56,872 bases of DNA, from positions 1 through 56,872 of the forward strand of contig NZ_QGGF01000693.1 of NCBI RefSeq assembly GCF_003857015.1, in the 5' to 3' direction. This DNA comes from Micromonospora globispora (GTDB taxonomy: Bacteria > Actinomycetota > Actinomycetes > Mycobacteriales > Micromonosporaceae). The notes under the pieces are model-generated. The model worked only from the letters and a program-made list of their open reading frames with translations. It was not told the origin of the DNA and made no database searches. Below, one piece after another: positions 1 through 56,872 of the stretch; the stretch's first letter is position 1; the number at the start of each line of letters is the position of its first letter. The translations under genes and the position numbers were made by a program.

Positions 1-55
1 CTGCCACATCTACCGGGAAATGCCGCAGGTGGGGACGGTGGGCGGTCAGGGGGGG

Positions 56-1366
56 TCACCGCACCGACGGGCAGGTGCGCAACGCCTCGGGGATGAGGTC
101 GCCGTGCGCCTTCACCATCGCGTCGCACACGTCCCAGATGTCGTCGACCCGCAGGCTCGCCGAGGCGTTGGGGTCCATCATCACCGCCTGGCGGACCATC
201 CTCGCGTCGCCCTCGAGAGCCGCGCGGACGGTCAGCTCGGCCACCGCGAGGAACGACGTGTTGAGGGCCGCGCACTGTGGCGGCAGGGCGCCGACGTGGT
301 GCGGGTGCAGCCCCAGACCGTCCACGGTGGCGGGAACCTCCACGCCGGCACCCCGCGGCAGGTTCGTGATGAGATCCCGGTTGGCCACGTTCGCGTGGAT
401 GACGCGGGTCGTCCCGGTCACCATCGAGTGGATGACCTGCGGCGCGTATTCCGTCGCGCTGTGCTCCAACGGCACGACCTGCCCCGCCGCGAGGAGAGCG
501 CGGGTGCGCTCGTAGTCCGCGACGTTCTCCTCGCTGATGCCGATGTAGGCGTCGACGGGGATGCGCAGCCGCTCGATCTCCCGCTCGTCGTGCAGGTACC
601 ACGGGACGTACTCGGAGGAGTGCTCGCTGGTCTCCGTCGGGTAGTGACCCAGCCGGCGGTACATGTCCACGCGCACCCGCCGGCGCAGCTCCGGGTCGGC
701 GGCGATCCGCTCGTCTAGTCGCGGGTACAGGCTCTGGCCGTCGCGTTCCCAACGCAACAGCCACGCCTGATGGTTGACGCCGGCCGCCTGGTAGGTCGTT
801 CCCTCAAGGGGGACGCCGACGAGGTCGCACAGCCCGGCGACGGTCCAGTAGACGCTGTGGCACAGACCGACCGCCTTGAGCCGAGGCGCCACCTCCGCGA
901 GCCACCACACGTTCATGGCCATCGGGTTGGTGTAGTTGAGCAGCCACGCGTCCGGGCAGACCGCGGCCATGTCCTCGGCGATGCCCCGCAGCACCGGAAA
1001 GGTGCGCAGGGCCCGGAAGACGCCGCCGACCCCGAGCGTGTCCGCGATGGTCTGCCGGATCCCAAAGGACTTGGGCACCTCGAAGTCGACCCGGGTGGCA
1101 TCGATCCCGCCGACCTGGACCATGTTGATGACGAAGTCGGCGCCTTCCAGGGCCGTCCGCCGGTCCAGCGATGCGCTGATCGCCGGGTGGACACCCAACT
1201 GCTCGGCGGCCTGCCGGGCGATGCCCTCGGCCGTCTCCAGGCGGTCCGCGTCGATGTCGTGCAGCGCGATCCGTACGTCCGCCAGCTCGGGGTAGCCGAA
1301 GATGTCCGCGAGCAGTTGCCGGGTGAACACCACGCTGCCGGCACCGACAAAAGCAATTGTCGTCAT
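56..1366 (-). CDS. GH4 family NAD-dependent glycosidase, alpha-galactosidase (MelA)-like
   Basis: The 436-residue product is a cytosolic family 4 glycosidase. This family uses NAD+ and a divalent metal to hydrolyse glycosides by an oxidation-elimination mechanism. The N terminus shows the Rossmann motif FVGAGSVVFT (residues 6-15). NYTNP lies at 144-148, the metal-binding CHS at 169-171 and GVNHQAW near 196-202. The segment GHYPTETSEHSSEYVPW is typical of alpha-galactosidase-type members. It is the last gene of a minus-strand operon behind a binding protein and two permeases, so it probably hydrolyses the imported alpha-galactoside. The ATG at 1366 is preferred; an ATG three codons upstream is also possible. 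The exact substrate is inferred; other GH4 members act on alpha-glucosides or glucuronides. Confidence 0.85.
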   Translation of the reverse strand: MTTIAFVGAGSVVFTRQLLADIFGYPELADVRIALHDIDADRLETAEGIARQAAEQLGVHPAISASLDRRTALEGADFVINMVQVGGIDATRVDFEVPKSFGIRQTIADTLGVGGVFRALRTFPVLRGIAEDMAAVCPDAWLLNYTNPMAMNVWWLAEVAPRLKAVGLCHSVYWTVAGLCDLVGVPLEGTTYQAAGVNHQAWLLRWERDGQSLYPRLDERIAADPELRRRVRVDMYRRLGHYPTETSEHSSEYVPWYLHDEREIERLRIPVDAYIGISEENVADYERTRALLAAGQVVPLEHSATEYAPQVIHSMVTGTTRVIHANVANRDLITNLPRGAGVEVPATVDGLGLHPHHVGALPPQCAALNTSFLAVAELTVRAALEGDARMVRQAVMMDPNASASLRVDDIWDVCDAMVKAHGDLIPEALRTCPSVR

Positions 1367-1459
1367 ATGTCCCATCCCATTCGGATCGTCGTGTGATTCA
1401 CAGGCGGCCGTTCGCCGAGTCGGGGCCGGGGCCGAGGGCCGTGGACGCCCGGGCCGACC

Positions 1460-2305
1460 TCAGCCCTTGATCGCGCTGGACGTCAGCGACTGGATGAACG
1501 TCCGCTGCGCCGCGAGGAAGGCGATCAATACGGGCAGCACCGCGATGAGGTTCCCCGCCATGACCGCCGACCACTGGGTACGGTGCTGCCCCTGGAACGT
1601 GGCGAGCCCGAGCTGAAGGGTGTAGTTGTGGTCGTCGTTGATGGCGATCAGTGGCCACGCGAGGTCGTTCCAGGTGGTGAGGAAGGTCAGGACGGCCACC
1701 GTGCTCAGCGCCGGGCGCGCCATCGGCACGACCACGTGCCAGATCGTGCGTAGCCGCGAGCAGCCGTCGATCCACGCCGCCTCCTCGATCTCCCGAGGCA
1801 GCGACAGGAAGAACTGCCGGAACAGGAAGACGGCGAACGGCGTGACCAGCGACGGGACGATGAGCGCGCCCAGGGTGTCGACGAGTCCGAGTTTCTTCAT
1901 GATGAGGAACGTCGGAATCATCGTGATCTGGAACGGGATCACAAGTGTGCCGAGCATGAGGGTCAGCAGCAGCTTCGACCCGCCGAAGCGCAGCCGCGCG
2001 AAGGCGTAACCGCCGAGGATCCCGAAGAGCAGGTTCCCGATCACGACCACCAGGGCGACGATCGTGGAGTTGAGGAACCACCGCGGAAAGAGGGCGTTCT
2101 GCAGCACGTACCGGTAGCCGTCGAGGTGCAGCGAGTCCGGGATGATGGTCGGCGGGAACTTGTTGATCTGCGCGTTGGTCATGAACGAGCTGAGCACCAG
2201 CCACAGCAACGGCAACCCGAAGACCAGCGCGACCGGAGCCAGCACGAAATGCCACGGACTGAACGGCAGCCAACCCCGACGCTTACGGCCGGATACCGGA
2301 GTCAC
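1460..2305 (-). CDS. Sugar ABC transporter permease, MalG type (CUT1)
   Basis: This 281-residue inner-membrane protein has about six hydrophobic segments. Near residues 185-205 it carries the EAA loop EEAAWIDGCSRLRTIWHVVV, which docks the ATPase in binding-protein-dependent importers. The GTG start overlaps the TGA of the upstream permease, and GGAGG lies about 10 bases before it, so the two are translationally coupled. It pairs with the MalF-type permease and the upstream lipoprotein. No ATPase gene is in the operon. In actinomycetes such CUT1 systems commonly share one ATPase (MsiK), which is the likely arrangement here. Confidence 0.92.
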   Translation of the reverse strand: MTPVSGRKRRGWLPFSPWHFVLAPVALVFGLPLLWLVLSSFMTNAQINKFPPTIIPDSLHLDGYRYVLQNALFPRWFLNSTIVALVVVIGNLLFGILGGYAFARLRFGGSKLLLTLMLGTLVIPFQITMIPTFLIMKKLGLVDTLGALIVPSLVTPFAVFLFRQFFLSLPREIEEAAWIDGCSRLRTIWHVVVPMARPALSTVAVLTFLTTWNDLAWPLIAINDDHNYTLQLGLATFQGQHRTQWSAVMAGNLIAVLPVLIAFLAAQRTFIQSLTSSAIKG

Positions 2306-3243
2306 GACCGGCTCACCTCCTTGTCGTCACGGCGTTGGGCGAACCGGATACCGATGCTGAGCACCAGGAGGCCGAAGGCCAGCACGTAGGCGGCGGCTGC
2401 GGCGTAACCGGCGTTGAACACCTCGAACGCCTGTTGCCAGACGAAGAACACGACCACCGTAGTGGACTCCAGGGGGCCGCCCCGGGTGGTGACGAAGACC
2501 ATGTCGAAGACCTGGAGCGCCTGCAACGTCTCCCACACGACGAGGAACACGGTGACGGGCCGCAGCGCCGGCCAGATGATGTGCCGGAACGTCGCCACCC
2601 GTCCGGCGCCGTCGATCGCCGCCGCCTCGATCAGATCCTTCGAGATGTCCTGCAGGCCCGCCAGGTAGACAACCACGCAGAAGCCGACGCCGCTCCACAG
2701 GGCGATGAGGACCAGCAGGTACAGGGCCTGATGCTCATCGGCGAAGAATCCCTGCGTCGGGATGTGCAACCGGTGCAGGATGGCGTTGGCGAGCCCGAAG
2801 TGCGAGTCGAAGATGAACGAGAACAGGACGCCCTGTGCCGTGGCGGAAACGACGAACGGCACGAACACCAGCGTCCGGTAGAAGCCGATGAAACGGATTT
2901 CGCGGTTGAGCAGCAGCGCCAGGCCGAGCCCGGCCGCGATGGCCAACGGCACGAACAGCGCGGTGTACACCAGGGTGTGCACCACTGCGGCCCGGAAGCT
3001 CGGGTCCTGGCTGATCACCTCGTAGTTCTTCAGCCCGATCCACTGCGGGGGAGTGATCAGGTCGGAGCTCTGCATGGAGAGGACCAGCGACCACGCCATC
3101 GGCAGGATGCCGAGCCCCAGGATGATCAGCGCCGCCGGGGAGACGTACGCCCAGGCGGCGCCCGCCTCCCCGTGACCGCGCCTCCGCTTGATCCGCGGCT
3201 GCGGGCTGGCGACTGTGGGAGGCGGGACGACCGCCACTCTCAT
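2302..3243 (-). CDS. Sugar ABC transporter permease, MalF type (CUT1)
   Basis: The product has about 313 residues. A short basic N-terminal tail (IKRRRGHGEAG) precedes the membrane segments, and the ATPase-contact loop reads IEAAAIDGAGRVATFRHIIW. The reading frame stays open upstream to 3300, but that would overlap the binding-protein gene. The ATG at 3243 leaves a 19-base gap after its stop; a GTG at 3255 is an alternative. It forms a heterodimeric permease with the next gene. Family assignment is firm; the transported sugar is only inferred from the GH4 gene at the operon end. Confidence 0.9.
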   Translation of the reverse strand: MRVAVVPPPTVASPQPRIKRRRGHGEAGAAWAYVSPAALIILGLGILPMAWSLVLSMQSSDLITPPQWIGLKNYEVISQDPSFRAAVVHTLVYTALFVPLAIAAGLGLALLLNREIRFIGFYRTLVFVPFVVSATAQGVLFSFIFDSHFGLANAILHRLHIPTQGFFADEHQALYLLVLIALWSGVGFCVVVYLAGLQDISKDLIEAAAIDGAGRVATFRHIIWPALRPVTVFLVVWETLQALQVFDMVFVTTRGGPLESTTVVVFFVWQQAFEVFNAGYAAAAAYVLAFGLLVLSIGIRFAQRRDDKEVSRS

Positions 3244-3262
3244 TCGGGTGCTCACGCGCGCC

Positions 3263-4597
3263 CTACCCGGTGACCAGCGCGGCGTTGGCGGCCCGGGCAA
3301 CCTCCTGCAGCGCGGTCTCCGGGGTGTCCTTGTTCAGGAGCATCTTGACGATCGCCTGGCCCAGCGGCTGCGAGATGCGCGGGTAGGCGCGGACCGTGGG
3401 GCGGGTCTTGGCGTACTGCAGCGCGTCGGAGAAGACGTCCAGCCCGACCGTGGAGCTCACGTGCTGCTTCCACTCGGCGGATTCAGCTGTGCTCTTGCGC
3501 AGCGGCAGGCTGCCCGCCTGGGTGGCCCACTGCACGTCCTGCTCAGCGTCGGTGAGGAACTGCAGGAACTGCACGGCCGCCTTGATCTTGGCCGACCCGT
3601 TGTCGAAGACGGTCCAGGTGTCCGGCCCGGCGATCGTCATCCGCTTGCCGGAGAAGCTGGGCAGCGGCACCACGCCGTACTCGGTCTTGGCGTCGACGAA
3701 GGCCGGCAGCTCCCACGGACCCGTGGCCACCATCGCCATCTTGCCGCTGTTGAAGATCTGGTACATGGTCTCGCTGCCGGGCTTGGTGTCGGCGTACACC
3801 GACTTGTCCGCACCGAGCTGGTGGATGATCTGCAGGGCCTTCAGGCCCGAGTCGTTGTCGAAGCCGATCTTCTTGCCCGAGTCGTCCACGATCGAGCCGC
3901 CCAGGTCCCAGATCATGGGGTAGATGCGCCAGACGCAGTCCTCGTCGCCGACCGCCGGCCAGCCGGTGCCGAACCGTCCCTTCGCCGGGTCGGTCAGCCG
4001 CTTCGCCAGGGCGACGAAGTCGTCCCAGGTCCAGTCGCCCGTCGGCTCGGGCACCCCGGCCTCCCGGAAGACCTTCTTGTTGTAGGCGACGCAGAGGTTG
4101 TCGACCAGAGCGGGGAAGCCGCGCACCTTCCCGTCGACCGTCACCGCCTCGCGGGCGGCCGGGTAGAAGTCGTCCCACTTCACCTCGGGCTTGGTCACGT
4201 ACGGCTGCAGGTTGGCGACCTTCGGGCTGCGGGCGACGTTGGCGATGTCCGGGCCGAAGATGTAGGCGATGTCCGGGTAGTGACCGGAGGACAGTGCGGT
4301 GGTGATCTTCTGGAGCATGCTGTCGGCCAGCACGCCGCCGCTGCTCGCGTCTACCTTGATCTTCGGGTACTTGGCCTGGAACGCCGTGACGATCTTGTCG
4401 ATCGTCGCCTTGGCCTCGTCGGCCTGGCCGTGCCACATGGTGATGGTGACAGTGCCGTCCGCGCTCTCGCCGGTGTCACTGTCCGAACCGCAGGCGCTCA
4501 GCAGCGGCCCCATGCCCGCCAGTGTGGCCAGGCCCAGACCAGTGCGGAGGAAATCGCGCCGGGTCGGCGTACGTCCAGACGGCTCTTGTGCGGTCAA
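3263..4597 (-). CDS. Extracellular sugar-binding lipoprotein, probable Tat substrate (CUT1)
   Basis: This 444-residue solute-binding protein captures the sugar outside the membrane. The N terminus carries TRRDFLRTGLG (twin Arg at 13-14), followed by a hydrophobic stretch and the lipobox LSAC with Cys36. It is therefore probably exported folded by Tat and then lipid-anchored. The chosen start is TTG at 4597 because AAGGGGAG lies six bases upstream. A longer frame to 4741 adds 48 residues without a signal character. Motifs such as GMGPLLSAC and GTVTITMWHGQ are typical of the family 1 binding proteins. It is first in the operon with two permeases and a GH4 glycosidase. Confidence 0.9.
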   Translation of the reverse strand: MTAQEPSGRTPTRRDFLRTGLGLATLAGMGPLLSACGSDSDTGESADGTVTITMWHGQADEAKATIDKIVTAFQAKYPKIKVDASSGGVLADSMLQKITTALSSGHYPDIAYIFGPDIANVARSPKVANLQPYVTKPEVKWDDFYPAAREAVTVDGKVRGFPALVDNLCVAYNKKVFREAGVPEPTGDWTWDDFVALAKRLTDPAKGRFGTGWPAVGDEDCVWRIYPMIWDLGGSIVDDSGKKIGFDNDSGLKALQIIHQLGADKSVYADTKPGSETMYQIFNSGKMAMVATGPWELPAFVDAKTEYGVVPLPSFSGKRMTIAGPDTWTVFDNGSAKIKAAVQFLQFLTDAEQDVQWATQAGSLPLRKSTAESAEWKQHVSSTVGLDVFSDALQYAKTRPTVRAYPRISQPLGQAIVKMLLNKDTPETALQEVARAANAALVTG

Positions 4598-4988
4598 TGG
4601 AGTCTCCCCTTCTGATGCTGCAGCGTGACGGCTGGTCGCGGAGACAGGGACCTTCGCCCGCCTGCCACGGCTGCAAAGCGGTTCGGGTATGAGAAGTCGG
4701 TGATCGGGTGGCGGCCGAGAGGCCGCGGCCCGCTGCGGCATCTTGTTCCGTATTTCGAACGACGTCCGGTATAGCGTGCTCGGAATCTAACGGCCGCTTT
4801 CGGCGGGTGTCAATGACCTCTGCTCAAAACGTGACCGCCGCTGTCCGACGTGCACGAACGAGCGCGTTTAAACCGCGTCGCGGCCGTTATGGCGAGCACC
4901 ATTGCGCGATTCGCCCCCTGAGACGAGCCCGAGTGGGCAAATCCGCGCAGTACTTGAGCACCCGCGCGCGCACTGACATGCTAGGCCC
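4598..4988. promoter_or_regulatory. Divergent intergenic region with two palindromic cores
   Basis: This 391-base gap separates the minus-strand sugar operon from the plus-strand kinase and should hold both promoters. I see TTCGAA at 4754-4759 inside a spaced pair TTCCG (4746-4750) / CGGAA (4781-4785). There is also a perfect GTTTAAAC at 4866-4873 inside CGCGTTTAAACCGCG. Palindromes of this kind are common LacI-family operators in front of actinobacterial CUT1 operons. No intact LacI gene lies next to it. No coding sequence was recognised here. Confidence 0.4.
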
Positions 4989-6017
4989 GTGCACGACATT
5001 CCGGTACCCCTCCCGCCCCCGGCGCCGGCCCCGCGCCGCCCGCTCGACCTGCTCGTCGTCGGCGATGCCAACCCCGACCTGATCCTGCACGGGGGTGACG
5101 TGGAACCGGCGTTCGGCCAGCACGAGCGGATCGTCGAGCACGGCACCCTGGTGCTCGGCGGTTCCGGGGCGATCACCGCGGTCGGCGCCGCCCGGCTCGG
5201 CCTGCGTACGGCGATGGCCGGTGCCGTCGGCGACGACCTTCTCGGCCGGTTCGTGCTCGGCGAGTTGGCCGACGCGGGTGTGGAAACCGCGCCGGTGCGC
5301 GTGCTCGGCGACGTCCCCACCGGGATCAGCGTGGCCCTGGCCCGCCCCGACGACCGTGCGATCCTCACCGCCCGCGGTGCGCTCGCGGCCTTCGATCCGG
5401 CCGACGTCCCCGACGACCTGCTGCGCCGGACCCGCCACGTGCACATCGCCTCGCCGTTCCTCCAGCCCCGGCTGCGCGCGGGGCTGACCGACCTGATCGC
5501 CCGCGTCCATGCCGCCGGCGCGACCGTGTCGCTGGACACCGGGTGGGACCCGGAGCAACGGTGGTCGACGGTGGCTACCGCCGTGCCCATGGTGGATGTG
5601 CTGCTGCCCAACCGTCAGGAGGCGGCCCGGCTGGCGACCGCGCTGCCGGCGGTCAACCCTCGCCCCGGCACACCGGTACCGGACGCTCCGCCGGCCGACG
5701 ACCAGCTGGCCGCGGCGCTGCTGATCGCCGGCCACGGGCCGCTGGTGGTCGTCAAGAGCGGCGCGGAGGGTGCGGCTGCGGTCCACGGCGGGACGGTGGT
5801 CCAGGGCGCGGCCCGTCGCGTCGATGCGGTGGATGCGACCGGCGCCGGTGACTCCTTCGATGCCGGTTTCCTCGCCGGCTGGCTCGACGGTGCGGATCTC
5901 TCCGCTGCGGTCGCCCTCGGCTGCGCCTGCGGGGCCCTGTCGACCCGGTACGCCGGAGGCACCGGCGGGCAGCCGAACCGCACGGAGGCCGAGGCCTTTC
6001 TGGCGGTGGGCGCATGA
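4989..6017 (+). CDS. PfkB/ribokinase-family carbohydrate kinase
   Basis: The 342-residue protein is an ATP-dependent sugar or nucleoside kinase of the ribokinase fold. It has the N-terminal LLVVGDANPDLIL strand, a Gly-rich segment LVLGGSGAITAVGAARLG at about 55-72 and the anion-hole/catalytic signature DATGAGDSFDAGF at about 279-291, with the catalytic Asp intact. The GTG start at 4989 has no strong ribosome site and sits close to the promoter region. The next gene starts 28 bases downstream and is probably co-transcribed. The substrate cannot be read from sequence. The pairing with a D-amino-acid-type PLP enzyme resembles actinomycete clusters of unclear function. Confidence 0.88.
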   Translation: MHDIPVPLPPPAPAPRRPLDLLVVGDANPDLILHGGDVEPAFGQHERIVEHGTLVLGGSGAITAVGAARLGLRTAMAGAVGDDLLGRFVLGELADAGVETAPVRVLGDVPTGISVALARPDDRAILTARGALAAFDPADVPDDLLRRTRHVHIASPFLQPRLRAGLTDLIARVHAAGATVSLDTGWDPEQRWSTVATAVPMVDVLLPNRQEAARLATALPAVNPRPGTPVPDAPPADDQLAAALLIAGHGPLVVVKSGAEGAAAVHGGTVVQGAARRVDAVDATGAGDSFDAGFLAGWLDGADLSAAVALGCACGALSTRYAGGTGGQPNRTEAEAFLAVGA

Positions 6018-6045
6018 GATTTCCTTCGACCGTCCGGGAGGCCCG

Positions 6046-7326
6046 ATGAACGACCAGGCGCTGCGGCGACTGGGCGACACGCGGATCGGGCCGGACACCA
6101 AGGGGATGCCGGTCGACGCGATCGGCGGCACGGTCGCCGAGCTGGTGGCGGCGCGCCGGCCGCTGTTCGGCGGTGGCTTCACCGCGCCGGTCATGGTGCT
6201 GCACGCCGAGGCGCTGGAGCACAACCTGGCCCTGATGGCCCGTTACTGCCGCGACAGCGGCGTCGAGTTGGCGCCGCATGGCAAGACCACCCTGGCGCCG
6301 CAGCTGTTCGCCCGCCAACTGTCCCAGGGCGCGCACGGGATCACCGCCGCGACCGGCTCGCAGCTGCGCCTGTACCGGGCGTTCGGGGTGCCCCGGGTGC
6401 TGCTGGCCAACCAGCTGGTGGACCGGGCGACCCTTGCCTGGCTGCGCACCGAGCTGGAAACCACGTCCGACTTCGAAGTCATCTGCTACGTCGACTCGCC
6501 GGCCACGGTCGCCCTGCTCGCCGACGAGTTCGCCGGGGCGCCCCCCGGTGGCCGGCTGCCGGTGCTCATCGAGGTCGGCCACCCCGGCGGGCGGACCGGG
6601 TGCCGCACCCTCGCCCAGGTGGAGCAGGTGGCGACCGCCGTGGCGGCGGCGCCCGGACTCCGGCTGGCCGGCGTGGCGGCGTTCGAGGGCACCATCGGAC
6701 CGCCGGGCCAGCCGGGCGTGCGCGAGCGGGTGCGGGACTTCCTCACCGACGTCAGGCACGCGGGAGAGTGGCTGGTCAGGCGGGGCCTGGTGCCGGACGG
6801 GCTGATGCTGTCGGCCGGCGGGAGCGCCTACTTCGACCTGGTGGTGGCGGCGTTCCGCGACGGCTGGCCGAGCGAGCAGCCGGTGCAGGTCGTCCTGCGC
6901 AGCGGCTGCTACGCGGTACACGAGACGGGTCCGCCCGCGGACGGCACACCCTTCGTGCTCTCGCCGTACCGGGGCGAATCGCTACGCCCGGCGCTCGAAC
7001 TGTGGGGGCAGGTGCTGTCCCGGCCCGGGCCGGAGCTGGCGGTGCTCGGCTTCGGTAAGCGCGACGCGTCGTTCGACACGGCGATGCCCACACCCGTACG
7101 CCTGCGCCGCGCGGACGCCACGACGGCGCAGCCCTTCACCGGCGCCCGGATCGAGGGGCTGAACGACCAGCACGCCTACCTGCGGCTGCCGGCCGGCCAC
7201 CGGCTTGAGGTGGGGGACTGGGTCGGCTGCGGCCTCGCGCACCCGTGCACCGCGTTCGACAAGTGGCGCCTGATCCCGGTGGTCGTCGACGACGTGGTGG
7301 TCGACTGCGTTCACACCTTCTTCTGA
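6046..7326 (+). CDS. PLP fold-III enzyme, alanine racemase-N / DSD1-like (amino acid deaminase or D-threonine aldolase type)
   Basis: The product has 426 residues. The N-terminal barrel has APHGKTTLAPQLF at about residues 78-90, where the Lys should bind pyridoxal phosphate. The C-terminal domain ends with GLAHPCTAFDKW, whose His and Cys match the zinc ligands of D-serine dehydratase-like proteins. The predicted reaction is on a D-hydroxy amino acid (dehydration or aldol cleavage). The start at 6046 follows GGGAGG by five bases; the frame is open far upstream but lies inside the kinase gene. It probably forms a two-gene operon with the PfkB kinase and ends just before a hairpin terminator. 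Confidence 0.82.
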   Translation: MNDQALRRLGDTRIGPDTKGMPVDAIGGTVAELVAARRPLFGGGFTAPVMVLHAEALEHNLALMARYCRDSGVELAPHGKTTLAPQLFARQLSQGAHGITAATGSQLRLYRAFGVPRVLLANQLVDRATLAWLRTELETTSDFEVICYVDSPATVALLADEFAGAPPGGRLPVLIEVGHPGGRTGCRTLAQVEQVATAVAAAPGLRLAGVAAFEGTIGPPGQPGVRERVRDFLTDVRHAGEWLVRRGLVPDGLMLSAGGSAYFDLVVAAFRDGWPSEQPVQVVLRSGCYAVHETGPPADGTPFVLSPYRGESLRPALELWGQVLSRPGPELAVLGFGKRDASFDTAMPTPVRLRRADATTAQPFTGARIEGLNDQHAYLRLPAGHRLEVGDWVGCGLAHPCTAFDKWRLIPVVVDDVVVDCVHTFF

Positions 7327-7330
7327 CGCG

Positions 7331-7390
7331 CGGGCACGAGCGGCGGCCGGCTCCGTTCCAGCGGATGCCGGCCGCGTCCGCTCGTGCCCG
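7331..7390. terminator. Bidirectional hairpin terminator between convergent genes
   Basis: A perfect 13-base stem pairs 7331-7343 (CGGGCACGAGCGG) with 7378-7390. It continues inward with GGCCGGC (7345-7351) pairing GCCGGCC (7367-7373). It lies exactly between the stop codons of two convergent genes. There is no U tract, which is usual for terminators in high-GC actinomycetes. Confidence 0.75.
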
Positions 7391-7420
7391 AACGTCCTAC
7401 CGGGCGGGCACGCGGCCGCC

Positions 7421-8314
7421 CTAGGCGGGGAGGGCGGCGTCGTCCAGGATCACCGCGCGGGTCAGGTTGTGCGGGGTGTCCGGGTCGAGCCCACGGGACT
7501 TCGCCAGCGCGACCGCCACCCGCTGCGCCACCACGAGCGACGCCAGCGGGTCCAGCGGCAGATCCACCACGGTGGCGCCGACCGAGCGGACCTGGTCGGC
7601 CAGCGCGGGATCCAACGGACCGAAGGACCACACCACGGTGCCCGGGCCGGACACGCTGATCGGCCCGTGCCGGTACTCCAGCGCCGGGTACGCCTCCGTC
7701 CACGCCTGAGCCGCCTCACGGAGCTTCAGCGCCGCCTCGTGGGCGAGCCCCACGGTCCAGCCACGGCCCACGAAGGTCCACTGCGAGATCGCTGTCGGGT
7801 CGACGGGGAGGTCGACCGCCAGGGCCCGCTCCGCGTCCGCCGCCGATTCGGCCGTGTCCTCACCCGCGGCGGCACGGAGCAGGGTGAGCGCGGTCGTGGC
7901 GAAGCGGGTCTGCACCACCGAGCGCTCGTCGGCGAAGACCAGCGGCACCACCCCGTCCGCCGCAGCCGCGACCGGCCCGTCCGGTAGGGCGGTCAGCACC
8001 ACCGAGCGAGCGGCCGGCGCGCGGCGCAGCACGTGGGCGATCTCCGACGTGGTACCGGAGCGGGAGATGGCCACCAGCACGTCGTAGCGCCGCCCGCTGG
8101 GCAGTTCGGAGGCCGGGAACGCGTCGGTGCGTCCGTGTCCGGCCCCCTCGCGCAGCGCCGCGGCGGCCTGCGCCATGTACAGGGAGGTGCCGCAACCGAC
8201 GATGCACACCTCCTCGCCTCGGCCGGGCAGGAGGCCGGCGACGCTGGCTGCGAGGGCGGTCGCCCGCCGCCACATGTCGGGTTGGGTAGCGATCTCATCC
8301 GCGGTCATGCTCAT
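7421..8314 (-). CDS. SIS-domain sugar-phosphate isomerase/deaminase (AgaS-like)
   Basis: This 297-residue protein has two SIS domains. The first shows VGCGTSLYMAQAAA and the phosphate-binding loop ISRSGTTSEIAHV (about 100-112). The second has GRGWTVGLAHEAALKLREAAQ and the GlmS/AgaS-type EYRHGPISV. It should isomerise or deaminate an aldose/ketose 6-phosphate. The neighbouring regulator, kinase and class II aldolase suggest galactosamine-6-phosphate to tagatose-6-phosphate as a plausible reaction. The start is ATG at 8314; an in-frame ATG at 8308 is equally possible. The gene is transcribed divergently from the DeoR gene across a repeat-rich 120-base region. The frame is open to 9331, but only through the antisense of the regulator. 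Confidence 0.85.
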   Translation of the reverse strand: MSMTADEIATQPDMWRRATALAASVAGLLPGRGEEVCIVGCGTSLYMAQAAAALREGAGHGRTDAFPASELPSGRRYDVLVAISRSGTTSEIAHVLRRAPAARSVVLTALPDGPVAAAADGVVPLVFADERSVVQTRFATTALTLLRAAAGEDTAESAADAERALAVDLPVDPTAISQWTFVGRGWTVGLAHEAALKLREAAQAWTEAYPALEYRHGPISVSGPGTVVWSFGPLDPALADQVRSVGATVVDLPLDPLASLVVAQRVAVALAKSRGLDPDTPHNLTRAVILDDAALPA

Positions 8315-8386
8315 CGCTGGATGCTCGCGCGCGGGTTTTCCCTCTGTCAAGCAGGGCCGGTCATCGCCGATCACGAGATGGGCAAC

Positions 8387-8420
8387 AGTGTGCACGCGCT
8401 TGCGCACGATTGTGCAAGCT
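8387..8420. promoter_or_regulatory. Candidate DeoR operator: repeated TGTGC/TGCGC elements
   Basis: Between the divergent SIS and DeoR genes the sequence holds three close copies of a related element: TGTGCACGC, TTGCGCACGA and TTGTGCAAGC. A further TGTGC is at the DeoR start codon. Spaced short repeats in a divergent gap are typical of DeoR-family operators. The assignment rests on position and repetition only. Confidence 0.45.
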
Positions 8421-8434
8421 GAGATGCTGCCACT

Positions 8435-9286
8435 GTGCATTCCTCCGCCCGCAACCGATCCGGTGAGGCGACCGCCCCAATGACGACGGCAGGCCAAGAA
8501 ACTCCACCGAACGGGGACGCCGCCGCACGCCGCCGGCACCGAGCCGATCGCTTCGGCCGGATCCTGCAACTGCTCGGCGAGAAGGGCAGCGTCGACGTCG
8601 CCGACCTCGCCCTCGACCTCGGCGTCAGCGAGGCCACGGTGCGGCGGGACCTGCGCGCGCTGGCCAACCAGCGGCTGCTCGAACGCGCGCACGGGGGCGC
8701 GGTCTCCGGCGCGACGGAGTTGCCGGTGCGGTACCGGAGCGGCCACGCTCACGCGGAGAAGCTGCGCATCGCGCGCGCAGCGGCCGAACGCGTGGCGGAG
8801 GGCGACGTCGTGGCGCTCACCGGCGGCACCACGACCCTGGAGGTCGCCCGCTGCCTGGCGTACCGCGGTGAGGTGTCGGTGGTGACGAACGCGCTGAACA
8901 TCGGGGCGGAACTCGCGGTCCGGCCGAACGTGAAGCTCATCATGACCGGCGGCGTCGCCCGTGGCGTCTCCTACGAACTCGTCGGACCCCTGGCCGACGC
9001 GACGCTGGACAAGATAAACATCGACATCGCCTTCGTCGGCGTTGACGGGATCGAGCGCAACGCCGGCCTGACCACACAGAACGAGACTGAGGCAGCCACC
9101 AACCGGGTCCTGATCGAACGCAGCCGCAAGGCGATCGTGGTGGCCGACTCCAGCAAGCTCGGCCGGGTCGTGTTCGCCGGCATCGCCCCGGTGTCCGCGA
9201 TCAGCGAACTCATCACCGATGCCGGGGCGGACCCCGCGGAAGTGGACCGGTTGCGGACGGCCGGCCTCACCGTCACGGTCGTCTGA
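8435..9286 (+). CDS. DeoR/GlpR-family transcriptional regulator (AgaR-like)
   Basis: The product has 283 residues from the GTG at 8435; an ATG at 8480 would give 268. An N-terminal DeoR helix-turn-helix (VADLALDLGVSEATVRRDLR, about 47-66) is followed by a DeoR sensor domain with VALTGGTTTLEVARCL and ADSSKLGRVVF, which binds a sugar phosphate. Such regulators usually repress and are released by a phosphorylated intermediate. It lies between the divergent SIS gene and the kinase-aldolase pair, so it probably controls both. It is named AgaR-like from context; the ligand is unknown. Confidence 0.88.
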   Translation: MHSSARNRSGEATAPMTTAGQETPPNGDAAARRRHRADRFGRILQLLGEKGSVDVADLALDLGVSEATVRRDLRALANQRLLERAHGGAVSGATELPVRYRSGHAHAEKLRIARAAAERVAEGDVVALTGGTTTLEVARCLAYRGEVSVVTNALNIGAELAVRPNVKLIMTGGVARGVSYELVGPLADATLDKINIDIAFVGVDGIERNAGLTTQNETEAATNRVLIERSRKAIVVADSSKLGRVVFAGIAPVSAISELITDAGADPAEVDRLRTAGLTVTVV

Positions 9287-9357
9287 CAGATGATCCGACA
9301 CCCGTCCCGCCGCACCGTCATTGCGCCCCATTGGGTGCCGTCACCGGGAGTCGGCCG

Positions 9358-10272
9358 GTGATTCTCTGTGTCACGTTGAACGCCGCCCTCGACGTCACCT
9401 ACGTGGTCGACCAGGTCCGCTGGCATTCCGGCAACCGGGTCGTCTCCACCGCCGAGCACGCCGGCGGCAAGGGCACCAACGTGGCCCGGGTGCTGCACAC
9501 CCTCGGTGAGTACGTGGTACTGACCGGCCTCGCCGGTGGCGGCACCGGCGACCGGATCCGGCGCCACCTCGCCGCGGCCGGGATCACCGAGGAGCTCGTG
9601 CCCATCGTCGGCGAGTCCCGGCGCACACTGGCCGTGGTGGACGAGGCCGCGGGCGACGCGACCGGCTTCTGGGAGCCGGGGCCAGCTGTGCGCGCCGACG
9701 AATGGGCCGCGTTCGTCCGGCGCTTCCACCGCCTGCTCGCCGACGCGACCGTCGTGGTGCTCTCCGGCAGCGCGCCACCGGGAGTACCGGACGACGGCTA
9801 CGCATCGCTGATCTCCCTCGCCGGCGACGCCGGTGTGCCAGCCGTCCTCGACGTCTCCGGCGCGGCGCTGCGGATCGGCGTCACTGCCGGACCGGCAGTG
9901 GTCAAGCCCAACCGGGAGGAACTCGCGGCGGCCACGGGTCACGGCGACCCGTGGATCGCCGCAGACTCTCTGGTGTCGGCCGGGGCGGCCGCCGTCGTCG
10001 TCTCCGCCGGCGCGGAGGGCCTGCTGGCATCGACCCCGCAGCGCCGATGGGTGGCCCGGCCGCCCGAACCGCTGTCCGGCAACCCAACCGGTGCCGGCGA
10101 CGCGTGTGTCGCCGCGCTCGCCCGCGGGCTGCTCGCCGGGAACGGCTGGCCGGAGCGGCTGGCGGACGCGGTGGCGTTGTCGGCCGCCGCGGTGCTGCGC
10201 CCCGTGGCCGGTGAGGTCGACCGGGACGCCTACCGGCGGTTTCGCGACTTGGTCCACGTCGAGGAGGTCTAG
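9358..10272 (+). CDS. 1-phosphofructokinase-family hexose kinase, tagatose-6-phosphate kinase-like
   Basis: This 304-residue kinase of the PfkB superfamily has the 1-PFK/LacC pattern. It opens with LCVTLNAALDVTY, carries AGGKGTNVARVLHTLG at about 30-45, VKPNREEL near 182-189, and NPTGAGDACVAALARG with the catalytic Asp at about 250. It should phosphorylate a ketohexose phosphate at C1. The GTG at 9358 is chosen because GGGAG lies seven bases before it; a TTG at 9331 has no such site. The next gene, a class II bisphosphate aldolase, starts four bases after its stop. The pair fits tagatose-6-P to tagatose-1,6-bisphosphate, although fructose-1-P is not excluded. Confidence 0.85.
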   Translation: MILCVTLNAALDVTYVVDQVRWHSGNRVVSTAEHAGGKGTNVARVLHTLGEYVVLTGLAGGGTGDRIRRHLAAAGITEELVPIVGESRRTLAVVDEAAGDATGFWEPGPAVRADEWAAFVRRFHRLLADATVVVLSGSAPPGVPDDGYASLISLAGDAGVPAVLDVSGAALRIGVTAGPAVVKPNREELAAATGHGDPWIAADSLVSAGAAAVVVSAGAEGLLASTPQRRWVARPPEPLSGNPTGAGDACVAALARGLLAGNGWPERLADAVALSAAAVLRPVAGEVDRDAYRRFRDLVHVEEV

Positions 10273-10276
10273 GGGG

Positions 10277-11119
10277 ATGCGCGTCAGTACCGGCGAGATC
10301 GTCGCGGCGGCCGCCGCCGCAGGTAGGGGAGCGGGGGCGTTCAACGTCATCACGCTCGAACACGCGGAGGCGATCGTCGCCGGCGCCGAGCGCGTGGACC
10401 GGCCGGTAATCCTTCAGCTGAGCGAGAACGCCGTCGGTTTCCACCTCGGCCGCGTACGCCCCATCGCCGCCGCCCTCAGCGAGATCGCCACCGCCGCGCG
10501 GGTGCCCGTATCGCTGCACCTGGACCACGTCGCGGACGAGTCGCTCCTGCACCAGACAGCCGACGCCGGCTTCAGCTCCGTCATGTTCGACGCCTCGACC
10601 CGGCCGTACCAGGAGAACGTGGCCGCCACCCGCGCGGCGGCCGGCTGGGCGCACGAGCGAGGGCTGTGGCTGGAGGCCGAACTCGGTGAGGTGGGCGGCA
10701 AGGACGGAGCGCACGCGCCCGGTGTCCGGACCGATCCACGCCAGGCGGAGTCCTACGTCGCGGCGACCGGGGTCGACGCGCTCGCGGTGGCGGTGGGCAG
10801 TTCACATGCGATGACGACCAGGGAGGCGGCTCTCGATCTCGACCTGATCGCGCAGCTGCGCAAGACCGTCCCGGTGCCGCTGGTCCTGCACGGGTCCTCA
10901 GGAGTGCCGGACGAGCGCCTGCGCGGCGCCATCGCGCACGGCATGGTCAAGGTCAACTTCGGTACGGCGTTGAACCTTGCGTACACCGGTGCCGTCCGAG
11001 ACGTCCTGGCCGGCCCGACCCCCCCGGTGGACCCCCGCAAATACCTGCGGGCCGCCCGCGACGCCGTCGCCGACGTCGTGGCGCACTTGCTCACCGTGCT
11101 GGACAAGGCGGCCGGCTAG
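10277..11119 (+). CDS. Class II bisphosphate aldolase (GatY/KbaY/Fba type)
   Basis: This 280-residue TIM-barrel zinc aldolase cleaves ketohexose 1,6-bisphosphate to DHAP and glyceraldehyde 3-phosphate. VSLHLDHVAD (about 76-85) supplies the zinc-binding His and catalytic Asp. HGSSGVPDERL (about 204-214) carries a second zinc His, and VKVNFGTALN binds the phosphate. The start follows AGGGGG and is four bases behind the kinase stop, so it is translationally linked. Together with the kinase and SIS gene it completes a tagatose-6-phosphate-like route. Tagatose versus fructose bisphosphate specificity cannot be settled by eye. Confidence 0.88.
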   Translation: MRVSTGEIVAAAAAAGRGAGAFNVITLEHAEAIVAGAERVDRPVILQLSENAVGFHLGRVRPIAAALSEIATAARVPVSLHLDHVADESLLHQTADAGFSSVMFDASTRPYQENVAATRAAAGWAHERGLWLEAELGEVGGKDGAHAPGVRTDPRQAESYVAATGVDALAVAVGSSHAMTTREAALDLDLIAQLRKTVPVPLVLHGSSGVPDERLRGAIAHGMVKVNFGTALNLAYTGAVRDVLAGPTPPVDPRKYLRAARDAVADVVAHLLTVLDKAAG

Positions 11120-11399
11120 CGCCGCGCCAGCGGATGAGGACGGTGCCTGCCGGGCCCGCTGCCAATCGGCCTCCGGGCCGAGATCGTGGCGCGACGGCGC
11201 CCGGCACGTAGTCGGGTAGCGGCCTCGTCGGGGCCGGGGATCGGGGCGGCCTGGGCGTACCGCTTCGCGGGGCGCCGCCGATTGCGGACCGACTAAACAC
11301 CGTCCGCCAGAAGGACCGCCACGATTAGCTACCACTGTGGAGAACGGGCCTACTGCGGGATTTCGGCAAACAGCCTCGTTCGGCGTGGTGCCCGCGCTG
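11120..11399. other. Gene-free spacer
   Basis: Between the aldolase stop and the LacI remnant I see no supported gene, hairpin or repeat. The sequence is GC-rich. Short frames in it have no recognisable protein character. Confidence 0.5.
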
Positions 11400-11630
11400 C
11401 AGCCGCGCCACCGCACCGACACGGTCCACGTGAGCTTCGACGACTTCCCGGTCGCCGAGTCCCGCAATCCGCCCGTCATCGCCGCGTCCCAGCATCCGCA
11501 GCGGCTCGGCCGGCAGGGCGGCGAGCCTGCTCCTCGACGGGATCAACGGGAGACCGATCCGCTCCGCCGGGTGGTGCTACCGGTGCGGCTGGTCGTCCGC
11601 AGATCCAGCAAGCTGCCGCCGCCGGTATGA
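11400..11630 (+). pseudogene. C-terminal remnant of a LacI-family regulator
   Basis: One frame reads VSFDDFPVAESRNPPV and later RRVVLPVRLVVRRSS. These match the end of LacI/GalR effector domains, which typically read VGFDDFPVA...PPVT...RRVVLPTRLVVRGS. Between them the expected stretch LGRAASLLLDGING is found in a different frame around 11505-11550, so there is a frameshift. The DNA-binding and most of the sensor domain are missing. Its 3' end overlaps the 3' end of the opposing GntR gene. It may once have regulated one of the sugar operons. Confidence 0.6.
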
Positions 11631-12359
11631 ACGGCCACGGGAGGGGGCGGGCGGGGCAACCGATCGGTCAGGGGCTCCGCTGACTGGCGGCTGGTGAAGG
11701 CGCAGCCAGTGCTCCGTCTGAGCTACGTGCTGAGCAGCGGCGCTGTAGGCGGCCGCCGGGTCCCGCGCGATGAGCGCGTTGGTGATCGAGCGATGGCCCG
11801 CGTCGCTTGTCGCCTTGATCAGCTTCCCGTCCGGGGTATCGAAGATCTGGTACGAGCGTGACCGCGATCGGAAGACATCCAGGAGAGTCGCGAGCGTGGG
11901 GCTGCCCGCAATGGCGGCGATGCTCGAGTGGAAGAGGGCATCGAGCTCCGAGGCCTGATGCCCGTCGGACGTCGCCTCCATCCGGTCGAGCAGTTGCAGC
12001 AGCTCCCGCCCCTGCTCTTCGGTGATTTTCGCTGCTGCCTGCGAGGTCGCATGGGCCTCGAGCACGCGCCGCAACTCGTAGATCTCAAGCAACCCGGCCA
12101 GCGGCAGCAGGTCGACCGTGAGGGCGAGGGTCCCGACGATCTCCTCCGGCACAAGCCTCGCGACATAGGTGCCCGAGCCATGACGGGAGTCAATCACCCG
12201 GAGTGCCGACAGCATCCGGACCGCCTCGCGCAGCGATCCGCGTGACACCCCGAGTTCCTCGCAGAGGTCCGCCTCCGGCGGGAACTTCTGGCCGGCGGCG
12301 AGCCGACCGGAGGAGATCATCTGCCGGAGGCCGTGGAAGGCGACGTCGACTGCGGACAC
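11577..12359 (-). CDS. GntR-family transcriptional regulator, FadR (FCD) subgroup
   Basis: The 260-residue product has an N-terminal winged helix (FPPEADLCEELGVSRGSLRE, about 34-53) followed by HGSGTYV. The C-terminal all-helical FCD domain shows metal-binding positions in ELDALFHSSI, DAGHRSI and AAAQHVAQTEHW. GTG at 12359 is preferred because GAGGGAG lies just upstream; TTG at 12383 is an alternative. It is divergent from the class V aminotransferase and probably regulates it. The last 30 residues are low-complexity and run over the LacI remnant, so the natural C terminus may have been altered. Confidence 0.87.
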   Translation of the reverse strand: MSAVDVAFHGLRQMISSGRLAAGQKFPPEADLCEELGVSRGSLREAVRMLSALRVIDSRHGSGTYVARLVPEEIVGTLALTVDLLPLAGLLEIYELRRVLEAHATSQAAAKITEEQGRELLQLLDRMEATSDGHQASELDALFHSSIAAIAGSPTLATLLDVFRSRSRSYQIFDTPDGKLIKATSDAGHRSITNALIARDPAAAYSAAAQHVAQTEHWLRLHQPPVSGAPDRSVAPPAPSRGRSYRRRQLAGSADDQPHR

Positions 12360-12403
12360 GGAGCTCCCTCGAACGATGGTCAACGATAAGGCTAGCGCGC
12401 GGG

Positions 12404-12421
12404 ATCATGAAGTCATATGAT
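12404..12421. promoter_or_regulatory. Candidate GntR operator between divergent genes
   Basis: ATCAT (12404-12408) and ATGAT (12417-12421) form an inverted pair. TCATATGA at 12413-12420 is a perfect palindrome overlapping it. The surrounding 80 bases are noticeably AT-rich for this DNA. The position between the GntR regulator and the aminotransferase supports an operator, but the motif is not proven. Confidence 0.4.
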
Positions 12422-12523
12422 GTCTCCGCTGCAAAGCCCCCCACCGCAGCCTCGTACCCGCACTATAACCGCAAGTTATCTGATGTCTTTCGAAGGCTCG
12501 CCCTTCTTCGAGAGCGGGAATCC

Positions 12524-13747
12524 ATGACCGCGACGTCCATGACCGCGTGCCTGACCCTGCCCGACGGCTCGCCGGCGGCAGCCGCCTGGACACTCCAGTC
12601 CGAGCTACGCCACCTCAACCACGGCTCCTTCGGCGCGGTCCCCGCAGAGGTGCAGGCCCATCAGAACGCCCTACGCGCGCAGATGGACGCCGCCCCGGTC
12701 CTGTGGTTCTCGGAGCTGTCTTCCAAGATCGGCGCCGCCCGGGCCAAGATCGCCGGTTTCCTGGGCGTCGCCGCCGACGACACGGCGTTCGTTCCCAATG
12801 CCAGCGGCGGTGCCAGCGTGGTCTACGCGAACCTCCCCGCACGCCCCGGAATGGAGATCGTGGTCACCGACCACGGCTACGGAGCGGTCACGATGGGCGC
12901 GGAACGCCTCGCCCGCCGCTCGGGCGGCAGGGTGCGCGTCGCCCGGATACCGCTCGACGCGACGCTGCAGCAGGCCCACGACGCTGTCGTAGCGCAGTTC
13001 ACGGACGACACCGGCCTTGTCGTCATCGATCACGTCACCTCGCCGACCGCACGGCTGCTACCGGTCGACACGGTGTCCGCCGAGGCGCGACGCCGCGGCA
13101 TCCCCGTGCTTGTCGACGGGGCGCACGTTCCCGGACTCTACGACCGACCGCTCGACCGACTGGATTGCGACTTCTGGGTCGGCAACCTGCACAAATTCGC
13201 CTGCGCACCGCGCGGTGCCGCGGTTCTGATCGCGCGGACCGCTCAGCGTGACCAGCTGTACCCGCTGATTGACTCGTGGGGCGCGCCGCTCAACTTTCCG
13301 CAGCGCTTCGATAGCCAGGGAACTATCGACGCGACCAGCTACCTCGCGGCGCCGCGGTCGATCGCGTTCATCGAACACACCTGGGGCTGGGAGGCCGCCC
13401 GGCGCTACATGAGTGGCCTGGCTGATTACGCCGAGGAGGTCATCGCGTCGGTCTTCTCCGCCATCACGGGCGAAGACCACCGGGTGGACGTCGGAAGTCC
13501 GGTGAACGCGATGCGCCTGGTGCGCCTGCCGGCGGGACTTGCCACTGCCCACCAGGACGCCGACAGCCTGCGGGACAGGGTGGTGCGCGAACTCGGGGTC
13601 GAAACCGCCTTCACCAGCTTCGGCGGCACCGGCTACTACCGCCTGTCCACCCATGTCTACAACACCGCCGAGGATTTCGAGCACTTCGCCGAACATTGCG
13701 TCCCCGTGCTCTGCGAATGGGCACGCGAGGCCACGCGTCCGCACTGA
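12524..13747 (+). CDS. Class V aminotransferase, isopenicillin-N-epimerase-like
   Basis: This PLP enzyme has 407 residues from the ATG at 12524 (preceded by GAGCGGGAA); a second ATG is at 12539. Fold-type I features are LNHGSFGAVP near the N terminus, VDGAHVPG (PLP-pyridine Asp) at about 198-205 and WVGNLHKFACAPRG, whose Lys forms the Schiff base, at about 220-233. The sequence is closest in style to CefD-like epimerases and desulfurase-type aminotransferases. It is divergent from a GntR gene and 52 bases upstream of a sugar-binding protein. The substrate is unknown. It is probably not part of the sugar operon, since it has its own divergent regulator. Confidence 0.82.
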   Translation: MTATSMTACLTLPDGSPAAAAWTLQSELRHLNHGSFGAVPAEVQAHQNALRAQMDAAPVLWFSELSSKIGAARAKIAGFLGVAADDTAFVPNASGGASVVYANLPARPGMEIVVTDHGYGAVTMGAERLARRSGGRVRVARIPLDATLQQAHDAVVAQFTDDTGLVVIDHVTSPTARLLPVDTVSAEARRRGIPVLVDGAHVPGLYDRPLDRLDCDFWVGNLHKFACAPRGAAVLIARTAQRDQLYPLIDSWGAPLNFPQRFDSQGTIDATSYLAAPRSIAFIEHTWGWEAARRYMSGLADYAEEVIASVFSAITGEDHRVDVGSPVNAMRLVRLPAGLATAHQDADSLRDRVVRELGVETAFTSFGGTGYYRLSTHVYNTAEDFEHFAEHCVPVLCEWAREATRPH

Positions 13748-13799
13748 ACGCTCCACCCCCGACACGACCTGCGACTTTCCCCCATCGAAATGAGGAACC

Positions 13800-15095
13800 G
13801 TGAAACTGAGAAAGGCGCTCACCGGAATCACCCTCTCCCTGGCCACCGCCATCGCGATGACCGGCTGCACCAGTCCCGCCGCTGACGGCACCGTCACGCT
13901 GCAGATGGTCGAGAGCCTCACCAACCCCGCCCGCACCCAGGTGCTCAAGAGCCTTATCGCCGACTTCGAGGCGAAGAACAAGGGCGTCAAGGTGCAGCTC
14001 GTGTCGCCCCCGACCGACCAGGCCGATCAGAAGCTCCAGCAGATGCTGCAGGCCGGTAGTGGGATCGACGTACTCGAGGTCCGGGACCTCACCGTCGGTC
14101 CGTTCTCCAAGAACGGCTGGCTGTACGACATGTCGCACGACCTGGACGGCTGGACCGGCTGGGGCGCGCTGACGGAGAACGCGGCGAAGTTCTCAAAGAA
14201 CGCCGAGGGCAAGTCCTACTTCGTGCCCTATGGCTTCTACGGGCTCAGCCTCTTCTACCGCAGCGACCTGGTGAAGGAGGCCGGCTTCAACGCTCCCCCC
14301 AACAGCTGGCAGGAGTTGCTCCAGCAGGCCACCGCCATCCAGGATCCGTCGAAGAAGCGATACGGTTACGCGTTCCGCGGCGGAAAGAACGGCTACACCA
14401 ACGTCACCGTCGCCATCGAGGCCTACGTCGCCGACCAGATCGACGTCAACAACGCGTACAAGCTCTCCAGCGGAAAGAGCATCTTCTCCGCGCCGGAGGC
14501 CCGTGAGGCACTGAAGACGTACTTCGCGCTCTTCAAGCAGGCCTCTCCGCCGTCATCGGTGGCTTGGGGCTACCCGGAGATGGTCGAGGGCTTCTCGAAC
14601 GGCTCGACTGCATTCCTCCTGCAGGACCCGGAAGTCATCGCCACCGTGGGGCAGTCCAAGGCGATCGGCAAGGATCAGTGGACGACCGCTCCGATGCTGG
14701 TGGGTCCGACCGGAAAGGCCATCCAGCCCATGGCGACGGCCGGCTGGGGGGTCGCGTCGTCGAGCAAGCACAAGCAGGAGGCCGTCAAGCTGATCAAGTT
14801 CCTCTCCGAAGGGGAAGCGTCGATTCGCTTCACGAAGGAAAACAGTCTCGTCCCCATCCTGAAGGAGGCGGTCGACGACGAGTTCTACAAGGTGGGCGCC
14901 TGGAAGAGCTACGTCACGATGAACCAGAAGCCCGACGTGTACATCACGGCTGTTCAGCCGCGCGACGCCAGCTGGTGGACGGAGTGGGCCCAGAAGGCCG
15001 ACACCGAGGTGCAGCAGGTCCTGGCCGGCAAGATGTCGCAGGAGGAGCTCCTCGCCAGCTGGGACAAGTACTGGACCGAGAAGTGGGCGAAGTAG
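13800..15095 (+). CDS. Extracellular sugar-binding lipoprotein (CUT1), rhamnose-locus
   Basis: The 431-residue protein opens with MKLRKALTGI and a hydrophobic stretch ending at the lipobox MTGC (Cys23). The body has the family 1 binding-protein pattern, including DVLEVRDLTVGPFSKNGWL and PYGFYGLSLFYRSDLVKEAG. The GTG start at 13800 follows GAGGAA. It leads an operon with two permeases and rhaM, which points to import of a rhamnose-containing oligosaccharide or glycoside rather than free rhamnose; that is inference. There is no ATPase gene in this set. Confidence 0.88.
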   Translation: MKLRKALTGITLSLATAIAMTGCTSPAADGTVTLQMVESLTNPARTQVLKSLIADFEAKNKGVKVQLVSPPTDQADQKLQQMLQAGSGIDVLEVRDLTVGPFSKNGWLYDMSHDLDGWTGWGALTENAAKFSKNAEGKSYFVPYGFYGLSLFYRSDLVKEAGFNAPPNSWQELLQQATAIQDPSKKRYGYAFRGGKNGYTNVTVAIEAYVADQIDVNNAYKLSSGKSIFSAPEAREALKTYFALFKQASPPSSVAWGYPEMVEGFSNGSTAFLLQDPEVIATVGQSKAIGKDQWTTAPMLVGPTGKAIQPMATAGWGVASSSKHKQEAVKLIKFLSEGEASIRFTKENSLVPILKEAVDDEFYKVGAWKSYVTMNQKPDVYITAVQPRDASWWTEWAQKADTEVQQVLAGKMSQEELLASWDKYWTEKWAK

Positions 15096-15103
15096 TTAAG
15101 AGC

Positions 15104-16063
15104 ATGACTCAGACAGCACTACCGACGAAGGGGCGCCCGACTTCCGGGCTGGGCGCCCCTTCGGGCCCGCGAAAGCGGACCTTCACCGTCACGCGCGGCC
15201 TCATCGTCCTGGCGTTCATGGCGCCGGCTGTCATCTTCGTCGCGATCTTCACGTACTACCCGATGATCTCCGGCAGCCAGATGGCGTTTCGCAAGTGGAA
15301 CCTCGCCGACCTCACCGACACCTCCTGGGTCGGCTTCGACAACTTCACGGCGATCTTCACGGACCCGACGTTCTTCACGGTGCTCGGCAACACCGCGATC
15401 TGGGTCTTCGCCTCGATCATTCCGCAGCTCCTGATCGGCTTCGCTCTCGCGCTGTGGCTACGTCGCAGGTTCCGCTTCCGCGGCGTCTACCAGGCCCTGA
15501 TCTTCTTTCCCTGGGCCATATCCGGATTCCTCATCGGCATCGTGTTCCGCTGGATGTTCAACGGCGAGTTCGGCGTGATCAACGACCTGCTGGTGAAAAT
15601 CGGAATCGTCGACACCCCGGTGCCATGGCTCGCCAAGCCCGGTACCGCGATGTTCGCGTTGGTCGTCGCGAACGTCTGGTACGGAGTGACCTTCTTCGCG
15701 ATCATGATCCTTGCCGCACTCCAGTCGGTGCCGGATGAGCTGTACGAGGCGGCCGCGCTGGACGGCGCCAGCAAGCCCCGCGTGCTGTTCCAGATCACCA
15801 TCCCGCAGATCGCCACGACCCTCGCGCTGACCGTGCTGCTGCGAGTTATCTGGATCTTCAACTTCCCCGACATCATCTACGCGATGACCGGCGGAGGCCC
15901 CGCCAACCAGACGCACATCGTCACCACCTGGATGATCGAGACCACTCAGCGCGGTGACTACGGGCATGCCTCGGCGACCGGGCTGATCGTCGTCGCCGTG
16001 CTGCTCGTGTTCAGCGCCTTCTACCTGTTGGCCCTGCGCGAGCGGAAGGAGGTTCGATCGTGA
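15104..16063 (+). CDS. Sugar ABC transporter permease, MalF type (CUT1)
   Basis: This 319-residue membrane protein has a cytosolic Pro-rich N terminus and six predicted hydrophobic segments. The EAA loop reads LYEAAALDGASKPRVLFQIT. The family signature YAMTGGGPANQTH occurs near residue 260. The ATG at 15104 is nine bases after the binding-protein stop. The TGA overlaps the GTG of the next permease. It forms a heterodimer with that gene; the ATPase is presumably a shared one encoded elsewhere. Confidence 0.92.
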   Translation: MTQTALPTKGRPTSGLGAPSGPRKRTFTVTRGLIVLAFMAPAVIFVAIFTYYPMISGSQMAFRKWNLADLTDTSWVGFDNFTAIFTDPTFFTVLGNTAIWVFASIIPQLLIGFALALWLRRRFRFRGVYQALIFFPWAISGFLIGIVFRWMFNGEFGVINDLLVKIGIVDTPVPWLAKPGTAMFALVVANVWYGVTFFAIMILAALQSVPDELYEAAALDGASKPRVLFQITIPQIATTLALTVLLRVIWIFNFPDIIYAMTGGGPANQTHIVTTWMIETTQRGDYGHASATGLIVVAVLLVFSAFYLLALRERKEVRS

Positions 16064-16896
16064 CGTCACACCAATCCGTCGTCGGTCGTGTCATCCGCGT
16101 CCTTTTCCTGACGTTGTGGGCCGTGATCACCCTGTTCCCGCTGTACTGGATCACGATCACCTCGTTCAAGACGCCGGGCGCGATCTTCAGCTACCCGCTG
16201 GCGTACTGGCCGGAGGAGTTCTCCCTCGAGAACTACATAGGACTGTTCCAGAAGGCGCAGTTCGGCACGTACATCCTGAACAGCCTGACGGTGTCGACCG
16301 CTGCCGCGGCCGTGGCCACGCTGATCGCGATGCTCTCCGGTTACGTGCTCGCCCGGTTCGAGTTCCGTAGCAAGTCGGCGGTGCTGTTGGCCTTCCTGGT
16401 TACGCAGATGATCCCGTCGTTCATCGCGCTCGGGCCGCTGTACCTGCTGATGGTCCAGCTGGGACTCGTCGACCAGAAGTTGGGTCTGGTGCTGATCTAT
16501 ATCGCCGTCTGCATCCCGGTGAGCACCGTCATGCTGCGCGGTTTCTTCGCCAATGTGCCCGATGCGTTGGAGGAAGCGGCCCTGATCGACGGCTGCTCCC
16601 GCCTCACGGCGCTCTTCCGGGTGATCGCGCCGGTCATGAAGCCGGGGATCATCGCGGCGTTCATCTTCAACTTCGTGAACTGCTGGAACGAGTTGTTCCT
16701 GTCGGTCACGCTGATGAACAGCGACGAGAACCGCACCATCCCGACGGCACTGAACGCCTTCATCACCAGCTTCAACATCGAGTGGGCATCGATGGCGGCG
16801 GCGGCGGTACTGACCATCCTCCCCACCATGGTCCTCTTCGCCTTCGCCAGCCGGTACATCGTCCAAGGGCTCACCGCCGGCGCGGTCAAGGGCTGA
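16060..16896 (+). CDS. Sugar ABC transporter permease, MalG type (CUT1)
   Basis: The product has 278 residues and six hydrophobic segments. The ATPase-contact loop EEAALIDGCSRLTALFRVIA lies at about 168-187. The GTG start overlaps the stop of the upstream permease by four bases, showing translational coupling. It ends 45 bases before rhaM, which has its own start context. With the preceding two genes it makes a complete CUT1 importer except for the ATPase. Confidence 0.92.
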   Translation: MTSHQSVVGRVIRVLFLTLWAVITLFPLYWITITSFKTPGAIFSYPLAYWPEEFSLENYIGLFQKAQFGTYILNSLTVSTAAAAVATLIAMLSGYVLARFEFRSKSAVLLAFLVTQMIPSFIALGPLYLLMVQLGLVDQKLGLVLIYIAVCIPVSTVMLRGFFANVPDALEEAALIDGCSRLTALFRVIAPVMKPGIIAAFIFNFVNCWNELFLSVTLMNSDENRTIPTALNAFITSFNIEWASMAAAAVLTILPTMVLFAFASRYIVQGLTAGAVKG

Positions 16897-16941
16897 GAGC
16901 GCCGGCCCGGTTCGGGCTCCACCAACCGATCGGAGACACTG

Positions 16942-17292
16942 ATGCCCCGTGTCTGCTTCACCCTGCAGGTCGACCCGTCACGGCTCGAGGAGTACCGCGC
17001 CCGGCACGCGGCGGTGTGGCCCGAGATGCTCGCCGCACTACGCGACGCCGGCTGGCGTGACTACACGCTTCATCTCCGAGAGGACGGACTGCTCGTCGGT
17101 GTTCTGGCGACGGACGACTTCGCGGCCGCGCAGGCGGCGATGGAGCGCACCGACATCAACCGGCGCTGGCAGGCCGAGATGGCGCAGTTCTTCCCCCAGC
17201 TCGCCGACGGGCGCGCCGATCGGGGGATGCATGTTCTCGATGAGGCGTTCAACCTCGAAGCCCAGCTGGCCCGCACCACCTCGGCAGAGTAA
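16942..17292 (+). CDS. rhaM: L-rhamnose mutarotase
   Basis: This 116-residue dimeric cytosolic protein interconverts the alpha and beta anomers of L-rhamnose. The family pattern is clear: FTLQVDPSRLEEYRARHAAV (the His is catalytic), VWPEM, a GWRDYTLHL stretch and MERTDINRRWQAEM. The length matches RhaM/YiiL. It sits between the CUT1 permeases and a DeoR regulator followed by rhaB. This is the same neighbourhood as rhizobial and Bacillus rhamnose loci and fixes the identity of the cluster. Confidence 0.93.
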   Translation: MPRVCFTLQVDPSRLEEYRARHAAVWPEMLAALRDAGWRDYTLHLREDGLLVGVLATDDFAAAQAAMERTDINRRWQAEMAQFFPQLADGRADRGMHVLDEAFNLEAQLARTTSAE

Positions 17293-17360
17293 GGGCGGTT
17301 TGAGCCGCTGGTTCGTGCTCTCGGCGGCGGCCGGAGGACGGCCATCCGAAAGAACTGAAA

Positions 17361-17441
17361 GTAACCAGCTACGAAACGAAACCGTTACGACGGCGACTTC
17401 CCTTTCGTTTATTGACCCTTCGTCTGCGGTGTGTCTAGCGT
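17361..17441 (+). promoter_or_regulatory. Promoter and candidate DeoR operator before the rhamnose regulator
   Basis: AAACGAAA (17374-17381) is mirrored exactly by TTTCGTTT (17403-17410). GTAAC (17361-17365) and GTTAC (17384-17388) form a second inverted pair. Directly downstream TTGACC (17412-17417) and TAGCGT (17436-17441), 18 bases apart, resemble a sigma-70 promoter. The arrangement fits autoregulation by the DeoR protein encoded at 17479. Confidence 0.5.
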
Positions 17442-17478
17442 CACCTCACACCACCGTAGGCGGAGGGGCCAGAGACCC

Positions 17479-18270
17479 ATGTCGGGGATTGCCGAGCACG
17501 AACGCCAGGAACACGTGCTGCGGATGCTCGACGGGCAGGGGCGGGTCAGCGTCAACGATCTGATGGACCGGTTCGGCGTATCCGCCGTCACCGTCCGCAA
17601 GGACCTCGAGTCCCTCGAGCGGCGTCGGCTGCTGCGACGCGTTCGCGGGGGCGCCGTTCCGCACGAAGGCGCCGACGAAGGCGCGTTCGAAATGCGGCTG
17701 CGGCACAGCGTGGCAGCGAAGCAGTCCATCGCCCGAGCCGCCGCGGCGCACGTCAGGGATGGCGACGCCATCTCCTTGGACTGCAGCACCACGTGCTACT
17801 ACCTGGCTCTCGAGCTGAGGGGACGGCGCGGGCTGGTCGTCGTGACCAACGGCCTTCGCGCCGCCGACGTGCTCAGCGAATCCGACTCGATCACCGTCGT
17901 GGTGCTCGGCGGGACCGTTCGCCGGTCGTCCCAGTCCCTCGTCGGCGACTTCGGTGACGTCTTCTCGTCGCGGGGCCGACTCAACGTCGGCTTCTTCGGC
18001 CTGCGCTCACTCACCCCTGAGCACGGACTGATGGAGTTGAGCATCGAGGAGACCGCGGTCAAGCGGCGTCTCGCCGCCGCCTCCGATCACGTGTACGGGC
18101 TCTTCGACTCCTCGAAGCTCGGGCGCTTCGCGCTGCACTCCTTCGTCGCGACCGACCATCTGACCGGACTCATTACGGACGAGGGCATGCCCGACGACGT
18201 CGCGGAGCAGTGGGCGTCGCGGGGCGTCAAGGTCGAGCGGGTGACCGCCTCCGGGGGAGGCGTGGCATGA
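17479..18270 (+). CDS. DeoR-family regulator of rhamnose catabolism (RhaR-like)
   Basis: The 263-residue product starts at the ATG at 17479, behind GGAGGGG. The N-terminal helix-turn-helix is VNDLMDRFGVSAVTVRKDLE (about 24-43). The sensor domain has ISLDCSTTCYYLALEL and FDSSKLGRFALHSF, the DeoR sugar-phosphate pocket. The stop overlaps the start of rhaB (ATGA). In rhizobia and Bacillus the rhamnose operon is controlled by a DeoR protein next to the kinase, so this is probably the RhaR equivalent, responding to a rhamnose intermediate. Confidence 0.88.
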   Translation: MSGIAEHERQEHVLRMLDGQGRVSVNDLMDRFGVSAVTVRKDLESLERRRLLRRVRGGAVPHEGADEGAFEMRLRHSVAAKQSIARAAAAHVRDGDAISLDCSTTCYYLALELRGRRGLVVVTNGLRAADVLSESDSITVVVLGGTVRRSSQSLVGDFGDVFSSRGRLNVGFFGLRSLTPEHGLMELSIEETAVKRRLAAASDHVYGLFDSSKLGRFALHSFVATDHLTGLITDEGMPDDVAEQWASRGVKVERVTASGGGVA

Positions 18271-19763
18271 GCGAACGCCGGTGCGTCGCCGTCGACCTCG
18301 GCGCCGAGAGTGGCCGGATCGTCGTGGGAACGTTCGACGGACACCGCCTGGGCACTGAGATCGTGCACCGCTTTCCGAACCGGCCGCGAATGGTCGATGG
18401 GCACCTCCGGTGGGACGTGGCGGCCCTGTGGAGCGAGATCGTCGAGGGCCTGAGTCGCGCCGGCGCCGCCGAACCGGTCGACTCGGTCGGCGTGGACAGC
18501 TGGGGGATCGACTTCGGTTACCTGGACGAGCGAGGCGACCTCGTCGCGGACCCGGTGTCGCACCGCGACGCCCGTACGGACGGGACGCTGAACGCGGCGG
18601 CGCAGATGGTCGGCCGCGAGCGGCTCTACCGCGACACGGGCATCCAGCTGATGCAGATCAATGCCGTCTTCCAGCTCCTCGCCGAATCCCGCGCCGGCGG
18701 TCCACCGCCGGCTGCCCGCCGGCTGCTCATGATTCCCGACCTGTTCCACCACCTGCTGTCGGGCTCCTCGGTTGCGGAGTTCACCGCAGTCAGCACCACG
18801 GGCGCGTACGACGTCGCCGGCCGGGCGTGGGCGACCAAGCTCCTCGACGACCTCGGAATCCGAACGGACCTGCTACCCGAGGTGGTGGATGCCGGCACCG
18901 ACCTCGGGGCGGTCGTTCCCGCGCTCGCCACCCTGCCGGGTCTCGCCTCGACCCGGGTCATCACCCCCGGAAGTCACGACACGGCGAGCGCGGTGGCAGC
19001 CGTGCCCTTCGCGGACCCGTACGCCGGGTACATCTCCTCGGGAACCTGGTCGCTGGTCGGCGTCGAGCTGGTACATCCGGTCGTCAACGAGTCGTCCCGC
19101 AAAGCGAACCTCACCAACGAGGGCGGCGTCGCCGGGACGGTGCGACTGCTGCGCAACGTGATGGGGCTCTGGGTCCTGCAGGAGTGCCGGCGCCAGTGGG
19201 CGCGCGAGGGCCGTGACATCGAGTATCCCGCGTTGGTCGCCCTCGCGGCTGAGGCCTCGGCGATGGGCAGCATTGTCGACGTCGATCATCCGTCGTTCGT
19301 ACACCCCGGGGACATGCCGGCGCGGGTACGCGACTACTGCCGTTCCACCGGTCAACCGGTGCCGTCCACGGTCGGCGAGGTGGCACGTTCCGTCCTGGAG
19401 GGCCTGGCGTTGCGATACCGCGCGGCCTTCGACTCGATCGCGGAGGTCACCGGGCGGCCGACGACCCTCGTCCACATCGTCGGCGGCGGCTCCCGCAACG
19501 ACCTGCTCAACCAGCTGACGGCGGACGTGACCGGGCTGGCCGTTCACGCGGGGCCCGTCGAGGCGACCGCGATGGGCAATCTACTCGTCCAACTCGTCGC
19601 ACTCGGCGAGCTCGGGGGACTGGACGACGTACGCGAGGTGGTGCGGCGCAGCGACTGCGGTCGCCTCGTCGAACCACGTGACCCCTCCGTCTGGGGGGAG
19701 CACTACACCCGATTCCGTGACCTTGTCGCGTCGGCTACGCCCGTGCAGGACCTGGTCAACTAA
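18267..19763 (+). CDS. rhaB: Rhamnulokinase
   Basis: This 498-residue FGGY kinase phosphorylates L-rhamnulose at C1. It begins VAVDLGAESGRIVVG, typical of RhaB (AESGR in place of the usual TSS/TTS). It has SVGVDSWGIDFGYLDERG near 75-92, PGSHDTASAVAA near 233-244 with the catalytic Asp, and SSGTWSLVGVEL. A C-terminal HIVGGGSRNDLLNQLTADVT completes the ATP-binding half. The ATG overlaps the stop of the DeoR gene. A hairpin follows the gene, before the transporter genes. Confidence 0.93.
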   Translation: MSERRCVAVDLGAESGRIVVGTFDGHRLGTEIVHRFPNRPRMVDGHLRWDVAALWSEIVEGLSRAGAAEPVDSVGVDSWGIDFGYLDERGDLVADPVSHRDARTDGTLNAAAQMVGRERLYRDTGIQLMQINAVFQLLAESRAGGPPPAARRLLMIPDLFHHLLSGSSVAEFTAVSTTGAYDVAGRAWATKLLDDLGIRTDLLPEVVDAGTDLGAVVPALATLPGLASTRVITPGSHDTASAVAAVPFADPYAGYISSGTWSLVGVELVHPVVNESSRKANLTNEGGVAGTVRLLRNVMGLWVLQECRRQWAREGRDIEYPALVALAAEASAMGSIVDVDHPSFVHPGDMPARVRDYCRSTGQPVPSTVGEVARSVLEGLALRYRAAFDSIAEVTGRPTTLVHIVGGGSRNDLLNQLTADVTGLAVHAGPVEATAMGNLLVQLVALGELGGLDDVREVVRRSDCGRLVEPRDPSVWGEHYTRFRDLVASATPVQDLVN

Positions 19764-19774
19764 TCCCATAGGAC

Positions 19775-19791
19775 CCGCCGCGCAGCGGCGG
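19775..19791 (+). terminator. Hairpin between rhaB and the transporter genes
   Basis: CCGCCGC (19775-19781) pairs perfectly with GCGGCGG (19785-19791) around a 3-base loop. It follows the rhaB stop by 11 bases. It may be an attenuating terminator or an RNA-processing element that lets the binding protein be expressed at a different level. Confidence 0.45.
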
Positions 19792-19834
19792 CTCCTGCGC
19801 CCGGAGCACGGTCGCAGGCTCGAGAGGAGTTCAG

Positions 19835-20872
19835 ATGCGGATGTCGAAGAGGGCGATGGCACTGGTGGCCGTCGGGCTCGTCGGCGCTCTTGCGATGAGC
19901 GGCTGCAGCAAGAAGTCTGGCGGCAGCAGCGGGGCGTCCGCCGGATCCGGCAAGGACGGTAAGCAGATCGCCGTTGCCTTCGTCCCGAAGCTGCAGGGCA
20001 TCCCGTACTTCGAGGCCATGAACACCGGCGGACAGAAGGCCGCCAAGGATCTCGGTATCAACTGGATCTACAAGGGCTCGACCACGGCGGACCCCGGGGC
20101 GCAGACCGACATCGTGAAGTCGCTGATTCAGCAGAAGGTAGACGTTCTCGTGGTCGCACCCAACGATCCCGACTCGATGGCGCCGGTGCTCGCGGACGCC
20201 AAGGCCAAGGGCATCCACGTGATGACCTCGGACACGGACGCACCGAACTCGGTGCGTGAGGTGTTCGTCAACCAGGCCACCGCGGAGGGTATCGGAAGGG
20301 GCCTCACGGACGCCCTGCTCGAGAAGATGGGCAGCCAGGGCAAGTACGCCATCGTGTCGTGCGGCCAGACCGCCGCGAACCTCAACTCGTGGATCGCGGT
20401 GCAGAAGCAGTACACCGCGGAGAAGTACCCCAAGGCGCAGATCGTCGACACCGTCTACGCCGGCGAGGACGAGGCCAAGGCCGTCTCGATGGCGAAGGAC
20501 CTGATGAACGCTCACGCGGACCTGACCGGACTCGTCGGTGAGTGCACCTCCTCGGCGCCCGGCGTGGCGAAGGCCGTCCGCGAGGCCGGCAAGATCGGCA
20601 AGGTCTTCACCGTCGGTCTCGGCACACCGCAGGCGATGAAGCCGTACCTCGCCGACGGATCATCCACCGCGGCGATCCTGTGGGACGTCGAGAGCCTGGG
20701 TTACCTGACCGCATGGGCGGGCCAGCAGATCGCCCAGGGCAAGTCGTTCGAGACCAGCAACAAGGTCGGCAGCGACCTGGCCGACGTCAAGTACTTCAGC
20801 GACCAGAAGATGCTGCTCCTCGGTGACCCGCTGCGGATCACCAAGGAGAACGTCGACCAGTTCAACTACTGA
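19835..20872 (+). CDS. rhaS: Rhamnose-type ABC transporter substrate-binding lipoprotein (CUT2)
   Basis: This 345-residue periplasmic-binding protein of the ribose/LacI fold has a lipoprotein signal ending MSGC (Cys24). The mature part starts with KQIAVAFVPKLQGIPYFEAM. VLVVAPNDPDSMAPVLADAK and GLGTPQAMKPYLADG are typical of RhaS/LsrB-like members. GAGAGGAG lies five bases before the ATG. The ATPase and two permeases follow. The order (regulator, kinase, S, T, P, Q) parallels the Rhizobium leguminosarum rhamnose locus, the basis for the gene name. Confidence 0.87.
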   Translation: MRMSKRAMALVAVGLVGALAMSGCSKKSGGSSGASAGSGKDGKQIAVAFVPKLQGIPYFEAMNTGGQKAAKDLGINWIYKGSTTADPGAQTDIVKSLIQQKVDVLVVAPNDPDSMAPVLADAKAKGIHVMTSDTDAPNSVREVFVNQATAEGIGRGLTDALLEKMGSQGKYAIVSCGQTAANLNSWIAVQKQYTAEKYPKAQIVDTVYAGEDEAKAVSMAKDLMNAHADLTGLVGECTSSAPGVAKAVREAGKIGKVFTVGLGTPQAMKPYLADGSSTAAILWDVESLGYLTAWAGQQIAQGKSFETSNKVGSDLADVKYFSDQKMLLLGDPLRITKENVDQFNY

Positions 20873-20924
20873 GGCGCCGACGGGTCGGGCCGGCAACGGC
20901 TCGACCCGTCGAACCGGAGGCATC

Positions 20925-22523
20925 ATGACCACGGCCGACACCCGATCCGACCCGAGCACCCCGGCAACCCTGCCCTCGGTTCTTCGGCTCACCGGCATCG
21001 ACAAGCGGTACGGCGGCGTCCATGCGCTGCGCGGGGTCGACTTCGAACTGGCCCGCGGAGAGGTGCACGCCCTGGTCGGGGAGAACGGAGCCGGCAAGTC
21101 GACCCTTATCAAGATTGTCTCCGGCGCGGAGAGCCCGGATGCGGGAGAGATCGAGATCGACGGGCAGGCCCTGCCGACGGGAAGCACCACCTCGGCGCTG
21201 AGCGCCGGCATCGCGACCGTCTACCAGGAGTCCCAGCTCTTCGGCGAACTCACCGTGGCGGAAAACGTCTTCATCGGCCGCGAACTGCGGCGGGCCGGCA
21301 TCGTCGAGCGGGGTCGCCAGCACGAGGCGGTCGTGAAGCTGCTCGAGCGGGTCGGCCTGGACGCTGCCGTCGCGGACGTCCGGGTGGCCGACCTGTCGGT
21401 CGCCGAGCAGCAACTGGTCAGCATCGCCAAGGCCTTCGCGAGCGAGCCGCGCATCCTCATCCTGGACGAGCCATCGGCCATCCTCACCGACCGAGAAATC
21501 GACACCCTGTTCGAGGCCGTCCGCCGGATGCGCGACAGCGGCGTGGCGGTCATCTACATCAGCCATCGCCTCGACGAGCTCGCCCAGATCACCGACCGTG
21601 TCACGGTCCTGCGGGACGGTCGGGTGGTGGCGAGCCGGCCGACCAGGGAGCTCACCGTACGGGCCGTGGCCGAACTGATGGTCGGCCACACGCTCGAAAC
21701 GGACCAGGTGCGGCGAACGGTGCCGGACGTCGAGCCCGCGCTGGCAGTGACCAGCCTCGGTCGACGGGGTGTCTTCGCCGACGTCGAGCTGGCCCTTCGG
21801 CCCGGCGAGGTGGTCGCCCTCTACGGTCTCATCGGTTCGGGCGCTGCCAGCATCGCCCGCGCCCTGTACGGCATTGACCCGGCCGATTCGGGCATCATCC
21901 GGATCAACGGCCAGGAGGTGAACCTCAGATCACCTGCCGATGCGGTGCGGCACGGGATGACGATGCTTCCGGCCAACCGCAAGGTGCAGGGCGTCTTCAG
22001 CTCCAAGAGCATCGCCTTCAACATCTCCAGCGCACACCTGCGGCTCCTCAGCCGCGGCGGGCTGTGGGTGGACCGCGGCCGGGAACGGTCCGTAGCGCGC
22101 GACTTCATCAAGCGCATCGCCATCAAGGCGCCGGGACCCGCCACCCTCGTCGGCAACCTGTCCGGCGGTAACCAGCAGAAGGTGGTGCTTGCCCGCCAGC
22201 TCGTCGAGCGGCCGCACATTCTGCTGCTCGAGGAACCGACGCAGGGGGTGGATGTCGGGGCCAAGGACGAGATCCACCGGATCATCGTCGAGCTCGCCGA
22301 CGCGGGCAGCGCCGTCCTCGTCGTTTCCTCCGACCTGCCAGAGGTGCTGCAGGTCGCCGATCGGGTTCTCGTGGTGCGGGCGGGGCGGATCGTGGCCGCG
22401 TTCGACCGCGGCGCCCGGCAGGCGGATGTGCTGGCGGCTGCCGCCGGCGATGGCGGGCCCGGCACCGTGGACGACTCCTCCACCGCCAACACCGCCTCGA
22501 CGACGGAGGTGACTGCTCCATGA
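20925..22523 (+). CDS. rhaT: Rhamnose-type ABC transporter ATPase (CUT2, two ATP-binding domains)
   Basis: The 532-residue protein has two fused ABC domains. The first has the Walker A GENGAGKST (about 52-60), signature LSVAEQQLVSIAKA and Walker B ILILDEPSA. The second has a degenerate Walker A (YGLIGSGAAS) and an intact signature NLSGGNQQKVVLAR, the usual asymmetry of RbsA-type ATPases. The ATG at 20925 is preceded by CCGGAGG. Its stop overlaps the next permease. It energises import together with the genes on either side. Confidence 0.92.
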   Translation: MTTADTRSDPSTPATLPSVLRLTGIDKRYGGVHALRGVDFELARGEVHALVGENGAGKSTLIKIVSGAESPDAGEIEIDGQALPTGSTTSALSAGIATVYQESQLFGELTVAENVFIGRELRRAGIVERGRQHEAVVKLLERVGLDAAVADVRVADLSVAEQQLVSIAKAFASEPRILILDEPSAILTDREIDTLFEAVRRMRDSGVAVIYISHRLDELAQITDRVTVLRDGRVVASRPTRELTVRAVAELMVGHTLETDQVRRTVPDVEPALAVTSLGRRGVFADVELALRPGEVVALYGLIGSGAASIARALYGIDPADSGIIRINGQEVNLRSPADAVRHGMTMLPANRKVQGVFSSKSIAFNISSAHLRLLSRGGLWVDRGRERSVARDFIKRIAIKAPGPATLVGNLSGGNQQKVVLARQLVERPHILLLEEPTQGVDVGAKDEIHRIIVELADAGSAVLVVSSDLPEVLQVADRVLVVRAGRIVAAFDRGARQADVLAAAAGDGGPGTVDDSSTANTASTTEVTAP

Positions 22524-23521
22524 CCGGGCTCGTCCAAGCCGTACCACTGCGCCGCAGGCGTCCCGTCGCCCGGGCGGTGGAGGGTCAGGAACTCGCGCTC
22601 GTCGTCGTCATCGCGCTCCTGTGGCTCGCCCTGTCCCTCGGGACCGACACGTTCCTCACCGGTTCGAACCTGCGCAACATCGTCTTCGGCGTGGCGGCGA
22701 TCGCGATCATCGGAATCGGCATGACGCCCGTCATCGTCACCGCCGGCATCGACGTCTCCGTAGGGAGCATGGCTGCGGTGGTCATGGTGGTCGTCGCCAA
22801 ACTCATCCGCGACGTCGGGGCGCCGGCGCCACTCGCCGTCCTCGTAGCGGTCGCGCTCGGGCTGGCGCTCGGGTGCCTCAACGGGCTGCTCGTCAGCCTC
22901 GGCGGCATCCACCCGATCATCGTCACGTTCGGCACCCTGAACGTGTTCCGCTTCGTGGCCCTGCGCATCTTCGACTCCAAGCAGGTGACCGGCGTACCGG
23001 ACACGTTGGCCTGGTTCGGCGGCGGCGAGGCCGGGCGGGGCCTGCTCGGCGTGCCCCACGCCTGGTGGCTCGCCATGGTGCTCGCCGCGCTCATGTGGTG
23101 CTACATGCGTTACTGGGCGACCGGGCGCCACTGGTACGCCATCGGGAACGACCCGAACGCCGCTCGACTCGCCGGCATCAAGGTGCGCCGGCGCACCATC
23201 ACCGCGTACGCCCTCACCGGGTTCTTCGTCGGCCTGGCGGCCTGCGTGCTCATCGGCAGCGGCGGCCTGGTGCAGCAGAATGCGGGCACCGGGCTCGAGT
23301 TGCAGGTCATCGCGGCTGTCGTGATCGGCGGAACGAGCATCCTCGGCGGTCGCGGCACGGTTCTCGGAACGCTGCTGGGAGCGCTGCTGGTCGGCACGCT
23401 GACGAGCGCCATCACGCTGCTCGGCTGGCGCAGCGAGCTGACCGAACTGTTCATCGGTGTGTTCATCCTGGTCGCGGTTGGCGTCGACCTGGTCCGTGAA
23501 CGTCGCAGGAGGACACGGTGA
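22520..23521 (+). CDS. rhaP: Rhamnose-type ABC transporter permease 1 (CUT2)
   Basis: The product has 333 residues and eight to ten hydrophobic segments. Family motifs include VTAGIDVSVGSMAAV, LGLALGCLNGLLVSLG and VIGGTSILGGRGTVLGTLLG, typical of RbsC-type permeases. The start overlaps the ATPase stop (ATGA) and the stop overlaps the next GTG, so the whole unit is translationally coupled. Confidence 0.9.
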   Translation: MTGLVQAVPLRRRRPVARAVEGQELALVVVIALLWLALSLGTDTFLTGSNLRNIVFGVAAIAIIGIGMTPVIVTAGIDVSVGSMAAVVMVVVAKLIRDVGAPAPLAVLVAVALGLALGCLNGLLVSLGGIHPIIVTFGTLNVFRFVALRIFDSKQVTGVPDTLAWFGGGEAGRGLLGVPHAWWLAMVLAALMWCYMRYWATGRHWYAIGNDPNAARLAGIKVRRRTITAYALTGFFVGLAACVLIGSGGLVQQNAGTGLELQVIAAVVIGGTSILGGRGTVLGTLLGALLVGTLTSAITLLGWRSELTELFIGVFILVAVGVDLVRERRRRTR

Positions 23522-24606
23522 CCACCAAGACCGCAGAACTCGACCAGGCTCGCGACCAGAAGCCGGCCGAGGACCCGGGGACGCCGGGCTGGGCTCGTGC
23601 CCTCCGGTTCGTGCTTTCTGAGCGGGTCGCGCTGCTGAGTGTGCTGCTCGTGGTCGTGCTGGCGTGGTTCTGGTACCTGGGCCAGAACGACTACCTCGTC
23701 GCGCCGTACGACGTCGACTACCTGGCCTCCGCCCTCGAGACGATGGTTCCGCTCTGCCTCCTCGGCCTCGCGGAGTTCATCGTCATCGTCTCCGGTCGCG
23801 GCGGCATCGACCTGTCCGTCGGGTCGATCGTCAGCCTTGCCGGCATGGCCTTCGGATTCATGGTGGGCCAGTGGGGATGGCCGGTCGGTCCCGCACTGGT
23901 CCTGAGCGTGCTCGTCGGTGGGATCCTCGGCGCGGTCAACGGTGTACTGGTGGCGTACCTCGGCTTCCCGGCGTTGATCGCGACCCTGGCCACCTACTAC
24001 GCGTACGGGTCGCTGGCGCTGCTGAGCAACGACAACGCCCCCATCTCGACGAAACCCATCCAGGACCTGCACTCGCTGACCCGACCACTCGACCTACCCG
24101 TGATGCCGGATCTGCCGGCGCAGGTGCTGACCTTCCTTCTGCCCTGCGTCGTCGTGGTGTGGCTCGTGGTCAACCGGACGACCTACGGCCGCAAGCTGTA
24201 CGCGATCGGCACGAATGACATCGCCGCCCGCTTCGCGAACATCGACGTGCGGCAGACCCGGTTCCGCGCCTACGTCACCTCCGGACTGCTCTCCGGCGTC
24301 GTCGCCGTGGTCACCGTCGCGCAGTTCGCCTCGGCCCGCCCGGACGCGGGCAGTGTGGGCAACGGGATGGCGCTCCCGGCGATCACCATCGCCGTGCTCG
24401 GCGGGGTGGCGATCTCCGGTGGTCTGGGGCGGGTGGCCGGCGTGGTGATCGCAGCCCTGCTCATCGTCTGGCTGAACGCGGGCATCCTCCTCGCGTTCGA
24501 GGGCTCGGACGGCAGTCAGTTCCAGCTCTTCGCGCTCGGCGCGGTCCTGGTCCTCTCCGCGCTGCTCAACGCGATCACCCTGCGTCGCCGCGGAGGGGTC
24601 CGATGA
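23518..24606 (+). CDS. rhaQ: Rhamnose-type ABC transporter permease 2 (CUT2)
   Basis: This 362-residue RbsC-type permease has a longer charged N terminus. It shows the conserved SGRGGIDLSVGSIVSLAGMA and AVLGGVAISGGLGRVAGVVI. Two different permeases in one CUT2 system are typical of rhamnose (RhaPQ) and AI-2 type importers. The GTG start and TGA both overlap neighbours. The next gene is a class II aldolase. Confidence 0.9.
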   Translation: MTTKTAELDQARDQKPAEDPGTPGWARALRFVLSERVALLSVLLVVVLAWFWYLGQNDYLVAPYDVDYLASALETMVPLCLLGLAEFIVIVSGRGGIDLSVGSIVSLAGMAFGFMVGQWGWPVGPALVLSVLVGGILGAVNGVLVAYLGFPALIATLATYYAYGSLALLSNDNAPISTKPIQDLHSLTRPLDLPVMPDLPAQVLTFLLPCVVVVWLVVNRTTYGRKLYAIGTNDIAARFANIDVRQTRFRAYVTSGLLSGVVAVVTVAQFASARPDAGSVGNGMALPAITIAVLGGVAISGGLGRVAGVVIAALLIVWLNAGILLAFEGSDGSQFQLFALGAVLVLSALLNAITLRRRGGVR

Positions 24607-25373
24607 GCGTGCGTGTCGACCCCGCGATGGTGCCGGCCGCACTCGTCGACCTGACGTTGCGCGTCGGTGATCCGGCTCGCGATCTGGTGAGCCTCGCGGA
24701 GGGCAACACGTCGACCGTGCAGGACGGCGAGCTGGTCGTGAAGGCGAGCGGTGCGCGGATGGACCGCGCGAGCGCGGGCGACTTCGTGGTGGTCGACGTG
24801 GACACGGCCGCCCGCGTCCTCGCCGATCCGCGCACCACTCAGGACGAGCTCTCTGCGCTGCTGTCCGTGGCGGACGATCCGCGAGGGCGCCGCGCCTCGA
24901 TCGAGACGCTCGTCCACGTCGCCGCGGTGCACGCCGGCGGCGCGACCTGGGTCGCGCACACCCATCCGACCGCGCTCGTCGGGCTCCTCTCCGTCGAGGA
25001 GGGGGAGCGGTTGTGGCAGGCGCCGCTGTTTCCGGACGAGGCAGTGGTCGTCGGTCGTCCCGCATGGGTCGGGTATGAGGAACCCGGTCTCGCGCTCGGC
25101 CGCGCCGTCGCAGCCGCCATCACCGACCACGCCGACCGCTACGGCACTCCGCCGCGGCTCGTGCTCCTCGGCAACCATGGAATCGTCGCGCTCGGCCGGT
25201 CGCCCGAGGAGGTCGAGGCCGTGACGACGATGGCGGTGAAGGCCGCCCGTACCCGCCTGATCGCGCACGCGGTCGGGAGACCGCGGTATCTCGACGCGGC
25301 CGGCGGAGATGCCCTCGCCTCCCGCGCCGACGAGGTCGCCCGCCGCGCGTTGCTGGCGGGAGAGACGGTATGA
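24603..25373 (+). CDS. Class II aldolase/adducin-family protein (fuculose-phosphate-aldolase type)
   Basis: This 256-residue zinc aldolase-fold protein has the zinc ligands His119 and His121 (AHTHPTA) and His192 (GNHG). Glu101 in the helix ASIETLVH is the likely catalytic acid. Substrate-phosphate features EGNTSTVQDG and KASGARMDR are near the N terminus. It should cleave a deoxy-ketose 1-phosphate to DHAP and an aldehyde, or act as a related epimerase or decarboxylase. It is coupled by overlap to rhaQ upstream and a HAD protein downstream. It is separate from the rhamnulose-phosphate aldolase encoded at 28700, so a second substrate is likely. Confidence 0.83.
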   Translation: MSVRVDPAMVPAALVDLTLRVGDPARDLVSLAEGNTSTVQDGELVVKASGARMDRASAGDFVVVDVDTAARVLADPRTTQDELSALLSVADDPRGRRASIETLVHVAAVHAGGATWVAHTHPTALVGLLSVEEGERLWQAPLFPDEAVVVGRPAWVGYEEPGLALGRAVAAAITDHADRYGTPPRLVLLGNHGIVALGRSPEEVEAVTTMAVKAARTRLIAHAVGRPRYLDAAGGDALASRADEVARRALLAGETV

Positions 25374-26101
25374 CCCGTCCGCCCTTTGCCGATCGCATCG
25401 TCGAGGCGGTGTTCTTCGACGTCGGTGGCCCGATCTACGACGACGAGAACTTCGTGTCCGCGGTGCTCGCCGCGCTCGACGACCTTCGGGCCGAGCAGGG
25501 ACGAGAGCCCGTCGATTGGGCGAGCTTCCGAGCGGTGTACGACGCCGTCCGGATCGCGCAGTCCGGGTCGCTGCGGCGCGCGCTCGCCGCCGAGTTCCTC
25601 GGTGACGAGCGGCGGCGCGACGAGCTGCACGAGCGCACCCGGCACCACTGGCAGCACCCGGCGGGTTCGCTCTACGCCGACGTGCTGCCGTGCCTGCGGG
25701 AGCTGCATGGGCAGGTGCGCGTCGGGGTGCTGGCCAACCAGGAGGCCACCGTGGTCGACGCGCTGCGTCGTGACGGCCTGGCACCCTTCATCGACGTCTG
25801 GGGCGTCTCCGCGCTGGTCGGGTTCGAGAAGCCGGAGCCCGCCCTCTTCGAGTGGGCGCTGAAGCAGGCGGGAACGACCCCGGCGACAACCGTGCATGTC
25901 GGCAACCGCCTCGACACCGACGTCCGCCCGGCCCGCCGCCTCGGCCTCGGCACCGTCTGGGTGCTGCGCGGCGAGGCAGCTCCCGAGCCGACGACCGAGC
26001 AGCTCGCGGAGCCCGACGTCGCCGTACCCGACCTCCGTGGCCTTCCCCGGCTGCTGCTCGGCGATGGTCGGCGGCAGCGCGCCGAGGCCGAGCGGCCATG
26101 A
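25370..26101 (+). CDS. HAD-superfamily hydrolase-like protein
   Basis: This 243-residue haloacid-dehalogenase-fold protein has motif I FFDVGGPIYDDE. The nucleophile Asp is present, but the usual second Asp (DxD) is Gly, so phosphatase activity is uncertain. Motif II is VGVLANQEA. Motif III lies around FEKPEPALFEWALKQAG, and motif IV is HVGNRLDTDVRPARRLG, with both acids. It is coupled to the aldolase upstream and the FGGY kinase downstream by 4-base overlaps. It may be a sugar-phosphate phosphatase that relieves toxic intermediates, but this is speculative. Confidence 0.78.
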   Translation: MTRPPFADRIVEAVFFDVGGPIYDDENFVSAVLAALDDLRAEQGREPVDWASFRAVYDAVRIAQSGSLRRALAAEFLGDERRRDELHERTRHHWQHPAGSLYADVLPCLRELHGQVRVGVLANQEATVVDALRRDGLAPFIDVWGVSALVGFEKPEPALFEWALKQAGTTPATTVHVGNRLDTDVRPARRLGLGTVWVLRGEAAPEPTTEQLAEPDVAVPDLRGLPRLLLGDGRRQRAEAERP

Positions 26102-27543
26102 CCGATCTCGTCATCGGTCTGGACGTCGCCACCGCAGACGTCCGGGCCGTCGCGGTCACCCCCGACGGGACCGTTGTGGCGCGGGCAGCGGCACCACTTC
26201 CGCCCCCCGACCGTGGCATAGCGGGACGCACAGAGCAGAAACCGGTCCATCCCGACGTCGCGGAGACCGTTCTCGCGCAGCTCACCGCGGAGGTGGGCGG
26301 GTCGGCGAAGGCTGTCGCCGTGACCGCCACCTCGGGAAGCGTCGTCCCATGCTCCGCTGACCTGGTGCCCGTTGGGCCCGCTCTCCTGTACGACGATCGC
26401 AGGGCCGGCGAGCACGGCTCCGGGGTCGATCCGGCGCTGGTGCGGACCGCACCGGCGCTCGCCCGCATCGGCTGGCTCGAACGCCACCTTCCGGCGGACC
26501 GGTACCGGCACGTCAGTGACCTCGTCGTCGCCCGGCTCACCGGGGAGGACACCCCGAGCGACACGAGCCATGCCCTCAAGACCGGTGCTGATCCCGAAAC
26601 CGGGCGTTGGGCCGCCCAGCTGCTCGACATGGCGGGTGTCGCGGAGTCCCAGTTGCCGCGGCTGTGCCGGCCGGGAGCCGTCGTCGGTGGCCTTTCCGCC
26701 CGCAGTGCGTCGCTGACAGGTCTGCCCGTCGGGACGCTGGTGGTCCTCGGCATGACCGACGGCTGCGCGGGCCAGGTGGCGGCGGGCGCGGTGCGACCGG
26801 GAGACGCGGTCGGCGTGCTCGGGACCACCCTCGTGGTCAAGGTCGTGGCATCGCGTCGGGTGGCCGACCAGGCGCTCGGTGTCTACAGCCACCTCGCGCC
26901 CGACGGCTGCTGGTGGCCGGGAGGAGCGAGCAACGCCGGCGCCGGGGTACTACGCAGTGCCTTCCCCGACGCCGATTTACAGGCTCTCGACCTCGCGGCC
27001 GCGCAACGCGGGCCGGTACGCGCGCTGGTCTATCCCGTGGCTCGTCCCGGCGAGCGGTTCCCCTTCGTGACCCCGGACGCGGGCGGGTGGCTGCGGGGCG
27101 AGCCGGCGGACCGCGACGAGTACTACCGCGCCCTTCTCGACGGCGTGGCCTACGTCGAGCGGCTGGCCCTCGACGTCCTCGCGGCAGCGGGCGCTCCGAG
27201 CCGTGGTGCCCTCCGGGCCGTGGGGGGCGGTAGCCGCAGCCGGCCGTGGGCCCGGATCCGCGCCACAGTCCTGGGCCGTCCGCTCCTGGTCCCCGCCGAG
27301 GTGTCCAGTGCCTTCGGAGCCGCCGTGCTGGCCGCGTCATCCACCGTGCACCACGACCTGGCGACGGCCGTCGACTCGATGGTGAGGCTCGCGGCCACGG
27401 TGGACCCCGACCCCGCCGAGCAACCGAGGCTCGACGACGGATACGCCCGGTTCGTCGCCGCGCTCGTCGAGCGTGGCTGGCTCCCCCCGGCTCCGACGAA
27501 GAACCCAGACCGGTCCATCAACTCCGATCCGATCGAGGGGTGA
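26098..27543 (+). CDS. FGGY-family carbohydrate kinase
   Basis: The product has 481 residues. The phosphate-binding N terminus is VIGLDVATADVRAVAV, unusual in having ATADV where most members have TSS/TQS. Substrate-binding LLYDDRRAGE is near 95-104, the catalytic-Asp region is LGMTDGCAGQVAAG near 217-230, and GGGSRSRPWARI forms the C-terminal ATP site. The substrate may be a ketopentose or deoxyketose. It overlaps the HAD gene and precedes rhaI by two bases. With the aldolase and HAD gene it forms a trio inserted in the rhamnose operon. Confidence 0.84.
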   Translation: MTDLVIGLDVATADVRAVAVTPDGTVVARAAAPLPPPDRGIAGRTEQKPVHPDVAETVLAQLTAEVGGSAKAVAVTATSGSVVPCSADLVPVGPALLYDDRRAGEHGSGVDPALVRTAPALARIGWLERHLPADRYRHVSDLVVARLTGEDTPSDTSHALKTGADPETGRWAAQLLDMAGVAESQLPRLCRPGAVVGGLSARSASLTGLPVGTLVVLGMTDGCAGQVAAGAVRPGDAVGVLGTTLVVKVVASRRVADQALGVYSHLAPDGCWWPGGASNAGAGVLRSAFPDADLQALDLAAAQRGPVRALVYPVARPGERFPFVTPDAGGWLRGEPADRDEYYRALLDGVAYVERLALDVLAAAGAPSRGALRAVGGGSRSRPWARIRATVLGRPLLVPAEVSSAFGAAVLAASSTVHHDLATAVDSMVRLAATVDPDPAEQPRLDDGYARFVAALVERGWLPPAPTKNPDRSINSDPIEG

Positions 27544-27545
27544 CC

Positions 27546-28700
27546 ATGAACCGAGACGAGGTCAAGCGCCTCCTGCGAACCCAGCACATCGAGACGCCCT
27601 CCTGGGCGTACGGCAACTCCGGAACCCGATTCAAGGTGTTCGCCGAGCCCGGCGTACCGCGGACGCCGTACGAGAAGATCGACGACGCGGCGATGGTGCA
27701 CCGGCTCACCGGCGTCGCCCCGACCGTGGCGCTGCACATCCCGTGGGACCGCGTGGACGACTACGCGGACCTCGCCTCGTACGCCAAGGACCAGGGGGTG
27801 GCGATCGGGGCGATCAACCCGAACGTGTTCCAGGACGACGACTACAAGTTGGGCAGCGTCTGCAGCCCCGATCCGAAGGTGCGCCGTAAGGCGGTCGAGC
27901 ACCTGCTGGAGTGCGTCGGCATCGCCCGCGAGACGGGGTCGAAGCAGCTGTCGTTCTGGTTTGCCGACGGCACCAACTACGCTGGCCAGGACTCGATCCG
28001 CGCGCGGCAGGACCGCCTCGCCGAGGCCCTGAGCGAGACGTACGCCGCGATGCCGGCGAACATGACGATGCTGCTGGAGTACAAGCTCTTCGAACCGGCC
28101 TTCTACCAGATGGACCTGCCGGACTGGGGCACCTCGTACATGCACTGCCTGCAACTGGGCCCGCAGGCGAAGGTGCTGGTCGACACCGGCCACCACGCAC
28201 CAGGGACCAACATCGAGATGATCGTCGCGGTGCTGCTGCGGGCTGGCCGCCTCGGCGGCTTCCACTTCAACAGTCGCTACTACGCCGACGACGACCTCAT
28301 GGTGGGGGCGGCCGACCCCTTCGGACTGTTCCGGATCATGCACGAGATCGTCTCGGCGTCCGCGATGGACGGCGTCGCTTTCATGCTCGACCAGTGCCAC
28401 AACATCGAGGGCAAGGTGCCGGCGCTGATCCGCTCGGTGATGAACGTCCAGGAAGCTACCGCTAAGGCCCTGCTGGTGGACGCTGACGCGCTGACGCGGG
28501 CCCAGGCTGAGGGGGACGTGCTGTCCGCCCACGGCGCGCTGATGGACGCGTTCGCCACCGATGTGCGGCCCCTGCTCGCCGAGCTTCGCGACGAGATGGG
28601 CCTGCACCTGGACCCCATGCAGGCCTACCGGGAATCGGGCTATCAGCAACGGATCGTCGCCGAGCGTGTCGGCGGGACCGCGATGGGATGGGGAGCGTGA
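27546..28700 (+). CDS. rhaI: L-rhamnose isomerase (Pseudomonas-type)
   Basis: This 384-residue TIM-barrel enzyme converts L-rhamnose to L-rhamnulose. The metal-site segments of this family are all present: MLLEYKLFEPAFYQ (about 176-189), VDTGHHAPGTN (about 211-221), FHFNSRYYADDDLM (about 238-251) and MLDQCHNIEGK (about 281-291). It is of the RhaI type, smaller than E. coli RhaA. It starts two bases after the FGGY kinase stop. Its own stop overlaps the rhaD ATG by one base (TGATG). Confidence 0.93.
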   Translation: MNRDEVKRLLRTQHIETPSWAYGNSGTRFKVFAEPGVPRTPYEKIDDAAMVHRLTGVAPTVALHIPWDRVDDYADLASYAKDQGVAIGAINPNVFQDDDYKLGSVCSPDPKVRRKAVEHLLECVGIARETGSKQLSFWFADGTNYAGQDSIRARQDRLAEALSETYAAMPANMTMLLEYKLFEPAFYQMDLPDWGTSYMHCLQLGPQAKVLVDTGHHAPGTNIEMIVAVLLRAGRLGGFHFNSRYYADDDLMVGAADPFGLFRIMHEIVSASAMDGVAFMLDQCHNIEGKVPALIRSVMNVQEATAKALLVDADALTRAQAEGDVLSAHGALMDAFATDVRPLLAELRDEMGLHLDPMQAYRESGYQQRIVAERVGGTAMGWGA

Positions 28701-30769
28701 TGCAGCGAACGACCCGAGACGACGTTCCCGAGGGCGTCTCCGGGGAGGTGACCGCCATGCTCGACCGAGCGAACCACCTGGGCAGCGATCCCACGGTGAC
28801 GAACTATGGCGGCGGCAACTCCTCGTGCAAGGCGGCGGTGACGCATCCCGCGACCGGAGAGCCCGTCACATTGCTCTACGTCAAGGGATCCGGGGGTGAC
28901 CTCGGCACGCTGCGCTATCCCGGCCTCGCGGTCCTCGAACTGGATCGACTGCACCGCCTCGACGACCGGTACCGCGGAGTCGAGCACGAGGACGAGATGG
29001 TCGGCCTCTTCTCCTTCTGCGCCTTCGGGCCGGGCGGTGCGGCCCCCTCGATCGACACTCCGATGCACGGCCTCGTCGACGCGGTGCACGTGGACCACCT
29101 GCACCCCGACAGCGTCATCGCGCTCGCTGCGGCTGCCGACGGCGAGCGGCTGGTGCGGGACTGTTACGGGGAGCGCGTCCGGTGGGTGCCGTGGATCCGC
29201 CCTGGGTGGGAGCTCGGTCGGATGATCGCCGAGATTGTGCGGAACCATCCCGAGGCGGAGGGCGTCGTCCTCGGCGGCCACGGCCTCACCACGTGGGGAG
29301 CGACCAGCGAGGAGTGTGAGGAGCGAGGGCTGCGGCTCATTCGTGAGGCGGCCGAGTTCATCCGACGTGCGGGCCGGCCGGAGCCGTTGGGTCCGGTACG
29401 GGACGACCGCCGCCCGCTCCCCGAGGAGGCGCGGCGGCAACGGGCCGCCGAACTCGCGCCGATTCTGCGCGGGATCGCGGGCACCGACAGCCGCCTGGTC
29501 GGGCACTTCCGTGACGACGAGGTCGTCCTGGACTACCTCTCCAGAGAGGCGCTGGACCGGCTCGTCCCGCTCGGCACGTCCTGCCCCGACCATTTCCTGC
29601 GCACCAAGATACGTCCGCTGCTGCTGGACACCGCCCCGGACGCGGCACTTGACGAGGTGGTGGAGCGGCTGCGCGAGCTGCACACGGCGTACCGCGAGGA
29701 GTACGCGGCCTACTACGACCGGTACGCCGACGCGGACAGTCCGCCCATGCGTGGCGCGGACCCCGCCGTCGTGCTCGTTCCCGGGGTCGGGATGTTCTCA
29801 TACGGCGGCGACAGGCTGACTGCCCGCATCGCCGGCGAGTTCTACGTCAACGCGATCAACGTGATGCGCGGCGCGGAGGCGGTCTCCACCTATGCCCCGG
29901 TCTCCGAGAGCGAGAAGTTCCGGGTCGAGTACTGGGAACTCGAGGAGCGTAAGCTGCGCCGTCGGCCAAGGCCTAAAGCGCTCGCCGGAAAGGTCGCCTT
30001 CGTCACCGGGGGTGCGTCCGGGATCGGTCGCGCGACATGCCGGGCGCTTGCCGCACAGGGCGCCTGTGTCGTGGTCGCCGATCGCGACCACGAGGGCGCC
30101 CGCCAGCTGGCCAAGGAACTCGGCGGTGCGGATGTCGCCCACGCCGTCCACGTCGACGTGTCGGACGAGGCGTCCATCCGCGCGGCGGTCGAGGTCGCCT
30201 GCCTGGCCTTCGGCGGGATCGACGTCGTGGTCAACAACGCTGGCCTCTCCCAGTCCGCGCCGCTCGAGGAGACCACCGCGGAGATGTGGGACCTCCAGTT
30301 CGACGTGATGGCCCGCGGTTCGTTCCTCGTGTCGCGCGAGGCCGCCCGGGTCCTGCGCGCCCAGGGTCACGGCGGTGACATCGTCTACATCGTCAGCAAG
30401 AACGCCGTCTTCGCCGGACCCGCCAACGTCGCGTACTCGTCGGCGAAGGCGGCCCAGGCCCACCAGGTCCGGCTCCTCGCTGCGGAACTCGGTCCCACTG
30501 GGGTGCGTGTCAACGGTGTGAATCCCGACGGCGTCGTACGCGGGTCCGGGATCTTCGCCGGCGGCTGGGGCGCGCAACGTGCCGCTGTGTACGGGGTCGC
30601 CGAGGAGGACCTGGGGCAGTACTACGCGCAGCGAACGCTGCTCAAACAGGAGGTGCTTCCCGAACACGTCGGCGCGGCGGTCGTCGCGCTCGTCGACGGA
30701 TCACTGCCCCTGACCACCGGCCTGCTCGTTCCCGTGGACGGCGGCGTACCCCAGGCGTTCCTGCGATGA
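28700..30769 (+). CDS. rhaD: Bifunctional rhamnulose-1-phosphate aldolase / L-lactaldehyde dehydrogenase
   Basis: This 689-residue fusion has two domains. Residues 1 to about 420 are a class II aldolase with VDHLHPDSV (zinc His near 131-136) and VLGGHGLTTWG near 190-200. Residues from about 430 to the end are a short-chain dehydrogenase with FVTGGASGIGRATC (cofactor loop), NNAG and the catalytic YSSAKAAQAH near 578. The aldolase yields DHAP and L-lactaldehyde, and the second domain oxidises the latter, as in RhaEW/RhaDI proteins. ATG at 28700 is used because GGGGAG precedes it; an ATG at 28688 is less likely. The stop overlaps the next gene. Confidence 0.93.
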   Translation: MQRTTRDDVPEGVSGEVTAMLDRANHLGSDPTVTNYGGGNSSCKAAVTHPATGEPVTLLYVKGSGGDLGTLRYPGLAVLELDRLHRLDDRYRGVEHEDEMVGLFSFCAFGPGGAAPSIDTPMHGLVDAVHVDHLHPDSVIALAAAADGERLVRDCYGERVRWVPWIRPGWELGRMIAEIVRNHPEAEGVVLGGHGLTTWGATSEECEERGLRLIREAAEFIRRAGRPEPLGPVRDDRRPLPEEARRQRAAELAPILRGIAGTDSRLVGHFRDDEVVLDYLSREALDRLVPLGTSCPDHFLRTKIRPLLLDTAPDAALDEVVERLRELHTAYREEYAAYYDRYADADSPPMRGADPAVVLVPGVGMFSYGGDRLTARIAGEFYVNAINVMRGAEAVSTYAPVSESEKFRVEYWELEERKLRRRPRPKALAGKVAFVTGGASGIGRATCRALAAQGACVVVADRDHEGARQLAKELGGADVAHAVHVDVSDEASIRAAVEVACLAFGGIDVVVNNAGLSQSAPLEETTAEMWDLQFDVMARGSFLVSREAARVLRAQGHGGDIVYIVSKNAVFAGPANVAYSSAKAAQAHQVRLLAAELGPTGVRVNGVNPDGVVRGSGIFAGGWGAQRAAVYGVAEEDLGQYYAQRTLLKQEVLPEHVGAAVVALVDGSLPLTTGLLVPVDGGVPQAFLR

Positions 30770-31689
30770 CGGCGCGCAACCCGCTCGGTATCCATGCCGC
30801 GGTCTTCGCCGGCGGGTGGAGTCCCGAGGAGCGGCGGATGGCAGCGAGACGGGCCCGCCGGGCCGGGTACGACGTGCTGGAGATACCAGCGCTCGACCCC
30901 GAGGCGATCGACATCGCCGACACCCGGGCGGTGCTCGACGAACACGGGCTGGTCGGTGTGTGCTCGCTGGGGCTCGACTTCGACGCGGACATCTCCAGCC
31001 CGGTACCCGAGGTCGCCGCTCGTGGCGAAGCGCGGCTGCGCGCGGCCCTCGACGTCGCCGCCGGCCTCGGCGGAGGCTTCCTCGGCGGCGTCATCTACAG
31101 CGCCCTCGGCAAGTACGACCGGCCGATGGACCCGCGGGACCGCGACTCGATGGTCGCCATCCTCCGTCGGCTCGCCGCGAGAGCAGCTGACGAAGGGGTG
31201 ACCCTCGGCCTGGAAGCGGTGAACCGCTACGAGTCGAACGCCATCAACACCTGCGCGCAGGCGGTTCAGGTGATCAAGGACGTCGGGGCGGCCAACGTGG
31301 TGGTCCACCTCGACGCCTATCACGCCAACATCGAGGAGGCCTCCATCACCCAGGCGGTGGCCGACTGCGCCGACCATTTGGGCTACGTACACGTGGGGGA
31401 GTCGCACCGCGGTTACCTCGGCAGCGGATCCGCCGATCTCGACGGTCTCTTCCGGGCCCTGCGGGACACCGGCTACTCCGGCACGGTGACGTTCGAGTCG
31501 TTCTCCCGCGCCGTGGTGTCGGCGGACCTGTCGGATCGACTCGGGGTCTGGCGGGACCTGTGGGAGGACGGGGACGACCTCGCCGCCCACGCGCACGCCT
31601 ACATGTCCGAGCGCCTGACGAGGGTAGCTGGAGGTACGACGGATAGAAGGACCTTGCCGGTCCCTCTTGACTCAGAAATCGATTGCTGA
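30766..31689 (+). CDS. Sugar isomerase/epimerase, D-tagatose/L-ribulose 3-epimerase-like TIM barrel
   Basis: The 307-residue protein has the metal-binding pattern of ketose 3-epimerases: LGLEAVNRYES (Glu near 149), VVHLDAYHANIEE (Asp near 182), VGESHRGYLGSG (His near 213) and VTFESFSR (Glu near 243). It probably epimerises a ketose at C3 and could feed a non-rhamnose deoxysugar into the pathway. Its start overlaps the rhaD stop. The 3' end contains a LacI-type operator (31673-31688) serving the next transcription unit. Confidence 0.83.
   Translation: MTARNPLGIHAAVFAGGWSPEERRMAARRARRAGYDVLEIPALDPEAIDIADTRAVLDEHGLVGVCSLGLDFDADISSPVPEVAARGEARLRAALDVAAGLGGGFLGGVIYSALGKYDRPMDPRDRDSMVAILRRLAARAADEGVTLGLEAVNRYESNAINTCAQAVQVIKDVGAANVVVHLDAYHANIEEASITQAVADCADHLGYVHVGESHRGYLGSGSADLDGLFRALRDTGYSGTVTFESFSRAVVSADLSDRLGVWRDLWEDGDDLAAHAHAYMSERLTRVAGGTTDRRTLPVPLDSEIDC
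31673..31688. promoter_or_regulatory. LacI-type operator, site 1
   Basis: CAGAAATCGATTGCTG is a 16-base palindrome with a single mismatch pair, centred on CG at 31680/31681. It overlaps the 3' end of the upstream epimerase gene and ends 14 bases before the kinase ATG. It shares the core AATCGATT and AG/CT flanks with the sites at 34934 and 41325. Confidence 0.7.
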
Positions 31690-31702
31690 AACGGTGAATG
31701 TC

Positions 31703-33241
31703 ATGCGGGTTGCGGCCGTCATCGGCGTGGACATCGGCACCTCGAGCAGCAAAGGGGTGCTCGTCGATCTCGGCGGCCGCGTGATCGGTTCGTGTACCCG
31801 GCACCATGAGGTCGACCGTCCGCGACCGGGCTGGGTCGAGATGGACGCGGAGATCTGGTGGCAGGAGTTCGTGGGCATCACCCGGGAACTCCTGGCGCCC
31901 GGCGAGGCGGACGTCGTCGCCGTCGGAGTGAGTGGCATGGGTCCGTGCGTGCTGCTCACGGACGCTGACGGCGTCCCGCTGCGCCCGTCCATCCTGTACG
32001 GCATCGACACCCGCTCGACCGGTCAGATCGCGAGGCTCAACGAGCGGTTCGGCGAGAACGCGATCATGCAGCGGTGCGGCTCGGCCCTCTCGACCCAGTC
32101 CGCGGGCGCGAAGATCGCCTGGGTCGCCGACACGGAGCCCCACCTCTTCGCGCGGGCACGCCGATTGTTCATGCCGAGTTCGTGGCTCGCCTTCAAACTG
32201 ACCGGCGAGTACGTGCTCGACCAGCACTCCGCCAGTCAGTGCACCCCGCTCTACGACACGGAAAACCTGACCTGGTATCTGCCGTGGGCCAAGGAGATCG
32301 CGCCCGAGCTGGTCCTTCCGCCGCTGAGGTGGGCGGGCGAGGTGGCCGGCAGCGTGACGGCGGAGGCGGCATCCCTGACCGGACTGCGGGTCGGCACCCC
32401 CGTGATCACGGGAACGATCGACGCGTGGTCGGAGGCGATCAGCGTCGGCGCCCAGGGCGTGGGCGACCTCATGCTGATGTACGGCACGACGATGTTCCTG
32501 GTCAACACTGTTCCCAACCGGTTGACCAGCCCGTCGCTGTGGGGAACGGTCGGCGCCCTGCCCGGCACCCGCAACCTCGCGGCGGGCATGGCGACCTCTG
32601 GTGCCATCACCGGATGGCTGCGCGACCTGTTCGGATCACCGGACTATCCCGAGCTCCTGCGTCTCGCGGAACTCTCCGGTCCCGGCGCCGGCGGGCTGCT
32701 CATGCTGCCCTACTTCGCAGGCGAGCGTACGCCGATCATGGATCCGCACGCCCGCGGCGTCATAGCCGGCCTCACCGTCTCGCACACCCGCGGGGACCTG
32801 TATCGGGCGGCGCTGGAGGCGACCGGGCTGGGGGTGCGCCACAACATCGAGACCATGCAGGCCGCCGGCGGAGACATCCGACGTGTCGTCGCGGTGGGTG
32901 GTGGCACCCAGGGGAAGCTCTGGACCCAGGTCGTCTCCGACATCACCGGGCGGGCCCAGGACATTCCATCGCAGACGATCGGTGCCAGCTACGGCGGGGC
33001 TTTCCTGGCCGCGCAGGTGGTAACCGACGTCTCGATCGAGGCGTGGAACGCGATTAGGGAAATCCGGGAGCCCCGACCCGAGCTCGCGGCGGACTACGAG
33101 GAGCTGTACGCGCTGTACCGCGAGCTTTACACCGGATCCAAGAACATCGCCCACGGCCTCGCCGCCCGACAGGAGCGTCTGACGGCCGAAACCCCACCAC
33201 TCGCTCAACGGAAAGCACGCACCGAAGGAGTCGCCCCATGA
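31703..33241 (+). CDS. FGGY-family carbohydrate kinase (fuculokinase/xylulokinase-like)
   Basis: This 512-residue kinase starts [18 protein letters not shown], the classical phosphate-1 motif. It has [16 protein letters not shown] near 75-90, [13 protein letters not shown], the catalytic region [15 protein letters not shown] near 243-257, and [20 protein letters not shown] near the C terminus. The ATG at 31703 is chosen because GGTGA precedes it; GTG at 31694 and TTG at 31667 are in frame. The stop overlaps the isomerase gene. A LacI operator lies immediately upstream, so this starts the second sugar system. The substrate is probably a 6-deoxyketose or pentulose. Confidence 0.85.
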
Positions 33242-34872
33242 CGAGCTACACGCTGCCCGTACTGGCCGAGCGGCCGAAGGCCGCGTCCGGCACCGTCTAC
33301 ACGGTTGCCAGCGGCGACCTCCGGCTGAGCGCGAACGCCACCTGCTGGCCCACGCAGCAGAAACTCGAGTCCGACCTCACGGCGGCCGTCAACTCGCTCG
33401 GCTGGAAGGTGCAGCGGGGTCATGAGGTCGATGCCGACAAGGGGCACGGCTTCATCGACAGCCAGCGCGCCGGCATCGAGGTCTTCAAGCGGCTACCCGC
33501 GGACGCTCCACTCATCGTGGTCGAGGCGGTCTGGCAGTACAGCCACCACGTGCTCGCCGGTCTCCGGAGCCACAAGGGGCCGATCCTCATCGTGGCGAAC
33601 TGGAGCGGTGAGTTCCCCGGCCTGGTCGGTCTGCTCAACCTCACGGCCAGCCTCACCAAGGCGGGAGTGAAGCACTCCGCGCTCTGGAGCGAGGACTTCA
33701 CCGACGAGTGGGCACTCAAGGGCCTGAAGACCTGGCTGGAAACGGGTCAGCTGACCCACGACGAGGGCCACGTGCGGGACCTGCCCGCGCTGCCGGCCAG
33801 CCCGGAGGTCGCGCTCGGTACGGCGTTGGCTGAGCAACTGGCCACGGAGAAGGCGATCATCGGTGTCTTCGACGAGGGCTGCATGGGCATGTACAACGCG
33901 ATCTTCGACGACGAGCTGCTCAACCCGCTCGGCATCTACAAGGAGCGCCTGTCGCAGAGTGCACTCGTCGCCGAGATGAACCGGGTGAGCGACGAGGAGG
34001 CCCAGGCCGTACGGACCTGGCTGGACAGGGCCGGCATGACGTTCCACCTCGGCAGTGACGAAGCGACCGAGCTGACCGAGGGGCAGCTGCTCAGCCAGTT
34101 CAAGATGTACATCGCGGCGCTGCGCATCGCCGACGACTTCGGCCTGGACGCGGTGGGCATCCAGTACCAGCAGGGACTGAAGGACATGGTTCCGGCGAGC
34201 GACCTGGCCGAGGGACTGCTGAACAACGTCGAGCGTCCGCCGGTGCGCAGCCGGGACGGCTCTCGTGAACTGTACGCGGGAGCCCCGCTGCCGCACTTCA
34301 ACGAGGTCGATGAGGGCGTGGCCGTCGACTCCCTGATCACCAACCGCATCTGGACCGCGATGGGCCTCGATCCGGCGACCACGTTGCACGACATTCGCTG
34401 GGGAGAGCGGTACGGTGACGACTTCGTGTGGGTTTTCGAGATCTCGGGCTCGGTTCCCGCCTCGCACAACGGTGGCTACGACAAGTCGTACAGCATGCGC
34501 CAGCCGCCGATGTACTTCCCGCTGGGCGGTGGCACGCTGAGCGGCGTGTCGAAGCCGGGCGAGATCGTCTGGTCCCGGGTGTTCCTCATGGACGGCATCC
34601 TGCATGTCGACATGGGCCGCGGCACCGCTGTCGAGCTGCCGCCCGAGGAGACCGAACGCCGTCTGAACGCCACCACGCCGCAGTGGCCGATCATGCACGC
34701 GGTGCTGCACGGCGTCGGCCGCGACCAGTTGATGGCTCGGCACAAGGCCAATCACGTCAACGTCGTCTATGCCCCGGACGCCGCGACGGCCGACCGGGCG
34801 TTGGTGGCGAAGGCAGCGATGTTCGCGCACCTCGGCGTACGGGTGCACCTGTGCGGCGAGGTCAACTGCTAG
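33238..34872 (+). CDS. L-fucose/L-arabinose isomerase-family protein
   Basis: The product is 544 residues, and GAAGGAG precedes the ATG. Family features are [19 protein letters not shown] (a predicted metal-binding Glu region near 204-222), [19 protein letters not shown] near 300-318 and [14 protein letters not shown] in the C-terminal half. It should interconvert an aldose and the matching ketose (for example L-fucose to L-fuculose), feeding the kinase to which it is coupled by a 4-base overlap. It diverges from E. coli FucI, so the substrate could be another 6-deoxyhexose. Confidence 0.78.
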
Positions 34873-34901
34873 CGGCTGATCGGTCCAGCCCGATCGATGC
34901 G

Positions 34902-34931
34902 TTGACGGACACCTCAACCCCTACTTAAAAT
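34902..34931 (+). promoter_or_regulatory. Sigma-70-like promoter before fucU
   Basis: TTGACG (34902-34907) and TAAAAT (34926-34931) are separated by 18 bases. This is an unusually good vegetative promoter for such GC-rich DNA. The LacI-type operator begins three bases downstream, over the likely transcription start. Confidence 0.65.
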
Positions 34932-34933
34932 CG

Positions 34934-34949
34934 CTGAAATCGATTTCTA
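34934..34949. promoter_or_regulatory. LacI-type operator, site 2
   Basis: GAAATCGATTTC at 34936-34947 is a perfect 12-base palindrome. The wider box CTGAAATCGATTTCTA matches sites 1 and 3. It sits just downstream of the -10 element at 34926 and 10 bases before the fucU ATG, a classical blocking position for a repressor. Confidence 0.78.
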
Positions 34950-34959
34950 AGGAGAGCCC

Positions 34960-35391
34960 ATGCCGCTGTCGGGGATATCTCCGATCCTCACGGGCGAGCT
35001 GCTCGCGCACCTGGATGCCATGGGCCATTCCGACGCGGTCGTCCTGGCCGACGCCCACTTTCCGGCAGCGCGTCTCGCCCGTCGGCTGCTGGTCCTTCCC
35101 GGACTGGGCACACCGGAGGTGCTACGGGCCGTCCGGACGGTGACGCCGCTCGACGACGCACCGGCCCTGGACCTCATGGCGGCTGCCGACGGAGTACGGC
35201 AGCCCGTACAGGACGAGCTGATCGATGCGGCGGGAGCCGGCCAGCGAGACGTCCGGTTCGTGGGGCGTCACGACTTCTACGACGTAGCGGCCGGCGCCTA
35301 CCTCATCGTGCGGACGGGCGAAACCCGTACGTACGGCAACGCGATCCTCCGTAAGGGGATCGTAACGATAGACGACGGGCGGAAGCCCTGA
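34960..35391 (+). CDS. fucU: FucU/RbsD-family sugar mutarotase
   Basis: The 143-residue protein has the FucU pattern: GELLAHLDAMGHSDAVVLAD near the N terminus (His in the active site), ADAHFPAARL, RFVGRHDFYDVAAGAYLIV and the C-terminal TRTYGNAILRKGIVTI. It converts pyranose anomers so the isomerase receives its preferred form. AAGGAG precedes the ATG. The stop overlaps the ATPase ATG by one base. FucU is favoured over RbsD because the Tyr/His pattern and the isomerase next door fit fucose; ribose is not excluded. Confidence 0.83.
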   Translation: MPLSGISPILTGELLAHLDAMGHSDAVVLADAHFPAARLARRLLVLPGLGTPEVLRAVRTVTPLDDAPALDLMAAADGVRQPVQDELIDAAGAGQRDVRFVGRHDFYDVAAGAYLIVRTGETRTYGNAILRKGIVTIDDGRKP

Positions 35392-37001
35392 TGGATGTCG
35401 CACAAGTCCCGTCGCAGCGGGGCGTACCCCTGCTGCGGGCCGAGGGTGTGAGCAAGAGCTTTCCCGGCGTCCGGGCCCTTTCGGACGTACACCTCGACCT
35501 GCGCCACAACGAGGTGCTGGGCCTGGTCGGTGAGAACGGTGCGGGCAAGTCGACCCTGATGAAGCTGCTCTCCGGCATCTACACCGCGGACGAAGGGGAG
35601 TTTTACCTCAACGGAGAGCGGCTGGAAGTCACCGGCCCCAAGCAGGCCCAGGAACTCGGCATCAGCATCATCCATCAGGAGTTCAACCTGATGCCCGACC
35701 TCACGGTCGCGCAGAACATCTTCATCGGCCGTGAGCCTCGTAGTGGCAGGTTCTTCCTGAACGAGCGGGGCCTGAACGCCCGCGCCATGGAGTTGATCGA
35801 AAGGCTGCAGCTTTCGCTCGACCCGACGCGGACCGTCGCCAGCCTGACGGTGGCCAAGCAGCAGATGGTGGAGATCGCCAAGGCGCTCTCGTACGACGCC
35901 AAGGTGCTGATCATGGACGAGCCCACGGCGGCCCTCAACGAGACGGAGGTCGCGGCGCTGCACGACCTGATCCGCCGCTTCAAGCGACCGGACACCGGCG
36001 CCATCTACATCTCTCACCGGATGGACGAACTCAAGGCCATCACGGATCGCGTCACCGTGCTCCGGGACGGCCAGTACGTGGGGACGGTCGACACGGCGAG
36101 GACCACCATGAAGGAGGTCATCTCGCTCATGGTCGGGCGCACGATCGTCGGCGACGCCAAGCCGGAAGGGGTCCGCGAGGAGCGCGAGGTGCTCCTCGAA
36201 GTCCGGGGCCTGAGCACGAAGGCGCTGCTCAAGGACGTGAGCTTCGACCTCAGGAAGGGCGAGATACTCGGTTTCGCCGGCCTGATGGGGGCCGGACGTA
36301 CGGAGGTGGCGAGAGCCATCGTCGGCGCCGACAAGGTGGACTCCGGGACCATCACCCTCCGGGGTGAGCGAGTGAGCATTCGCAATCCCGCGGACGCCGC
36401 CAAGCACCGGATCGGGTACCTGTCGGAGGACCGCAAGCAGTTCGGTCTCCTGCTGGAGCAGGACGTCAACGCGAACATCGCCCTCAGCTCGTTGCGTGAC
36501 CTCTTCTCGTCATTCGGCTTCATGCGCGACAAGACCATGCGGGCCCGATCCAGGCAGTCCGTCAGCGCGCTGCGCATCAAGACCCCCTCGATCCACCAGA
36601 CGGCGAAGAACCTCTCAGGTGGTAATCAGCAGAAGGTGGTCATCGCCAAGTGGCTCCTCAGGGACTGCGACATCCTGATCTTCGATGAGCCGACCAGGGG
36701 AATCGACGTCGGTGCAAAAGAGGAGATCTACCGGCTGCTCAACGAACTCGCCCAACAGGGCAAGTCGATCATCATGATCTCCTCGGAACTGCCGGAGATC
36801 CTGCGCATGTCGCACCGCATCGTGGTGATGAGCGAGGGCCGGATCACCGGAATGCTGTCGGCTGAGGAAGCCACGCAGGAGAGTGTCATGCACTACGCGA
36901 CGTTGCGACCCGACGAGAACCCGGCCGACGCGGCTGAACTCGGGCTGGACGAAATCGAGACTCCGCATCCACAGACGGCCGAGAAAGCAGGAGAGAGATG
37001 A
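35391..37001 (+). CDS. Sugar ABC transporter ATPase, RbsA-like (CUT2)
   Basis: This 536-residue protein has two fused ABC domains. The N-terminal domain has GENGAGKST (about 47-55), SLTVAKQQMVEIAKALS and VLIMDEPTAALNETEV. The C-terminal domain has the usual altered Walker A (FAGLMGAGRTEVAR), with NLSGGNQQKVVIAKWL and ILIFDEPTRGIDVGAKEE. It powers the import system formed with the next two genes. It is the second gene of the unit driven by the operator-controlled promoter at 34902. Confidence 0.93.
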   Translation: MDVAQVPSQRGVPLLRAEGVSKSFPGVRALSDVHLDLRHNEVLGLVGENGAGKSTLMKLLSGIYTADEGEFYLNGERLEVTGPKQAQELGISIIHQEFNLMPDLTVAQNIFIGREPRSGRFFLNERGLNARAMELIERLQLSLDPTRTVASLTVAKQQMVEIAKALSYDAKVLIMDEPTAALNETEVAALHDLIRRFKRPDTGAIYISHRMDELKAITDRVTVLRDGQYVGTVDTARTTMKEVISLMVGRTIVGDAKPEGVREEREVLLEVRGLSTKALLKDVSFDLRKGEILGFAGLMGAGRTEVARAIVGADKVDSGTITLRGERVSIRNPADAAKHRIGYLSEDRKQFGLLLEQDVNANIALSSLRDLFSSFGFMRDKTMRARSRQSVSALRIKTPSIHQTAKNLSGGNQQKVVIAKWLLRDCDILIFDEPTRGIDVGAKEEIYRLLNELAQQGKSIIMISSELPEILRMSHRIVVMSEGRITGMLSAEEATQESVMHYATLRPDENPADAAELGLDEIETPHPQTAEKAGER

Positions 37002-38026
37002 CCACCCCCTCGGCGGGCACCATCACGTCGCCGGCCTCGCCCCCGCCGACCGAGCAGCCCGCGAACGAGGGGCTGACCGGCCGGCTCAGAAGCCGCCTCC
37101 AGCAGTTCCTCGCGTTTGCCAGTCTGATCGTGATCTTCGCGGTCTTCGCGATCGCGAGCCCGAACTTCCTCACGTACGGCAACGTCACGGCCATCCTGTT
37201 CTCCACCGTCGTGATCGGAACGCTCGCGCTGGGGACGACGTTCGTGATCATTACGGGAGGGATCGATCTCTCCCTAGGTACCGGCATGGCGCTCTGTGCC
37301 GTGATGTCCGGCGTGTTCATCGTGAACATGGATCTGCCACTTGGCGTGGGCGTGCTGGGCGCCATCCTCTTCGGCGGCCTGCTCGGGTTCGTCAACGGCG
37401 TCAACATCGCCATCCTGAAGATCCCCCCGTTCATCGCCACGCTGGCGATGATGCTCGTCGCCCAGGGCCTGGCGCTGGTCGTCTCCCACAGCGCGCCGAT
37501 CTACTTCAACGACACACCCGGCTACTTCGCCATCTCGACCGGCAACCTCATCCCCGGGGTCCAGTTTCCCAACGCGGTCCTCATCCTGGCCGTGTTGGCG
37601 GTCATCTCGGGCATCCTGTTGAACAAGACGATCCTGGGCCGCTACACCTACTCGATCGGGAGCAACGAGGAGGCCACGTCCCTGTCCGGCATCAGCGTGC
37701 GTAAATGGAAGATCATCGTTTACACGCTCGCCGGTCTCTTCATCGGGATGGCTGGAGTGCTGATCTCGGCGCGTCTGGGCTCGGCCCAGCCGGCGACCGG
37801 CGCCGGGTACGAACTCCAGGCCATCGCTGCCGTAGTCATCGGCGGCACCTCACTCGCCGGCGGTAAGGGCTCGATCGTGGGCACGATCATCGGCGCGCTC
37901 ATCATCTCGGTTCTGAACAACGGCTTGCAGATCATGTCGATCCCGCAGGAATGGCAGAACGTCATCCTGGGCTGCGTCATCCTCGTCGCGGTGTACGCCG
38001 ACATGCTCCGCAAGCGGGAGAGCTAA
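36998..38026 (+). CDS. Sugar ABC transporter permease, RbsC-like (CUT2)
   Basis: This 342-residue membrane protein has a Pro/Ser-rich cytosolic N terminus and about ten hydrophobic segments. Conserved motifs are FVIITGGIDLSLGTGMALC, KIPPFIATLAMMLVAQG, YTYSIGSNEEATSLSGI and VVIGGTSLAGGKGSIVGTII. The ATG overlaps the ATPase stop. A single permease here contrasts with the two-permease rhamnose transporter, so this system resembles ribose/xylose-type importers. Confidence 0.92.
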   Translation: MTTPSAGTITSPASPPPTEQPANEGLTGRLRSRLQQFLAFASLIVIFAVFAIASPNFLTYGNVTAILFSTVVIGTLALGTTFVIITGGIDLSLGTGMALCAVMSGVFIVNMDLPLGVGVLGAILFGGLLGFVNGVNIAILKIPPFIATLAMMLVAQGLALVVSHSAPIYFNDTPGYFAISTGNLIPGVQFPNAVLILAVLAVISGILLNKTILGRYTYSIGSNEEATSLSGISVRKWKIIVYTLAGLFIGMAGVLISARLGSAQPATGAGYELQAIAAVVIGGTSLAGGKGSIVGTIIGALIISVLNNGLQIMSIPQEWQNVILGCVILVAVYADMLRKRES

Positions 38027-38099
38027 TTCTTGTCACCGGGGTGCGACGCCCCGCCACCAAGGAACTATGCCAATCCGAACGAGAGGGAGTCTGATCGAT

Positions 38100-39077
38100 A
38101 TGAGGAGAAGGCGGATCATCGCCGCGGCCGCGGTAGCGACACTGACAGTAGCCCTCGGCGCATGCAATTCCTCGTCGGGCGGGACCAGTACGGCCTCTGG
38201 CGGCGGGGACAAGCCGTACATCGCGATCGTGTCGAAGGGCTTCCAGCACCAGTTCTGGCAGGCCGTGAAGAAGGGCGCTGAGGAGGAGGCGGCCAAGCAG
38301 GGTGCCCGGATCACCTTCGAGGGCCCGGCAACCGAAGCCGACGTCGAGGCACAGGTCACCATGCTCACGAACGCCCTGGCCAAGAAGCCTGCGGCGATCG
38401 GCTTCGCGGCCCTGGACAGCAAGGCGGCCGCTCCACTGCTGCAGCAGGCGAAGTCGGCCAAGATTCCGGTGATCGCGTTCGACTCCGGCGTCGACAGTGA
38501 CATCCCCGTGACGACCGCGTCGACCGACAACAAGGCCGCCGCCGCCGAAGCCGCCAAGCACATGTCGGACCTGCTCGGCGGCAAGGGCAAGGTGGCGCTC
38601 GTCGTACACGACCAGACGAGCCGGTCCGGGATCGACCGCCGCGACGGCTTCCTCGAGTGGATGAAGGCCAACGCTCCCGGCATCACCGTTCTCCCACCAC
38701 AGTACGGAGGTGGCGACCAGGCGAAGTCGGCGGACATCACGAAGTCGATCATCGCCGCGAACCCTGACATCGCCGGCATCTACGGCTCCAACGAGGGATC
38801 GGCGATCGGCGTCATCAAGGGCGTCGAGGAGAGCGGTAAGAAGGGCATCAAGATCGTCGGGTTCGACTCCGGCAAGGCGCAGATCGACGCGATCAAGAAC
38901 GGCACGATGGCCGGGGCGATCACCCAGAACCCCATCGGAATCGGGCAGCAGCTGGTCATCGCGGCGATGAAGGCCATCAAGGGGGAGAACCAGCCCAAGG
39001 TGATCGACACCGGCTTCTACTGGTACGACAAGACCAACATCGACAAGCCCGAGATCGCTGCGGTGCTCTACCAGTGA
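38100..39077 (+). CDS. Sugar ABC transporter substrate-binding lipoprotein, RbsB-like (CUT2)
   Basis: This 325-residue protein starts with MRRRRIIAAAAVATLTVALG and the lipobox LGAC (Cys22). The mature part shows YIAIVSKGFQHQFWQAVKKG, VIAFDSGVDSDIPV and IYGSNEGSAIGVIKGVEESG, typical of family 2 binding proteins. GAGGGAG lies 10 bases upstream of the ATG at 38100. A start at 38067 behind AAGGA is also possible and would add 11 residues. It completes the importer begun at 35391 and is followed by a hairpin. Confidence 0.9.
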   Translation: MRRRRIIAAAAVATLTVALGACNSSSGGTSTASGGGDKPYIAIVSKGFQHQFWQAVKKGAEEEAAKQGARITFEGPATEADVEAQVTMLTNALAKKPAAIGFAALDSKAAAPLLQQAKSAKIPVIAFDSGVDSDIPVTTASTDNKAAAAEAAKHMSDLLGGKGKVALVVHDQTSRSGIDRRDGFLEWMKANAPGITVLPPQYGGGDQAKSADITKSIIAANPDIAGIYGSNEGSAIGVIKGVEESGKKGIKIVGFDSGKAQIDAIKNGTMAGAITQNPIGIGQQLVIAAMKAIKGENQPKVIDTGFYWYDKTNIDKPEIAAVLYQ

Positions 39078-39117
39078 GGTCGGCGCAGCGGTCGGTGCTC
39101 TGCTGATCAGCGGATCG

Positions 39118-39151
39118 CCGGGGGTGGGAACCGAGCCGTTCGCACCCCCGG
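39118..39151 (+). terminator. Hairpin after the ABC transporter genes
   Basis: CCGGGGGTG (39118-39126) pairs perfectly with CACCCCCGG (39143-39151). There is no T tract. It lies 40 bases after the binding-protein stop and before the oxidoreductase. It may be a terminator or an attenuator. Confidence 0.5.
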
Positions 39152-39196
39152 ACCGACCGGACGGACCAGCGCAATCGCGTGGAGGGTTGGTGGGAG

Positions 39197-40216
39197 ATGA
39201 CGCTGCCGGTGCGGTGGGGCGTCCTCGGCACGGCGAGGATCGCCGAGCGGTACGTCGTCCCCGCCATCGCGGCATCGGACAATGGCCGGGTTATCGCGGT
39301 CAGCAGCGGGAGCGGCAGCGAGAAGGCAGTCGCGGAGCGGCTCGGCATTCCGCGCGCGTACCCGTCCCACGACCAGTTGCTCGCCGACCCCGATGTCGAT
39401 GCCGTCTACATCCCGTTGCCGAACGTCCTGCACCGAGACTGGACGATCCGTGCGGCGGAGGCGGGCAAGCACGTCCTGTGTGAAAAGCCGATCGCGTTGA
39501 GCCGACGGCAGTTCGATGAGGTCGAGGCGGCGTGCGCCGCGAATCGGGTGCACGTCGCCGAAGCGTTCATGTACCGGCACCACCCCCAGATCGGCGCCGT
39601 GCGGGACCTGCTCCAGCGGGGGCGGATCGGCGAGGTCGTGGCGGTGGAGGCGCGCTTCCACTTCATTCTCGATCCCGCCGCGGGTCCGAACATCCGTCTG
39701 GACCCCGCACTCGGCGGCGGTGCGTTGCGCGACATCGGTTGCTATCCCATCGACCTCATGAACCTCCTGATGGGAGGTCCGCCCACCGAGGTGGCCTCCG
39801 TCGCCGTGACGAGGCGTGACGTCCGGGTGGAGACCTCCATCGCCGCCGTACTGCGCTACGGGACGGTCCTCGGTTCCTGGGACTGCAGTTTCCATTCGCC
39901 CGCCGGAGACAGTTGCGTCGTCATCGGCAGCTCGGGAACCATCGAGCTGCGGCATCCCTTCCGACCGGACCAGAACGGCGGCAACGGGGTCAGCATCGTG
40001 TCGTCCGGCGGGGGAGCCGACACAGTGGAAGTCCACGGCGATGTCTACCGCCTGGAGGTGGAGGCATTCGCACGGCGGATCCTCGCGGACGAGCCCGATG
40101 AGCCGAACACCGAGCTGAGCCGCTGGACGGTGGAGACCACGGAGCGTGTCGCACAAGCCGCCGGACTACCGCCATTCGAGACCGAGGCTTCCTCGGCCGG
40201 ACGTACGGCGGGCTGA
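39197..40216 (+). CDS. Gfo/Idh/MocA-family oxidoreductase
   Basis: The 339-residue protein has an N-terminal Rossmann fold (WGVLGTARIAERYVVPAI), the catalytic-region motif HVLCEKPIALSRRQFDEVEA near 92-111, EAFMYRHHPQ, and GGGALRDIGCYPIDLMNLL near 175-193. The Lys of EKP and the Asp/His region are those used by sugar dehydrogenases of this family. GTGGGAG precedes the ATG at 39197. It probably oxidises or reduces the imported sugar or a derivative with NAD(P). It is convergent with the LacI gene, leaving only 15 bases between stops. Confidence 0.88.
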   Translation: MTLPVRWGVLGTARIAERYVVPAIAASDNGRVIAVSSGSGSEKAVAERLGIPRAYPSHDQLLADPDVDAVYIPLPNVLHRDWTIRAAEAGKHVLCEKPIALSRRQFDEVEAACAANRVHVAEAFMYRHHPQIGAVRDLLQRGRIGEVVAVEARFHFILDPAAGPNIRLDPALGGGALRDIGCYPIDLMNLLMGGPPTEVASVAVTRRDVRVETSIAAVLRYGTVLGSWDCSFHSPAGDSCVVIGSSGTIELRHPFRPDQNGGNGVSIVSSGGGADTVEVHGDVYRLEVEAFARRILADEPDEPNTELSRWTVETTERVAQAAGLPPFETEASSAGRTAG

Positions 40217-40231
40217 CCGTTTCCTGAGCGC

Positions 40232-41230
40232 TCAGGCCGGGCGAGTGGAGCTCTCCCGGATGTGGAGGTCGGTGTGGAGGGTGACCATCGAGGTCGGCTT
40301 CGCCGGGTTGGCGATGCGTTCACCGAGCAGCACCGCGGCGGCCCTGCCCAGGTCGTAGGTGGGTTGCGAGACCGTGGTCAGGGATGGCCGCACCAAATGG
40401 GCCCAGGGGATGTCGTCGAAGCCGACAACGCCCACCTTAGCGGGCACCTTGACGCCACGGTCGACCAGGCACTCGACGGCCCCGACGGTCATCAAATTGT
40501 TCGTCGCGAAGACCGCGTCCGGCGGCTCGGTCTCGTCCAGCAGCGACGCCATCGCCCGGTACCCGCCCTCTTCCCGGAAGTCCGCGAACCGGATCAAGTT
40601 GTCGGTCGGCTGGTGACCACGGGATTTCAACGCTCGTTGATAGCCTCGTAGCCGCTGGGCGGCGGTCGAGATCCTGCGAGGGCCGGTGATGCAGGCGATT
40701 CGTCGATAGCCCTGGTCGAGAAGGTGGGTCGTTGCCAACTCGGCGCCGTGCACGTTGTCGACGAGCACGGTATCCACGCTGACGCCACGGAGCTGGCGGT
40801 CGATCGCGACGACTGGGATACGCGCCTCGATGAGCCGGTTGATCACGTTGGGCCGGCCGGACGTGGAGATGACCACGCCTGCCATCCGCTGCGCTAGGGC
40901 GGCGGCGACGTAACGCGCCTCTTTCTCCGGGTCCTCGTCGCTGTTGCAGAGGACCACGGAAAAACCGCTGCCCTGTGCGACGTCTTCGACCCCACGGACC
41001 ATCGAGGTGAAGAATGGATTCCCGATGTCCGAGATGATGACCGCCCAGAGACTCGTCTGGCTCAGGCGCAGGTTGCGGGCCACGACGTTTGGCCGATAAT
41101 TGAGGTCCTGCACCGCCTGCTGAACGCGGGCGGCCAGGACCGGATCGACCGAAGCCCGTCCATTGAGCACACGGGACACGGTTGCGGGCGAGACCTGGGC
41201 CTGGCGGGCCACGTCGTATATGGTCGCCAT
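40232..41230 (-). CDS. LacI-family transcriptional repressor
   Basis: This 332-residue protein begins with the LacI headpiece MATIYDVARQAQVSPATVSR, then VLNGRASV and LNYRPNVVARNLRL (hinge helix). The sensor domain has VIISDIGNPFFTSMVRGVED, VVAIDRQLRG and VGFDDIPWAHLVRPSLTTV. GGAGG lies three bases before the ATG at 41230; the frame is open to 41365 but without family character. It probably represses its own gene and the kinase and fucU units through the AATCGATT palindromes, released by a sugar ligand. Confidence 0.9.
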   Translation of the reverse strand: MATIYDVARQAQVSPATVSRVLNGRASVDPVLAARVQQAVQDLNYRPNVVARNLRLSQTSLWAVIISDIGNPFFTSMVRGVEDVAQGSGFSVVLCNSDEDPEKEARYVAAALAQRMAGVVISTSGRPNVINRLIEARIPVVAIDRQLRGVSVDTVLVDNVHGAELATTHLLDQGYRRIACITGPRRISTAAQRLRGYQRALKSRGHQPTDNLIRFADFREEGGYRAMASLLDETEPPDAVFATNNLMTVGAVECLVDRGVKVPAKVGVVGFDDIPWAHLVRPSLTTVSQPTYDLGRAAAVLLGERIANPAKPTSMVTLHTDLHIRESSTRPA

Positions 41231-41324
41231 CCGCCTCCGTTCGTCGGCGTCGCTCGGCCCGCACGATCGCGGGTTCGTCGGGTTGAGGGTCACCGCCCGG
41301 GAGGGGCGGCTGGCCCCTACAGCG

Positions 41325-41340
41325 TAGCAATCGATTTCTC
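41325..41340. promoter_or_regulatory. LacI-type operator, site 3
   Basis: TAGCAATCGATTTCTC carries the same AATCGATT core and AG/CT flanks as sites 1 and 2. It lies about 95 bases upstream of the LacI ATG and about 166 bases upstream of the divergent aldo/keto reductase. It suggests autoregulation and possibly control of the reductase. Confidence 0.68.
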
Positions 41341-41505
41341 TTGCGGTTTGCGGTGGCGCTTGCACCGCGGGTGCGGCCCTGTCCCCGTGTCACGCCGCGG
41401 CCACCTACCTGCTGGGGCCTCAGCGGTCTCTTCTGATGGACAGCTTGAGCGCAATGGCCCAGGCTGGTTCTGCTGACGTCGTCCGAGCCAGGAGCCGTTT
41501 CTTCG

Positions 41506-42531
41506 ATGAGCTACACCGCCGACACCGCCCGCTACGACACGATGACCTACCGCCCCTGCGGCCGTAGTGGCCTACGCCTGCCGGCCGTGTCCCTCGGCCT
41601 GTGGCACAACTTCGGCACCGACCGGCCCCTCGACACGCAACGGACCATCGTCCGCCGCGCCTTCGACCTGGGTATCACCCACTTCGATCTGGCAAACAAC
41701 TACGGCCCGCCGTACGGTTCCGCGGAGGAGAACTTCGGTCGCCTGCTCGCCAGCGACTTCCGGCCGTACCGCGACGAGCTGGTCATCTCGACGAAGGCCG
41801 GCTATAACATGTGGCCCGGCCCGTACGGCGAGTGGGGCTCCCGTAAGTACCTGCTCGCCAGCCTCGACCAGAGCCTCAAGCGAATGGGGCTCGACTACGT
41901 GGACATTTTCTATTCGCACCGCTTCGACCCCGACACACCGCTGCAGGAAACAATGGGAGCACTCGACGCGGCAGTGCGGCAGGGCAAAGCCCTGTACGTC
42001 GGGATCTCCTCCTACTCTGCGGGCAAGACCGCTGAAGCGGCTGCGATGCTGCACGAGCTCGGCACGCCGCTGCTCATCCATCAACCCTCGTACTCCATGC
42101 TGAACCGGTGGATTGAAGACGACCTGCTCGACACGCTCGAGCAGGAAGGTGTCGGTTGCATCGGATTCTCCCCGCTGGCGCAGGGGATGCTCACCGACCG
42201 CTACCTTGCCGGTGTGCCGGAGGGTTCACGGGCCAGCCGGGACACTTCCCTGTTCCCCGAGTGGCTGAACGAGGAAAACCTCACCAAGATCCGGGCGTTG
42301 AATGAGATTGCGGCACGGCGTGGACAGACCCTGGCTCAGATGGCCATCGCGTGGACACTGCACGATCCCCGGATGACCTCGACCCTGATCGGTGCCAGCA
42401 GCGTGGCCCAGCTCGAAACCAACGTGGCGGCCCTGGACAACCTGGCATTCACCGCAGCGGAGCTGGCCGAGATCGACAAGTACGCCACGGAGTCGGGCAT
42501 CAATCTCTGGGCGCGCTCCAGTGCCGGATGA
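41506..42531 (+). CDS. Aldo/keto reductase, YghZ/GpR-like
   Basis: This 341-residue TIM-barrel NADPH reductase has the catalytic tetrad in place: Asp and Tyr in FDLANNYGPPYGSAE (about 61-75), Lys in VISTKAGYNMWPG (about 91-103) and His in FYSHRFDPD (about 139-147). The loop GPYGEWGSRKYL is typical of the L-glyceraldehyde-3-phosphate reductase group (YghZ), which also reduces lactaldehyde and methylglyoxal. That fits disposal of lactaldehyde formed from deoxysugars. AGGAG lies 11 bases before the ATG. It is divergent from the LacI gene and may share its operator. Confidence 0.9.
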   Translation: MSYTADTARYDTMTYRPCGRSGLRLPAVSLGLWHNFGTDRPLDTQRTIVRRAFDLGITHFDLANNYGPPYGSAEENFGRLLASDFRPYRDELVISTKAGYNMWPGPYGEWGSRKYLLASLDQSLKRMGLDYVDIFYSHRFDPDTPLQETMGALDAAVRQGKALYVGISSYSAGKTAEAAAMLHELGTPLLIHQPSYSMLNRWIEDDLLDTLEQEGVGCIGFSPLAQGMLTDRYLAGVPEGSRASRDTSLFPEWLNEENLTKIRALNEIAARRGQTLAQMAIAWTLHDPRMTSTLIGASSVAQLETNVAALDNLAFTAAELAEIDKYATESGINLWARSSAG

Positions 42532-42734
42532 CGAAATGTGGCGGGTGCAATATGCCCTTCTTCATCGTCAGGGAATCCAGGCGGCGCAGGTCGGCGGGGA
42601 GTCGACGACCTGCAACGCTCTGATCAGGGCTTCCTGCTCGGTGACCTCTTCGGCGGACCTGAAGAGGTCACCAAACAGCCAGAGCTGTGTAAGCTTCAAC
42701 GTCTTGCCGATCGTCATCAGCGCTGGGGCAATGG

Positions 42735-42889
42735 TTCGTGTTCCCCCTGGGACACGACCCATAGGCCCACGGTGCGCGCTGAGATCAGCTTCAGCGTGCA
42801 CCGTTTGCGTTTCGGCGTGGAAGGTCAGGCGCAGGCCGAGCTGGCGGTAGACCTTGGCTTTGTCGGCCGGGTCGGCGTCGCGGAGCACA
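42735..42889 (-). pseudogene. 3' fragment of a serine-recombinase-like gene, copy 1
   Basis: The minus strand reads [20 protein letters not shown], then a short strand and SAHRGPMGRVPGGT. This resembles the C-terminal tails of large actinobacterial serine recombinases. Nothing of the catalytic or zinc-ribbon domains is present. The same segment, better preserved, recurs at 45765-45986. The reading continues to 42568 without family likeness. Confidence 0.55.
42750..42889. repeat. Direct repeat, left copy (140 bp)
   Basis: This stretch matches 45794-45933 in the same orientation. The first 64 bases (42750-42813) are identical, and the rest is similar with scattered substitutions. The match stops abruptly at 42889. 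The two copies bracket a segment of about 2.9 kb with a GlxA-type regulator and a saccharopine-dehydrogenase-like gene. Confidence 0.9.
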
Positions 42890-42899
42890 CGGCAGACTC

Positions 42900-43242
42900 G
42901 GCTCCGGTAGCCGCTGGTGGGTGAGCCTGCCGGACATCGGCAACGGCTACTTCATCCACGATCCCGGCCTGATCACGTGCCGGGAGGTGACGTCTGTCCG
43001 TGGCCGCGTCACCGCGGACGTGGTCGTGTTCGACCAGTGATGGCGGGGGCACCCTGTTCGCGGTGGAGGCGGTGACCGGCTCGCCGGTTTACCGGCTTCC
43101 TGCTGGCGAGACCGTCGCCGGTGTCTACCGCAGCGACGACCGACGATTCGACCTGATGGCAGAGAACCTGACCGGGTTTCTCAACCGGCTGCGTGAGCTG
43201 GTCGAGACGTTCGCCGCCACGGGCTCAGCCGAAGACCTGTAA
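42900..43242 (+). pseudogene. Broken SMI1/KNR4 (SUKH)-family gene
   Basis: One frame reads RWWVSLPDIGNGYFIHDPG and ends VTADVVVFDQ at a TGA near 43018. The next frame resumes SDGGGTLFAVEAVTGSPVYR and continues to 43242 with FLNRLRELVETF. Together these look like the C-terminal part of an SMI1/KNR4-type protein, often an immunity or anti-toxin-like factor. A frameshift lies around 43015-43025, and the N terminus is cut off at the direct-repeat border. Confidence 0.6.
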
Positions 43243-43490
43243 AGACAGCTGGCACATCCCGGGTCGAGCGGTGGGACGTCGTGGCTATCCGGGACGGCGC
43301 CCGGGTTGGCCAGCCCGGGACCCCGTCCCGTCGAGGTGAAGTGGCTGTCAGCTGAGCGGGATCGCGCCGAGGAGGCGCAGGCCGCAGCGGGAATCGGTTT
43401 GTGTCGATCATTGGACACCAACCGAATTTTCGCGGTGCGCCAAGATCGATGATGGCGTGCACCGTTCTGTTTCTGGCGTGTAGATGAGTT
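43243..43490. other. Gene-free spacer
   Basis: Between the SMI1 remnant and the GlxA-type regulator stop I see no credible gene. A short plus frame includes VKWLSAERDRAEEAQAAAG, which may be another decayed fragment, but I cannot assign it. Confidence 0.4.
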
Positions 43491-44447
43491 TCAGGCCGAG
43501 GCCGAGGGTGAGGCGCTGCGGAAGGTGCGACGGTAGGCGTCCGGAGGTACACCGACGGTGCGGTTGAAGTGTCGGCGCAGCGTCGTGGCGGTTCCCATGC
43601 CAGCCGCCTGCGCGATGGCGTCGATGCTGTTGTCGGTGTTCTCCAGCAGCTCTTGGGCCCGGCGGATCCGCTGCGTTGACAGCCAGTGCAGCGGGGTGGT
43701 GCCGGTTACCGACTTGAAGTGGCGGGCCAGGTTGCGGGAGCTCATGTTCGCCTGGCGAGCCAGGTCCTCCACGGTCAGCGGACGGTTGAGCCGTTCCATC
43801 GCCCAGGGGAGCAGGTTGGCGAGGGGATGGTCGTCGCGGGTGGGCACCGGGGTGGTGACGAACTGGGCCTGGCCGCCGGCGCGATGCGGCGGCACGACCA
43901 GGCGGCGGGCGACGGCGTTGGCGACCGTCGAGCCGTGGTCGCGGCGGATCAGGTGCAGGCACAGGTCGATTGCGGCGGCTTTGCCGGCAGAGGCGAGCAC
44001 GTTGCCGTTGTCGACGTAGAGCACGTCCGGGTCGACCTTCACCCGGGGATAGCGGGCGGCCAGCGCCTCGGTGTGGGCCCAGTGGGTGGTCGCGTGCAGT
44101 CCGTCCAGCACCCCCGCGGCGGCCAGTACGAACGCACCGGTGCACAGCGAGACGATCCGGGCGCCCGCCTCGTGGGCCGCGCGGACGGCGTCGAGCAGGT
44201 CGGGTGGCACGTCCGCGTCGATGTCTTCCACGGCGGGGATGATCACGGTGTCGGCGCGGGCGAGTCGATCCAACCCGTCGTCAGGTTCCATCCGGAATCT
44301 GTCGATCCGGACCGGGCCCGGGCCGCAGACCACGAGGTCGTACCAGGGGTCTGCCAGGCCGGAGGGGTCGCGGACGAAGACCTCGCAGGCCATGGCGAGC
44401 TCGAAGTGCAGCATCCCATCGGTGGCGGCGAGCGCGATAGTGGCCAT
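43491..44447 (-). CDS. GlxA-type transcriptional regulator (DJ-1/PfpI + AraC helix-turn-helix)
   Basis: The product has 318 residues. The N-terminal DJ-1/PfpI-like domain contains IVSLCTGAFVLAAAGVLDG near 104-122, with the nucleophile-elbow Cys, and ATTHWAHTEALAARYP. The C-terminal AraC domain has two helix-turn-helix units, VEDLARQANMSSRNLARHF and IAQAAGMGTATTLRRHFNRT, ending GVPPDAYRRTFR. ATG at 44447 starts the family-like sequence; a much longer open frame is antisense to the next gene. It is divergent from the saccharopine-dehydrogenase-like gene and probably controls it. Confidence 0.9.
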   Translation of the reverse strand: MATIALAATDGMLHFELAMACEVFVRDPSGLADPWYDLVVCGPGPVRIDRFRMEPDDGLDRLARADTVIIPAVEDIDADVPPDLLDAVRAAHEAGARIVSLCTGAFVLAAAGVLDGLHATTHWAHTEALAARYPRVKVDPDVLYVDNGNVLASAGKAAAIDLCLHLIRRDHGSTVANAVARRLVVPPHRAGGQAQFVTTPVPTRDDHPLANLLPWAMERLNRPLTVEDLARQANMSSRNLARHFKSVTGTTPLHWLSTQRIRRAQELLENTDNSIDAIAQAAGMGTATTLRRHFNRTVGVPPDAYRRTFRSASPSASA

Positions 44448-44552
44448 GTCCGAAACTGTATGGGGCCTGGCGTTCCAGACACTGGTCCGGGCCGGCCGCT
44501 GCCGAGAGGATCTCCTCATTCGATCTTTCCAGGAGCACGGAGGAACTGGCAG

Positions 44553-45611
44553 ATGGTGGTTCAGACCGTGGCGGTGTTCGGTGCGTACGGACACACCGGG
44601 CGGTTCGTGGTGACGGAGCTGCGCGATCGCGGGTTCGTCCCGCTTCTCCTCGGCCGCGACGCGGGCAGGCTCCAGGCGCTGGCGGCGTCGCATCCGGGGC
44701 TCGAATACCGGGTGGCGTCGGTCGATGATCCGGCCTCGCTCGATCAGGCATTGAAGGGCGCGGCCGCGGTCATCAACTGCGCCGGCCCGTTCGCCTCGAC
44801 CGCGGCCCCTGTGATCGAGGCTGCCCTGCGCACCGGGGTCCCGTACGTGGATGTGGCGGCCGAGATCGAGGCCAACCTCGACACGTTCACCCACTTCGCC
44901 GACCGCGCTCATACCGCGGGCGTCGCGGTGGTCCCGGCGATGGCCTTCTTCGGCGGACTCGGCGATCTGCTGGTCACGACGGCGATGGGGGAGTGGACGG
45001 CGGCCGACGAGGCGCACGTCGCGTACGGACTGAGCAGTTGGCACCCCACGGCCGGGACGCTCGCCTCCGGCACCGTCTCCCGGGAACGGCGCGATGGCCA
45101 ACGTGTCCGCTACACCGGAGGCCGGCTGGAGTATTACGTCTCCGAGTGCGGCTTGCCGACCCTGGAATGGGACTTTCCCGCTCCGATGGGCCGCCGGACC
45201 GTCCTCGGCGAGTTCACGATGGCCGACGTCGTCACCGTCCCCAGCCACCTGTCCATCTCCGAGGTGCGCACGTACATGACCACCGAAGCGGCCAGGGACC
45301 TGGCCGCTCCAGACACACCCGCACCGACTGCGGTCGACGAGCGCGGCCGGTCGGCGCAGACGTTCACCGTCGACGTGATCGTGCGCTCCGGCGACACGCA
45401 ACGACGCGTCGTCGCCAGCGGCCAGGACATCTACGCCATCAGCGCACCGCTGGCGGTCGAAGCGGTCCATCGCATTCTCGGCAGTCGGACGAGGACGAGC
45501 GGCGTCGCCTCCGCCGGCGAGATCTTCGACGCGCCCGACTTCCTCCGCGCGCTGTCCCCGCACATCTCGCTCGAACCGCGCCACGAGTCTCGCGCGCCAC
45601 AGTTCGCCTGA
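44553..45611 (+). CDS. Saccharopine dehydrogenase-like NAD(P)-binding protein
   Basis: This 352-residue protein begins AVFGAYGHTGRFVVTELRDR, a Rossmann loop of the saccharopine dehydrogenase/trans-acting enoyl reductase type. It continues with AAAVINCAGPFASTAAPVIE and YVDVAAEIEANLDTF. The rest is a less conserved substrate domain. CGGAGGAAC lies about seven bases before the ATG. It is divergent from a GlxA-type regulator with 105 bases between starts. The reaction is unknown; such proteins are reductases of diverse substrates. Confidence 0.82.
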   Translation: MVVQTVAVFGAYGHTGRFVVTELRDRGFVPLLLGRDAGRLQALAASHPGLEYRVASVDDPASLDQALKGAAAVINCAGPFASTAAPVIEAALRTGVPYVDVAAEIEANLDTFTHFADRAHTAGVAVVPAMAFFGGLGDLLVTTAMGEWTAADEAHVAYGLSSWHPTAGTLASGTVSRERRDGQRVRYTGGRLEYYVSECGLPTLEWDFPAPMGRRTVLGEFTMADVVTVPSHLSISEVRTYMTTEAARDLAAPDTPAPTAVDERGRSAQTFTVDVIVRSGDTQRRVVASGQDIYAISAPLAVEAVHRILGSRTRTSGVASAGEIFDAPDFLRALSPHISLEPRHESRAPQFA

Positions 45612-45764
45612 TCGCCCAGCCACAGGCACCAGCCCGGATAGCCCCCCGATGTCGGCGTGCCGCACTCTCACGACGGGCCTGGGAGCAAGCGAGTCCCGGC
45701 TGGGGACGATCCAAAAGGAAACGGGGCTATCTGGGCGTCAGTTGCAGTTCACCCTGTATGACAA

Positions 45765-45986
45765 TCATGGATTTGTGGTCGACGTCGCCCCTCGGACACG
45801 ACCCATAGGCCCACGGTGCGCGCTGAGATCAGCTTCAGCGTGCACCGTTTGCGTTTCCGGGTGGTAGGTCAGCCGCAGGCCGAGTTGGCGGTAAACCTCG
45901 GCCTTGTCCGCGGGGTCGGCGTCGCGGAGCACAGTGACGATGTCCCCGAGGGTCCGGACCAGGACCGCAATCTGTGTTCGGCTCAT
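45765..45986 (-). pseudogene. 3' fragment of a serine-recombinase-like gene, copy 2
   Basis: The minus strand encodes 73 residues: [60 protein letters not shown] and GRVRGAT. It looks like the tail of a large serine recombinase, with helical then strand segments. It is cut at 45987, where a broken nhaA sequence begins. Confidence 0.58.
45794..45933. repeat. Direct repeat, right copy (140 bp)
   Basis: This is the second copy of the repeat at 42750-42889, in the same orientation and without gaps. It lies wholly inside the recombinase-like fragment. The match ends at 45933, although the fragment itself runs on to 45986, so this copy keeps more of the ancestral gene. Confidence 0.9.
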
Positions 45987-45989
45987 CCG

Positions 45990-46362
45990 GCGTGGCGCCG
46001 GAAGGTCGGCCGTGTGAAGATCGGCTCGCCGGCACCGCCCGAGTTGACCGTAAGGAACAGGGCGGCGGGTACGACCATGTCCCGGCCGCCGCGACGACGG
46101 GCATCAGGGCCGCCCGCCATTCCCGCAGATGGCCGGAGACCAGCTCGCGTTTGATCTCCAGCGACACGACGAGGAAGAACAGCGTCATCAGGGTCGTTGA
46201 CCCGGTGCCGGAGATCCATGCTGCTCAACGAGCCGAACCCGCCGACGGTGAACACGAACCGGGTGGTCCAGAACTCCTCGTACCAGTGCGCCAACGGCGT
46301 GTTCGCGGCGACCAGGGCGGCGAACGCTGCCGCGAGCATAACCGTCGCCCCCGCGCTGGCAT
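45990..46362 (-). pseudogene. nhaA: Broken nhaA (Na+/H+ antiporter) fragment
   Basis: Read on the minus strand, one frame gives LAAAFAALVAANTPLAHWYE and VNDP. The continuation [20 protein letters not shown] is in a second frame, followed by a return to [21 protein letters not shown]. These are consecutive segments of the NhaA N terminus, so there are at least two frameshifts. The gene is cut by an IS5-type fragment on one side and by the recombinase fragment on the other. It cannot encode a working transporter. Confidence 0.72.
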
Positions 46363-46599
46363 CTGGCGCATCGTCAGGTTGGTGCGCCAGTACGCGGCCA
46401 CCAGCAGTACCGGGTCGGGCAGGTCAAGGGCCCACTGCCGGCCCGGCCGGCCGTCAGCGATCGTGTCCCCGCCTCGCTCTGCGACCAGGCGGACCAGCTT
46501 GCGGAACTGAGCGGGTTGCAACCCTGTGAACGGGAAGATCCACTCGGCGCGCGCTGCGGAGATCACCTGCACCCAGGCATCCTCGATGATTGTCCTCAA
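46357..46599 (-). pseudogene. N-terminal fragment of an IS5-type transposase
   Basis: The minus strand reads FPFTGLQPAQFRKLVRLVAE, then a GRPGRQWALDLPDPVLL stretch and YWRTNLTMRQ. This is the N-terminal helix-turn-helix part of IS5-family transposases common in actinomycetes. After about 80 residues the similarity stops where nhaA sequence begins. The DDE catalytic core is absent. Confidence 0.65.
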
Positions 46600-46626
46600 C
46601 AGACAGACTTCGGGGTTACGAGACGT

Positions 46627-46647
46627 CCCTTAGCTTGATCTTTAACC
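46627..46647 (+). repeat. Left terminal inverted repeat of the insertion sequence
   Basis: CCCTTAGCTTGATCTTTAAC plus one C. It differs at two positions from the reverse complement of the right end at 48279-48299. Confidence 0.85.
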
Positions 46648-46820
46648 CCGAGGATCCTGTTGGGACCCCGACCGAGCAGTACGCCTCGAGATCCTCGTCG
46701 GGCGTCGGATGCGGGCTGCCTGCCGAACCTGCTCCCCGGCGGCCGCCCGGTCGCGGAAACAGCCCTTGGTCGATGATCTTCTTGTCTAGGGAAGAACATC
46801 AATAACCAAGGGCTGTTCTG

Positions 46821-48284
46821 GTGACCAGTGTGCATGACCGTCGTGCGGCTGATGCCGTCGGGGACCTGGACAGGTTCCGGCGAGTGTTCTACGACTGCAT
46901 GACCGCGCGGGCGGACGCGTTGTTCGACCTGACGGACGCTATGTTGTGCGCCGACGGGCCGGTGCGGTCGTTGGTGGAGTTGTCGCTGGTGGGTGAGCAC
47001 CGTCGTGGTCACGGGGCGTTGTACGACGCCCTCGCCTGCGGGCGGCTGGACATCGACCGGCTGCGTACCGCCCTCGCCGGGGTGCCGCTGCCGCGGGCGG
47101 CCGACGGGCGTCTCGTGCTGGCGGTGGACATCACCTGCTGGCTGCGGCCGGACGCGCACACCTCACCGCAGCGGATCCTGTGTCACACCTATGGGCGCGG
47201 TAAGGACCAGACGATCATGGTCCCGGGTTGGCCGTATTCGATGGTCGTGGCCCTGGAGCCGGGGCGCAGTTCATGGACCGCGCCGTTGGACGCGGTGCGG
47301 CTGGCGCCCGGTGCAGACGGCGCGACGGTCACCGCCGGACAGTTGCGGGACATCGTGCGGCGGCTGGTCACAGCCGGGCAGTGGCGGCCCGGGGACCCGG
47401 ACATCCTGGTCGTGGCCGACGCCGGCTACGACGCGCCCCGCCTGGCGTTCCTCCTGCGTGACCTGCCCGTGCAGGTGCTTGCCCGGATGCGCTCGGACCG
47501 GGTACTCCGCCGAGCCGCGCCACCTCGGCAGCCGGGAACGATCGGCCGGCCGCCCCGGCACGGCGGCGAGTTCGTCTTCGGTGATCCCGCCACCTGGGGT
47601 GAGCCGAACGCGGCCACCGTCGCCGACACCCGCCTCTACGGCACGGCGTGGGCCCGAGCCTAGGACCGGCTGCACCCCCGGCTGACCCACCGCAACGCCT
47701 GGATCGACGCGGCGAAGGCACTGCCGGTCATCGAGGGAACCGTCATCCGCCTGGAAGTCGACCACCTGCCCAGCGGCGCGACCCCGAAGCCGGTCTGGCT
47801 GTGGTGGTCCGGCGTCGACGCCACCACCGCCGACGTCGAGCGGCTCTGGCAGACCTTCCTGCGCCGCTTCGACATCGAACACGCGTTCCGCCTGTTCAAA
47901 CAGACCCTCGGCTGGACCTGCCCGAAAATCCGCTGCCCGCAGGCCGCTGACCGCTGGACCTGGCTGATCCTCGCCGCCTACACCCAGCTTCGCCTGGCCC
48001 GAACCCTGGCCACCGACCTGCGCCGCCCCTGGGAGAAACCAGCACCACCGCAGCGTCTGTCACCGGCCCGCGTCCGCAGAGGATTTCGACACCTCCGCGC
48101 GAAGGCCACCTGCCCCGCCAGCGCACCGAAACCCTCCCGGCCAGGACCTGGACCGCCACCCGGCCACCGCAACACCCAGCCCACCCCCCGTCACGACGTC
48201 CACATCACAACCACCAAGAAGACCAACAAACCGGGCACCAAAAAAACGAAGACCGCGAATCCCCGACCACGCCGAACAGGTTAA
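46821..48284 (+). pseudogene. DDE-type transposase interrupted by an in-frame TAG
   Basis: The GTG at 46821 opens a frame of 280 codons ending at TAG 47661-47663. The same frame continues without another stop to TAA at 48282-48284, giving 487 residues if read through. Catalytic features are VLAVDITCWLRPD and VVADAGYDAPRL before the stop, then RFDIEHAFRLFKQTLGW after it. The stop occupies the position of a Trp in related transposases as I recall them (WDRLHPRL), so one TGG to TAG change would explain it. The family resembles IS701-like transposases. Confidence 0.8.
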
Positions 48285-48299
48285 AGATCAAGTTAGGGG
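48279..48299 (-). repeat. Right terminal inverted repeat of the insertion sequence
   Basis: GGTTAAAGATCAAGTTAGGG plus one G, the inverted partner of 46627-46647. The transposase stop codon lies inside it. Confidence 0.85.
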
Positions 48300-48550
48300 T
48301 AGGGGACCTGATTGTGACGGTCCGTCATCCTTTCGAGTGATCGAGCAATCCTCGCTGCTGCTGCATCAGAGTCTTGGGTAGGGCGAGGTAAGTAATGGAG
48401 CCGACGGCAATCGCCGCGATGCCGGTGTGGATCCGGTGCACCAACCATCTGAGAGTGCTGGGCAGGCAAAAGCCAACGGCCCGTTCCACGACCATGCCCT
48501 CGACGCTCAAGGCGGTCGACCGCCCGGCCGGGTACGCAGGGCGGCTGCGA
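48300..48550. other. Spacer between the insertion sequence and the primase-helicase gene
   Basis: No confident gene. A 61-codon minus frame (48325-48510) contains one hydrophobic segment (IHTGIAAIAVGSITYLALP) but has no recognisable family and no clear ribosome site. It may be a fragment. Confidence 0.35.
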
Positions 48551-50926
48551 TCACCGGCCGCTGTCGGCGGCGGGCGTGAAGCCGAGTTGGATGTATGAGC
48601 GGGACCGTTTGCGCCACATGGCGGCCAACACGCCGACCTGCTCGTCGGCGTAGTCGTGGACCTCCACGCTGGTCTTGCCAGGGTGGGTGCGCAGGATCCG
48701 GCCGACGTACTGGACCATGCTGCCTTTGAATGACACGGGGTGGGCGAGGAACAGGGTGTCCAGCTTCGGGCAGTCGTAGCCTTCGCCGACGTATTTGTCG
48801 GTGGCGATGACGAGCAGCGGTGGCCCGTCGGAGGGCGGGTCGGCCAGGAAGGTGAGGACCTGCTTGAGGTCCTTGGACTTGCGGGTGGCGTAGAGCAGGT
48901 GCGGGTCGTGGCCGAGGTCGCGCAGTCGCTTCGCGAGGGCCTCGACGTGGGCGGTCTGCCGGGTCAGGACCAGGCAGTTGCGGCCCCGGTCGAGGGCGGT
49001 GTGGACGTCGTGGCAGACCTGGTCGTTGCGGGTGTCGTCGGCGACGAGACCGCCGAACACCACCGAGGTGATCGCCCCCGGCTTCGCGGTGTCGACGTTC
49101 TCAGGCAGGGCGAACGCGGTCTGGTGGACGTGCAGGCGGCGGTGCGGGGCTTCGGGGTCGGTCTTGTCGATCATCGGGATGGTGTGTCGCTTGGGTCCGC
49201 AGTGCATGAAGATGATCGGGCCGAGACCGTCGCGGCGGTAGGCGGTGGCGGTGAGGCCGATCCAGCGGCGGGCCGGGATGCGCCGCAGCGCCTTCTCCAC
49301 CGTCGGGGCGCCGGCGTGGTGGGCCTCGTCGACGATCACGAGGCCGTACCCGGACAGCCGTTCGGCGGCGTCGTCCATGCGGGCGACCGTCTGCATCATG
49401 GCCAGGTCGATTACCCCGGTCGGTTTGGTCTTTCCGCCGCCGATCTGCCCGACCCGTGCGGGGTCCATGTCGAGCACGGTGGTGAGGCGTTCGCGCCACT
49501 GGTCCATCAGCGGTGCCCGGTCAACCAGTACCAGGGTGGGTGTGCGGTGGTGGGCGATCAGGGCGCAGCCCATGACGGTCTTGCCGGATCCGGGCGGTGC
49601 CTCCAGCACGCCGTGGTCGTAGCGGGTGAGGTCGGCGACGGCGTCGGGTTGCCGGTCGCGCAGCGCCGCGGTGAACGCCACGTCGATGCGTGGCGGGTCG
49701 GCGCGCCGGTCGTCGATCTCCAGCCGGCTGCCCGCCTGTGCCACCAGCTCCGCGGCCTTGTCGGCCATGGCCCGTGGCAGGTACAGGAATTCCAGGTCCT
49801 CTGTGTAGCAGCGGATGTACCGGGGCGTGTTCCAGTTCGACAGGCGCAGGTTCTCGTTCTTGTAGAACTCCGGGTTGGCCAGCGACGCGGCGTGTTTGAG
49901 GGAGGCCAGCAGCGACGGCGGCAGACCGGCCCGGCGTACCGCGAGCATTCCCGCCCACTCGGCGCGCACCACGGCCGGTGGCGCCGCGTCGGGCCGCAGC
50001 GCCGAGCGGAACAGCGACGCCTCGGGGCCGACCGCGACCGGTCGGAGATCGGCGACCAACCGCTGCACCTCGGCCAGTGCCAGCTTGGCGACACCGGCCA
50101 GGGAAGCCCACTGGTCCGGGTACGGCGTGAACGTGCCCGGGTCGACGAAGACGGTGGTGCCGGCGTCGCGGCACTGCTTCTGCAGCGGCAGCGCGATCAG
50201 GTTGCCCAGCCCCTCACCCTTGGCAGGAAGGTGGTCCTGGGAGGGGAAGAACCGGTCATAGCTGTCCAGCCCAAGCTCACCGCGGACCGTCATCGCCTCG
50301 CGCAGCAGCCCGAACCCCAACGCTCGCGCCTCCACCGCCGGCACTGGCTCGCCGAAGAAGGTCCAGACGTGGGCGCCCTGACCGGAGCGGGAGATCTCCA
50401 CCGCCGTCGGCACCCCGACCGCCTCAGCTGCCTGGACGTACGCCTGGGCGTCGAGTTGCCACTGCGCGCCGTCGAAGTCGCAGGCCAGCAGTCGGCAGGT
50501 GTCGTCGGCCAGCATCGGATACAACCCGGCGCTGATCTTCCCGGCCAGGTGGTCGTGGAGCACCGCGTCGGTCAGCGGTCGGTACCGGCGGGCCTCCTTG
50601 GCTTCCTGCCACGTCTGGCCCGGGAGTCGTTCCAGTTGCGGGTACCAGCCCTTGCGGCCGTCCTTCTCCCACCGCTGGGCGTACACGTCGTCGCGACCCA
50701 TGAACAACGACCGGAACAACGCCACCCGCTCGGCCGCGATCCGCTCCCGCGCGCCAACGGATGCGGCCTGCAACGGTCGCTCCCGCGCCGGCGCCGCACG
50801 GGAACCCGGGGCCAGCCGCGCCACCTCGGCTCGCAGGGCCGCCACTTCCGCTCGGATCAACGCCAACTCGTCAGCGCAACCGCACGGGCAACAGGCGGTC
50901 GCTTGACCGGTCGATGTCGCCGTCAC
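48551..50926 (-). CDS. AEP primase-superfamily II helicase fusion (TOTE conflict-system type)
   Basis: The protein has about 791 residues from the GTG at 50926. A Cys cluster (CCPCGC, about 12-17) precedes a coiled coil (ADELALIRAEVAALRAEVAR). The archaeo-eukaryotic primase domain follows, with catalytic LLACDFDGAQW (DxD at 150-152), EISRSGQGAHVW (about 178-189) and FFPSQ...GNLIALPLQK (about 226-250). The C-terminal helicase has PPGSGKT (444-450), VDEAHH (533-538), LTAT (558-561) and a final GRILRTHPG. Such AEP-helicase fusions are known from TOTE-type conflict systems thought to act on invading nucleic acid. The start is uncertain, with no strong ribosome site. The nucleotidyltransferase gene lies just upstream on the same strand. 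Confidence 0.83.
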   Translation of the reverse strand: MTATSTGQATACCPCGCADELALIRAEVAALRAEVARLAPGSRAAPARERPLQAASVGARERIAAERVALFRSLFMGRDDVYAQRWEKDGRKGWYPQLERLPGQTWQEAKEARRYRPLTDAVLHDHLAGKISAGLYPMLADDTCRLLACDFDGAQWQLDAQAYVQAAEAVGVPTAVEISRSGQGAHVWTFFGEPVPAVEARALGFGLLREAMTVRGELGLDSYDRFFPSQDHLPAKGEGLGNLIALPLQKQCRDAGTTVFVDPGTFTPYPDQWASLAGVAKLALAEVQRLVADLRPVAVGPEASLFRSALRPDAAPPAVVRAEWAGMLAVRRAGLPPSLLASLKHAASLANPEFYKNENLRLSNWNTPRYIRCYTEDLEFLYLPRAMADKAAELVAQAGSRLEIDDRRADPPRIDVAFTAALRDRQPDAVADLTRYDHGVLEAPPGSGKTVMGCALIAHHRTPTLVLVDRAPLMDQWRERLTTVLDMDPARVGQIGGGKTKPTGVIDLAMMQTVARMDDAAERLSGYGLVIVDEAHHAGAPTVEKALRRIPARRWIGLTATAYRRDGLGPIIFMHCGPKRHTIPMIDKTDPEAPHRRLHVHQTAFALPENVDTAKPGAITSVVFGGLVADDTRNDQVCHDVHTALDRGRNCLVLTRQTAHVEALAKRLRDLGHDPHLLYATRKSKDLKQVLTFLADPPSDGPPLLVIATDKYVGEGYDCPKLDTLFLAHPVSFKGSMVQYVGRILRTHPGKTSVEVHDYADEQVGVLAAMWRKRSRSYIQLGFTPAADSGR

Positions 50927-50987
50927 GCATCCATTGATACAGGGCCGCGGTGGCCGTACCGCCACCAGGGCACGCGCGTCGCACCCT

Positions 50988-51650
50988 TCAAACAACGCTA
51001 GAACAGGTTGGCGGTGAGTTCCTCGCGCCACTGCGCGAAGCGTTTGACATCTCGCTGATGTGGGCGGGGTCAGCACCGTAGGCGGCGAAACGGCGGTCCG
51101 GGTAGCGCTCCAGCATGCCGAACAGGTCCGCCAGGATGCGCCGGTCGAACCCCGCGTCCGATTGTTCGGCCAGCTCGCACAACCGCGCCCGGGTGTAGCG
51201 ACCGCTCATGAGCGCCGCGTCGATGTCCAGAAAGTCTCGGGGCTCGGCGCGCGTGTAGAGGGCGGACATCTTGCCCGCGACGACGTCGTCGGCATGCAGG
51301 ACTGGCCCGACGTCCATCATCACCGGCGGCAACGCGCGCCAGTTGGCCGCCAGCTCGACCTTGTACGGGTGCTCGGGCCGAGCGGGATCGGCGACCGCGA
51401 GCCGGGCGAAGGTGTCGAACTGCTGCGTGATCTTGACTGAATACCCGGCGGCGCGGTAGCCGTCGACCACGGCGTCCACTGCTGCGGCGAACTCCCCACG
51501 TCGCTCCCACGCCGTGAACAGGTCGACGTCCTCGCTCGGACGGTCGAGGATGCCGTGGGCCTGCACGGCGTAGCCGCCGGCCAAGGCGAACCCGTAGCGG
51601 GCAGCGACCCGCAGTCCGATCTCTGCCAGGCGGAGGTGAACCTGATCCAC
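50988..51650 (-). CDS. AbiEii/AbiGii-type nucleotidyltransferase (toxin-like)
   Basis: The 220-residue protein has the nucleotidyltransferase core FALAGGYAVQAHGILDRPSE and DVDLF (about 19-43): the GG loop followed by the D-x-D pair. Later segments YKVELAANWRALPP and KMSALYTRAEPRDFLDIDAA are typical of AbiEii relatives, which transfer nucleotides to tRNA or other targets. The GTG at 51650 starts two bases after the stop of a 117-residue partner, so the two are coupled. In AbiE modules the toxin follows an antitoxin; the partner here has no visible DNA-binding motif. Confidence 0.82.
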   Translation of the reverse strand: MDQVHLRLAEIGLRVAARYGFALAGGYAVQAHGILDRPSEDVDLFTAWERRGEFAAAVDAVVDGYRAAGYSVKITQQFDTFARLAVADPARPEHPYKVELAANWRALPPVMMDVGPVLHADDVVAGKMSALYTRAEPRDFLDIDAALMSGRYTRARLCELAEQSDAGFDRRILADLFGMLERYPDRRFAAYGADPAHISEMSNASRSGARNSPPTCSSVV

Positions 51651-51652
51651 TC

Positions 51653-52006
51653 TTACCCGGCCAGCGTCTGCGGCGGCGTGGTCAGCTCGGGAAAGCGTGC
51701 CTGCCACAACGCCCGCAGCCGGGCCGGGAGCCACAAGCTGGGCCACAGGCGGCGCAGCGTCGGGCCGTGCAACCACCGACGCAAGTCGTCGACCGAATTG
51801 GCCTGGTTCAGCACCGTCTGGTACATCAGCTGCAGATCGCCGGCGTCGTGCAGGTCGTAGGTGCTGTCGCCGGACCAGTCCAGCCACCGATCGAGTGTCA
51901 CCACGCCGCGAACCGGTCCGCGTAGGTCGGACAGGGTGGCGGCGACCACGAAGTGCCGCTGGTCCACGTACCGTGACCCAGGCGGTGCGCCGTTGCCGCT
52001 AGCCAT
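51653..52006 (-). CDS. Small conserved partner of the AbiEii-like nucleotidyltransferase
   Basis: The 117-residue protein has a near-ideal ribosome site (AGGAGGTAGAGAC) before the ATG at 52006. It includes YVDQRHFVVAATLSDLRGPV, TLDRWLDWSGDSTYDLHDAG and LRRWLHGPTLRRLWPSLWLP. I do not recognise a named domain. The tight linkage to the nucleotidyltransferase (two bases between genes) suggests an antitoxin or accessory subunit, although it lacks the helix-turn-helix of AbiEi. Confidence 0.7.
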   Translation of the reverse strand: MASGNGAPPGSRYVDQRHFVVAATLSDLRGPVRGVVTLDRWLDWSGDSTYDLHDAGDLQLMYQTVLNQANSVDDLRRWLHGPTLRRLWPSLWLPARLRALWQARFPELTTPPQTLAG

Positions 52007-52352
52007 GTCTCTACCTCCTGACCCAGATCGTACGTCTGAGTGGCGCCGCCGGCTGGCACGACATCGACCTGCCGGCCATCTGACCTCCCGGGCTCGGCCC
52101 GCGGCCTGATGGTCAACGCTGGAAGGACGAACACCCGCGTGCCGATCCCGCACTACAGGCGGGGACAGGGTGCCGCCGCCCGCTGGTTCGAAGTTCTCGC
52201 GCCGGACGTCGGCAGCCTTCGGCCGACCATCCCGGGCCGCGGTCCGCTAGTGCTCGAGTCGACGGGGCGGACGGACTGGTGGGGCTGGGCATTGCCCACC
52301 TTGCGGAAGGATACGCTCGCGGCTGCCCGGGCCAGATGTCGTGGAGGTGACC
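52007..52352. promoter_or_regulatory. Divergent intergenic region between the toxin-like pair and the SNF2 helicase
   Basis: No gene is supported in these 346 bases. CAGA (52024-52027), CGTACG (52029-52034) and TCTG (52035-52038) make a near-palindrome 18 to 32 bases before the 117-residue gene, in a position suited to an autoregulatory operator. A plus-strand open frame crosses the region into the helicase gene but has no family features. Confidence 0.4.
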
Positions 52353-55646
<3,294 letters not shown>

Positions 55647-55781
55647 CGCACCTCGCCGCAGCCCTCACGCCGGTCGCGGCGGCCGATCGGGGATGAGGGC
55701 CGCAGCGAGCAGCGATGATGACCACCCGTCAGCGGCTGCTTCTCCACAGTGCCCGCTGACTGCTATAGGATTACTGCATGA

Positions 55782-55804
55782 GCACCCATGCTGAGCATGG
55801 GTGC
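55782..55804. repeat. Perfect palindrome GCACCCATGCT-g-AGCATGGGTGC
   Basis: Eleven-base arms (55782-55792 and 55794-55804) flank one base. The left arm recurs exactly at 55898-55908. This looks like a protein-binding site or recombination site rather than a terminator, because the loop is too short and an extra half-site exists. Confidence 0.85.
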
Positions 55805-55833
55805 CGCGAATTTGGGTACGATCCCCCCTCGGA

Positions 55834-55857
55834 CACCAGTTCTGGTGGAGTTCCACC
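55834..55857. repeat. Two overlapping inverted repeats
   Basis: CACCAG-TT-CTGGTG (55834-55847) and GGTGGA-GT-TCCACC (55844-55857) are both perfect and share bases 55844-55847. An RNA from here could form either hairpin but not both. Confidence 0.7.
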
Positions 55858-55897
55858 GAGTATGAGTCGGGCTCGGTTCCGCGGTGGTGCGCACACG

Positions 55898-55908
55898 GCA
55901 CCCATGCT
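55898..55908. repeat. Third copy of GCACCCATGCT
   Basis: Identical to the left arm of the palindrome at 55782, 105 bases downstream. Confidence 0.8.
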
Positions 55909-56076
55909 GTAACAAGTGATCCTGGGCGCTGGCGAGCCGTACGTCGCTGCCGGCGCGTAGCGGCGTGTTCGCAGTTGGACCGGCCATGACACCACCTCGC
56001 CGCCGCGATCGTGAGCAGCTCATCGGCGTGCTCGTCCCGGCCCCGCTTCCCGACCGACCGCGGCCCCGCCAGGTCC

Positions 56077-56589
56077 CTATGCCGGCGCTACCCGCACCAC
56101 GTCCGCCTGCAATCGCCTCGCCCAAGGTGGGCTGTATCGGCCCACGTAGTCGCGAGCGCGGGGGAGCGGGTCATGCCAGTACTGGTCCGGCATGCGGTGG
56201 TGGTGCGTCTCGCAGAACTCGGCGAGGCTGTGTATGATCTTGACGCGCTGCAGCGGTTGGCCTTCGAAGTCTGTGTTGATCGCCAGCAATTCCGGCTCGG
56301 GATTCCAACCCGAGTGGTCGAACGCCCAGCCATCCCAGACCGTGTAGGCGTGGAAGACCTGCCGCTCGCCCGCGAGTCGCACCGCCGCTATCTCGATTGG
56401 CCGGTCTGGGTAGGAATCTCGGCAAACCCAGGCGAGGATGTGACACGCTCCGGCAGCGAAGAAGGCCTGGTCCGTCCGTTCCCATGCGACGCGTTGGTCT
56501 GATCGCTCGATCGCCGTCCGACGAAACGCTCCTGCTGCTGTGGCTGCCACAGGCCGGACGTTAGTGGATGGCCCGACGTATCTGCTCAT
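56077..56589 (-). CDS. Protein of unknown function with GACH and FDHSGWN motifs
   Basis: The frame encodes 170 residues from the ATG at 56589; the first 40 look poorly conserved, and no clear ribosome site is present, so the true start may be internal. The core FFAAGACHILAWVC (about 43-56), HAYTVWDGWAFDHSGWNPEP (about 79-98) and FCETHHHRMPDQYWHDPLPR looks like a folded domain with conserved Cys, His and Trp. A cysteine-dependent hydrolase is conceivable but not shown. It stands alone between the palindromic region and an IS110-type element. Confidence 0.5.
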   Translation of the reverse strand: MSRYVGPSTNVRPVAATAAGAFRRTAIERSDQRVAWERTDQAFFAAGACHILAWVCRDSYPDRPIEIAAVRLAGERQVFHAYTVWDGWAFDHSGWNPEPELLAINTDFEGQPLQRVKIIHSLAEFCETHHHRMPDQYWHDPLPRARDYVGRYSPPWARRLQADVVRVAPA

Positions 56590-56597
56590 GGACCGCG

Positions 56598-56611
56598 ATG
56601 AGCGCGCTCAT
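56598..56611. repeat. 14-base palindrome ATGAGCGCGCTCAT
   Basis: Perfect palindrome 15 bases from the IS110-type transposase stop and just upstream of the unknown minus-strand gene. It could be an operator or lie at the end of the insertion element. Confidence 0.5.
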
Positions 56612-56625
56612 GGCACCCCTTTATG

Positions 56626-56872
56626 TCAAGACACCGCTCGGAGGGCGGGTTTAGGCTGGCTGGTGGCGGGTCCGGGAAGTGGCTTGTCCGAAGGGCCGAT
56701 GTCCGGGGTCAGGTCGGTCACGCTGGATTGCAGAGTCGTCCCCGGGTGCCCTCCCGGATCCGCCGCCTGCCTGCGTTTCTGGTCGGCGACCATGCGGGCG
56801 TAGACGACGTTGGACAGTCGGCGTTTCAGCGCGCGCATGGCTTCCATCGACGTCTTCCCGGCGCCCTTCTTC
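56626..56872 (-). CDS. IS110-family transposase, C-terminal part (runs off the window)
   Basis: The visible minus-strand frame is open from the window edge and reads KKGAGKTSMEAMRALKRRLS, NVVYARMVADQKRRQAADPG, then a Ser/Thr/Pro-rich tail to the TGA at 56626. The segment EAMRALKRRLSNVVY matches the C-terminal end of IS110-type transposases, where it reads EAIRCLKR. The serine-transposase and DEDD domains lie outside the window. Whether the gene is intact cannot be judged. Confidence 0.72.
   Translation of the reverse strand, partial: KKGAGKTSMEAMRALKRRLSNVVYARMVADQKRRQAADPGGHPGTTLQSSVTDLTPDIGPSDKPLPGPATSQPKPALRAVS

Follow-up and report, generated by a model that had tools for sequence, protein, structure and literature searches.

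The perfect 23-bp palindrome near the right end of the contig analyzed here almost certainly sits in an attachment (att) site. The contig is a complete one (C444) of Micromonospora globispora, 56,872 nucleotides long and hereafter called the window, and comparison with related genomes shows that the palindrome belongs to the right end of an integrative element in a tandem array at the 3′ end of tRNA-Leu(GAG). The best reading of a third copy of the repeated sequence, beyond the att core, is that it belongs to the left end of the element that follows. For the function of the repeat, we favor, as the most likely reading and with moderate confidence, a double role as an arm-type site and an operator.

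The palindrome GCACCCATGCTGAGCATGGGTGC, named IR1, spans positions 55782-55804 and contains the decamers GCACCCATGC (55782-55791) and GCATGGGTGC (55795-55804). A third exact copy of its 11-mer lies at 55898-55908, at offset +61 past the core, so both the 23-base palindrome and the extra half-site of the original prediction were located. The two mutually exclusive small hairpins predicted with them are also present, as CACCAG-TT-CTGGTG at 55834-55847 and GGTGGA-GT-TCCACC at 55844-55857. The dyads of the window are centered at 55799.5, 55850.5, and 55902.5, in steps of 51 and 52 bp, or about five helical turns. The features of this region are as follows.

55743-55771, + strand: promoter-like hexamers, with a weak -35 TCCACA (55743-55748, 4/6), 17 nt, and a -10 TAGGAT (55766-55771)
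55778-55780, + strand: conserved ATG, putative +1 of a leaderless-type promoter
55822-55838, + strand: attachment core TCCCCCCTCGGACACCA, a copy of the tRNA-Leu(GAG) 3′ end
55844-55857, no strand assigned: dyad GGTGGA-GT-TCCACC (IR2) in the left end of the following element, its center ~14 nt past the core
55986-56093, + strand: relic of ORF1, the gene of a predicted MraZ-fold protein, of the next element (80.6% identity, 36 residues)

The region had been described as gene-free, which holds apart from the last of these features, a gene-start relic.

IR1 is the sole perfect inverted repeat of the window with arms of 11 and a loop of at most 3, and such palindromes numbered 4 in total over 30 dinucleotide shuffles (~0.13 expected per window). 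The 11-mer found three times within 130 nt was a single case in the window and was also seen in three of eight shuffles, making the triple repeat by itself weak evidence. Taken alone, the palindrome and the triple repeat are suggestive, short of decisive, and their significance depends on the homologues. An inverted and repeated sequence of this kind, with triple 11-mers arising in shuffles, could be a transcription terminator, an iteron-like replication repeat, or a product of chance. We judge these readings very improbable, as no terminator-like site (a stem-loop followed by a T-run) was found at 55600-56100, Rfam gave no match up to E 1 across 55500-56200, and the module described below is conserved at element ends. 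The iteron-like role that had been proposed found no support, the copies being dyads at fixed distances from the att core and none of nine Pfam-scanned proteins (seven of them from the window) being a replication initiator. Plasmid and phage records contained no match to 55600-56100 (blastn, E 1e-5).

To place the repeat in its genomic context, a 251-base query was compared with 160 genomes of the genus, 36 of which it matched at E 0.001. Many of these matches consisted of its left part, ending at ~55836-55840, or of its right part, starting from ~55822-55827, and some covered both together; the overlap of the two parts, TCCCCCCTCGGACACCA, is the 3′ end of tRNA-Leu(GAG). Several relatives carry an intact tRNA-Leu(GAG) (identified with ARAGORN) with the right-hand part directly after it. 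By its arrangement, the pattern is that of elements integrated in tandem at the tRNA 3′ end, in the order tRNA-core-left end...right end-core, and the repetition of the tRNA 3′ end at the element ends is that of tRNA-targeting integrative elements. At the core of 55822-55838, the right end of one element lies to the left and the left end of the next to the right, and the suggestion of a recombination or attachment site was supported, since copies of the repeat lie on either side of a tRNA-derived att core where two integrated elements meet.

Cores were found in the window at 42744, 45788, and 55825, and the remaining features of the array and its cargo are listed here.

42736-42897, - strand: serine recombinase relic beside the oldest core (54 aligned residues, 72%)
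42744-42755, + strand: oldest, degenerate att core
45786-46025, - strand: remnant of the C-terminus of a large serine recombinase, next to the older core (80 aligned residues, 76%)
45788-45799, + strand: older att core, start of the element ending at the palindrome
48551-51076, - strand: AEP-TOTE primase-helicase, cargo (Pfam PF22548, E 1e-76; PADLOC PrimPol, 2e-82)
50988-51887, - strand: AbiEii-like nucleotidyltransferase, cargo (Pfam PF08843, E 1.5e-14)
52341-55646, + strand: SNF2 helicase, cargo, the last gene ahead of the palindrome (Pfam PF00176, E 7.5e-62)

The serine recombinase relics were found by tblastn with 20 profile-found seeds, 11 earlier seeds having given no match. With these C-terminal relics beside the first two cores, the palindrome closes an element of about 45796-55827, and the contig as a whole carries the remnants of integrative elements arrayed in tandem. 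A recombinase beside the element end was found in relatives, the window having relics only. The search for a tyrosine integrase in the window gave only an 18-residue stretch of the ORF1 relic; one integrase of this kind is encoded elsewhere in the genome (C55:35455-36474). The cargo of the element includes defense-type genes (48551-51887 and 52341-55646), and the top PADLOC model for the SNF2 helicase was DpdE (1.3e-214), with ZorD models matching too. Two further features, at 45835-46188 and 46821-47663, are a fragment of a Na+/H+ antiporter adjoining the serine recombinase relic and, within the element, a DDE_5 insertion sequence.

We then built a sequence-only model from 23 right ends and searched it through the genus and the family. 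The right ends share a module, TANNNT-N6/7-ATG-inverted repeat-core, that recurs at element ends. All 160 genomes of the genus matched the model at E 0.01, in many cases merely through the tRNA end itself, and 60 of the 160 matched at E 1e-5 or better (hand count); the threshold of E 1e-5 was passed in the family by 82 of 300 genomes, among them 37 from the genus of the window, and by 17 of 44 genera. Lack of conservation of the repeat in homologous loci had been named as the observation that would count against the original prediction; the repeat proved to be conserved in both genus and family genomes. The 98 hits fell in 81 loci, and the 77 with a recognizable ATG were used (49 distinct, one place, L005/L045, being counted twice). 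Those set aside were three modules that lack the ATG pattern, two hits on the reverse strand, 11 tRNA ends, and five other cores. The right-end figures lean in favor of the model, since modules of this kind made up its training set.

The inverted repeat after the ATG scored 6.8, compared with 3.5 in shuffled sequences, and the flanking 28 nt scored 3.6 before it and 4.2 after it. In the 23-row alignment, 84.5% of the cells pair, and 12 cells were changed on both sides compared with 3.7 in shuffles, a number that none of the 500 shuffles reached. Three of five covariation measures beat all 500 shuffles, the other two being reached by 31 and 83 of them. As read from this alignment, the dyad persists while its letters change. 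The letters vary widely by group (ACACCTG-7-CAGGTGT, GCATACCTG-7-CAGGTATGC, TGCGCACT-3-AGTGCGCA, and TGTGCACC-6-GGTGCACA), and the spacing is not the same between groups, which counts against our best explanation. The decamer pattern of the palindrome, GCA-N4-TGC, occurs at ATG+17 in 22 of the 49 distinct modules and at +4 in eight. An identical palindrome also lies beside another core, GGGTTCGAATCCTCCCACGGAG, perhaps that of another tRNA target (L053 1514-1579, G124).

Next, the sequence ahead of the repeat was analyzed in 47 divergent upstream regions, among which a near twin (L039_18246) stands for that of the window. TANNNT precedes the ATG in 41 of them, by 6 nt (34 regions) or 7 nt (7 regions), and was found at most three times at any other of the 36 printed distances. 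A fair -35 accompanies 14 of the 47 modules, 33 being without one, and an E. coli-type scan found no promoter in the window. We infer from this arrangement that the palindrome overlaps the start of an outward leaderless-type promoter. The operator role of the original prediction would apply to the element's own outward promoter and not to the flanking genes. At the joined ends of tyrosine elements, the promoter-like site of the module faces ORF1 and int; at seven loci, the tyrosine integrase lies instead 0.2-1.1 kb upstream of the module.

The position of the dyad, which starts right at the putative +1, would also suit an RNA hairpin at the 5′ end of a leaderless transcript, stabilizing it or blocking its translation. 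The stem and loop lengths differ between groups, as they do in RNA hairpins, and the + strand folds more stably than shuffles (mean z -3.2). However, the - strand folds equally well (mean z -3.5), and among the non-Watson-Crick pairs of the + strand A-C (9) outnumber G-T (4), so there is no wobble preference, and selection at the RNA level was rejected on this basis. Related decamers at fixed places past the core also speak against this reading, which we hold to be unlikely. The retention of the ATG in nearly all modules could instead reflect coding, with a small leaderless protein, or an extended form of ORF1, beginning at the ATG and continuing through the repeat; in one G063 element (the second, stitched from L147-L149), the joined ends would fuse in frame with ORF1 to give 217 aa. 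The distance from the ATG to the core end is, however, 59, 60, 61, and 62 in three, eight, four, and one of 16 elements, and the joined frames range from 21 to 217 aa. With no single frame retained, coding across the core was rejected, and we give this reading very little credence.

Then we turned to the left ends, 91 of which were distinct after clustering of 132, and looked for recombinases in the 2.6 kb past the core, with examples checked by Pfam. A tyrosine recombinase reading off from the core was found at 24 left ends, a large serine recombinase reading towards the core at 17, and neither at 50. Relatives with the tyrosine kind carry int immediately inside the tRNA-side end and oriented like the tRNA; the serine kind does not share this layout, its gene running toward the core. 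In two loci (L123 3000-4600 and L124 9500-10400), the serine recombinase frame crosses the att core into tRNA-Leu antisense (tail CPRGDLNPHALYGH), and its C-terminus would alter upon integration. A terminator-like hairpin lies within 100 nt of the core at 10 of the 17 serine, three of the 24 tyrosine, and 15 of the 50 unassigned left ends (serine versus tyrosine, p 0.003). A strong hairpin, GTGGTCAAGC..GCTTGACCAC, recurs between the core and ORF1, ~30-60 nt past the core (in left ends such as L038, L013, and L097), and is possibly an attenuator.

A dyad centered between nucleotides 14 and 15 past the core, the place of IR2 in the window, was found at 19 of the 24 distinct tyrosine left ends and at none of the 17 serine ones. 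The mean score of this left-end dyad was 4.96 for the tyrosine kind (3.42 shuffled) and 3.35 for the serine kind (3.30 shuffled), and the next 28 nt of the tyrosine left ends scored higher still (5.83), owing to a second hairpin. The motif GCA-N4-TGC, whose background is 0.00036 per position, stands at +9 in six and at +61 to +64 in four of the 24 tyrosine left ends and in none of the 17 serine ones (p 0.002; the two places were picked after inspection, the left ends themselves not being chosen by the motif), and 14 of the 24 lack it at both places. The 50 of 91 left ends without a recombinase in range were excluded from this comparison; 13 of them carry the motif at +8, +9, or +58 to +64 (by hits, nine at +8 or +9 and five at +58 to +64, as one end could hold two). 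A stricter motif, GCAYNCRTGC, was found in 5 of 24 tyrosine, 1 of 17 serine, and 8 of 50 unassigned left ends. Since the motif stands at fixed places in 10 of 24 tyrosine left ends versus 0 of 17 serine ones, the third copy in the window is probably not accidental.

The two ends of a given tyrosine element also resemble each other, the right and left sites scoring 7.22 with their own partners versus 6.08 when mismatched (p 0.032, n = 9), the best cases coming from G137 (a 13-mer) and G063 (an 11-mer). No such left-right word match was found in serine elements (5.89 versus 5.92, p 0.605, n = 9). This test is small, missed boundaries could blur its outcome, and one of the 21 listed pairs (G130) was lost because no module was recognized. 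Related repeats flanking the core, as in attP arms of the AICE type, were found in part of the elements. In another reading, IR1 would act on the outward promoter solely as an operator for some unrelated regulator and would play no role in recombination, IR2 and the +62 site being separate. Such an operator would explain why IR1 lies over the putative start, and very different letters by group are what different repressors would produce; it is at odds with the identical decamer at fixed distances across the core and with the resemblance of right and left sites in tyrosine elements, and we regard it as improbable. The serine-recombinase elements carry right-end modules as in the tyrosine ones, without the left-end sites, which is unexpected for a site serving a tyrosine integrase alone. 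A scheme with one module type per recombinase kind was rejected, as type a closes both serine elements (G123, G031) and tyrosine elements (G111, G068).

The module is also found on the tRNA side, pointing into the tRNA, at nine loci of the genus and at five loci of another genus (g29). A tyrosine recombinase frame lies near the tRNA-pointing module in three of these five (L233-L235) and ~3 kb away in L231, and none was found in L232. In all of these loci (L105, L107-L114, and L231-L235), the tRNA-proximal module reads into tRNA-Leu antisense.

A search of the tyrosine left ends for ORF1 gave 23 frames, 22 of them plausible and one spurious. For the ORF1 example tested, neither Pfam nor NCBIfam gave a family at E 0.05, and ORF1 matches a PHROG family of unknown function; by sequence, only weak matches were found in the PDB, the best being 2glw_A (profile, E 0.0055). 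The predicted model (mean pLDDT 82, ~96 over residues 71-160) resembles MraZ, with a Foldseek E of 1.3e-4 and a Z of 12.1 (rmsd 4.0 over 109 residues, 9-14% identity). ORF1 is thus predicted to share the fold of MraZ, a double swapped-hairpin transcription factor, and from the likeness of the model a DNA-binding role is likely. Unlike that of MraZ, its gene precedes an integrase and its sequence matches no family model.

Given the place and conservation of the repeat, we infer binding and transcription as follows. In our preferred reading, the double role, IR1, IR2, and the site near +62 would serve a recombination complex as arm-type sites, to which either the tyrosine integrase or the MraZ-fold ORF1 encoded just ahead of it would bind; spaced by about five turns, the dyads would all face the same side of the helix. 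From the right end, the TANNNT-ATG promoter would read across the core. ORF1 and int would be transcribed from the tRNA promoter when the element lies beside the tRNA, and from the right-end promoter when it is excised and circular or in tandem. IR1 extends over about +1 to +27, and a protein seated there would repress the right-end promoter, so that assembly of the complex would also silence its own genes.

More tentatively, and with considerable doubt, an exchangeable att-end module common to tyrosine and large serine elements might couple a promoter with recombination, a MraZ-fold protein on the dyads, themselves about five turns apart, building the complex across the tRNA core while repressing its own gene and int, with the elements of an array restraining each other's excision. 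The module and core mark element ends across the family and so delimit cargo such as the primase-helicase, the AbiEii-like protein, and the SNF2 helicase. Should the promoter prove real, a switch that depends on the state of the element, as described for proteobacterial integrative and conjugative elements (ICEs), would reach actinobacteria, and a MraZ-fold protein would act outside the cell-division operon. In the literature within our reach, screened mostly by title and abstract, we found no account of these arrays, of a single end module common to the tyrosine and the serine elements at tRNA-Leu(GAG), or of a MraZ-like or MraZ-fold gene before an integrase.

Known systems share parts of this organization. 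In ICEKp1, ICEclc, and ICEEc1, as described in the accessible part of one report, int is transcribed from the tRNA promoter when the element is integrated and from a 3′-end promoter when it is excised, and stem-loops lie ahead of int (PMC13023037). The elements described here resemble them, as far as that part goes, in the site at a tRNA 3′ end, the recombinase gene just inside the tRNA-side end in tRNA orientation, the putative promoter at the far end, directed across the att site, and the hairpins before int. They differ in belonging to Actinobacteria, in the dyad on the putative start, in the MraZ-fold gene before int, and in an end module that closes serine-recombinase elements too, the switch being deduced here from sequence.

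Among actinobacterial elements, the att identity segment of pACPL from Actinoplanes lies, according to the portion of the report available, between 21-nt repeats that resemble the integrase-bound arm-type sites of pSAM2 (PMC3364876). The present elements likewise have repeats on either side of a tRNA-derived identity segment, but as dyads of other sequence at ~52-bp steps rather than 21-nt repeats, these dyads being candidate integrase sites. pSAM2 and pACPL are AICEs with rep and tra genes, and the likeness concerns the att sites alone. Finally, AICEs arrayed in tandem at a single tRNA gene are recorded in Frankia and Streptomyces avermitilis in the accessible part of a further report, and their integrases come from different subfamilies (PMC3218068). 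The arrays described here share with them the succession of several elements at a single tRNA gene and the variety of integrase subfamilies and differ from them, so far as that part extends, in using tRNA-Leu(GAG) and in mixing elements with tyrosine and serine recombinases.
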